Below, piece after piece: positions 1 through 33,316 of a DNA stretch of 33,316 nucleotides; the stretch's first letter is position 1, and each line of letters starts with the position of its first letter. The notes under the pieces are model-generated. The model made no database searches. It was not told the origin of the DNA and worked only from the letters and a program-made list of their open reading frames with translations. A program made the translations under genes and the position numbers. Source of the DNA: Candidatus Uhrbacteria bacterium (GTDB taxonomy: Bacteria; Patescibacteriota; Patescibacteriia; JACRJV01). The stretch covers positions 1-33,316 of the forward strand of contig JACRJV010000008.1 in the NCBI GenBank assembly GCA_016215325.1. Direction: 5' to 3'.

Positions 1-66
1 GCCTTGCGGCACACTGGACTTTTCTTGCAATGTATGCTAGAGTATACTGTTAATGATTACGAATCA

Positions 67-106
67 GTATCCGAATTAATCCTAATGTATCCTAATCATC
101 CCGAAA
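67..106. repeat. Imperfect 10-bp tandem repeat
   Basis: Four consecutive 10-base units read GTATCCGAAT, TAATCCTAAT, GTATCCTAAT and CATCCCGAAA. A related sequence in opposite orientation (GGGATTGATTGGGAT) lies at 150-164, so 89-102 and 150-164 form an imperfect inverted repeat. The block is non-coding-like and helps to argue that the nuclease downstream starts at 180 rather than at the TTG at 117. A -10-like TATACT sits at 43-48, but no matching -35 was found. Confidence 0.6.
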
Positions 107-179
107 CACAACCTCATTGATATCGATTCGGTGTAGATCCGGGTCGGTTGGGATTGATTGGGATAGTGATTGGTACGCT

Positions 180-842
180 ATGCGCACTCCCCGCGGTTAC
201 GCCTCGATTATTGTCACCATTCTGGTGCTTGCCACATCAGCGTATTTTGGCACGATCGGACAAAAGTCTGTCTTTACTCCAGAGACATCGCGCTCGCAGT
301 TAAAAGAACCAACTGGGCCAACCACTCCCCCGACCGAGCAGTCCAACACTGTACAAGTCGTTGTGCCCGCAACAATTCCGACCGAACCCAATCAAGAACC
401 GCAAGAGATAGACACATCTGTTCTCCCGCAACGCAAAGGTGCTGGAGGAGAATACATCGTCAAACGCGTGATTGACGGGGATACCATTGAATTAGAAGAT
501 GGCCGCAAAATTCGACTGATCGGCGTAGACACCCCCGAAACGGTTGACCCGCGCAAAGAAGTACAGTGCTTTGGTCCAGAAGCCAAAGAGTTCACCAGCA
601 ACCTGCTTACCGGGCAGTGGGTGCGTCTCGAAACCGATGTAAGCACCACAGACAAATATGGTCGTACCCTCGCCTATCTTTGGCGCGATCAAGTGATGGT
701 CAATGACTTGCTTATAAAAGAAGGATTTGCGCGCCTGCTTACGATCCCGCCGGATGTCAAATACGTGGAACAGTTTAAGCAGTCCCAAGAATCTGCGCGT
801 GTGCAGCAGAAAGGGTTGTGGGGAGAATGCACGGACGAATAA
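180..842 (+). CDS. Membrane-anchored staphylococcal nuclease-like (thermonuclease/SNase) protein
   Basis: Predicted Ca2+-dependent nuclease that cuts DNA or RNA outside the membrane. Residues 8-24 form one hydrophobic segment, an uncleaved anchor or signal peptide. A Pro/Thr-rich linker runs to about residue 88, then an SNase domain from 92 to 216. The catalytic set of the family is present: D99 in the DGDT motif, R112, D117 and E120 in IRLIGVDTPE, and R162 in DKYGR. C130 and C217 could form a disulphide. The frame is open from a TTG at 117, but the ATG at 180 is preferred because 117-179 lies in repeat sequence and a methionine here places the anchor at the N terminus. It is convergent with the lamin-tail protein gene. 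Such enzymes often serve nucleotide scavenging; that role here is inference. Confidence 0.9.
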   Translation: MRTPRGYASIIVTILVLATSAYFGTIGQKSVFTPETSRSQLKEPTGPTTPPTEQSNTVQVVVPATIPTEPNQEPQEIDTSVLPQRKGAGGEYIVKRVIDGDTIELEDGRKIRLIGVDTPETVDPRKEVQCFGPEAKEFTSNLLTGQWVRLETDVSTTDKYGRTLAYLWRDQVMVNDLLIKEGFARLLTIPPDVKYVEQFKQSQESARVQQKGLWGECTDE

Positions 843-848
843 TTTCAA

Positions 849-892
849 TTCCCAATAACATGTCCAAAACGGATGAAGCCGTTTGTTGGGAA
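849..892. terminator. Hairpin between convergent genes, possible terminator
   Basis: Outer arms TTCCCAA (849-855) and TTGGGAA (886-892) enclose an inner stem AAACGG (867-872) / CCGTTT (879-884) with a six-base loop. It lies between the convergent stops at 842 and 917. There is no uridine tract directly after the stem, so termination is uncertain. TTGGGAAT occurs again at about 907-914, so the element may instead be a small intergenic repeat. Confidence 0.35.
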
Positions 893-916
893 TGGGATAT
901 TGAACATTGGGAATTT

Positions 917-2320
917 TTAGTATCCGTACTGGTCCACGATCTTGCCGGTCGAATCTCGTAATATCACCACGTCATGGTCCGCAGCCAAGAACTGTCCAAT
1001 ACTGCCAGTGAGACCCAAGAAGAGCCTCCATTCTTTTTGGAAAAATTCCGGCTCAAAACGATGATCGCGCCGGCAGCCCGCATAATTAAAGTGCTCCTGG
1101 GCAAACGTAAGGCACTCTTGCCCCAACCGATTTTGTTCTGTAATTTCTAATGCTTCCGGAGGCGTGCAGGATTGGAGGCCAGAAAGATAATTCTGGCAGG
1201 CCCTAGCGAGATTGCGCGTGATAGATTCTGATGGCACAGGGCAACTCTGACCTAACGAGGGAACAAACGGCTTGATACGCTCAAGGTATCCAATACAGGT
1301 ATTGGAGCGAAAATTTTTGCCTACAGGGCTGCGGCCGGCGTTTAATACCACTCGCCCCCCGGGCGGCACGATCAGGCTTTGGACAAAAGTATTGTCGTTG
1401 GAATAATCATCAACCGCCAGCTCGATAGGATAACGTGAGTGCCGTTCGTTTTCGACCGTCCAGCCGGCAAAGTTCACGGATGCTGTGCCGCTCACAACCA
1501 CCGTAACATATTCGGTCGCCGGGTCTTCGGTGCCCGCATTCACGGACTCAATTTTTGCTGTGCCGCTTACGGCAGAGCCCTGGACGCGGAACGCCCGGGC
1601 TGCGGGCGTGCGGTCCACCACTCCATCCGCATTCTTGGCTCGGACAAAGAAGACATATTCCTGCGGCAGCAGCGGCAAGGCGACGCGCCGCTCTACACTC
1701 GTACCCATGTCGGCCCAGTTATTCTCATATCCTTCAATTTTTGTTTCAAATGTGACAGCAGTACTGCCCCCGGCATTACCGCGGTAGCCAAAAATAATAT
1801 CGGTGGATTCAATCGTGCTGCCGGCTGCGGGGCCAATAGTGATCGTTGTGTCAGGACCTTGAGGAATCGGTGATGTAATAGGTGTCCCGGTGGCGATTTC
1901 CGCAAGCGCTGGGTCCGACACCCTGACGAGATTGCTCATCCGCAATCCGCTGTCCGTGATCAAGCTGGGACGCGTCACCCAATGGCGCTGCCCGGCCACC
2001 ATCACATACACGCGGCTGTCGCTGCCCTTGATCAGCGTGTTATCCGGGTGCCCACCGTTGGCGGTAACCGCATCGCCGCGCGGATAGCCGATAAGCTCGG
2101 TATCGCTCACGCGCCGGATCATGTTCCAGCGATATCCCAGGGATCGGAAGTCTTGCTCGCTTTGGATCCACAACCGCTGCCCATTGGAGACCGCATATAC
2201 CCGCGGGCCGCTGCCCTTAATAAGCGCGCCGTCTTCGACGGCTGCAAACGATGCTCTTGGCATCAATATCGCAACGAGTAGCCCAACGATGCTCGAAAGA
2301 ATGAATCCAGCGCGAATCAT
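917..2320 (-). CDS. Secreted protein with two N-terminal repeats and a C-terminal lamin tail domain
   Basis: A 467-residue exported protein of unknown specific role. Residues 1-26 form a signal peptide ending in RASFA. Two related segments of about 45-50 residues follow (about 31-80 and 94-140), each with the pattern LIKGS..RVY....GQR.W and ending in VSD. The middle (about 160-245) looks like an immunoglobulin/FN3-type beta domain. From about 255 to the end it resembles a lamin tail domain: an early FAGWTVEN strand, a PPGGRVVL segment, and the typical end LRDSTGKIVDQYGY, interrupted by a Cys-containing insertion (about 340-420). Lamin tail domains in bacteria are found on secreted proteins, often with nucleases, and the neighbour at 180-842 is a nuclease. 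It is the last gene of a three-gene minus operon, seven bases after the preceding gene. Confidence 0.75.
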   Translation of the reverse strand: MIRAGFILSSIVGLLVAILMPRASFAAVEDGALIKGSGPRVYAVSNGQRLWIQSEQDFRSLGYRWNMIRRVSDTELIGYPRGDAVTANGGHPDNTLIKGSDSRVYVMVAGQRHWVTRPSLITDSGLRMSNLVRVSDPALAEIATGTPITSPIPQGPDTTITIGPAAGSTIESTDIIFGYRGNAGGSTAVTFETKIEGYENNWADMGTSVERRVALPLLPQEYVFFVRAKNADGVVDRTPAARAFRVQGSAVSGTAKIESVNAGTEDPATEYVTVVVSGTASVNFAGWTVENERHSRYPIELAVDDYSNDNTFVQSLIVPPGGRVVLNAGRSPVGKNFRSNTCIGYLERIKPFVPSLGQSCPVPSESITRNLARACQNYLSGLQSCTPPEALEITEQNRLGQECLTFAQEHFNYAGCRRDHRFEPEFFQKEWRLFLGLTGSIGQFLAADHDVVILRDSTGKIVDQYGY

Positions 2321-2327
2321 ACATCGA

Positions 2328-2657
2328 TTACCCCCTCACGATTTTATCGACAATCTCCAGGAGTATCTTTTTTTGCTCTAGCTCCAGGACCGCCGGTGAT
2401 TGTCGCGCATCCTCGGAAAGTTGACTAACCCGCTGCTGGAGGCCTTCGACTTCTGCTTTGAGTTTTGCCGCATACTCAGCCGCTCGCACAGGATCCTCAC
2501 CTTGCTTTTTAGGAATAAGCCGAGCATCCGGGCCCTGCCCCTGAACGGCATACTTCGCAGTAAAGATGTTTTGCATTCGAGTGCGGAAAAATTCTTTTGC
2601 TTCCGCCTCTTCCTGTTGTGGGGACTTCTTCCCCATCAATCGATCCATGAATCCCAT
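2328..2657 (-). CDS. Small charged coiled-coil protein, function unknown
   Basis: A 109-residue soluble, highly charged protein that I do not recognise. Residues 58-105 are predicted helical, with heptad-like spacing of Leu/Val in KLKAEVEGLQQRVSQL, suggesting a coiled coil or dimer. There is no signal peptide or membrane segment. It lies between the VIT-type transporter (10 bases upstream) and the lamin-tail protein (7 bases downstream), so it is probably co-transcribed with both. The methionine at residue 4 (2648) is an alternative start. No Shine-Dalgarno sequence is visible for either start. Confidence 0.6.
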   Translation of the reverse strand: MGFMDRLMGKKSPQQEEAEAKEFFRTRMQNIFTAKYAVQGQGPDARLIPKKQGEDPVRAAEYAAKLKAEVEGLQQRVSQLSEDARQSPAVLELEQKKILLEIVDKIVRG

Positions 2658-2667
2658 ACCGTAGAAG

Positions 2668-3438
2668 TTAGGAGATAATTATTTTTAAAAACGCTCCGAC
2701 CCCATAAGCAGCCACTGCGGCAATAGCGCCCACCAACAACATTTGCAAGCCCGACCGCCACCATTCGACGGTTGTTACCAGCGATCGTAATGCACCGACG
2801 GTGAACAGCGCAAAGGCGGTTGCCGCAATCGAGACCGGAAAGTACCACGCAGGATCTATGGGGAATACGTATGGCAGCAACGGCAGCAAGCCGGCAATGT
2901 TAAACGCAATAAACGTCGTAATGCCGCTTTTAGCCGGAGACTCGCTCTCATTGGGGTGCACGCCAAACTCCCACAACATCATGTCATCCACCCAACGTTG
3001 CTTATCGCTGGTAATATGATCGACAATGCTGTCCAATAACTTCCCCGTAAACCCACGCGCTTTGTAAATATCGTGCACTTCTTGCCGTTCATCGTCTGGG
3101 ATGTACAATACCTCCCATTCTTCCTTTTTACGGGCCGCTTTTTCGTATTGAAGTCGCGATTGCGCGCCCAGATAATTGGACATACCCATCGAGAACCCAT
3201 CGGCAACAAGATTAGCAAACCCCATGATGAGTACAATAGATCGGCTTAAATCAGCGCCCGCAACACCGGCAATCACGGCAAACGTCGTGATGATACCATC
3301 GTTGGCGCCATACACGATATTCTCTAATACTTTTCCAGCGCCTTCTTTGAGCACCGGACGCCCCTCTATGCGATCACGATGCTCCTGCGCATGCTCCTGC
3401 CGAGCGATCGCAATCTTGTTGGCAAGTCCTTTGTCCAT
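2668..3438 (-). CDS. VIT1/CCC1-family (Fe2+/Mn2+) transporter-like membrane protein
   Basis: A 256-residue integral membrane protein of the VIT1/CCC1 family, which moves Fe2+ or Mn2+ across membranes. Diagnostic sequences are DGIITTFAVIAGVAGA (first membrane helix, about 47-62) and GFANLVADGFSMGMSNYL (second helix, about 73-90). A charged, Glu-rich cytoplasmic loop follows (about 100-165), the position of the metal-collecting domain in the family. Three further hydrophobic segments lie between about 170 and 255. It is the first gene of the minus operon running to 917. The ATG is preceded almost directly by AGAGGGGT, giving an unusually short spacing. Metal specificity cannot be read from the sequence. 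Confidence 0.85.
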   Translation of the reverse strand: MDKGLANKIAIARQEHAQEHRDRIEGRPVLKEGAGKVLENIVYGANDGIITTFAVIAGVAGADLSRSIVLIMGFANLVADGFSMGMSNYLGAQSRLQYEKAARKKEEWEVLYIPDDERQEVHDIYKARGFTGKLLDSIVDHITSDKQRWVDDMMLWEFGVHPNESESPAKSGITTFIAFNIAGLLPLLPYVFPIDPAWYFPVSIAATAFALFTVGALRSLVTTVEWWRSGLQMLLVGAIAAVAAYGVGAFLKIIIS

Positions 3439-3463
3439 ACCCCTCTACTGTGCCATACCACGC

Positions 3464-3492
3464 TTGAAAACGCAATGAATTTCCGGTATAGT
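3464..3492 (+). promoter_or_regulatory. Sigma-70-type promoter, probably for tRNA-Gln
   Basis: TTGAAA (3464-3469) and TATAGT (3487-3492) are separated by 17 bases, close to the -35/-10 consensus. The predicted start near 3499 gives a leader of about 70 bases before the tRNA. That leader contains the perfect palindrome CCCCATGGGG (3526-3535). No other plus-strand gene lies between. Confidence 0.6.
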
Positions 3493-3568
3493 CAAGGTCA
3501 TCATTCCGATGGAGACATTAATACACCCCATGGGGCGGGAAACTAAAACAGCAGCTTGTATCCATCGC

Positions 3569-3639
3569 TGCGGGATCGTCTAACGGTAGGACAACGGATT
3601 CTGGCTCCGTTTATCCTGGTTCGAATCCAGGTCCCGCAG
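3569..3639 (+). tRNA. tRNA-Gln (anticodon CUG)
   Basis: A full cloverleaf can be drawn. The acceptor stem is TGCGGGA/TCCCGCA. The D arm is GTCT/GGAC around AACGGTA. The anticodon stem ACGGA/TCCGT encloses the loop TTCTGGC with anticodon CTG. The T stem CCTGG/CCAGG encloses TTCGAAT, and the discriminator base is G. The 3' CCA is not encoded. The CUG anticodon reads the CAG glutamine codon. The open frame that runs through this gene from 3556 is not the start of the dehydrogenase. Confidence 0.95.
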
Positions 3640-3679
3640 CTCTGGATAGAAGAAGTCGGAATCCCGCAGCTCTGGGTAG
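3632..3679 (+). repeat. Decayed 30-bp tandem duplication of the tRNA-Gln 3' end
   Basis: TCCCGCAGCTCTGG plus the next four bases occurs at 3632-3649, where it forms the tRNA acceptor strand, and again at 3662-3679 with one mismatch. The offset is exactly 30 bases. The second copy has no cloverleaf of its own. It is either a replication-slippage duplication or an attachment-site-like repeat; no integrase gene is seen in the window. Confidence 0.8.
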
Positions 3680-3685
3680 CACTCT

Positions 3686-3747
3686 TTGGACAAAATCCTG
3701 CAAAATTGATACAGTATTCAATAACAACCCTCGGTATTTCTCGAGGG
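3686..3747 (+). promoter_or_regulatory. Possible promoter and leader hairpin of the dehydrogenase gene
   Basis: TTGGAC (3686-3691) and TACAGT (3710-3715), spaced by 18 bases, form a weak promoter candidate. Just downstream, CCCTCG (3728-3733) and CGAGGG (3742-3747) pair around an eight-base loop within the presumed 5' leader. The coding start is 27 bases later and has no Shine-Dalgarno sequence. Read-through from the tRNA promoter is an alternative source of transcription. Confidence 0.4.
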
Positions 3748-3774
3748 ATATTCTGTTCACTCTTAATCGCTTTT

Positions 3775-5076
3775 ATGGCCAGTCACACCTTGTTCGATGA
3801 TGCTAAGGCGCGCCTCAAAGAAGCGCTCCAGTACGCAAACATTTCCGAAGATGTGATCGAGCGGCTCAAAGCCCCAAAATCAACGTTGATCGTATCCATA
3901 CCCGTGCGCATGGATAACGGCGAGCTCAAAGTCTTTACCGGGTACCGCGTCCGATACGATGATACGCGAGGACCCACCAAGGGGGGGATCCGATACCACC
4001 CGAATGTGAGCCTTGAAGAAGTCGAATCCCTTGCCTTTTGGATGACCTTCAAGTGCGCCGTGGCAAACCTCCCCTTTGGCGGGGGGAAAGGGGGCATTAT
4101 CGTTGACCCCAAATCTCTTTCGCGATTTGAACTCGAACGGTTGAGTCGCGGGTACATTGATGCGATTGCGGACTTTATCGGGCCGGACATTGATATCCCC
4201 GCTCCCGATGTCTACACCAACCAGATGATCATGGGCTGGATGTTCGATCAATACAATATTATCCAGCGCAGACAAGTCCCGGCCGTCATTACCGGCAAAC
4301 CCTTGAGCATGGGCGGTTCCCTTGGGCGCGACGCCGCCACGGGATTGGGCGGGTACTTTGTGATTAAAACATTGCTCCCCAAGCTCAAGCTCGGCAACAA
4401 AAAACTCACTGTAGCGGTCCAAGGATTTGGCAACGTGGGCGCGCATATTGCCGAAATCTTGGCAGAACATGGATTCTCGGTGGTGGCGGTCTCCGATTCC
4501 AAGGGGGGGATTTATTCCCCCAAAGGACTTGATATCAAGAGCGTTCGTCAGTACAAAGAATCCACAAAGGACTTAAAAGCGGTCTACTGCCAAGGCACGG
4601 TCTGCAATGTCTTGCCGGCAAAAACGGTGACGAACGAACAACTCCTCACCTTGCCGGTAGACATCTTGATCCCGGCCGCACTCGAAAACCAAATCACTGC
4701 AAACAATGCAAAGAAGATCAAGGCCAAACTCGTTGTGGAGGTTGCCAATGGCCCGACCACCCCCGAAGCGGATGTGATCCTCAATCGACGCAAGATCCAG
4801 GTTATCCCTGATATTCTTGCCAATGCCGGCGGGGTCACCGTGAGTTACTTTGAATGGGTGCAAAACCGTTTAGGCATGTATTGGACTCTGGATCAAGTCA
4901 ACACAAAATTAGAAGAAATGATGACCCAGGAGTCAGAACAAGTGTTCAGGATTACAAAACAACATTCGATCTCGTTGCGGACTGCCGCCTATGTCCATGC
5001 GCTCAACCGCATTGCCGAAGCCATTCACGCTCGGGGGACAAAAGATTATTACTTAAACGGATCGCAAAAAGGGTGA
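3775..5076 (+). CDS. Glu/Leu/Phe/Val dehydrogenase family (glutamate dehydrogenase-like)
   Basis: A 433-residue NAD(P)-dependent amino-acid dehydrogenase, most like hexameric glutamate dehydrogenase, which interconverts glutamate with 2-oxoglutarate and ammonia. Family residues are present: K69 in [12 protein letters not shown]93 in TFKCAV, K105 in PFGGGKGG and the catalytic D145 in IPAPDVYT. The Rossmann motif GFGNVG is at 217-222. The C-terminal part includes the [12 protein letters not shown] segment typical of the family. The length is normal. The open frame extends upstream to 3556, but that part crosses tRNA-Gln, so the ATG at 3775 is chosen. It is followed after 61 bases by IMP dehydrogenase on the same strand. 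Leucine or other amino acids as substrate cannot be excluded. Confidence 0.92.
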
Positions 5077-5137
5077 GGATTTCGCCACCGACACCGCCAT
5101 CATGGTACAAGGATCAAGATCTTATTTCTGAAAAATT

Positions 5138-6199
5138 ATGAAAATTCTTTCCACCGCGTTAACATTCGATGACATCCTTTTGGTTCCGCAAGAATCAGAA
5201 GTGCGTCCATCAACGGTGGAAGTGCGCACTACTCTCACCCGCCAAGTTGCTCTTGAAATCCCGATCCTCACCGCGGCAATGGATACGGTAACAGACGCCC
5301 GTATGGCAGCAGCGATCTCGCAAGAAGGCGGTTTAGGGATCATCCACCGAAACTGTACCATCGAACAACAAGTGAGCATGGTCAAATCGGCAAAAAAACT
5401 CGGCGCAAAAAAGGTAGGTGCCGCAGTGGGCCCCCATGACCACGATCGCGCTATTGCCCTCGACCGGACGGGAGTGACCGTGATTGCCGTTGACTGCGCG
5501 TCGGCACACAAACCATCGATTGCGAAGAATGCGCGTGCCATCAAGAAGGCTGTGAAAGCAGAATTGATTGTGGGAAATATTGCAACTGCCGCTGCAGCGC
5601 GATCACTGCTGGGCATTGCCGACGCCCTCAAGGTAGGAGTGGGTCCGGGATCGATCTGCACAACGCGCATTGTGGCCGGCATCGGCGTCCCACAACTGTC
5701 GGCAATCATGGATGTGGCACCCGTCGCAAAAAAACGCGGCATCCCCGTGATCGCCGACGGCGGCATCCGGTATTCCGGAGATATTGCCAAGGCACTCGCC
5801 GCCGGCGCATCGGCAGTGATGCTGGGCTCCTTAGTCGCGGGCACGGACCAAGCGCCCGGTAATGTTGTGACCATCAAAGGCAAGAAGTATAAACGCTTCC
5901 GTGGCATGGGATCGCTGGGCGCCATGAGCAGCCTCTCCGCGGACCGATACCAGCAGCAGGACGCTCGCAAATACGTTCCAGAAGGAGTCGAGGCGATCGT
6001 GGAATACAAAGGCGATCTCCATGAAGTCGTCTTCCAGCTCATCGGGGGGTTGCGTGCCGGCATGGGCTATGTGGGTGCAAAAACAATTGCCGAGCTCCAG
6101 CACAAGGCCGTTGCCATCCGCATTACCGAGGCCGGCAAACGCGAAAGCCACCCGCATTCGATCCTTATCGAAAAGCAAGCGCCAAACTACCATGCTTAA
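5138..6199 (+). CDS. guaB: Inosine-5'-monophosphate dehydrogenase lacking the CBS pair
   Basis: Oxidises IMP to XMP with NAD+, the committed step to GMP. The 353-residue TIM barrel carries the IMPDH loop [18 protein letters not shown] with catalytic C174. It also has the flap with RGMGSLGAM, the DRY sequence (catalytic Arg-Tyr pair) and [13 protein letters not shown]. Those flap features favour IMPDH over GMP reductase, which has a similar length. The tandem CBS (Bateman) regulatory domain, normally inserted after about residue 90, is missing: [12 protein letters not shown] runs directly into [10 protein letters not shown]. Allosteric purine control through CBS domains is therefore absent. 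It precedes an adenosine-deaminase-family gene, a plausible purine-salvage pairing. GMP reductase is the main alternative. Confidence 0.9.
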
Positions 6200-6200
6200 A

Positions 6201-6260
6201 TTTTCAATTTTCAAGTATTAATTTGCAATGTCACAATCACTATTCATTGAAAATTGAAAA
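6201..6260. repeat. AT-rich 14-bp perfect inverted repeat
   Basis: TTTTCAATTTTCAA (6201-6214) is repeated as its exact reverse complement at 6247-6260, leaving a 32-base loop. It fills the space between the IMPDH stop and the deaminase start. There is no GC-rich stem or uridine tract, so it does not look like an ordinary terminator. It may be a small dispersed palindromic repeat or an RNA-processing element. Confidence 0.7.
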
Positions 6261-6284
6261 AATTAAACTGAAAATTTTGTGACT

Positions 6285-7319
6285 ATGCCCTTCCAACGCG
6301 CCCTTGACCCCACAAAACGCATCCCTCTTGCCGAACTCCATAGCCACCTTGGAGGGGCCGTTGATTCAGCCATCCTATGGACGCTCGCCCACCAGCAAGG
6401 AATTAAACTGCCCACAAAAAATTATTGGGAATTCGACCGGATGGTCACCATCTCAACGGACCGAAAAAAATTGGAAGGAGTCACAGCGCTGGATAAAGAA
6501 AAATACCACTGGACCGAGCTCATCCAGTCATCGCCGCTGGCCATGGAACCCACCGTCCATGAGACGATTGGTGGCGCCTACCGCGCCAATCATGTCGTGG
6601 TGCACGAGATCCGTTATAACCCGATGAAACGCAACCGTGGCGGCGAACGAGATCTGGACCACATTATTCTCTCATCCATCCGCGGGATGGAGCAAGCAAC
6701 GCTCGAATACGAAGAAGTGCGTGCTGGGATTATCCTCTTGCTCGACCGGACATTCCCCTTTAAACTCAACGAAATTATTTACCAAAAAACGCTCAAATAC
6801 CAACACCGCGGCGTGGTGGGCATAGATATCGCGGGCCCCCAGCACCCCGACTTCCGCATGCAGGAGTACGCCGACCTTTTCCAGGACGCAAAGCGGCATG
6901 GGCTCGGGGTCACCATCCACACGGGGGAAGAAGGCGACCTTTCCGAAATGAAATTTGTCGTCGAGAAGATTCAACCACAACGGATCGGCCATGGATTTTT
7001 GGCGGCGCATGACCGGGCGCTCCTGCGGTCGTTGGTTGAGCAGGGCATCGTATTAGAGCTTTGCCCGACATCGAATCTCAATATCGGTACCATTGCGAGC
7101 GTGAGCAAACTTAAAAAAATGTACCGTGCACTCTACGAGGCTCGGGTTGAACTCACGATCAACACGGATGGCCCCGAAATGTACGGCACCACACTCTGGA
7201 AAGAATTTAATTTTCTCCGAGAAAACGGGGTGTTTACCGAAGAGGAACTTTCGGAACTGCGCAGCAATGCGATGAAAGCGACGTTTGTCCCCGCCAATGG
7301 CAGTGTGGGATTAATTTGA
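6285..7319 (+). CDS. Adenosine deaminase-family metal-dependent deaminase
   Basis: Predicted to deaminate adenosine or a related nucleoside (344 residues, normal length). Metal and catalytic residues are visible: H19 and H21 in HSHLGG, H212 and E215 in IHTGEEGD, H236 in RIGHG, and D295. The ELCPTSNLN segment is also typical. The residue after the metal-binding Asp is Gly (NTDGP) where classical adenosine deaminases have a second Asp that contacts the purine, so the preferred substrate may differ. The first motif is HLGG rather than HLDG. The frame is open from a GTG at 6279, but the ATG at 6285 is preferred; neither has a Shine-Dalgarno site. It is convergent with dnaX, with only eight bases between the stops. 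Confidence 0.85.
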   Translation: MPFQRALDPTKRIPLAELHSHLGGAVDSAILWTLAHQQGIKLPTKNYWEFDRMVTISTDRKKLEGVTALDKEKYHWTELIQSSPLAMEPTVHETIGGAYRANHVVVHEIRYNPMKRNRGGERDLDHIILSSIRGMEQATLEYEEVRAGIILLLDRTFPFKLNEIIYQKTLKYQHRGVVGIDIAGPQHPDFRMQEYADLFQDAKRHGLGVTIHTGEEGDLSEMKFVVEKIQPQRIGHGFLAAHDRALLRSLVEQGIVLELCPTSNLNIGTIASVSKLKKMYRALYEARVELTINTDGPEMYGTTLWKEFNFLRENGVFTEEELSELRSNAMKATFVPANGSVGLI

Positions 7320-7327
7320 GATGAGTT

Positions 7328-8467
7328 CTAGGAATGAGAGAGGTCGGCAACAAACGCTTCGAGCGGCTGAGCGGACGGTGCGGGCAACTCCAAAAGCGAT
7401 TCCGCGACTGCCATGAATAGTGGCAACATGAGATCAGCGGAAGAAGCGATCATTGCTCGCCGCCGGATAAAGATGTCGAGTGTTCGGAGAATTTGCGCAA
7501 CGGATTTGCTGTGGGCGTACTGGCCCACGGCTTTTTTGCGTAACGGAGTAACACCATCGAGTACAACTTGTTGTGCGGCCAGTAACGCTTGACGAAAGAA
7601 TTCGATCATTCCATCCAACAAGCGGACTGGGTCCCCCCCGTCTTCCTGGTATTGCTGGAGCTGCCGGATCGCGGCGCTGGCTTGAGCGCCCGCCATATGC
7701 TGCGCGAGGGAGAGAATATCCGATTCAATCACACGGCCGACCACAAGCTGTGCGATATCCATGGTAATGGAACCGTTCGTTTCTAACGAGAGCACCTGCC
7801 CCAGCAATGACTCTGCATCCCGTAATCCCCCATCGGATTGATCCGCAATGGCCTGCAGCACCTCGAGATCGACCTGTCGGTGTTCCAGCGTAGCGATGTG
7901 CTGAAGGCGCTCTACGATGTCAACCGATGCAATCCGCCCAAAATGGAATCGCTGGCAGCGCGAAAGGATCGTGGCGGGGAACTTATGAATTTCGGTTGTC
8001 GCCAGAATAAATACCACATGCTCTGGCGGTTCTTCAAGGGTTTTAAGGAGTGCATTAAACGCCGATAGCGATAGCATGTGCGCCTCATCGATAATAAAAA
8101 TTTTTTTCTTCCCACCGGCGGAAGCGACCCGAGCGGCGGCAATAATATTATCGCGCACATGGTCAACCCCGGTATTGCTTGCCGCGTCCACTTCAATCAA
8201 ATCGAGGCAGCTGCCCGAGAGCATGCTTTGACAGGACGAGCATGTATTGCATGGCTCCGCAGAATCGTTGGAACGATTCAAACAATTGAGAGAGCGCGCA
8301 ACAATACGGGCGATGCTGGTTTTGCCCACACCGCGAGGGCCCGAAAAACAATAGGCATGGCCAATGTGCCCCGTCACAATTTCATTCATGAGCGTTTGCA
8401 CCACGGCGCGTTGATTGGTGACGTGGGCAAATGTGAGCGGACGATATTTTCGATACAGGACAGACAT
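7328..8467 (-). CDS. dnaX: DNA polymerase III clamp-loader subunit (gamma-length DnaX)
   Basis: ATPase subunit that loads the sliding clamp during replication. Walker A GPRGVGKTS lies at 43-51, the zinc-module cysteines are C62, C73, C76 and C79, and Walker B IIDEAH is at 125-130. Sensor 1 is LATTE, the SRC motif is at 169-171, and sensor 2 lies in GGLRDAESLLGQ. At 379 residues it contains the AAA+ domains and a collar region but no tau-specific C-terminal domains that bind DnaB and the polymerase. It therefore corresponds to gamma by gene structure rather than frameshifting. It follows a conserved hypothetical gene by 10 bases and probably shares its promoter at 9250-9279. Confidence 0.95.
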   Translation of the reverse strand: MSVLYRKYRPLTFAHVTNQRAVVQTLMNEIVTGHIGHAYCFSGPRGVGKTSIARIVARSLNCLNRSNDSAEPCNTCSSCQSMLSGSCLDLIEVDAASNTGVDHVRDNIIAAARVASAGGKKKIFIIDEAHMLSLSAFNALLKTLEEPPEHVVFILATTEIHKFPATILSRCQRFHFGRIASVDIVERLQHIATLEHRQVDLEVLQAIADQSDGGLRDAESLLGQVLSLETNGSITMDIAQLVVGRVIESDILSLAQHMAGAQASAAIRQLQQYQEDGGDPVRLLDGMIEFFRQALLAAQQVVLDGVTPLRKKAVGQYAHSKSVAQILRTLDIFIRRRAMIASSADLMLPLFMAVAESLLELPAPSAQPLEAFVADLSHS

Positions 8468-8477
8468 GGGATCACTG

Positions 8478-9194
8478 TTAAAAACTTGGCAACAACGATG
8501 AGATGTCGTTATTCAATGGATCGATCGGATCCAGAGGAGTATTGGCCGCAATGGGGGGAGTCGTCGGAGATGAGGAAATCGAAGCGATCGAAGGTTTGAT
8601 AATGTTTTCCACAGCCGCCCAGGGGCTCATTCCACCGCGTGGCACCAACAAGACTACCTCATCCCCTGGTTGACCATGGTAATACGTAATGGAGGCGCCG
8701 AGGACATGGTAGGATCGTCCGGCGCTCACAACCGCGAAGCCTCCATCAGCAGCATCGGGCTCCAGGACACCAACGCGCCGTTCTCGTTCCACCGGGCCAA
8801 TTTGCTTATACACAAATTGACCATTCCCCCGAATGATGAGTTTGAGCCGGTCGCCATCCACGAGTTTTGACTTAGAAGCATAATTGGGCGGGACGGGATA
8901 TTGTTTTGTATCATCCCCCAACATCGCGTAGCCATTAAACACTCCTTCTACAATGCGGTCGCTGCTTTGTTCTGGCATGCCAGCGTTGACCTCCGGCGGG
9001 AGCGGGGAGGCATGCGTCGGTTCGGCTTGTTCTGACTTTGCCAACGCGTCGCGCACTTGGACAATAAGAGCGCTCGCATTATCCAAGAGTTCCCGATATT
9101 TTTGGAACTCATGATGATGCGAGCAGCTCGATGGATTCACGGGCGTTGCTGGGCTGGAAACGTTCTCTTGGGTGGGTATTTGATATTGGTCCAT
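8478..9194 (-). CDS. Conserved CPR-type hypothetical protein upstream of dnaX
   Basis: A 238-residue soluble protein with no signal peptide or membrane segment. After a low-complexity N terminus with a HHH cluster there is a short helix (about 30-55) and a disordered stretch. A compact beta-rich domain follows (about 78-190), containing VEGVFNGYAMLGDD, YPVPPNYASKSKLVDGDRLKL and PRGGMSPWAAVENII. The tail is Ser/Pro/Thr-rich and acidic. The middle domain resembles conserved proteins I associate with Parcubacteria; I cannot assign a function. The DGDRLKL and FVYKQIGPVER pattern would fit a small beta-barrel. It is probably transcribed with dnaX from the strong promoter behind it. The start follows a leader that has no G on the coding strand and no Shine-Dalgarno sequence. 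Confidence 0.75.
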   Translation of the reverse strand: MDQYQIPTQENVSSPATPVNPSSCSHHHEFQKYRELLDNASALIVQVRDALAKSEQAEPTHASPLPPEVNAGMPEQSSDRIVEGVFNGYAMLGDDTKQYPVPPNYASKSKLVDGDRLKLIIRGNGQFVYKQIGPVERERRVGVLEPDAADGGFAVVSAGRSYHVLGASITYYHGQPGDEVVLLVPRGGMSPWAAVENIIKPSIASISSSPTTPPIAANTPLDPIDPLNNDISSLLPSF

Positions 9195-9249
9195 ATTTTG
9201 TTTATTAATTTATTGTATTGGTTTGTTGATTTATTGTTTTGTGAGTTTT

Positions 9250-9279
9250 AGTATAGAACAGTGCTGCCGTCTACGTCAA
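9250..9279 (-). promoter_or_regulatory. Strong sigma-70-type promoter with a G-free leader
   Basis: On the minus strand TTGACG (9279-9274) and TATACT (9255-9250) are separated by 18 bases, close to consensus. Transcription should start near 9243. From the -10 region to the ATG at 9194 the transcribed strand sense contains no G (no C on the plus strand from 9193 to 9258). The leader, about 50 bases, is therefore A/U/C only and largely unable to fold. It drives the 238-residue gene and probably dnaX. Confidence 0.8.
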
Positions 9280-9283
9280 CAAT

Positions 9284-11848
9284 CTAGAGTTTCCAGTCGA
9301 CGGCCTCTTCGGCGGGTGGTTCTACTGGTTCGGTCTTCATGGTCCGTTCAAGGATTTCTTGCTCAACAATACGGCGATCTCGGCCGTATTTCAATCGGCT
9401 CAACTGACGTGCAGCTTCGGCAAATTCGCTATTGCCCGGCCCCAACGATAAACTCTTCATTGTAAACGGGCGCGACCCTTGGTTGCGGATCAAGAGTTTG
9501 ACGTAGGCGTGGTACGCTTCCACATTGATCATGTCGTACTTATTAAATGTGGGCGCGAATTCTTTTTCTAAAATTTCGGCATCTTCAATGCCAATGCGGA
9601 AACTCATCATGGTGCCAGCATTGCCCAACACCGCGTCGCGGATTTTTGTCTCTTGGCGTTCCACAAGTTGCCCCATGTATTGATGGGCGATAACAAGATT
9701 TAAGCGGTATTTGCGGGCTTCCGAAAGAATCGTCGCGATGGAGTCGGTGATGAAATTTTGAAACTCATCAATATACAAATAAAAGTCATGGTGATCCCGT
9801 TGAGGGACATCGGTGCGCGAAAGGGCCGCCATCAAAATTTTACCCACCATGATCATGCCGATTAAGTATGCGTTAATATCCCCAAGCCGCCCTTTGCTCA
9901 AATTCACCAAGAAGATCTTCTTTTGGTCCATGAGATCGCGGATGTTAAACGCGCTATTCTGCTGGGCAATAATCGGGCGCATCATGTCATTGGCCACAAA
10001 CTGCGTGAGTTTGGACGTAATATAGGGCACCATGTTTTGCAGCGACGCTTCCCCGCCGGCCTTTTCCGCCTCTTTGGTCCAAAAGTCTTTTACGACCGGA
10101 TTGGCACAGTGGTCGAGTTTATATCGCCGGAAATTTTTGTCGGCAAGCACCTTGGGGATCTCCATGAGTGTGGAACCGCTTTCGGGGTCTTCCATCACCA
10201 GAAGCATTGCATTGCGCATGTATTGCTCAAACATCGGCCCTCCGGTCTGCCGCAGGTCGTACAACTTATCGAATATCTTAATCATCTCATTAATGACAAA
10301 TGTTTTCTGCTCCGGATAGCGTGCATCAAACTCCAGCAAATTGAGTCCCATGGGCCGCTCCACATCGCTGGGATTAAAATACACCACATCCTCTGCGCGC
10401 TCTGGCGGGATGCGTTCCAAAATATCCTCCACCAGCTCCCCATGCGGATCGATGATCCCGACCCCGCTGCCATTGGCCGCATCTTGGATGGCCATGCGAG
10501 TCATGAGCACGGATTTCCCCACACCAGACCGACCGATGATATACACGTGCCGGCGCCGGTCGTCGGGCAAAATCCGAATAGTCTTGCGAATCCCGCGAAA
10601 ATCCGACTCTCCTAATACGATGCCTTCGGTGGGCAACTCTACCGGAGGTGGCGCCTTCTTGGCCGCAAGCCAGCGGATATTGGGCGTATCGGTATCCGGC
10701 AGCGGGAAATGCACAATGCTCGAAAATTCTTCGCTATTCAAAATCGCGCTTTGGTGCGGATTGTGCGTGCGGTAAATAAAGTCGCGAACGAACGCTTCCA
10801 ATCGGAAGGGTTTTTTGAGCTGCAGGGCATTCCCATATTCAAAAATCGTATACTGGGAGAATGCACTCATCATGTTTTCGAGTTGGCCCTGGGCTCGCAT
10901 GACCGTAGGGGCGCTCACCAGTAAGCGAATGGTTGTCGAGATACCGACTTTTGAAATTTTCTCTTCGATGTTCTTGACCACCTCTTCTTCCTTGGGCGAA
11001 AGCCGGCTGGCTTCATGATTGTTTACCTCATCTTTTTTCTGGGTGAATACTTTAAAAACGCCCATCAGCTCGAACACCACGCGCAAGAAAATCGATCGCT
11101 GGGACAACCGCACCGCCTCCGCCAAATGCGTCCCCTTCTGCATCTGGTGGATGAGTCGCTTACCCTTCCGACGCCAAGAACGATTGGCGGCAGTAAAGAC
11201 GAGCTGGACCACTGCTCCTTCATTTTCTTCAACGCGGCTTAACACGTTCGTGATTGCGTTAAGCGGATCCGAGTCCAATGTCCGGTACGATTTGAGCGGG
11301 AAAAACGGTTCCCGTTTGAGTTTAAGGTACCCCGCAGCAACCACACCCCGGGCCTGAAACATATTGTAATCGGGGATGACTTCGACATTGGCTTCGGAAT
11401 ATTGGGCGTGAATATGCTCAGTCACGACTTCGGCCAATTGGATCGGGACCGCAACATAAAATGAAATTAATTTTTGATGCGCGACAATTTCAAACGAAAA
11501 TGGCTTGGTGAGCCTCCACCAACGCGCGGGCCGCGTAAGCGAAACGAGCGTTGCCATGAGCGTCTCGGCCACCGCTATACGTTCCCGCAGCTTGTCGTGC
11601 GTCATTTCTTGGGGCTGATCGCTGGCTGCCTCCTTCGGCATTGTCACCAACATCACGACCATGTGGAATGCCTGTCGGCGCTCCAAGCGGCCAATGATAA
11701 TCGATTGGAGAATAATGGCCGCAATAACCAAAATAATCAACGTGATGAGCACGAGTCCTGCAAACACAAACGTGCCGCTGTCCGCTGAAGGGAATATCGG
11801 TTGTTGCCCCGAGGAGGCGAATGTCCATTGCAATAAAACAGCGAACAT
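9284..11848 (-). CDS. TraG/VirD4/HerA-like membrane-anchored ATPase (orphan coupling-protein-like)
   Basis: An 854-residue ATPase of the FtsK-HerA superfamily. One membrane helix lies at about 27-53. It is followed by a large N-terminal region (about 60-400) of the kind seen in CPR homologues, then the motor domain. Walker A IIGRSGVGKS is at about 436-445, followed by GIIDPHGELVEDIL, and Walker B YLYIDEFQNF lies near 688-697 with the downstream SEARKYRLNLVIAHQY segment typical of TraG/TraD-type proteins. The family pumps DNA or couples substrates to type IV secretion. No other secretion genes are present here, so its task (DNA transfer, uptake or segregation) is open. The frame extends to 11965, but the ATG at 11848 gives a natural N-terminal anchor. 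It follows its partner gene by 20 bases. Confidence 0.85.
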   Translation of the reverse strand: MFAVLLQWTFASSGQQPIFPSADSGTFVFAGLVLITLIILVIAAIILQSIIIGRLERRQAFHMVVMLVTMPKEAASDQPQEMTHDKLRERIAVAETLMATLVSLTRPARWWRLTKPFSFEIVAHQKLISFYVAVPIQLAEVVTEHIHAQYSEANVEVIPDYNMFQARGVVAAGYLKLKREPFFPLKSYRTLDSDPLNAITNVLSRVEENEGAVVQLVFTAANRSWRRKGKRLIHQMQKGTHLAEAVRLSQRSIFLRVVFELMGVFKVFTQKKDEVNNHEASRLSPKEEEVVKNIEEKISKVGISTTIRLLVSAPTVMRAQGQLENMMSAFSQYTIFEYGNALQLKKPFRLEAFVRDFIYRTHNPHQSAILNSEEFSSIVHFPLPDTDTPNIRWLAAKKAPPPVELPTEGIVLGESDFRGIRKTIRILPDDRRRHVYIIGRSGVGKSVLMTRMAIQDAANGSGVGIIDPHGELVEDILERIPPERAEDVVYFNPSDVERPMGLNLLEFDARYPEQKTFVINEMIKIFDKLYDLRQTGGPMFEQYMRNAMLLVMEDPESGSTLMEIPKVLADKNFRRYKLDHCANPVVKDFWTKEAEKAGGEASLQNMVPYITSKLTQFVANDMMRPIIAQQNSAFNIRDLMDQKKIFLVNLSKGRLGDINAYLIGMIMVGKILMAALSRTDVPQRDHHDFYLYIDEFQNFITDSIATILSEARKYRLNLVIAHQYMGQLVERQETKIRDAVLGNAGTMMSFRIGIEDAEILEKEFAPTFNKYDMINVEAYHAYVKLLIRNQGSRPFTMKSLSLGPGNSEFAEAARQLSRLKYGRDRRIVEQEILERTMKTEPVEPPAEEAVDWKL

Positions 11849-11868
11849 GATGGTATCGTCATGGATCA

Positions 11869-12402
11869 CTACTCTCGTCGTCGAAGCTCGAGCAGCTGAT
11901 CCGTTTTGATCTTTGCTTCTTGTTCTAAGAAGAAGCGGTTGGCGCCGGGGATCATCCCCAACCATTTCCGGATGAGCTCTGCGATTTGGCGGGCTACGGC
12001 GCGCGAATGTTCGAGTAGCACTTGGATGGCGGCGGCAATGCGTTCGCCCTCTTTCCGGAATGCAACCTGGATCGGCGGTGGCAAGGCGCTAAAGTCTTGT
12101 TCCAATCCTTCCGAAAGAATCGCTTCAATCTGCTGGAGTTCTTCGGCCGCACCGGCCGGCAGGGGCGCACTCTGGGGTTGTGCTGTGGGATGGGCAGGAA
12201 GGCCCACCGGCGAGGGTGCCGGAGTTTCGGCCGTGCCACCGCCAGAACCCTCCTGTTGCTCGACTTGCGCTTCGCCCGGCGCGACAGGGCTCGGGCGAAG
12301 TTCTCCCCCATGGTCAAGGCGCGCCTGTTCCGACGTACTGGCTCCCGGGGGAGGAAAAATTTTCTCTGAAGGATCGGAGACCCGCGAAAACGCATCGGCC
12401 AT
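11869..12402 (-). CDS. Low-complexity/helical partner protein of the TraG-like ATPase
   Basis: A 177-residue protein. The first 90 residues are Pro/Ala/Glu/Gln-rich and probably disordered. The last 80 form a conserved-looking helical block with ALPPPIQVAFRKEGERIA, IRKWLGMIPGANRFFLEQEA and KIKTDQLLEL. I recognise this block as one that tends to precede the TraG-like ATPase in CPR genomes, but no function is known to me. The sequence IPGANRFFLEQEAKIKTD could be an interaction motif. The frame is open from a GTG at 12417, which would leave almost no leader after the promoter at 12432-12461, so the ATG at 12402 is preferred. It is the first gene of a two-gene operon. Confidence 0.7.
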   Translation of the reverse strand: MADAFSRVSDPSEKIFPPPGASTSEQARLDHGGELRPSPVAPGEAQVEQQEGSGGGTAETPAPSPVGLPAHPTAQPQSAPLPAGAAEELQQIEAILSEGLEQDFSALPPPIQVAFRKEGERIAAAIQVLLEHSRAVARQIAELIRKWLGMIPGANRFFLEQEAKIKTDQLLELRRRE

Positions 12403-12431
12403 ACTGGAAGTATGCACAGATTAATACTGAT

Positions 12432-12461
12432 ATTATACCATTTTCTCCTGTCTGGAGTCTA
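12432..12461 (-). promoter_or_regulatory. Promoter of the TraG-like operon, back to back with cysS
   Basis: On the minus strand TAGACT (12461-12456) and a perfect TATAAT (12437-12432) are separated by 18 bases. The predicted start near 12425 gives a short leader before the ATG at 12402. On the plus strand a TATACT at 12465-12470 is a -10 candidate for cysS, so the divergent promoters overlap within about 40 bases and may compete. Confidence 0.7.
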
Positions 12462-12493
12462 TGATATACTCACGGAGACAAGAATCCATAACT

Positions 12494-13951
12494 ATGTCCC
12501 TTAAGCTCTACAACACCCTCACCCGCAAAAAGGAGGTCTTCCGACCTCACAAAGGAAACACCGTAACCCTGTATACGTGTGGACCGACGGTCTACAATTT
12601 TGTCCATATTGGCAATTTGCGAACCTACGTGTTCGAAGATTTTCTCAAACGCACGCTGCTTGCACAAGGATGGCGCGTAACACACGTCATGAACATCACG
12701 GACGTTGGGCACCTTACCGATGATGCGGACGACGGGGAAGATAAAGTGGAACGCGCTGCGGCCAAACAGCAGATGTCCGCCTGGCAACTTTCCGCCTTTT
12801 ACACCAAGGCGTTTGAGCACGATATTGCTCAATTAAATATTACCCCCCCAATGGTGTGGTGCAAGGCAACCGATTACATCCAGGAACAGGTCAAACTCAT
12901 TCAAACACTCGAGAAAAAAGGGGTTGCATACCGTTTAGAGGATGGCATCTATTTTGACACCTCACAATTCCCTTCGTACGGGCGACTCGCACGCCTGGAT
13001 ATGAAGGGGCTCAAAGCCGGGGCGCGCATCGAAGTCGCCCAAGGCAAACGCAACCCAACGGACTTTGCGCTCTGGAAGTTGAGCACCCCGCAGGGTACTC
13101 ATCCCGAGCCGATCGGGAAATCTCATCCAAAAACAAAGCGTCAAATGGAGTGGCCCTCCCCCTGGGGGGTTGGGTTCCCCGGCTGGCATATTGAGTGCTC
13201 TGCCATGAGCATGGCGTTGTTAAAACTCCCCATCGATATCCATTGCGGCGGCATTGATCATATCCCGGTTCACCATACGAATGAGATTGCCCAGAGCGAG
13301 GCAGCAACCGGAAAACAATTTGTACGCGTTTGGATGCATGGAGCATTCCTCACCATCAAAAAAGGGAAAATGGCAAAAAGCGAAGGCAATTTTCTGACGC
13401 TCTCCACACTGCAAGACCAAGGATTTGATCCATTGAGCTATCGCTACCTCCTGACGACCGCCCACTATCGTAAGGCGCTTGATTTTAGCAACCAAAGTTT
13501 AGAGGCCGCGCAGGAATCATACCGCCACCTCAAAAACAGTTTGCGGCAGCGCGGGATATTTAAAACCAAGACCACCAAGCGGCCATCGTCCAAAGCAAAA
13601 AAACAATGGATGGCCTTTTTGAACGCAATCAACGATGATTTGAATATCCCCGAGGCAATGGCCGTTGTTTGGCAGAGCGTTCGCATGACCGCAATCGATC
13701 TACCATCTCTCAAATGGTTGATCGAAGAAATGGATCACATTCTGGGACTGGACTTGACCAAACCCGACCACGAGGCAATCCCGGAAGATATCCAACAGAT
13801 GGTCGCCCGGCGCGAACAAGCGCGGCGTGACAAGCAATGGACACGGGCGGATGAGCTGCGCCGGCTCATTGAACATTCCGGATATCGTATCGAAGATAGC
13901 AGTACCGGCGCACGGGTGACGTTCACTGGTCGCCCGCACTCAACAGCATGA
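12494..13951 (+). CDS. cysS: Cysteinyl-tRNA synthetase
   Basis: Class I synthetase that charges tRNA-Cys (485 residues, normal length). The N-terminal zinc ligand is C29 in TCGPTVYN and the HIGH-type motif is HIGN at 38-41. Further zinc ligands lie in WHIECS and in the GGIDHIPVHHTNEIAQSE segment. The KMSKS-type loop reads KMAKSEGNF at about residue 293. The C-terminal helical domain ends with the usual RREQARRDKQWTRADELR segment. The frame is open from 12461, but the ATG at 12494 gives the canonical MSLKLYNTLTRKKE N terminus. Its last 29 bases overlap the 3' end of tgt on the opposite strand. Confidence 0.96.
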   Translation: MSLKLYNTLTRKKEVFRPHKGNTVTLYTCGPTVYNFVHIGNLRTYVFEDFLKRTLLAQGWRVTHVMNITDVGHLTDDADDGEDKVERAAAKQQMSAWQLSAFYTKAFEHDIAQLNITPPMVWCKATDYIQEQVKLIQTLEKKGVAYRLEDGIYFDTSQFPSYGRLARLDMKGLKAGARIEVAQGKRNPTDFALWKLSTPQGTHPEPIGKSHPKTKRQMEWPSPWGVGFPGWHIECSAMSMALLKLPIDIHCGGIDHIPVHHTNEIAQSEAATGKQFVRVWMHGAFLTIKKGKMAKSEGNFLTLSTLQDQGFDPLSYRYLLTTAHYRKALDFSNQSLEAAQESYRHLKNSLRQRGIFKTKTTKRPSSKAKKQWMAFLNAINDDLNIPEAMAVVWQSVRMTAIDLPSLKWLIEEMDHILGLDLTKPDHEAIPEDIQQMVARREQARRDKQWTRADELRRLIEHSGYRIEDSSTGARVTFTGRPHSTA

Positions 13952-15110
13952 GCGCTTGCCTCTTGAATGACGAGAACTGCCCGTCGATAATCGAAATCCG
14001 GATATCGCTCATCAGCTGATTGAAGAATCGGACGTTGTGGAATGTTGCAATCTCGGCCGCCCGAGGCTGTTTTGTTTTAAAGAGTTCCCGGATTTGGCTG
14101 CGCGATAGCGCCTGCTCGCCCGTACAGCACCAGCCGTGGCAGTCCTGTTCAATCCGCCGCGCATCCTGCTGGTAGACACCCTTGGTAACATCCAGGCGGC
14201 CACGGCGCGTCCAGATCCACCCATGGCGGGCTTCGCGCGTGGGGACAACGCAATCAAACGTATCGATCCCCTGTTCTACGCACTGCAATAAATCTTCGAT
14301 GCGACCAATCCCGAGCAAATGCCGGGGGCGCTCTTCATCTAACAGGGGAACAACCCAGTTCAGTTCTTGATACGTTTTGCGTTTGGTGTCGCCGTAGGAA
14401 TCGCCGAACGACCCTCCGATCGCAACGCCTTCAAATGGCAAATCCCGAATCGCCTTGGCACTGAACTGCCGCAGGTCTTGGAAACGACCCCCCTGGATAA
14501 TCCCATAGAGGAGCTGCGTTCCGTGATCCACATCCACGCAACGCTTTGCCCAGCGATGGGTCCGCTCCATTGCAGCCTTGGAATACTCGTAATTTGCCAG
14601 CGGGGATGAACATTCATCAAAGGCAAAGATGATATCGGCCCCCAATTGCCGCTGAATCCGCATCGATGTTTCAGCGTCAAGATACGACTCCCGATCGTCC
14701 ACGGTAAAATACACGCCGTCCTCGGCGATCTGATTCAGCCGAGGGCGCTTGGGTCGGCTTACAACGGACTTCAACAATTTCCCGACTCCTTCTTCGCGTG
14801 CAGCGCCCAAGCTAAATACCTGGAATCCACCCGAATCCGTCATAATCGGATGATTCCAATCCATGTCGATATGCAGCCCTTGATAGCGCTCAAGCCCCTC
14901 ATCACCCAGTTCTTGCCAGCGATGATAGGTATTGACCATTAATACTGAGGTTTTCGCATCTTCTAATTGCGGCGTGGTCATGCACCGAACCACGCCATTG
15001 GTACCGACAATCGCGTATGCTGGCGTAGGTAGTTCCCCGTGGGCAGTATGAATAATTCCCGCGCGAGCGCGGGAATGAGGGTCTTTTTGGACAATATCAA
15101 ATGCGGGCAT
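13923..15110 (-). CDS. tgt: tRNA-guanine transglycosylase with an altered zinc site
   Basis: Exchanges guanine 34 of GUN-anticodon tRNAs for a queuosine precursor or queuine. The 395-residue TIM barrel has the base-recognition segment TDSGGFQVFSL with D92, the LYGIIQGG loop, and the nucleophile D286 in FDCVVPTREARHG. The zinc loop departs from the usual C-X-C-X2-C...H: here C324, G326 in place of the middle Cys, C329 and H358, with an extra C328 that might compensate. It starts five bases after the pseudopilin stop, with AAGGAG only one base from the ATG. No other queuosine gene is in the window, so the base inserted is unknown; queuine or preQ1 salvage is inference. Confidence 0.92.
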   Translation of the reverse strand: MPAFDIVQKDPHSRARAGIIHTAHGELPTPAYAIVGTNGVVRCMTTPQLEDAKTSVLMVNTYHRWQELGDEGLERYQGLHIDMDWNHPIMTDSGGFQVFSLGAAREEGVGKLLKSVVSRPKRPRLNQIAEDGVYFTVDDRESYLDAETSMRIQRQLGADIIFAFDECSSPLANYEYSKAAMERTHRWAKRCVDVDHGTQLLYGIIQGGRFQDLRQFSAKAIRDLPFEGVAIGGSFGDSYGDTKRKTYQELNWVVPLLDEERPRHLLGIGRIEDLLQCVEQGIDTFDCVVPTREARHGWIWTRRGRLDVTKGVYQQDARRIEQDCHGWCCTGEQALSRSQIRELFKTKQPRAAEIATFHNVRFFNQLMSDIRISIIDGQFSSFKRQALMLLSAGDQ

Positions 15111-15115
15111 ACTCC

Positions 15116-15799
15116 TTATTTCACCACCACTGCGCCCGACACCGTATTCAATGTCACTGTTCGTTGATAGCTACTTCCCGTGGGGCCGTACCCGAACGTC
15201 CAGGTGATTGTTTTGGCTTGCCACGGCCCGCAGTTTGTTTTATCGCTGCCCTCCGCAGGATCATAAACACAAATCCCATCTTTCGGAGGCACGAATTCCA
15301 CCTGCACGCCTCTCCCTGTCGTCATCAGAATCGAGTCAGTAAACACCACCGCCTCAACCGACGCAAGATCAGTGGAATCTTTTAACGGCGTTGAGGTCGT
15401 GCAAGGCGACTGGACGCTTCCACCGAGCAACACAGGCGTTACGCAGTTTGGTGTCAAATCTGCATAGCGATCGTATCCCGCGCCATCGCTGCGGACGACA
15501 ACGCCGTACCCTCCACAAGGAGTTTTCGTCTGATGCGCCGGGTCGTTGTTACACGCATGTTGAGTGCCGCTGCCATCGAACGGAGTTCCAGAACGGGTCA
15601 TGCTTTCGGTCGTTCTCAAAAACCCGGCAAAATTTTCAGCCGCTAACCGCACGGCAGTGGACTGTTTAACGCTCGTAAAGATCACAACGCCAATGCTCGC
15701 CAAAATTCCACTCACAGCAATCACCACCATGAGCTCCAACAATGTGAATCCCCTTGCGTTTGTCTTTGGCAAGGCAGGGAAATGGGAAATTTTTTTCAT
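15116..15799 (-). CDS. Type IV pilin/GspH-like prepilin
   Basis: A 227-residue prepilin. A 17-residue leader ends at G17, followed by FTLLELMVVIAVSGILASIGVV with Glu at mature position 5, the full class III signal for prepilin peptidase and N-methylation. The globular part is large and has six Cys residues, with a possible disulphide-rich loop around 85-135. It could be a minor pilin or GspH/FimT-type pseudopilin. Its ATG overlaps the TGA of the prepilin peptidase gene by four bases (ATGA), so the two are translationally coupled. tgt follows after five bases. Confidence 0.88.
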   Translation of the reverse strand: MKKISHFPALPKTNARGFTLLELMVVIAVSGILASIGVVIFTSVKQSTAVRLAAENFAGFLRTTESMTRSGTPFDGSGTQHACNNDPAHQTKTPCGGYGVVVRSDGAGYDRYADLTPNCVTPVLLGGSVQSPCTTSTPLKDSTDLASVEAVVFTDSILMTTGRGVQVEFVPPKDGICVYDPAEGSDKTNCGPWQAKTITWTFGYGPTGSSYQRTVTLNTVSGAVVVK

Positions 15800-16566
15800 A
15801 CCCCCAAGAATGACAACATTGCCTCTTGCCCATAATATACCACGAGCGTTCCAACAATAAGGAAAGGGCCCAACGGGATAGCGCTTTTAAGAGTCTTACC
15901 GCCGCCCAGCAGCAACACGCTCGCAACAATGGCGCCCAGGATATAGGAGATCAGCAGGGCCAATAATACCCCCGGCACTCCAAGCAACACGCCCATCAAT
16001 GCACCCAGCCGAATATCTCCGTCGCCGATCCATCGCCCATGCGAAACGACCCACTGAACGGCAAAAAAGGCAACCCCGATAGTCGCTCCCCAGAGCATAT
16101 CGATCACCACACTACTCAAAGGGCTCTCCAGCCAGAGTCGTGAACAAACCACGATCGCAATGGCTGGCAGTGTGAGCAGGTCCGGCAACACCCCATATTG
16201 GAAGTCCATCACAAACAGAGCAATCAACAATGAGAGGATCACCGCCTGTGCGATCCCTCCGGCTATCGACACCCCCTGTGCAATTTGATTGCCCACGAAA
16301 ACAAATGCTACCGCTGTTGACAGTTCTACCAGCGGATACTGCCAAGAAATTGACTGATGGCAGTTACCACATTTGCCCTTGAGAATAAAAAAACTCACCA
16401 CCGGGATGAGGTCAAATGCCCTCAATGTTTTATGGCAATGCGGGCACATGGATCGGCCGCCGATCCCCCGCCCGGTGGCAACGCGCCATATTGCTGCATT
16501 CATAAAACTACCAATCGATAGTCCGAGCAGCAATGCCAAGGGGTAAATCAACATTCTCCAATCCAC
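15796..16566 (-). CDS. pilD: Type IV prepilin peptidase (leader peptidase/N-methyltransferase)
   Basis: A 256-residue polytopic membrane aspartyl protease that cleaves and methylates prepilins. The N-terminal methyltransferase region holds a zinc tetrad C41-C44 and C66-C69 (CPHC, CGNC). The two catalytic aspartates are D121 in MDFQYGVLPD and D184 in GDGDIRLGALMG, which matches the GXGD rule. About seven to eight hydrophobic segments are visible. It lies in an operon with two pilin-like genes, whose products are likely substrates along with the pilin at 28587-29045. Confidence 0.95.
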   Translation of the reverse strand: MDWRMLIYPLALLLGLSIGSFMNAAIWRVATGRGIGGRSMCPHCHKTLRAFDLIPVVSFFILKGKCGNCHQSISWQYPLVELSTAVAFVFVGNQIAQGVSIAGGIAQAVILSLLIALFVMDFQYGVLPDLLTLPAIAIVVCSRLWLESPLSSVVIDMLWGATIGVAFFAVQWVVSHGRWIGDGDIRLGALMGVLLGVPGVLLALLISYILGAIVASVLLLGGGKTLKSAIPLGPFLIVGTLVVYYGQEAMLSFLGV

Positions 16567-16580
16567 AAGCTACGAATCAA

Positions 16581-17093
16581 TTATTGTAATCCGTCTTTTG
16601 TAAGCGCTTTTATGCAGGGGTACCTCGAGCATTGGAGCGCGCCAGTCGGGCCCTCAAGACGGAAACGGATCTGATAATTCTTGCCGTCATCGGATACCGC
16701 GTAACTGTATTCGCACGCACTCGAAGGGTCATCGGCACATCCAGCCCCCACAGCGGAATTGATCCATTGCGGGTCGCGAGGGAGTTGCTCGAGCAGCACC
16801 CCCCCGTCACACGCTGTGGAAGGCAACGCGAACAATGGTTGTGCTTGATTATTAAAGCAGAGCTTTAAAAATGGACCCTGGCCCAAGACAGCATATTCGC
16901 CCGCCGGCAATCCAGTCGCAGGATAACGAGCGCTCCTGTGGAACCCGATCTCCAACATGTTCTGCAGCAACGATACGTCAGCAACACGGACCGCATCGCG
17001 TGTCTTCCGTGCGGTTACCACCAATACAACACTAGAAATGACAATCACCAGTGTGACAAACGCAAAAATCAGAATTTTTTGGAACAATGTCAT
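16581..17093 (-). CDS. Pilin-like protein without a recognisable prepilin cleavage site
   Basis: A 170-residue protein with one N-terminal membrane helix (about 6-27) followed by a helix (TRDAVRVADVSLLQNMLEIGF) that matches the alpha1 extension of pseudopilins. A Cys-containing beta domain follows. The overall plan, and the position as first gene of the prepilin-peptidase operon (14 bases before it), point to the pilus machinery. However, the GFTLxE signal is absent: the N terminus reads MTLFQKILIFAF with no Gly-Phe junction and no Glu5. It may be a membrane-anchored assembly factor or a non-processed minor pilin. The upstream region has no clear promoter. Confidence 0.6.
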   Translation of the reverse strand: MTLFQKILIFAFVTLVIVISSVVLVVTARKTRDAVRVADVSLLQNMLEIGFHRSARYPATGLPAGEYAVLGQGPFLKLCFNNQAQPLFALPSTACDGGVLLEQLPRDPQWINSAVGAGCADDPSSACEYSYAVSDDGKNYQIRFRLEGPTGALQCSRYPCIKALTKDGLQ

Positions 17094-17147
17094 AGGGGGA
17101 CATTTGAATATATTCTATCAAAAATACACCCTGAAATAAATACTCTG

Positions 17148-18173
17148 TTAGAGAATGCCATTCGGCGAGGGATGGGCTGGGACGTGCTTGCCAATAGGGT
17201 TCAATATCCGCGGTTGATCTACTCTCTGTTGATCGATCAACGGGCGGAAATACTCAATGGTTTTGCGCATCCCCTCGTTTACACTTACTTGCGGATTCCA
17301 GTGAAGTCGCTCCGATGCCAATCGAATATCCGGACGTCGCTGCCGAGGGTCATCCGGTGGCAATGGTAAAAATGTGATCGAACTGCGAGAACCGACGAGC
17401 TTCCGAATAAGCTGGGCGTACGCAAGCATGGTCATTTCTTCTGGATTGCCGAGGTTAACAGGGCCATAAAATCCTTCAGCCGCCATCAAGGCAAGCAGTC
17501 CGCGAATCAAATCCGTGACATATTGGAAACTCCGGGTTTGGGACCCATCACCGAACACTGTGATCTCTTTGTTCTGGAGAGCTTGGACAATAAAATTCGA
17601 TACAACGCGCCCGTCATTGATTGCCATGCGCGGACCATAGGTGTTAAAAATACGGGCGATACGGACATCCACGCCATACTGACGGCGATAATCCATACAA
17701 ATGGTTTCGGCACAGCGTTTGCCTTCGTCGTAGCAGGCACGCGATGAAAGCACGTTCACGTTGCCGCGATACTCCTCTGTCTGGGGATGGACGGTCGGAT
17801 CACCATACACTTCGGATGTTGACGCGTGAACCACGCGCGCCCCGACCCGCCGGGCAAGTTCCAGGACATTGATCATCCCTTGGACGTTTGTTTTGATGGT
17901 CTGCACGGGATCAATTTGATAGTAGTAGGGAGAAGCGGGACAAGCAAGATGATAGATCTCATCTACTTCAAACGAAAGTGGATCGTTCACATCTTGCCGG
18001 ACGAGCTCGAAGCGCTCGCTGCCAAGCAGATGGCGAATGTTGGATTTTGACCCCGTAAAAAAGTTATCAAGGCAAATTACTTCATGCCCCGCTGAATGGA
18101 GCGCATCGCAAAGATGCGAGCCAATAAAGCCCGCGCCGCCGGTGACGAGGAATGTTTTTTTGTCGACACTCAT
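17148..18173 (-). CDS. UDP-glucuronate decarboxylase-like SDR (UDP-xylose synthase)
   Basis: An extended short-chain dehydrogenase/reductase that most resembles UDP-glucuronate decarboxylase, which makes UDP-xylose for glycans (341 residues). The NAD-binding GGAGFIG is at 12-18. The catalytic STSE/Y148-X3-K152 set lies in [10 protein letters not shown] and CYDEGKR. The segments [16 protein letters not shown] and [13 protein letters not shown] are close to the UXS consensus. The frame is open from 18197, but the ATG at 18173 gives the normal start. It has the GC-rich composition of the chromosome, not of the AT-rich cassette on the other side of the divergent intergenic region. A related 4,6-dehydratase activity is less likely. 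Confidence 0.88.
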
Positions 18174-18222
18174 ACGCCTACAGCGTACAGCATTCACTCG
18201 GGAACGCCAAGACCCATTACGA

Positions 18223-18251
18223 TTGCTTAGCCCTATTATTAGGATTATAAT
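18223..18251 (+). promoter_or_regulatory. Promoter of the glycan operon
   Basis: A perfect TATAAT (18246-18251) lies 17 bases after TTGCTT (18223-18228). It points into the aminotransferase gene starting at 18284, with a leader of roughly 25 bases. The 110-base region between the divergent decarboxylase and aminotransferase shows no other structure. Genes from 18284 to 28425 are closely spaced on one strand and may form one transcript. Confidence 0.65.
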
Positions 18252-18283
18252 GGCCCTACGTTACTATTGGTTCTCGAGAGGGT

Positions 18284-19408
18284 ATGGACAGAGTAATGCC
18301 TATCTATGTAACCCAGCCGGGGATGCCTCCGATGGAGGAATTTACTGCTCTCTTGAAGCAAATTTGGGAAAGTAAAATTCTCACAAACAATGGCCCATTC
18401 CACCAACAGTTTGAAAAGGAGCTTGCTGATTACCTTGGAGTTAAATACATTTCGTTGTTTGCCAACGGCACACTGGCTCTCATTACCGCATTACAAACGT
18501 TGCGAATCACGGGGGAAGTAATCACGACGCCCTATAGTTTTGTCGCCACAACACATGCACTATGGTGGAATAATATCAAGCCAGTGTTCGCAGATATTGA
18601 ATCAGATTATTTTAATCTGGATCCCGAAAAGGTAGAAGCAGCTATTACGCCACAAACTACTGCTATTCTACCCGTGCATGTTTACGGCAATCCATGCAAA
18701 ATGGAGCGTTTCCAGAAAATCGCCAAAACGCATAACCTAAAGTTAATCTTTGATGCCGCACAAGCATTTGGAGTTAAGATCAACGAAAATTCTGTTCTGA
18801 ATTTTGGCGATCTTTCGATATTAAGTTTCCACGCGACAAAGGTATTCAATACCTTTGAGGGTGGCGCGATTGTCTGCCACGACCAAAAAATGAAGGAACG
18901 GATCGACTTATTGAAAAATTTTGGCTATGCCGGTGAAACCACGGTTATTGAACCGGGCATTAATGCAAAAATGAACGAAATCCAGGCAGCGTTTGGATTA
19001 TTACAACTCAAACATGTCGATCAATTTGTTGCTCAACGCAAAACGATCACTGAACTTTATCGAACACAGTTAATCGATGTCCCGGGAATCAGCTTCTTCA
19101 AAGACATGCCGGGGGTGGACCAAAATTATTCGTACTTCCCCATCCTTATTGATGCTGGGGCATATGGCAAAACAAGAGATGAAGTATACAACCTGCTCAA
19201 GCAACATAACATTTATGCACGGCGCTATTTCTATCCGTTAATAACTCAATTCCCAACGTATAAAGAAATTCTCACCGCAAACCCAAAAGACCTCCCATTC
19301 GCAGAAAAAATTACCGAGCAGGTGCTGTGTCTACCGATTTATCCCAACCTCGCCAAAGACGAAGTTATTCTAATATGTGAATTAATCAGAAACAACGTAA
19401 GATCATGA
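18284..19408 (+). CDS. DegT/DnrJ/EryC1/StrS-family sugar aminotransferase
   Basis: A PLP enzyme that transfers an amino group to a keto-sugar nucleotide (374 residues). The PLP lysine is K186 in SFHATKVFNTFEGG and the pyridine-binding Asp is D157 in FDAAQAFG. The N-terminal NGPFHQQFEKELADYLGVKY and C-terminal sections are typical of the family. The SFHATKVFNT signature is shared with 4-aminotransferases acting on dTDP-4-keto-6-deoxyhexoses (VioA, FdtB type), so a dTDP-4-amino sugar is a reasonable guess. No dTDP-sugar genes are in the window. The ATG at 18284 is preceded by GAGAGGGT; the ATG at 18296 is an alternative. The acetyltransferase at 23708 could acylate the amino sugar (inference). 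Confidence 0.9.
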   Translation: MDRVMPIYVTQPGMPPMEEFTALLKQIWESKILTNNGPFHQQFEKELADYLGVKYISLFANGTLALITALQTLRITGEVITTPYSFVATTHALWWNNIKPVFADIESDYFNLDPEKVEAAITPQTTAILPVHVYGNPCKMERFQKIAKTHNLKLIFDAAQAFGVKINENSVLNFGDLSILSFHATKVFNTFEGGAIVCHDQKMKERIDLLKNFGYAGETTVIEPGINAKMNEIQAAFGLLQLKHVDQFVAQRKTITELYRTQLIDVPGISFFKDMPGVDQNYSYFPILIDAGAYGKTRDEVYNLLKQHNIYARRYFYPLITQFPTYKEILTANPKDLPFAEKITEQVLCLPIYPNLAKDEVILICELIRNNVRS

Positions 19409-19421
19409 TGTGATAACCGAA

Positions 19422-20231
19422 ATGCAGAATATGAACGTAATAAAAAAAATAAATAACCGAATCCTAACGAAGATAGAATGTCTTATTTATCGATTTGGTA
19501 AAACAAAAAAATGTTATGTTTGTCAGCGTCCCTTGTGGGGATTCACTAAATACCGTGAAGAGTCAACAACGTTGCCTCTGCTGAGTATGCTGGACATCAT
19601 TGGAAGTGACCCGAATAACTTTGGTTGCATGCATTGCAATTCACACGATCGAGAAAGACACCTGTTCATGTTTTTTGATAGATTGAACATATGGGAGAAA
19701 ATGAAAAATGTGGCAATACTCCATTTTGCCCCGGAGAAAAATTTATCCGAAAAAATCAGTAAACAAGAACCTTTACAATATGTTTGCGCTGATCTCTATC
19801 CTAAAGACCAACTCACACAAAAAATTGATCTCACCAGGGTACCCTACAGTAACGATGTATTCGATATAGTGATCGCAAATCACGTACTTGAACACATCCC
19901 TAATTATCTGGAAGCACTCAACGAAATCTACCGAGTGTTAAAACCAAATGGTGCTGCGGTATTACAAACACCATACACAAAATTACTGGAACACAATTTT
20001 GAGTTAAGCTGCATAAACACGAGCGCCCTTAGATCGTATTATTATGGACAGTCTGATCATGTCCGTATCTTCAGCAGATCGCATCTCTTTGGGGACATCG
20101 AAGGGGCGGGTTTTGTATTAAAAATCAAAAAGAACGATGATTTATTTTCTGAAGAGTTGGCGCGTTATTATGGGGTCAACAAAAACGAGGATCTCATCTT
20201 GGCATACAAGCCGCAAGAGTCAACGAGGTGA
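19422..20231 (+). CDS. Class I SAM-dependent methyltransferase with an N-terminal Cys cluster
   Basis: A 269-residue enzyme. Two Cys pairs (CYVC near residue 31 and CMHC near 70) probably bind zinc in an N-terminal treble-clef-like module, followed by DRERHL. The Rossmann-type methyltransferase core begins with AILHFAPEKNLS, which replaces the usual glycine-rich motif I. It continues through the acidic CADLYP motif, then DIVIANHVLEHIPN and VLKPNGAAVLQTP. The fold is clear and the substrate is unknown; a sugar or a lipid-linked intermediate is expected from context. Starts at GTG 19410, ATG 19422 and ATG 19431 are all possible. Its stop codon is part of the Shine-Dalgarno site of the next gene. 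Confidence 0.82.
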   Translation: MQNMNVIKKINNRILTKIECLIYRFGKTKKCYVCQRPLWGFTKYREESTTLPLLSMLDIIGSDPNNFGCMHCNSHDRERHLFMFFDRLNIWEKMKNVAILHFAPEKNLSEKISKQEPLQYVCADLYPKDQLTQKIDLTRVPYSNDVFDIVIANHVLEHIPNYLEALNEIYRVLKPNGAAVLQTPYTKLLEHNFELSCINTSALRSYYYGQSDHVRIFSRSHLFGDIEGAGFVLKIKKNDDLFSEELARYYGVNKNEDLILAYKPQESTR

Positions 20232-20235
20232 TGCT

Positions 20236-20940
20236 ATGCGGCTTGGAATCATGCAGCCTTACTTTTTCCCGTACATCGGTTATTTCCAACTCATGAATCT
20301 TGTGGACGAATTCGTCATCTATGACAATATTAAATACACAAAAGAAAGTTGGATCAACAGAAATCGGATCCTGGTAAACGGGGAAGCCTCTTATATAAGC
20401 ATCCCGCTAAAAAAAGATTCTGATCATAGAGATATTTACCAAAGAAGACTGGCAGATAATTGGCCAACAGAACGGAGGAAGCTCATAAACAGAATTTTTG
20501 CTTGTTACAAAAAGGCACCACAGTTCGATACTGTTTATCCGATCATCGAACAATCGCTTTCCTCCACTGCAATGAATGTATTTGACTTTATTTTGAGAAC
20601 CCTCGAAACGACTAAGAATTATTTGGGAATTGAGACGCCACTTTTGATATCATCAACCATACCGATTAACCATCAACTCAATGGGGAGGACAAAATTCTG
20701 GAAATCTGCCGGGCGAGGAAGGCAACGGTTTATATTAATCCGAGTGGTGGAGTCGCTCTCTATGACAAGGAGCACTTTTTTAAGAACGGTGTCGATTTAA
20801 TTTTTTTAAAAACAAACGATTTTAATTATCCCCAATTTGACAACATATTTTTGCCGTCTTTATCAATTATTGACGTCATGATGTTTAACGCAAAGGATGC
20901 TATCCATACATTCCTTGATTCGTATTACACTTTTCCCTGA
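20236..20940 (+). CDS. WbqC-family protein
   Basis: A 234-residue protein of the WbqC family, found in O-antigen and other glycan clusters, usually beside sugar aminotransferases. Its exact reaction is not settled as far as I know; a role in modifying amino sugars has been proposed from context. The hallmark MQPYFFPYIGYFQL is at 6-19, followed by DEFVIYDNIKYTKESWINRN and KATVYINPSGG. The open frame runs upstream to 20137 inside the methyltransferase gene, but the ATG at 20236 matches the family N terminus. AGGTGA (overlapping the upstream TGA stop) gives a good Shine-Dalgarno site, so translation is coupled. Confidence 0.9.
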   Translation: MRLGIMQPYFFPYIGYFQLMNLVDEFVIYDNIKYTKESWINRNRILVNGEASYISIPLKKDSDHRDIYQRRLADNWPTERRKLINRIFACYKKAPQFDTVYPIIEQSLSSTAMNVFDFILRTLETTKNYLGIETPLLISSTIPINHQLNGEDKILEICRARKATVYINPSGGVALYDKEHFFKNGVDLIFLKTNDFNYPQFDNIFLPSLSIIDVMMFNAKDAIHTFLDSYYTFP

Positions 20941-20953
20941 AGAAATAGAAAAT

Positions 20954-21916
20954 ATGTTTATATGGAAAAAATTGGGAAGGGTGTTCAACCCCCAAGACGT
21001 TGTTGGGAGACCCTGGATGAGAGAATTTGCCCAAGCGCCTTCCACCCTTATTAAGGGTGCTACTGTTCGAGTTTACTTTGCCTGCAGGCCACCTCGTGAT
21101 GACGACGGAAATTACATTAGCTTTTCCGCATTTATCGACATTAATAGGTCTAATCTACTTGAAATTGTTAGAATCAGTGAACGACCTATACTGGAACTCG
21201 GTGAGCCGGGAACATTTGACGAGTTCGGCACATATTTTACTTCAGTCACCAGAAAGGAAGACGATGTACTTGCCTATTACGCTGGCTACACGAGAAGTAA
21301 GTCAGTGCCCTTTACTATCTCAATCGGAGCGGCAATCAGCCATGATGACGGGGAAACTTTTACTAAACTTGGGAATGGCCCTATCTTGCCCTGTAGCGTT
21401 AACGAACCATTTTTCTTAACTGTTCCGCGGATCAAACGTTTTAACAATCACTGGTTTCTATGGTATAGCGCTGGAAAAAAATGGCTAGCTCATAATGGAA
21501 GACTTGAACCGGTTTATCAAATCCGAATGGCAACTTCTAATGATGCCTTACATTGGACTAAATTAGATAAAAATATTATTCCGATTAAGTTAGAGGATAA
21601 CGAGTGTCAGGCCTGCCCCGATGTAATTTTCTACAAAAATAAATATCATATGCTCTTCTGCTATAGATACAGCACAAACTTCCGAGGAAAGGATTTTGGT
21701 TACCGTATCGGATATGCTTGGTCCGATAATCTTCTTAATTGGACCCGTGATGACTCACAAGCTGGCATTGATATATCAGAACAAGGGTGGGATTCCGAGA
21801 TGGTTTCATTTCCTCACGTTTTTGAACTCGATGATAATTTGTACATGCTATATTTAGGTAATCAGTTTGGCCGATACGGCTTTGGTTTGGCAAAACTTGA
21901 AAGCTACCAGGACTAA
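20954..21916 (+). CDS. GH43/GH130-like five-bladed beta-propeller protein, copy 1
   Basis: A 320-residue protein with the repeat pattern of the GH43/32/68/130 beta-propeller superfamily. Asp-box-like sequences recur at blade ends: SHDDGETF (129-136), SNDALHW (195-201) and SDNLLNW (257-263). Residues shared with the next gene include EFAQAP (24-29), VRVYF (38-42), DEFG (89-92), NEPF (150-153), ECQA (217-220), FCYR (235-238), GYRIGYA (249-255) and GWDS (278-281). It has no signal peptide, so it is probably cytoplasmic. The ATG at 20954 is 13 bases after WbqC; the open frame to 20897 overlaps WbqC and is not used. It could be a glycosidase, a phosphorylase or a non-catalytic sugar-binding protein. 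Confidence 0.8.
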   Translation: MFIWKKLGRVFNPQDVVGRPWMREFAQAPSTLIKGATVRVYFACRPPRDDDGNYISFSAFIDINRSNLLEIVRISERPILELGEPGTFDEFGTYFTSVTRKEDDVLAYYAGYTRSKSVPFTISIGAAISHDDGETFTKLGNGPILPCSVNEPFFLTVPRIKRFNNHWFLWYSAGKKWLAHNGRLEPVYQIRMATSNDALHWTKLDKNIIPIKLEDNECQACPDVIFYKNKYHMLFCYRYSTNFRGKDFGYRIGYAWSDNLLNWTRDDSQAGIDISEQGWDSEMVSFPHVFELDDNLYMLYLGNQFGRYGFGLAKLESYQD

Positions 21917-21930
21917 TATCTATCACGCCC

Positions 21931-22893
21931 ATGAAGTGGAAAAAGCTTGGGAAAATATTCGACCCGATTGAGCATACGTTACCACACAACTGCATCGAAT
22001 ATGCGCAATCGCCACAGGCACTCGTCTTTAATGGGTTTGTTCGGATGTACTTCTCGACGAGGGAACGTGATGCAGAAGGAAATTTTTTGAGTCATGTCGC
22101 TTTCGTTAATTTTGATAAAAATTTTCGTAAGATTCTTAACGTTTCTTCTCATACCGTGATTACTTTAGGCAGTTTGGGTTGCTACGATGAACACGGCATC
22201 TTCCCATTCAATGTATTGCGTGTTGATAACAAGATTTTCGGATACATTAGCGGGTGGAGTCGTCGCGTGTCGGTTCCCGTTGAAACCTCAATTGGGCTAG
22301 CAATCAGTAAAGATGACGGCCTCACATTTCAAAGGATCGGCCCCGGACCGGTTCTATCATCAACGTTACATGAGCCTTTTCTAGTCGGTGATCCTTTTGT
22401 CGCGAAATTCGGTGACACTTATCATATGTGGTACATTTACGGTACTCGGTGGATAAATTCCGCTCTAGGAAAATCCCATGAAAGAGTCTATAAAATAGGG
22501 CACGCGGCATCAAAAGACGGCGTATCGTGGGAAAAAGATGGTACCCAACTTATCCCAGATAAACTGAATGTCGACGAGTGCCAAGCTCTCCCAACAGTAA
22601 TTAAATATGGCGGTATTTACCATATGTTCTTTTGCTACAGACCTGCAACCGGCTTTCGAACGAACCGTGATAGTGGATATCGTATCGGTTATGCATATGG
22701 CAAAGATCTTCAAAACTGGAAAAGGGAGGATGAACGGGTTGGAATTGATGTATCTGAAAACGGATGGGATTCGAATATGCTCTGTTACCCACATCTATTC
22801 CATTGTGATGGCAGAGTATACATGCTATATAATGGAAATGAATTCGGACGTTATGGTTTTGGTCTCGCCATCCTAGAAGACTCCGACAATTAA
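21931..22893 (+). CDS. GH43/GH130-like five-bladed beta-propeller protein, copy 2
   Basis: A tandem paralogue of the preceding gene with exactly the same length (320 residues), 14 bases downstream. The two align end to end with few gaps and are nearly colinear from residue 217 on: ECQA, FCYR, GYRIGYA, NW.R.D, GID.SE.GWDS.M, GRYGFGLA. Asp-box-like sequences are SKDDGLTF, SKDGVSW and GKDLQNW. Early conserved residues are EYAQSP (23-28), VRMYFSTR (37-44) and DEHG (86-89). The paralogues differ in the segment after EPF (FLTVPR in copy 1, LVGDPF in copy 2), near the expected propeller centre. That suggests different ligands or one inactive partner. No signal peptide is seen. Confidence 0.8.
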   Translation: MKWKKLGKIFDPIEHTLPHNCIEYAQSPQALVFNGFVRMYFSTRERDAEGNFLSHVAFVNFDKNFRKILNVSSHTVITLGSLGCYDEHGIFPFNVLRVDNKIFGYISGWSRRVSVPVETSIGLAISKDDGLTFQRIGPGPVLSSTLHEPFLVGDPFVAKFGDTYHMWYIYGTRWINSALGKSHERVYKIGHAASKDGVSWEKDGTQLIPDKLNVDECQALPTVIKYGGIYHMFFCYRPATGFRTNRDSGYRIGYAYGKDLQNWKREDERVGIDVSENGWDSNMLCYPHLFHCDGRVYMLYNGNEFGRYGFGLAILEDSDN

Positions 22894-22923
22894 TTATATT
22901 CGTACTTTTTTCATATTACATTT

Positions 22924-23670
22924 ATGTTGGACAAGTCAAAAGAAAAAAAATTACTTGAAAGCTACGTCCCAAAATATATAACCTCTAACGACTCGAGCCA
23001 GCAACGGCTAATGCGTGAGCTTGCAATCCGAACATTCAAACCCTATTTGCATGGAGGGAGGTCGATGGAATTGGGATGTGAAATTGGTTATATGTCTGAA
23101 CTAATAGCCCGTATAGTTGATCATCTCGACATTGTCGAGGGCTCAGAGGAATTTATTGAGCGGGCAAAAAAGCGGGCTATCCCTAATGCGAGTTATTACT
23201 ATAGTCTGTTCGAGGATTTCCAGCCTGAACCGGCTTATGATTCTGTTTTCGCCTCGCACGTGCTCGAACATCTATATAACGTTCCTCTGGTCTTAGAGAT
23301 GGTCAAGAAAGCACTGAAACCACAAGGTGTTTTTCTCGTTACAGTACCAAATGCTCGCGCTTTATCTAGACAACTTGCTCGGCATATGGGTCTAATCACT
23401 AATCTTTCTGATCTCACTCCTAATGATCTAAAAGGTGGCCATCGTCGGGTGTATGACCTAGTGAGTCTTAAACGGGAACTCGAATATTGTGGATTTGAAA
23501 TTATTACGCACGGAGGCATTCTATTCAAATATTTAGCGGATTTCCAAATGGACCAACTAATAGATCTAGGCATTCTCGGTAAAGAGCAATGCGATGGCCT
23601 GTTTAGTCTTGGCCAAGAATACCCTGACATGTGCGCTGATATCTACGCAGTTGCTCGTTTGAAAAAATAG
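22924..23670 (+). CDS. Class I SAM-dependent methyltransferase
   Basis: A 248-residue enzyme. Motif I is MELGCEIGYMS (48-58), where the usual ELGCGxG has Glu in place of the second Gly. The acidic residue after strand 2 is in DIVEGSEEF, and the later motifs are SVFASHVLEHLYN and ALKPQGVFLVTVPN. The last segment (GGILFKYLADFQMDQLIDLG) is typical of sugar or lipid-linked glycan methyltransferases in polysaccharide loci. It starts 30 bases after the second propeller gene and lacks a Shine-Dalgarno site. The substrate is unknown. It is distinct in sequence from the methyltransferase at 19422 and lacks the Cys cluster. Confidence 0.85.
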   Translation: MLDKSKEKKLLESYVPKYITSNDSSQQRLMRELAIRTFKPYLHGGRSMELGCEIGYMSELIARIVDHLDIVEGSEEFIERAKKRAIPNASYYYSLFEDFQPEPAYDSVFASHVLEHLYNVPLVLEMVKKALKPQGVFLVTVPNARALSRQLARHMGLITNLSDLTPNDLKGGHRRVYDLVSLKRELEYCGFEIITHGGILFKYLADFQMDQLIDLGILGKEQCDGLFSLGQEYPDMCADIYAVARLKK

Positions 23671-23707
23671 CTTAAAACCACTCAATTGTAAGATTCTCTT
23701 GTATATT

Positions 23708-24160
23708 ATGTCGGGGGTTGAATATAAAATAAAATGCGCTAACAAATCTACTATTTTTGATCATTTAAAAGAATGCAATGACGACTTTGTCCCTCCTCTA
23801 TATCAGCGTGTTCATCTTGGACGATATGCAAATAAAATCCATCGAAATTCAGTTACCTTTGAGGCATGGGCAAAGAATCGTTTAGTGGGTTTGTTGGCGG
23901 CCTACTTCAACGATTCAGAGGACCAGATCGGATTTATCACCAGTGTAAGCGTCACCGCCGATTATAGTGGCCAAGGCATCGCATCAAAATTGGCCAACTC
24001 GTGTATCACTCACGCGAAACAAATTCATTTTAAGAAACTGCGCCTGGAGGTTCATAAGAATAATTTTACTGCCATCCATTTGTATCGTAAAGTCGGTTTT
24101 GTCGAGCTTGAAACAAAGTATGATTCACTGTTTATGGAATTGGATATCCCACCAGTATGA
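23708..24160 (+). CDS. GNAT-family N-acetyltransferase
   Basis: A 150-residue acyl-CoA-dependent N-acyltransferase. The acetyl-CoA pyrophosphate loop is ADYSGQGIAS, after the beta4 strand FITSVSV. The LEVHKNNFTAIHLYRKVGF segment is the standard end of the fold. The likely role is acylation of the amino sugar made with the aminotransferase at 18284, although this is inferred from position. The ATG at 23708 is used; the frame is open from a TTG at 23699. The stop overlaps the start of the GT2 gene (ATGA), indicating translational coupling. Confidence 0.88.
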   Translation: MSGVEYKIKCANKSTIFDHLKECNDDFVPPLYQRVHLGRYANKIHRNSVTFEAWAKNRLVGLLAAYFNDSEDQIGFITSVSVTADYSGQGIASKLANSCITHAKQIHFKKLRLEVHKNNFTAIHLYRKVGFVELETKYDSLFMELDIPPV

Positions 24161-25152
24161 GCGGAAAACCCTTGGTCAGTATTGTTTGCGCAACCTACAA
24201 TCATGAGCTGTATATCGCACAGGCGATCGAAAGTTTCCTCATGCAAAAAACTGCATTTGAAGTGGAAATTATCATCGGTGAAGACTGCAGTGCTGACAAA
24301 ACGAAAGAGATCTGCATATTCTATAAAAAGAAACATCTGGATAAAATTAAACTACTCCTTCAAGAAAAAAATATTGGCGCAATGCAAAATCATGTTTCGG
24401 CATTACGCGCAAGCGAAGGAAAATATATCGCCAACTGCGATGGCGACGATTACTGGACCGATTCGTACAAACTGCAAAAACAAGTGGACTATATGGAACG
24501 TCATCCAGAATGCAGCCTGTGTTTCCATGCGGTAGAGATTGTAAAAGGAAAAACGAAAACAGGAAAAATAATAAGAGCCGCTTCCCAAGACAAGATATTC
24601 CCCAGTAATCAGCTGTTTGGTTTAGGCCCCGAAGCACCTACTTCATCATTGTTATTCAAAAAAAAATCCATCGAGAACCTGCCGCAATGGCTCCTTGATG
24701 CGCCAGTTGGCGACATACCCCTTAAGTTAACGCTGGCTCAACACGGCACCGTAGCATACATCAACGAAGTAATGTCGATCCGACGGGTCGGCGTCCCTAG
24801 CTCATTCAGTGATCGGATGTATGATTATCGGTCTCGGAGACTTCTCTACCCACAAATGATAAAGATGTTGGATAATTTTAATCAAAGCACCAACTTCCAA
24901 TTTTCGAATGATATCCTTGCGGAACGAATGCACTATGAACTAATCACTTTAGTCTTTCAAGATAAAACTGACATAGCAGCCATACGTCGGCTTGCTCGAT
25001 CAAGCAAGTATTATGATTGTATTAGAAGACTTTCCATAAAAAAGAAAATGAGATTCTACTTAATCTATTTATTCCCTAGTATCTACAAAAGAATATGCTC
25101 CTCTCGGATAGGCTGGGCTGTTAAGAATTCGATTTTTTCAAAAAATATATAA
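24157..25152 (+). CDS. GT2-family glycosyltransferase
   Basis: A 331-residue GT-A-fold enzyme that adds a sugar from a nucleotide donor to a lipid-linked glycan. The N terminus has VSIVCATYNHELYIAQAIES, followed by EIIIGEDCSADKT. The metal-binding DXD equivalent is DGDD in IANCDGDDYW (95-98). The C-terminal half is helical and basic, suggesting peripheral membrane binding. It is the last AT-rich gene of the cassette; the sugar-phosphate transferase starts 21 bases later with a different base composition. Donor and acceptor are unknown. Confidence 0.9.
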   Translation: MSGKPLVSIVCATYNHELYIAQAIESFLMQKTAFEVEIIIGEDCSADKTKEICIFYKKKHLDKIKLLLQEKNIGAMQNHVSALRASEGKYIANCDGDDYWTDSYKLQKQVDYMERHPECSLCFHAVEIVKGKTKTGKIIRAASQDKIFPSNQLFGLGPEAPTSSLLFKKKSIENLPQWLLDAPVGDIPLKLTLAQHGTVAYINEVMSIRRVGVPSSFSDRMYDYRSRRLLYPQMIKMLDNFNQSTNFQFSNDILAERMHYELITLVFQDKTDIAAIRRLARSSKYYDCIRRLSIKKKMRFYLIYLFPSIYKRICSSRIGWAVKNSIFSKNI

Positions 25153-25173
25153 CCATTATTTTTTGCCGCGGTC

Positions 25174-26517
25174 ATGATATTTCTACTCCTCCTATCGGAC
25201 ATCCTTACACTCGCTGTAGCATTCTCTGTTAGCTACATTTTGCGTACCACCGGTCTCTTCTCTTTGTATTTGCAAGACATTCAGCCACTGCAAACGTATC
25301 TGATCGCCTTGCCGGTTGGGATTACGCTGTTGATCATCGTCTTCACCCTGCGAGGCCTTTACCGCCCCAAAAAACGCCTGACGCAGCTTGGGGAACTCTA
25401 CGAAACGGTAACCGCTATTAACCTCTGGTTTTTACTGGTCATGAGCGGATCGTACCTCGCCAAATTCGACTATTCTCGCATTATTATCGTGTTATTCTGG
25501 GTATTCTCCATGTTGTTCGTCACGCTCGGCCGGTCGGTTGTTCGCGCACTCCACGCCTGGCATATTCGCAATGGCCGACACCGCACCAATATCCTTATTG
25601 TCGGAGCCGGACGACCCGGCAAACAGATTTATGAACAGCTCCAGGAATATGCTTCGGTGGGCTACCATATCGTTGGATTTGTGGACAATACAGCGAATCA
25701 CCCGCTCGTGCTCGGGAACATCCAACAACTCTCGCATCTTATCGTGACGCGAAATATCGATCAGGTCTACATCGCCGACCCGTCCCTCTCCGACCAAGCC
25801 ATTCTTTCGTTGGTCAACGATTGCCCCAAACGCGATGTTGAATTTAAAGTCGCCACGAATGTGTTTGAATTATTATCAGAGATTCGGGGTGGCCTTTACC
25901 TTATCGACCGGATCCCCACACTCAACCTAAGCCGTTCGACCCCCGGATTCTTGTATCGCTGGAGCAAGCGAACGATCGATCTGATCATGGCGAGTATTCT
26001 ACTGTTGCTCACTCTCCCGTTATGGGCGATCATTGCAATACTCATCAAACGAGATTCTACGGGTCCGGTGTTTTTGCTCCAGCAACGGGTTGGCTTCCAC
26101 GGGCAGCCATTCACAATGTTCAAATTCCGCACCATGATCCAAGAGGCGGCATTATACAAAGAAGCCCCGCAATCGACTGCTGATCAACGGATTACTCGCA
26201 TCGGCGCCCCCCTGCGACGGATGAGTCTAGACGAATTGCCTCAACTCATCAACATCCTCAAAGGAGAAATGAGTTTGGTCGGGCCCCGGCCAGAGATGCC
26301 GTTCCTCGTTGAACGCTACTCTCCTTGGCAGCGCAAACGATTGTCCGTCAAGCCTGGGCTCACGGGCCTTTGGCAAATCCTTGGCCGAAAAAATATTCCC
26401 CTGTCTGAGAATCTCGAATACGATTTCTTCTATATCAACAATCAATCGATTCTTCTGGATTTGTTGATTGTGCTCAAAACAATCCCCCAAATTATCCGAC
26501 GGAAAGGAGCGTTTTAA
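25174..26517 (+). CDS. Polyprenyl-phosphate sugar-1-phosphate transferase (WbaP/WcaJ-type initiating enzyme)
   Basis: Starts glycan synthesis by moving a sugar-1-phosphate onto undecaprenyl phosphate. The 447-residue protein has four N-terminal membrane helices (to about 130), a Rossmann-like middle domain with LIVGAGRPGKQIYEQL, and a fifth hydrophobic segment near 270-290. The catalytic bacterial sugar transferase domain contains KRTIDLIMA, QQRVGFHGQPFTMFKFRTM, LDELPQLINILKGEMSLVGPRPE and KPGLTGLWQILGR. The length and three-part architecture match the long exopolysaccharide type. Which sugar is transferred cannot be read. It is followed three bases later by the polymerase/ligase gene, whose Shine-Dalgarno site (AAAGGAG) lies inside its 3' end. 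Confidence 0.94.
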   Translation: MIFLLLLSDILTLAVAFSVSYILRTTGLFSLYLQDIQPLQTYLIALPVGITLLIIVFTLRGLYRPKKRLTQLGELYETVTAINLWFLLVMSGSYLAKFDYSRIIIVLFWVFSMLFVTLGRSVVRALHAWHIRNGRHRTNILIVGAGRPGKQIYEQLQEYASVGYHIVGFVDNTANHPLVLGNIQQLSHLIVTRNIDQVYIADPSLSDQAILSLVNDCPKRDVEFKVATNVFELLSEIRGGLYLIDRIPTLNLSRSTPGFLYRWSKRTIDLIMASILLLLTLPLWAIIAILIKRDSTGPVFLLQQRVGFHGQPFTMFKFRTMIQEAALYKEAPQSTADQRITRIGAPLRRMSLDELPQLINILKGEMSLVGPRPEMPFLVERYSPWQRKRLSVKPGLTGLWQILGRKNIPLSENLEYDFFYINNQSILLDLLIVLKTIPQIIRRKGAF

Positions 26518-26520
26518 TGT

Positions 26521-28425
26521 ATGTTTCTCCACAGACCACTCCTATGGTTGCAACAGCAAGGGCGGTCCACTCCTGCCGATAGATTGCTTGCTGTTGCGAT
26601 CGCCGTTATTCTCGGGGTAACAGTTATTTTGGGATTCAGCAGTACAGAAGTTTGGGCAGAGACGCTCATCTACGCTCTTGTGAGTACACTCCTCTACTTG
26701 AGCATTCGTCTCCACCGCTTCCCAATCCCGCACACCCTCCCCTTGGGCATTCCTTTGTTGGGTCTCATTGTTGCTGCATTGCTTTCCACAGCCACATCGG
26801 TGAATCTCTACCCCAGTATGCTCCTGGCCCTGCGCAGCGTGCTCGTTGTAGGGCTCACCATGCTCGTTGCCTCTACCGTCCGCTGCGATCGAGCAACAGT
26901 ACACATTATCTTGTTTGGCATCTTATCAGGCGCTTTGATCATTGTGGTTCTCGGATACATCGGATTCTTCCGCGAACAAATGATCACGCTGGCCATGCAA
27001 TCGAATTACGGGTGGAAAAATATTTACGCCGGATTGCTCCTGCTGGTGCTCCCGCTCCAATATTGGGCCATGCTCAATGCAACACGGCGATGGCAGCGGC
27101 TTGCCTTGATGATCATCGCCATCATGACGGCGTCCGCGCTTATCCTTTCGTTCTCCCAGGGGGCGTGGCTGTCCATCGCTCTGGTTGCCCCCATATTCTT
27201 GGTTGCATCCCTTCAGCAGGGACGACGCCGCGGATTTGTGGACATTAGCGCTTTTATCGTCGGCACGGTGGTGGTGACGGCAAGTTTCATCGTGATCCAT
27301 AACCGGGTAACGCCGCCCACCGGGGAATCAATACCGTCAGCGAGCCAAATTGCCCCATTTTCTTTCATCAACCGTGTAGAGTATTGGCAGACGGCAATCA
27401 ACGTCGCCAATACCTACCCCCTCTTGGGAACGGGGTTGGGCAATTATGAGATGATCGCGCGTCGATTCCAGTCGCGGATCGGCGCATACCATGTCTGGCC
27501 GCATAACATGATATTGCAAGCGTTTGCCGAAATGGGGATCATCGGCGGAACGCTGTTTATTCTATTCTGGGGTGCCGTTGTTTGGGCCGTTGCTCGTGAA
27601 TGCACCCGCGCAATGCGAGAACGCTCCAATCCCAAACACTCCACCCTCGTGCTCATGCTCACGGGCAGCATTCTTGCATCCGGATTGCATAACCTTCTGG
27701 ACATGGACCTGAACGTCATGCCGTTAAATCTTATTCTGTTCATCACAATCGGAATGATGATTGGACTCCACAAAACCGAAGGGCACCCAATACCCGCTGT
27801 GCAACTCAGTGCCACACGACAAGCAGGCATTTCAGCGCTGACACTTATTCTATTACTGGTGTTATTTCAAATAAATATCGCAGAAGCTCATGCTGTGAGG
27901 GCGACTACCCAAACCCATGCCAATGGCGTAACACCCGCATCGATCGCCGAAGCGCTCAACGCAGTGCGTTCCAATCCACTCAACCCAGTGTACTTGAACG
28001 CAGTGAGCGCGCAGGTGATTGCATCGCCGACCAATGCCGATCTACTGCCTCTGCCAACCGTAATACAACTTGCCCGCCGTGCCGTAACACTGAACCCCCA
28101 ACAAGCAGAAGCACATTTCCGTCTTGGAAAAATCTACCAACGCGCGGCAAACGCAGCACAAGATGCGGCATTACTGGAGCAGGCAATCACCGAAATGAGC
28201 ATCGCCATCGAGCTTGACCCCCACAATAATCCCTATCGGTATCTTGAACTGGCGTCCATCTACCGACAGCAAGGCCAGCGAGACAAAACTAAGGAGCTTC
28301 TCGCCTTTGTGATTGTCCATTACAGCGAGTCCCGAATCCGCGAAGTATTCGGCGGCGTGGGAGTGCAGAATATCTTTCGATCGTACGCAAATCAAGCATT
28401 TGCCGAGTATCAAACACTTCAATGA
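26521..28425 (+). CDS. O-antigen ligase/polymerase (Wzy_C) protein with C-terminal TPRs
   Basis: A 634-residue polytopic membrane protein. About ten membrane helices cover residues 20-450. The family loop is near 290-345: NVANTYPLLGTGLGNYE, then WPHNMILQAFAEMGIIGG with the conserved His-Asn and Glu. Such proteins polymerise glycan repeats or transfer them to an acceptor (lipid or protein) on the outer face of the membrane. After the last helix, residues 470-634 hold TPR-like helix pairs, including EAHFRLGKIYQRAAN and ELASIYRQQGQ. Whether it is a polymerase, a ligase or a protein O-oligosaccharyltransferase is not decidable from sequence. A strong terminator follows. Confidence 0.9.
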   Translation: MFLHRPLLWLQQQGRSTPADRLLAVAIAVILGVTVILGFSSTEVWAETLIYALVSTLLYLSIRLHRFPIPHTLPLGIPLLGLIVAALLSTATSVNLYPSMLLALRSVLVVGLTMLVASTVRCDRATVHIILFGILSGALIIVVLGYIGFFREQMITLAMQSNYGWKNIYAGLLLLVLPLQYWAMLNATRRWQRLALMIIAIMTASALILSFSQGAWLSIALVAPIFLVASLQQGRRRGFVDISAFIVGTVVVTASFIVIHNRVTPPTGESIPSASQIAPFSFINRVEYWQTAINVANTYPLLGTGLGNYEMIARRFQSRIGAYHVWPHNMILQAFAEMGIIGGTLFILFWGAVVWAVARECTRAMRERSNPKHSTLVLMLTGSILASGLHNLLDMDLNVMPLNLILFITIGMMIGLHKTEGHPIPAVQLSATRQAGISALTLILLLVLFQINIAEAHAVRATTQTHANGVTPASIAEALNAVRSNPLNPVYLNAVSAQVIASPTNADLLPLPTVIQLARRAVTLNPQQAEAHFRLGKIYQRAANAAQDAALLEQAITEMSIAIELDPHNNPYRYLELASIYRQQGQRDKTKELLAFVIVHYSESRIREVFGGVGVQNIFRSYANQAFAEYQTLQ

Positions 28426-28447
28426 CTGTAACGGTGAGACCCTTCTT

Positions 28448-28506
28448 CCTGCCTACCGGCAGGCAGGCGCTGCGGCTCAGAGCCTGCCCTGAGCTTGTCG
28501 AAGGGC
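28448..28506. repeat. Two adjacent palindromic repeat units
   Basis: CCTGCC-TACC-GGCAGG (28448-28463), followed by a further CAGG, and GCCCT (28486-28490) / AGGGC (28502-28506) around GAGCTTGTCGA. Both are of the kind scattered between genes in many environmental bacterial genomes. They are GC-rich, distinct from the nearby terminator, and lie between the glycan operon and its terminator. Confidence 0.7.
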
Positions 28507-28536
28507 TTTAGAGTAAGTGATGGCTTGATAATACTA

Positions 28537-28562
28537 AAAACCCCTCCGACTGGAGGGGTTTT
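28537..28562. terminator. Bidirectional intrinsic terminator
   Basis: AAAACCCCTCC and GGAGGGGTTTT form a perfect 11-base-pair stem with the four-base loop GACT. The A and T tracts at both ends let it work for the glycan operon (plus) and for the major pilin gene (minus). It is the clearest terminator in the window. Confidence 0.92.
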
Positions 28563-28586
28563 GCATTTACTCAAACTCATGAGAGA

Positions 28587-29045
28587 TTACGGGCAGCTAA
28601 CGGTGCTCCCGCCATTTACATCAAATGTGGCGTAGATCCAAGGAGTTACCTTTCCCGTTGTACCACAGATATCTTTGTTCGGATTCTCGAGTAGGGTGTA
28701 TAGTGTGTTCGCTGGGAGGGCATCCGTTGCTTTTCCCGGCTTGCTCCAATTCACATCAGTGATGGAGCTGGTATTCATGTACCTCGCCGGAAATGCAGCT
28801 ACCGGAAGCGAGGCGTTCACCGCACCCGGGGCTGGCGTCGTCCCTGACGGCGGGAAAATCCCAAAATCATCATAATACAAGGTCATTGCGGTCTGAAGCG
28901 CTTTCCAGTTGCCTATTTTCTTCGCGTCCCGAGCTTTGGAGCGGGCAGTACTGAATGACACCACCGCAATGCTCGCCAAAATACCGATGATGGCGATGAC
29001 CACCAACAACTCTAGCAGCGTAAAACCCTTGCGAAGTCCTTTCAT
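28587..29045 (-). CDS. Major type IV pilin-like prepilin
   Basis: A 152-residue prepilin with a seven-residue leader ending at G7, then FTLLELLVVIAIIGILASIAVVSFSTARSKARDAKK. Glu at mature position 5 and the long hydrophobic alpha1 are standard for type IV pilins. The C-terminal half is small, with two Cys near the end (C145-type position and the penultimate Cys) that may form the D-loop disulphide. It has its own promoter region and a terminator behind it, consistent with high expression of a major subunit. It would be processed by the prepilin peptidase at 15796. Confidence 0.92.
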   Translation of the reverse strand: MKGLRKGFTLLELLVVIAIIGILASIAVVSFSTARSKARDAKKIGNWKALQTAMTLYYDDFGIFPPSGTTPAPGAVNASLPVAAFPARYMNTSSITDVNWSKPGKATDALPANTLYTLLENPNKDICGTTGKVTPWIYATFDVNGGSTVSCP

Positions 29046-29086
29046 AAGGAAATGAATTAAAGAGATCCCTCGCGGGTGCTCGGGAC

Positions 29087-29132
29087 AAAAGCGATATTCG
29101 CTTTTGAGTTATCCACAACTGCAATAATTATA
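29087..29132 (-). promoter_or_regulatory. Pilin promoter (extended -10) with leader hairpin
   Basis: On the minus strand TGC-TATAAT (-10 at 29132-29127) is an extended -10 element; no good -35 is visible. Downstream in the leader, AAAAGCGA and TCGCTTTT (29087-29094 and 29098-29105) form an eight-base-pair hairpin with a three-base loop, which may stabilise the transcript or attenuate it. A perfect DnaA-box sequence TTATCCACA lies between them on the plus strand (29109-29117). Confidence 0.6.
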
Positions 29133-29170
29133 GCACAATCGCCAAATTATTGTGTAGTTTTTGCCAAGGG

Positions 29171-30394
29171 TCAACCCCCTTGCGCATTAATGAGGGAAAA
29201 CATCGGCATCAAGATAGCGGCAACCATCCCCCCGACGGCAACTCCCATCACCACCATAATCACCGGTTCAATCAATGAAATGAGGCCATCGACCAACGTG
29301 TTGATTTCCTTAGAATAAAAACTTGTGAGGGTTTTGAGAATTTCTTCCAATCGCCCAGTCTGTTCCCCAATAGCCACCATATGCGCAACTGACTGTGGGA
29401 AGTTGGGATTATTCATGACTTGGCTTGCAATGGTGTTCCCTTCCCGAACCGCCGTGGTCGTATCGATGAGCATTTTTTTCCAGACTGCGTTACCAATGAC
29501 ATTAGCGACGATTTCCATTGCTTGGGCCAAGGGGACACCGCCACCCATAAGGGTTGAGAGTGACCGAGTAAAACGAACAAGGTAAATCGTCGCAAATAGT
29601 TTCCCGAAGATCGGTGTTTTGACCTTAAGTTCATCAAACAGAAGCCTCCCATTCGGCGTGTTGATCAATGATCGGAGGGCAGCAAATGCTCCCGCCGCAG
29701 CCAACGCCACCAGCCACCAGTAGCCTTGTAAGATTTTACTTGTGGCAATCAGCGCTCGTGTCATCAACGGCAACTCGGCGCCACTCTCTACGAGCATCTG
29801 CGTAAGTTGCGGCACAACAAAAATCATCATGATGAACCCCACAACGATCATCGCGCACACAATAAAGGCCGGGTACATCATGGCGCCCTTAATCTTTGAT
29901 GCAAGCTCGTAATCACGTTCGGACTGATCGGCCAAGTAATTAAGGGTTTCATCAAGCTTGCCCGAGGCTTCCCCAGCCTTGACCATGGAGATAAAAAAAT
30001 CGCTGAAGGTGCCGGGGTGGCGAGTGAGCGCTTCGGAGAGCTTCATGCCACCGTCGACATCGTCCGCCATTTGCACCACGATTTTTTTTAACGGCTTGTT
30101 TTGGGTTTGTTCCATTAAAATATGGAGGGCTTGCACAATGGGGACCGAAGCCGCCATCATCACGGATAGTTGACGTGAAAATACCACGAGATCCTTCATT
30201 TTGACGCCACCAAAAAACTTAAAGCCACCGCCGCCCGACCCCTCCAGGATGCCTTCTTTGCGAACGACCAGACTAATGATGGTCAAGTCTTTATCGCGCA
30301 AAATCGAAACCGCCGACTCGTCGGTAGAGCCTTCCACGATGCCTTCGACATAATCCCCTTTGGGGCTTTTGGCACGGTAGTTGTAGAGTGACAC
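29171..30394 (-). CDS. pilC: Type IV pilus inner-membrane platform protein
   Basis: A 407-residue PilC/GspF-type protein that couples the assembly ATPase to the pilus. The N-terminal MSLYNYRAKSPKGDYVEGIVEG segment is typical. Two T2SF domains follow: the first with FSRQLSVMMAASVPIVQALHIL, the second with FTRSLSTLMGGGVPLAQAMEIV. Three membrane helices are visible near 170-190, 218-240 and 375-400. The end, LIEPVIMVVMGVAVGGMVAAILMPMF, is canonical. The start codon is GTG at 30394 and no Shine-Dalgarno sequence is seen. It is separated from pilB by 529 bases that contain the S23-like gene. Confidence 0.95.
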   Translation of the reverse strand: MSLYNYRAKSPKGDYVEGIVEGSTDESAVSILRDKDLTIISLVVRKEGILEGSGGGGFKFFGGVKMKDLVVFSRQLSVMMAASVPIVQALHILMEQTQNKPLKKIVVQMADDVDGGMKLSEALTRHPGTFSDFFISMVKAGEASGKLDETLNYLADQSERDYELASKIKGAMMYPAFIVCAMIVVGFIMMIFVVPQLTQMLVESGAELPLMTRALIATSKILQGYWWLVALAAAGAFAALRSLINTPNGRLLFDELKVKTPIFGKLFATIYLVRFTRSLSTLMGGGVPLAQAMEIVANVIGNAVWKKMLIDTTTAVREGNTIASQVMNNPNFPQSVAHMVAIGEQTGRLEEILKTLTSFYSKEINTLVDGLISLIEPVIMVVMGVAVGGMVAAILMPMFSLINAQGG

Positions 30395-30427
30395 AGGCTA
30401 GAAATTAGTTGATGGAGGATGGAAAAT

Positions 30428-30885
30428 GGTAATAGACGATGGAAAATGGAAGATAGAAGCTACTGCTTCCGATCATGATAATCCTGCCAGACTTGCGATA
30501 ACCTCGTCAATTGCCTACAAGAACGAATATATAAATCAATGACCGAGTTACAGACGTCAACATTAACGTCATCCTCATAGAGATCAATACAAACCCGAAT
30601 ATGGTGAATCATTTCATTACATTCTCCGATTGTATCATGGATATATTTTCGCCATTGTCGATCCTGAAAACGTTTTGCAAATCCTTCAGCAATTAATGCT
30701 GGGCCGGCTTTTGAGGCTCGCCTCATCTGATCCACTAAATCAAATTTTTCTTCTCGAGGCAAAAAAGCAATAATATCCTTATGCACTATAATCATCGCTC
30801 TATACAAATTTTGATAGACCTCTAAATCAGAAAAATCTCTAATGGGCCGTTTTGTTCTAGTTTCCATGATCCAATTTCCATTACC
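30428..30885. mobile_element. S23-like gene flanked by imperfect inverted repeats (candidate mobile unit)
   Basis: Left flank: GGTAAT (30428-30433), then GGAAAATGGAAGAT (30441-30454). On the minus strand the right flank (30885-30866) reads GGTAAT followed directly by GGAAATTGGATCAT. The arms therefore match at all six and at 11 of 14 positions, apart from a seven-base insertion. The repeats touch both ends of the S23-like reading frame. The unit sits between pilB and pilC, genes normally adjacent or separated only by other pilus genes. Mobility is inference; no transposase is encoded here. Confidence 0.45.
30460..30867 (-). CDS. S23/Avd-like four-helix-bundle protein
   Basis: A 135-residue protein of the four-helix-bundle family that includes proteins encoded in 23S rRNA intervening sequences and the Avd accessory protein of diversity-generating retroelements. 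Recognisable features are FSDLEVYQNLYRAMIIVHK at the N terminus, then LVDQMRRASKAGPALIAEGF, RQWRKYIHDTIGECNEM and a long C-terminal helix. The family forms basic pentameric barrels that can bind nucleic acid; stand-alone copies are common in CPR genomes with unknown function. No reverse transcriptase, variable repeat or rRNA gene is nearby. The start codon lies at the edge of the right inverted repeat and the stop at the edge of the left one. It has no evident link to pili despite its position. Confidence 0.88.
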   Translation of the reverse strand: METRTKRPIRDFSDLEVYQNLYRAMIIVHKDIIAFLPREEKFDLVDQMRRASKAGPALIAEGFAKRFQDRQWRKYIHDTIGECNEMIHHIRVCIDLYEDDVNVDVCNSVIDLYIRSCRQLTRLSQVWQDYHDRKQ

Positions 30886-30923
30886 AATTTCTATTTTCTA
30901 ACAACCGTTTTCATTAAAATTCA

Positions 30924-32678
30924 TCATTCCTCCGCCAGCCCTGATGTGGCGGCTATCACTTCCTCCATCGTGGTGATCCCGGCGGCGACTTTAAGGATTC
31001 CGTCTTCGCGCATATTGCTTTGGCCTTGACGATTGATTTCATCGCGCACTTTGCCCGGGTCGTTGCCTTCGGTAACGATCTTTTGCAACTGCGGCGTCAT
31101 CTCGATAAACTCCGCAACCGTCGTACGCCCTTTGTACCCAGTATTGCCGCACCGCGCGCAGCCCTTGGCTTTGTTCGCCTTGATCACCACATTGCCATCC
31201 GGGAATTGATCTTTGAGGATTGCTTCCGGCACGCCTTTGAGCACTTTTGTGATCTCATCCACCATGTTCTGCGGCAGTTCAGTGGGCTCTTTGCATTTCT
31301 CGCATAATGTGCGTACCAAGCGTTGTGCCATGACCAAATTGAGCGTAGAGACCAGCAAAAAGGGTTGTACATCCATATCAATTAAGCGCGGGATGGCTCC
31401 AAATGCGTCGTTGGTATGGAGCGTCGAAAAGACAAGGTGCCCCGTCAACCCGGCCTGGACCGCAAGACTCGCGGTTTCACCATCACGGATTTCCCCCACC
31501 ATAATCACATCCGGATCTTGGCGCAAAATCGAACGCAGACCCGAGGCAAACGTAAACCCGACTTCGCTATTTACTTGGCTTTGATTAATACCAGGGAGTC
31601 GATATTCGACCGGATCTTCGAGTGTGACGATATTAATGTCTTCGGCATTGACCGAATTAAGCGCCGCGTAGAGCGTTGTTGATTTACCGCTACCGGTAGG
31701 GCCGGTGATCAAAAACATGCCATGCGGCTTGTCAATATTGCGCTGCATGATTTGGACATACATGGGACGGAAGCCTAGTTTTGCCAACTGCGGCGCGCCT
31801 TTGGTAGTATCCAGCACCCGCATGACGATTTTTTCGCGGCCTTGGAGGGGGAGTGTGGACACGCGCAGATCAACGATCGTTCCGCCCCCTTCAAACCGAA
31901 TTCGGCCGTCTTGGGGAACGCGATTTTCATCGATTTTTAGGTTCGCCATCACCTTGAACCGCGAGACCAGCGCGGGGTGGAGGTTCCCTGGCAGCGACAA
32001 AGATGTGCGCAAATCTCCATCGATCCGATACCGCACACGCGTTTTGGTTTCATCTAACGGCTCAATATGAATATCGCTGGCTTTGTTATCCACCGCGAAC
32101 CGTAAAATCATGTTGGCAATCTTGGACACGGGCGCCGAGCGGATCACCTCTTCCATTTTTTTCTCTTCTTCGGAAAGCGCCTTCTCCGGGGCCGTCATCT
32201 GTTGCTCTGCCTCTTTGACCACGCTGGTTACCTCTTTGCCTAACATCCGGTACTTTTTAAGGGCATTGAGGAAATTTGTCCTGGTGATTACAAAAAACGT
32301 GACCGGCTGCCGGCGCTCTTTGGCTAAAAACTCAACTGCCTCCATGGCTTGGTAATCTAATGGATCCTCAACCCCGACCAGCAAGGTGTTCCCTTCTACT
32401 CCAAAGGAGATTACTTTGTAGTGCTCCGCAACGTCTTGCGGGATCGTTTCCACCATCTGTTGATCAAACGCAACGTCCGCGAGATCCTTGACCGTAAGCT
32501 TAGCATGCTCCGCCTTGAGGTTGGCAATCTGATCTTCGGTCATGATTTTGCCGGTCACGAGTTCTTCTTCGAGACTAGTCTCATGCTCGCGCGCAAGCTC
32601 CTCCAAGGCGGTGATTTGTTCTTTCGTCGCCATCTGTTTGGCTAACAAGAGATCGGCAAATGTGAGGATGTCATTCAT
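30924..32678 (-). CDS. pilB: Type IV pilus assembly ATPase
   Basis: A 584-residue GspE/PilB ATPase that powers pilus extension. The N-terminal MshEN/T2SSE-N domain covers about 1-150. The core domain has SDIHIEP, Walker A GPTGSGKST near 324-332, an Asp box at VTLEDPVEYRL and Walker B DPDVIMVGEIRD near 386-397. A His box follows at GHLVFSTLHTND. A zinc-binding Cys tetrad follows (CEKC and CARC in CARCGNTGYKGR), which marks PilB rather than the retraction ATPase PilT. The open frame extends to 32777, through a GC-rich palindrome translated as Pro/Ala-rich sequence, so the ATG at 32678 (MNDILTFADLL) is used. The gene ends with tandem stops TGATGA. Confidence 0.96.
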   Translation of the reverse strand: MNDILTFADLLLAKQMATKEQITALEELAREHETSLEEELVTGKIMTEDQIANLKAEHAKLTVKDLADVAFDQQMVETIPQDVAEHYKVISFGVEGNTLLVGVEDPLDYQAMEAVEFLAKERRQPVTFFVITRTNFLNALKKYRMLGKEVTSVVKEAEQQMTAPEKALSEEEKKMEEVIRSAPVSKIANMILRFAVDNKASDIHIEPLDETKTRVRYRIDGDLRTSLSLPGNLHPALVSRFKVMANLKIDENRVPQDGRIRFEGGGTIVDLRVSTLPLQGREKIVMRVLDTTKGAPQLAKLGFRPMYVQIMQRNIDKPHGMFLITGPTGSGKSTTLYAALNSVNAEDINIVTLEDPVEYRLPGINQSQVNSEVGFTFASGLRSILRQDPDVIMVGEIRDGETASLAVQAGLTGHLVFSTLHTNDAFGAIPRLIDMDVQPFLLVSTLNLVMAQRLVRTLCEKCKEPTELPQNMVDEITKVLKGVPEAILKDQFPDGNVVIKANKAKGCARCGNTGYKGRTTVAEFIEMTPQLQKIVTEGNDPGKVRDEINRQGQSNMREDGILKVAAGITTMEEVIAATSGLAEE

Positions 32679-32703
32679 AACAAAATCCGATTCAACTGAT
32701 TTC

Positions 32704-32786
32704 GTCTGATTCTCGCCACCGCAGCGTGCGGGCCCCGCCAACGGCGGGGCGGGGCCCGCTGGGGCGGGACTTGACAAGAATCAGAC
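32704..32786. repeat. Nested GC-rich palindromic element upstream of pilB
   Basis: Outer arms GTCTGATTCT (32704-32713) and AGAATCAGAC (32777-32786) are a perfect 10-base inverted repeat. Inside, GCGGGCCCCGC (32728-32738) and GCGGGGCCCGC (32749-32759) form a perfect 11-base stem. The element fills the space between the small membrane-protein gene and pilB. It has no uridine tract. It could be a REP-like repeat, or an RNA structure tuning pilB expression relative to the upstream gene. Confidence 0.8.
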
Positions 32787-32792
32787 AAGTTC

Positions 32793-33152
32793 CTAAAACC
32801 GCGGGAATGCGGGAGTCCTCGTTGTACTGGAATCTTCCAATTCTTCCGGCCCTTCTTCCAACGGTAACGGCGCAAAAGGATTCGACCGCCCCAGCGTGCC
32901 AGTGTCGAGTTTCCCAGAAACTTTTTTGAGTGCGTTCCAGCGCGGATCCGTGAACAGAGCAACGTCGAACTTTGTCTGCAACGGCCGCTGGCGTTCAACA
33001 TCCACCACGCTGGATCCCGCATCGGGACTCGTGTCTACCTCCGAGGGGAAGACCTTGGGCACGACGAGTACCGCCGTGGCACCCAACACCACCACAAGTC
33101 CCAATGTCAAAAGGATCGTTTGATCTCTGGTGAGTTTATCCGGGATTTTCAT
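32793..33152 (-). CDS. Small single-pass membrane protein of the pilus operon
   Basis: A 119-residue protein with one membrane helix at about 11-32 (ILLTLGLVVVLGATAVLVV) and a basic N terminus inside. A hydrophilic C-terminal part contains DVALFTDPRWNALKKVSG and LGRSNPFAPLPLEEG. The GRSNPF segment resembles the ends of small pilus alignment components (PilP/PilO-like), but no family can be assigned firmly. It is upstream of pilB on the same strand. GAGG lies four bases before the ATG, within the end of the palindromic element at 33154-33313, so that element now supplies its leader. Confidence 0.65.
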   Translation of the reverse strand: MKIPDKLTRDQTILLTLGLVVVLGATAVLVVPKVFPSEVDTSPDAGSSVVDVERQRPLQTKFDVALFTDPRWNALKKVSGKLDTGTLGRSNPFAPLPLEEGPEELEDSSTTRTPAFPRF

Positions 33153-33153
33153 A

Positions 33154-33313
33154 AGACCTCTTGCAAAATAAATTTTCTGGACAAAATAATGATTTTTTGA
33201 GAAAAAACTAAAGGAAAAATTTTGATGTTTAGCCCTAGCTAAGCGGAAAAATTTTTAATTGGTTTTTGCCAAAAAAGCATATTTTGACGGGAAAGTTATT
33301 TTGCAAGCGGTCT
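33154..33313. mobile_element. Long imperfect palindrome, MITE/foldback-like element
   Basis: The left end AGACCTCTTGCAAAATAA (33154-33171) and the reverse complement of the right end (33313-33296, AGACCGCTTGCAAAATAA) match at 17 of 18 positions. The arms stay alignable for about 77-80 bases to a central TTAGC-CCTA-GCTAA hairpin (33229-33242), so the whole 160 bases is one foldback. ATA occurs directly outside both ends (33151-33153 and 33314-33316), a possible 3-base target duplication. The left one overlaps the start codon of the 119-residue gene. There is no coding capacity. Confidence 0.75.
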
Positions 33314-33316
33314 ATA

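Follow-up and report, generated by a model that had tools for sequence, protein, structure and literature searches.

A palindromic MITE of Patescibacteria that adjoins start codons at operon junctions

The genomes of Patescibacteria are about 1 Mb in size and densely organized in operons, and how mobile DNA can last in such genomes is a standing question. Within the IS5 family of insertion sequences (ISs), the ISL2-type group makes a 3-bp duplication of the type ANT. ERIC, Correia, RUP and BOX repeats resemble the element described here in being short, palindromic, transcribed and located between genes, and Correia elements affect expression (PMC10969869); a placement exact to one base at start codons, with frame-preserving ends, is not described for these repeats in the literature open to search. 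Integron attC sites are likewise imperfect palindromes with conserved mismatches, lying between co-transcribed genes, and their hairpins act on translation in integron cassettes (PMC8876359). However, attC sites are served by a tyrosine integrase and show no target duplication, whereas our element is flanked by 3-bp duplications and has a DDE-type partner IS; as target duplications are present and no cassette arrays were seen, identity with attC was ruled out. A recently active MITE inside an operon, known from a review and a reference title, is alike in its operon location, and the text of that review mentions neither a start codon nor a Shine-Dalgarno (SD) sequence. Closest are MITEs and ISs of the IS5 family (cyanobacterial and other, with ends AGACCTCTTGCAAAATAA), which share the 18-bp end and the 3-bp duplication with our MITE, and whose autonomous partners (L114, L150) encode HTH_Tnp_4 plus DDE_Tnp_4/DDE_Tnp_1 transposases. 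Compared with these ANT elements, the Patescibacterial MITE differs in its TAT/G (TAN) target, its full-length palindrome of ~160 bp, its fixed orientation and its start-codon adjacency. A MITE of an IS5-like element is a known kind, while the TAT/G target, the fixed orientation, the start-codon placement and the frame-preserving ends are described nowhere in the literature open to search. That search returned no paper joining MITEs and Patescibacteria, and its CPR matches were unrelated papers on diversity-generating retroelements.

The window analyzed, 33,316 nucleotides in length, is a contig (C4) of a Candidatus Uhrbacteria genome of 1.14 Mb (27 contigs, 92.6% complete). Its last 163 bases consist of a 160-bp imperfect palindrome followed by ATA (Table 1). 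End comparison, self-alignment and folding confirmed the long imperfect palindrome, the near-perfect match of its ends and the small central hairpin that a preliminary description of this DNA had reported. The element matches its own reverse complement at 75% over all 160 bases and, folded as single-stranded DNA, reaches -42 kcal/mol, compared with -16 +/- 3 kcal/mol in shuffles, none of 200 being as good. The flanking ATA duplications, previously proposed as possible, are real and recur at other copies in the genome, and the left one overlaps the CAT of the 119-aa ORF, which bears out the contact between the left end and the ATG of a minus-strand gene. As the two arms differ by mismatches conserved in an alignment of relatives (A2), each copy has a direction.

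Table 1. Positions of the MITE, its parts and the adjoining pilus genes in JACRJV010000008.1.
Feature	Position	Strand	Basis or remark
Palindromic MITE (foldback element), 160 bp	33154..33313	.	5 genome copies 98-100% identical; fold z = -8.6
Left terminal inverted repeat AGACCTCTTGCAAAATAA, faces gene	33154..33171	+	same 18-mer at both ends of IS L164:1967-3032
Right terminal inverted repeat AGACCGCTTGCAAAATAA	33296..33313	-	17/18 match to left repeat
Target-site duplication ATA (gene strand: TAT), overlaps start codon	33151..33153	+	sequence and comparison of copies
Target-site duplication ATA, right flank	33314..33316	+	sequence and comparison of copies
Start codon ATG of downstream gene	33150..33152	-	sequence; ORF list
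SD-like AGAGGT in element end, 3 nt 5' of ATG (AGAGGT-CTT-ATG)	33156..33161	-	sequence; function putative
TAG formed by last T of duplication and AG of element; stop available to an ATGA-overlapping upstream gene	33312..33314	-	seen used in L002, L029, L040, L047, L061
Central hairpin TGTTTAGC-CCTA-GCTAAGCG	33226..33245 (about)	+	folding; covariation at the corresponding site of relatives (helix 4)
119-aa gene beginning MKIPDKLTRDQTILLTLGLVVVLG, apparently membrane-anchored; its ATG adjoins the element	32793..33152	-	Pfam and NCBIfam: no match
pilB-like type IV pilus assembly ATPase	30924..32678	-	TIGR02533/TIGR02538, below equivalog cut-offs
pilC/gspF-like gene	29171..30394	-	profile match
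Prepilin with N-terminal methylation motif	28587..29045	-	TIGR02532 over its cut-off

The genome contains three intact copies (C4, C10 and C13) and two at a contig edge (C6 and C14), 98-100% identical. One of the edge copies must be the second half of an otherwise complete copy, which makes four or five copies in all. ATA follows the right end in all five, CATA precedes the left end in the three that have a left flank, and the flanks otherwise differ. C6 and C14 break within the element, cut at the same base, and the window contig stops at 33316 because of the repeat; where the preliminary description had looked to sequence after this position, there is thus none. Order-level searches around this genome, G096 and G155 gave few further copies. 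A profile search of the whole genome found no match to PF13359 (DDE_Tnp_4), so that the transposase noted as absent from the window is, for this family, absent from the assembly as well, although at 92.6% completeness a copy may be missing.

Of 381 genomes sampled from the class, 17 contain the terminal 18-mer (at most one mismatch); across 84,980 species scanned, it occurs in many Patescibacteria, in cyanobacteria and in a few others. The Patescibacterial matches are mostly palindromes of 158-170 bp with 3-bp duplications TAT/ATA, TAA or TAG; in the oriented set, 21 copies had matching duplications, which were TAT in 17, TAA in three and TAG in one. The cyanobacterial relatives show ANT duplications (ATT, AAT, AGT) and include complete ISs of ~1030 bp with DDE_Tnp_4 transposases. 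An IS with the terminal repeats of our element, which the preliminary description had suggested looking for, was found outside the window genome: L164:1967-3032, of 1066 bp, carries AGACCTCTTGCAAAATAA at both ends (18-bp identity) and a TAT duplication followed by G, and its transposase matches HTH_Tnp_4 (6.5e-12) and DDE_Tnp_4 (5.9e-7) in profile searches. The same IS occurs in the Patescibacterial genome G577, and L156:224-1283, a second IS with shared ends and also from another genome than the window element, matches HTH_Tnp_4 (2.1e-11). In both L164 and L156 the transposase is split over two frames, whether by programmed frameshifting, decay or an assembly error. An IS insertion with a clean TATG target was seen once. 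The partner's DDE_Tnp_4/HTH_Tnp_4 transposase places it in the IS5 family; the ANT duplication of the ISL2-type group, however, is shown by the cyanobacterial members, while Patescibacterial ones duplicate TAN, mostly TAT followed by G. IS200/IS605-type and REP/RAYT elements, which have a Y1 transposase and no target duplication, were ruled out by the 3-bp duplications (TAA and TAG included) and by the DDE-type partner.

Judged by its sequence, the 160-bp palindrome is a MITE, a small mobile DNA element of Patescibacteria: it is short, non-coding and multi-copy, bears terminal inverted repeats, is flanked by duplications at unrelated sites and shares its ends with a transposase-bearing element. 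The same points support the earlier view of a non-autonomous foldback or MITE mobilised from elsewhere. Searches with the terminus and the full element gave several copies here and relatives across Patescibacteria, not a single copy kept in sequence and place, and the mobile-element reading stands.

Other possible partners in the class were set aside. ORFs around the first, single-end matches were ordinary genes, the DDE_Tnp_4 loci L178 (ends AGACCTGTTGCGTATTAA, ATT duplication) and L170 belong to other subfamilies, and L175-L177 have unrelated ends. L178:1033-2053 is itself a complete IS5-like IS of 1021 bp with a 300-aa DDE_Tnp_4 transposase, and is the probable partner of the AGACCTGTTGCATAAT palindromic MITEs.

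To relate the family to genes, we considered all of its unique ends (n = 115) and counted, at offsets 0 to 59, each ATG that starts an ORF of ≥90 codons. Such an ATG stood at offset 1 in 22 of the 115 ends, compared with a mean of 0.29 at the other offsets (P about 1e-33). All three intact copies of the window genome read GCAAGAGGTCT-TATG into an ORF. Palindromic MITEs of subfamilies with other ends served as an internal control: a start codon adjoins 2 of ~94 of them (one a TTG), compared with 11 of 18 in the present subfamily, and none of 112 elements has one at its other end. According to profile matches, the genes starting at the element include those for SecA (from residue 5), Obg (from residue 3) and a carbamoyltransferase (from residue 3); further such genes encode ribosome recycling factor (RRF), ribosomal protein L1, RsmA, MltG, RtcB, IF-2, UvrC and PPDK, as well as exonuclease III-like and DNA polymerase III delta'-like proteins. 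Alignments of IF-2 with homologues from relatives in the same order begin at residue 1, and the region upstream of IF-2 was free of the element in all six relatives read, two of which have ...TTTAT or ...CACTAT before the ATG and so represent empty sites. Start-codon abutment is, on these alignments and counts, a rule for the family and not a coincidence, and the preliminary description was right to ask whether the element replaces the leader and affects expression.

Target choice would account for part of this pattern. The base following a TAT flank is G in 30 of 33 ends; this also holds for 8 of 11 TAT flanks that do not border a gene, and some TATG copies face no ORF. TATG would thus be a preference of the transposase, and the element could be an ordinary MITE that reaches start codons through this preference in gene-dense genomes and through purging of in-gene insertions, the genes being translated in a leaderless or SD-independent manner with no role for the element. 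We regard this as a serious account but not the favored one. In particular, target preference leaves unexplained that gene starts are over-represented even among TATG sites: 22 of 30 TATG ends (73%) open a gene, whereas the share is 27% among the non-coding TATG sites of these loci (crude ORF calls; P about 1e-7). In 23 of 24 copies adjoining TATG, including copies that face no gene, the same arm points toward the TATG.

Most start-codon copies sit at tight operon junctions. Among the 17 gene-facing copies with known upstream sequence, a co-directional upstream ORF ends within 15 nt of the element in 12, and in a 13th it ends 8 nt inside. In five ATGA overlaps (L002 of the window genome, L029, L040, L047 and L061), the upstream TGA has become TAG at the element edge and the downstream ATG is kept, now preceded by the SD-like GAGGTCT; the computed empty site is a TGA overlapping ATG in the four of these with an intact duplication, while L061 keeps TATGA downstream. 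As the upstream frame stops at the edge and the downstream ATG is retained, the insertion changed neither protein. At L040, for example, the upstream archease is complete (profile 1-136 of 136; protein of 136 aa) and RtcB comes next. Other pairs split in this way are UvrD-like helicase/RsmA, UvrA-like ABC protein/UvrC and pyruvate kinase/PPDK.

To judge from gene content, the window copy, too, very probably lies within a single operon, in the order pilM, further genes, MITE, 119-aa gene, pilB, pilC and pilin. Contig C14 starts in the element and continues into a 266-aa ORF that ends in TAA 8 nt before it, upstream of which lie a 482-aa ORF and the gene for PilM (PF11104, 8e-42), all reading toward the element; on C6, no ORF ends at the element and the neighbours are other genes. 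The 119-aa gene, described earlier as the first gene of the pilus operon, does touch the element with its ATG but is probably not the first, because pilM and two further ORFs read toward the element on the same strand of C14, a contig that opens with it.

Of the 30 TATG cases, 13 have GAGGTCT-TATG at the gene-facing end and nine have AAAGGTCT. A pattern search gave no match to the 3' end of 16S rRNA in the window genome and the anti-SD ACCUCCUUU was therefore assumed; with it, GAGGT, which pairs with ACCUCC, forms a duplex of -6.5 kcal/mol, a value that ranks with roughly the top 5% of random 20-mers taken from the window. The weaker AAAGGTCT, carried by many gene-facing ends, offers AAGGT, for which pairing under the same assumption is weak (-3.6 kcal/mol). 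In most of 17 cases, SD pairing at the present start is stronger than in the former upstream flank. As genes such as obg, rsmA and frr must be expressed behind the element, its end likely serves as their ribosome-binding site (RBS). The GAGGTCT motif itself is a by-product of the inverted repeat and did not evolve for translation, because it is present at all ends and also in cyanobacterial ISs that insert at ANT and not at TATG; any RBS role would be an exaptation. An ordinary MITE without such a role agrees with the motif being equally strong at ends facing no gene, and with the lack of an SD at several native starts in the window and at the IF-2 starts of relatives. Nonetheless, insertion at a tight operon junction puts 160 nt between the native SD and the start codon, and the cell still needs products such as Obg, MltG and RsmA. 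A promoter in the element for the downstream gene was rejected, since its only promoter-like match is on the opposite strand and near chance.

The arms of relatives covary: 89.9% of the cells are paired and 27 of 45 pairs have changed on both sides, a level reached by none of 500 shuffles, with 156 two-sided changes compared with 48 in shuffles. In the predicted read-through transcript from upstream, the SD motif is paired in the base of the stem. These findings, together with the nearness of upstream gene ends, would suit a switch, in which the hairpin holds the gene off or makes it translationally coupled to the upstream gene, stop and start being kept near each other in space so that a terminating ribosome opens the base and restarts; for attC sites between cassette genes, hindrance of ribosomes by the hairpin has been reported (PMC8876359). 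We nevertheless think a switch unlikely. On the gene strand (alignment A2, with rows related to each other), the non-Watson-Crick cells are 20 G:U and 41 A:C, so that the opposite strand folds better, and subfamilies away from start codons are palindromic to the same degree. Covariation was thus not taken as proof of RNA function, and arm complementarity looks to be upheld in the DNA itself, with quasi-palindrome correction as one possible mechanism, rather than selected as an mRNA hairpin. The A:C/G:T skew could also reflect strand-specific DNA processing. If the pilus operon had a conserved regulatory RNA or attenuator here, that would also explain a stable fold adjoining a start codon, but the element is multi-copy at unrelated genes with target duplications. 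No terminator-like site was found in it, and no Rfam family reached its gathering score, the sub-threshold plant miRNA and viral 5'UTR families being taken as chance. Such an RNA is refuted as the origin of the element; only co-option could remain, and we give the idea almost no weight.

Mobility, family, target, fixed orientation, start-codon adjacency and the preservation of both frames can be read from the sequences themselves. Beyond these, we infer the identity of the transposase and the RBS role, and consider it highly probable that the MITE is moved in trans by an IS5-like transposase and that its ends act as an adaptor at start codons. Such a DDE transposase would cut at TAT with G preferred next (TAT/G), and transposition would duplicate the TAT; as start codons often stand in a TATG context, the ATG of a gene would in many copies come to lie just outside one fixed end. 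On the upstream side, TAT plus AG would supply a TAG stop to an upstream gene that had shared an ATGA overlap with the start, while on the downstream side the inverted repeat, as GCAAGAGGTCT-TATG, would put an SD-like motif 3 nt before the kept start codon. The termini would make insertion nearly silent and act as a stop/RBS/start adaptor, which would let the element persist in operons, even before essential genes; in the window genome, the adaptor would work within the pilus operon and also ahead of a holB-like gene and a PLP-decarboxylase gene. A bolder version, which we put forward tentatively and think rather doubtful, is that transposition targets start codons directionally (TAT/G, fixed end) and that ends and foldback form a stop-hairpin-RBS-start adaptor keeping operon genes expressed, perhaps coupled. 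If so, this would be a transposon adapted to the operon junctions of streamlined genomes, and from its strict orientation, combined with near-identical ends, it would follow that transposition reads the asymmetric mismatches of the palindrome, possibly as a folded strand. Landing at start codons with both flanking frames intact would be one answer to how mobile DNA persists in streamlined genomes. For annotation, it matters that in several genomes the element provides the true 5' leader of genes such as secA, infB, obg, frr and rtcB. Operon junctions that carry it are also places where assemblies break, and the window end is one of them.

Some further features of the window and the class should be mentioned. 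At native gene starts of the window, a T before the ATG is very common, and some SD-like runs lie unusually near the ATG (GGGGT-ATG, GAGGGT-ATG, AAGGAGT-ATG) while other starts have none. Between pilC and pilB, a 135-aa ORF (METRTKRPIRDFSDLEVYQNLYRAMI..., 30460-30867, minus strand) presumably resembles the four-helix-bundle proteins of 23S rRNA intervening sequences, and just upstream of pilB a very GC-rich inverted repeat (gcgggccccg...cggggcccgc, 32728-32759) stands in sequence of mixed composition. In the class, 75 of 381 genomes contain palindromes that a covariance model of the family recognizes as related, among them subfamilies with different ends. One such subfamily of near-perfect palindromes of ~160 bp (L246, L253, L284, L234) has ends GGGTCTGTCGCCGAAT and apparent 5-bp duplications (CTATT, ATAAT, GTTAT, TTTAA), and further palindromic subfamilies have ends AGAGCCTGTTTA/TCTCAA and GGGACTGTTGCCGAAT.
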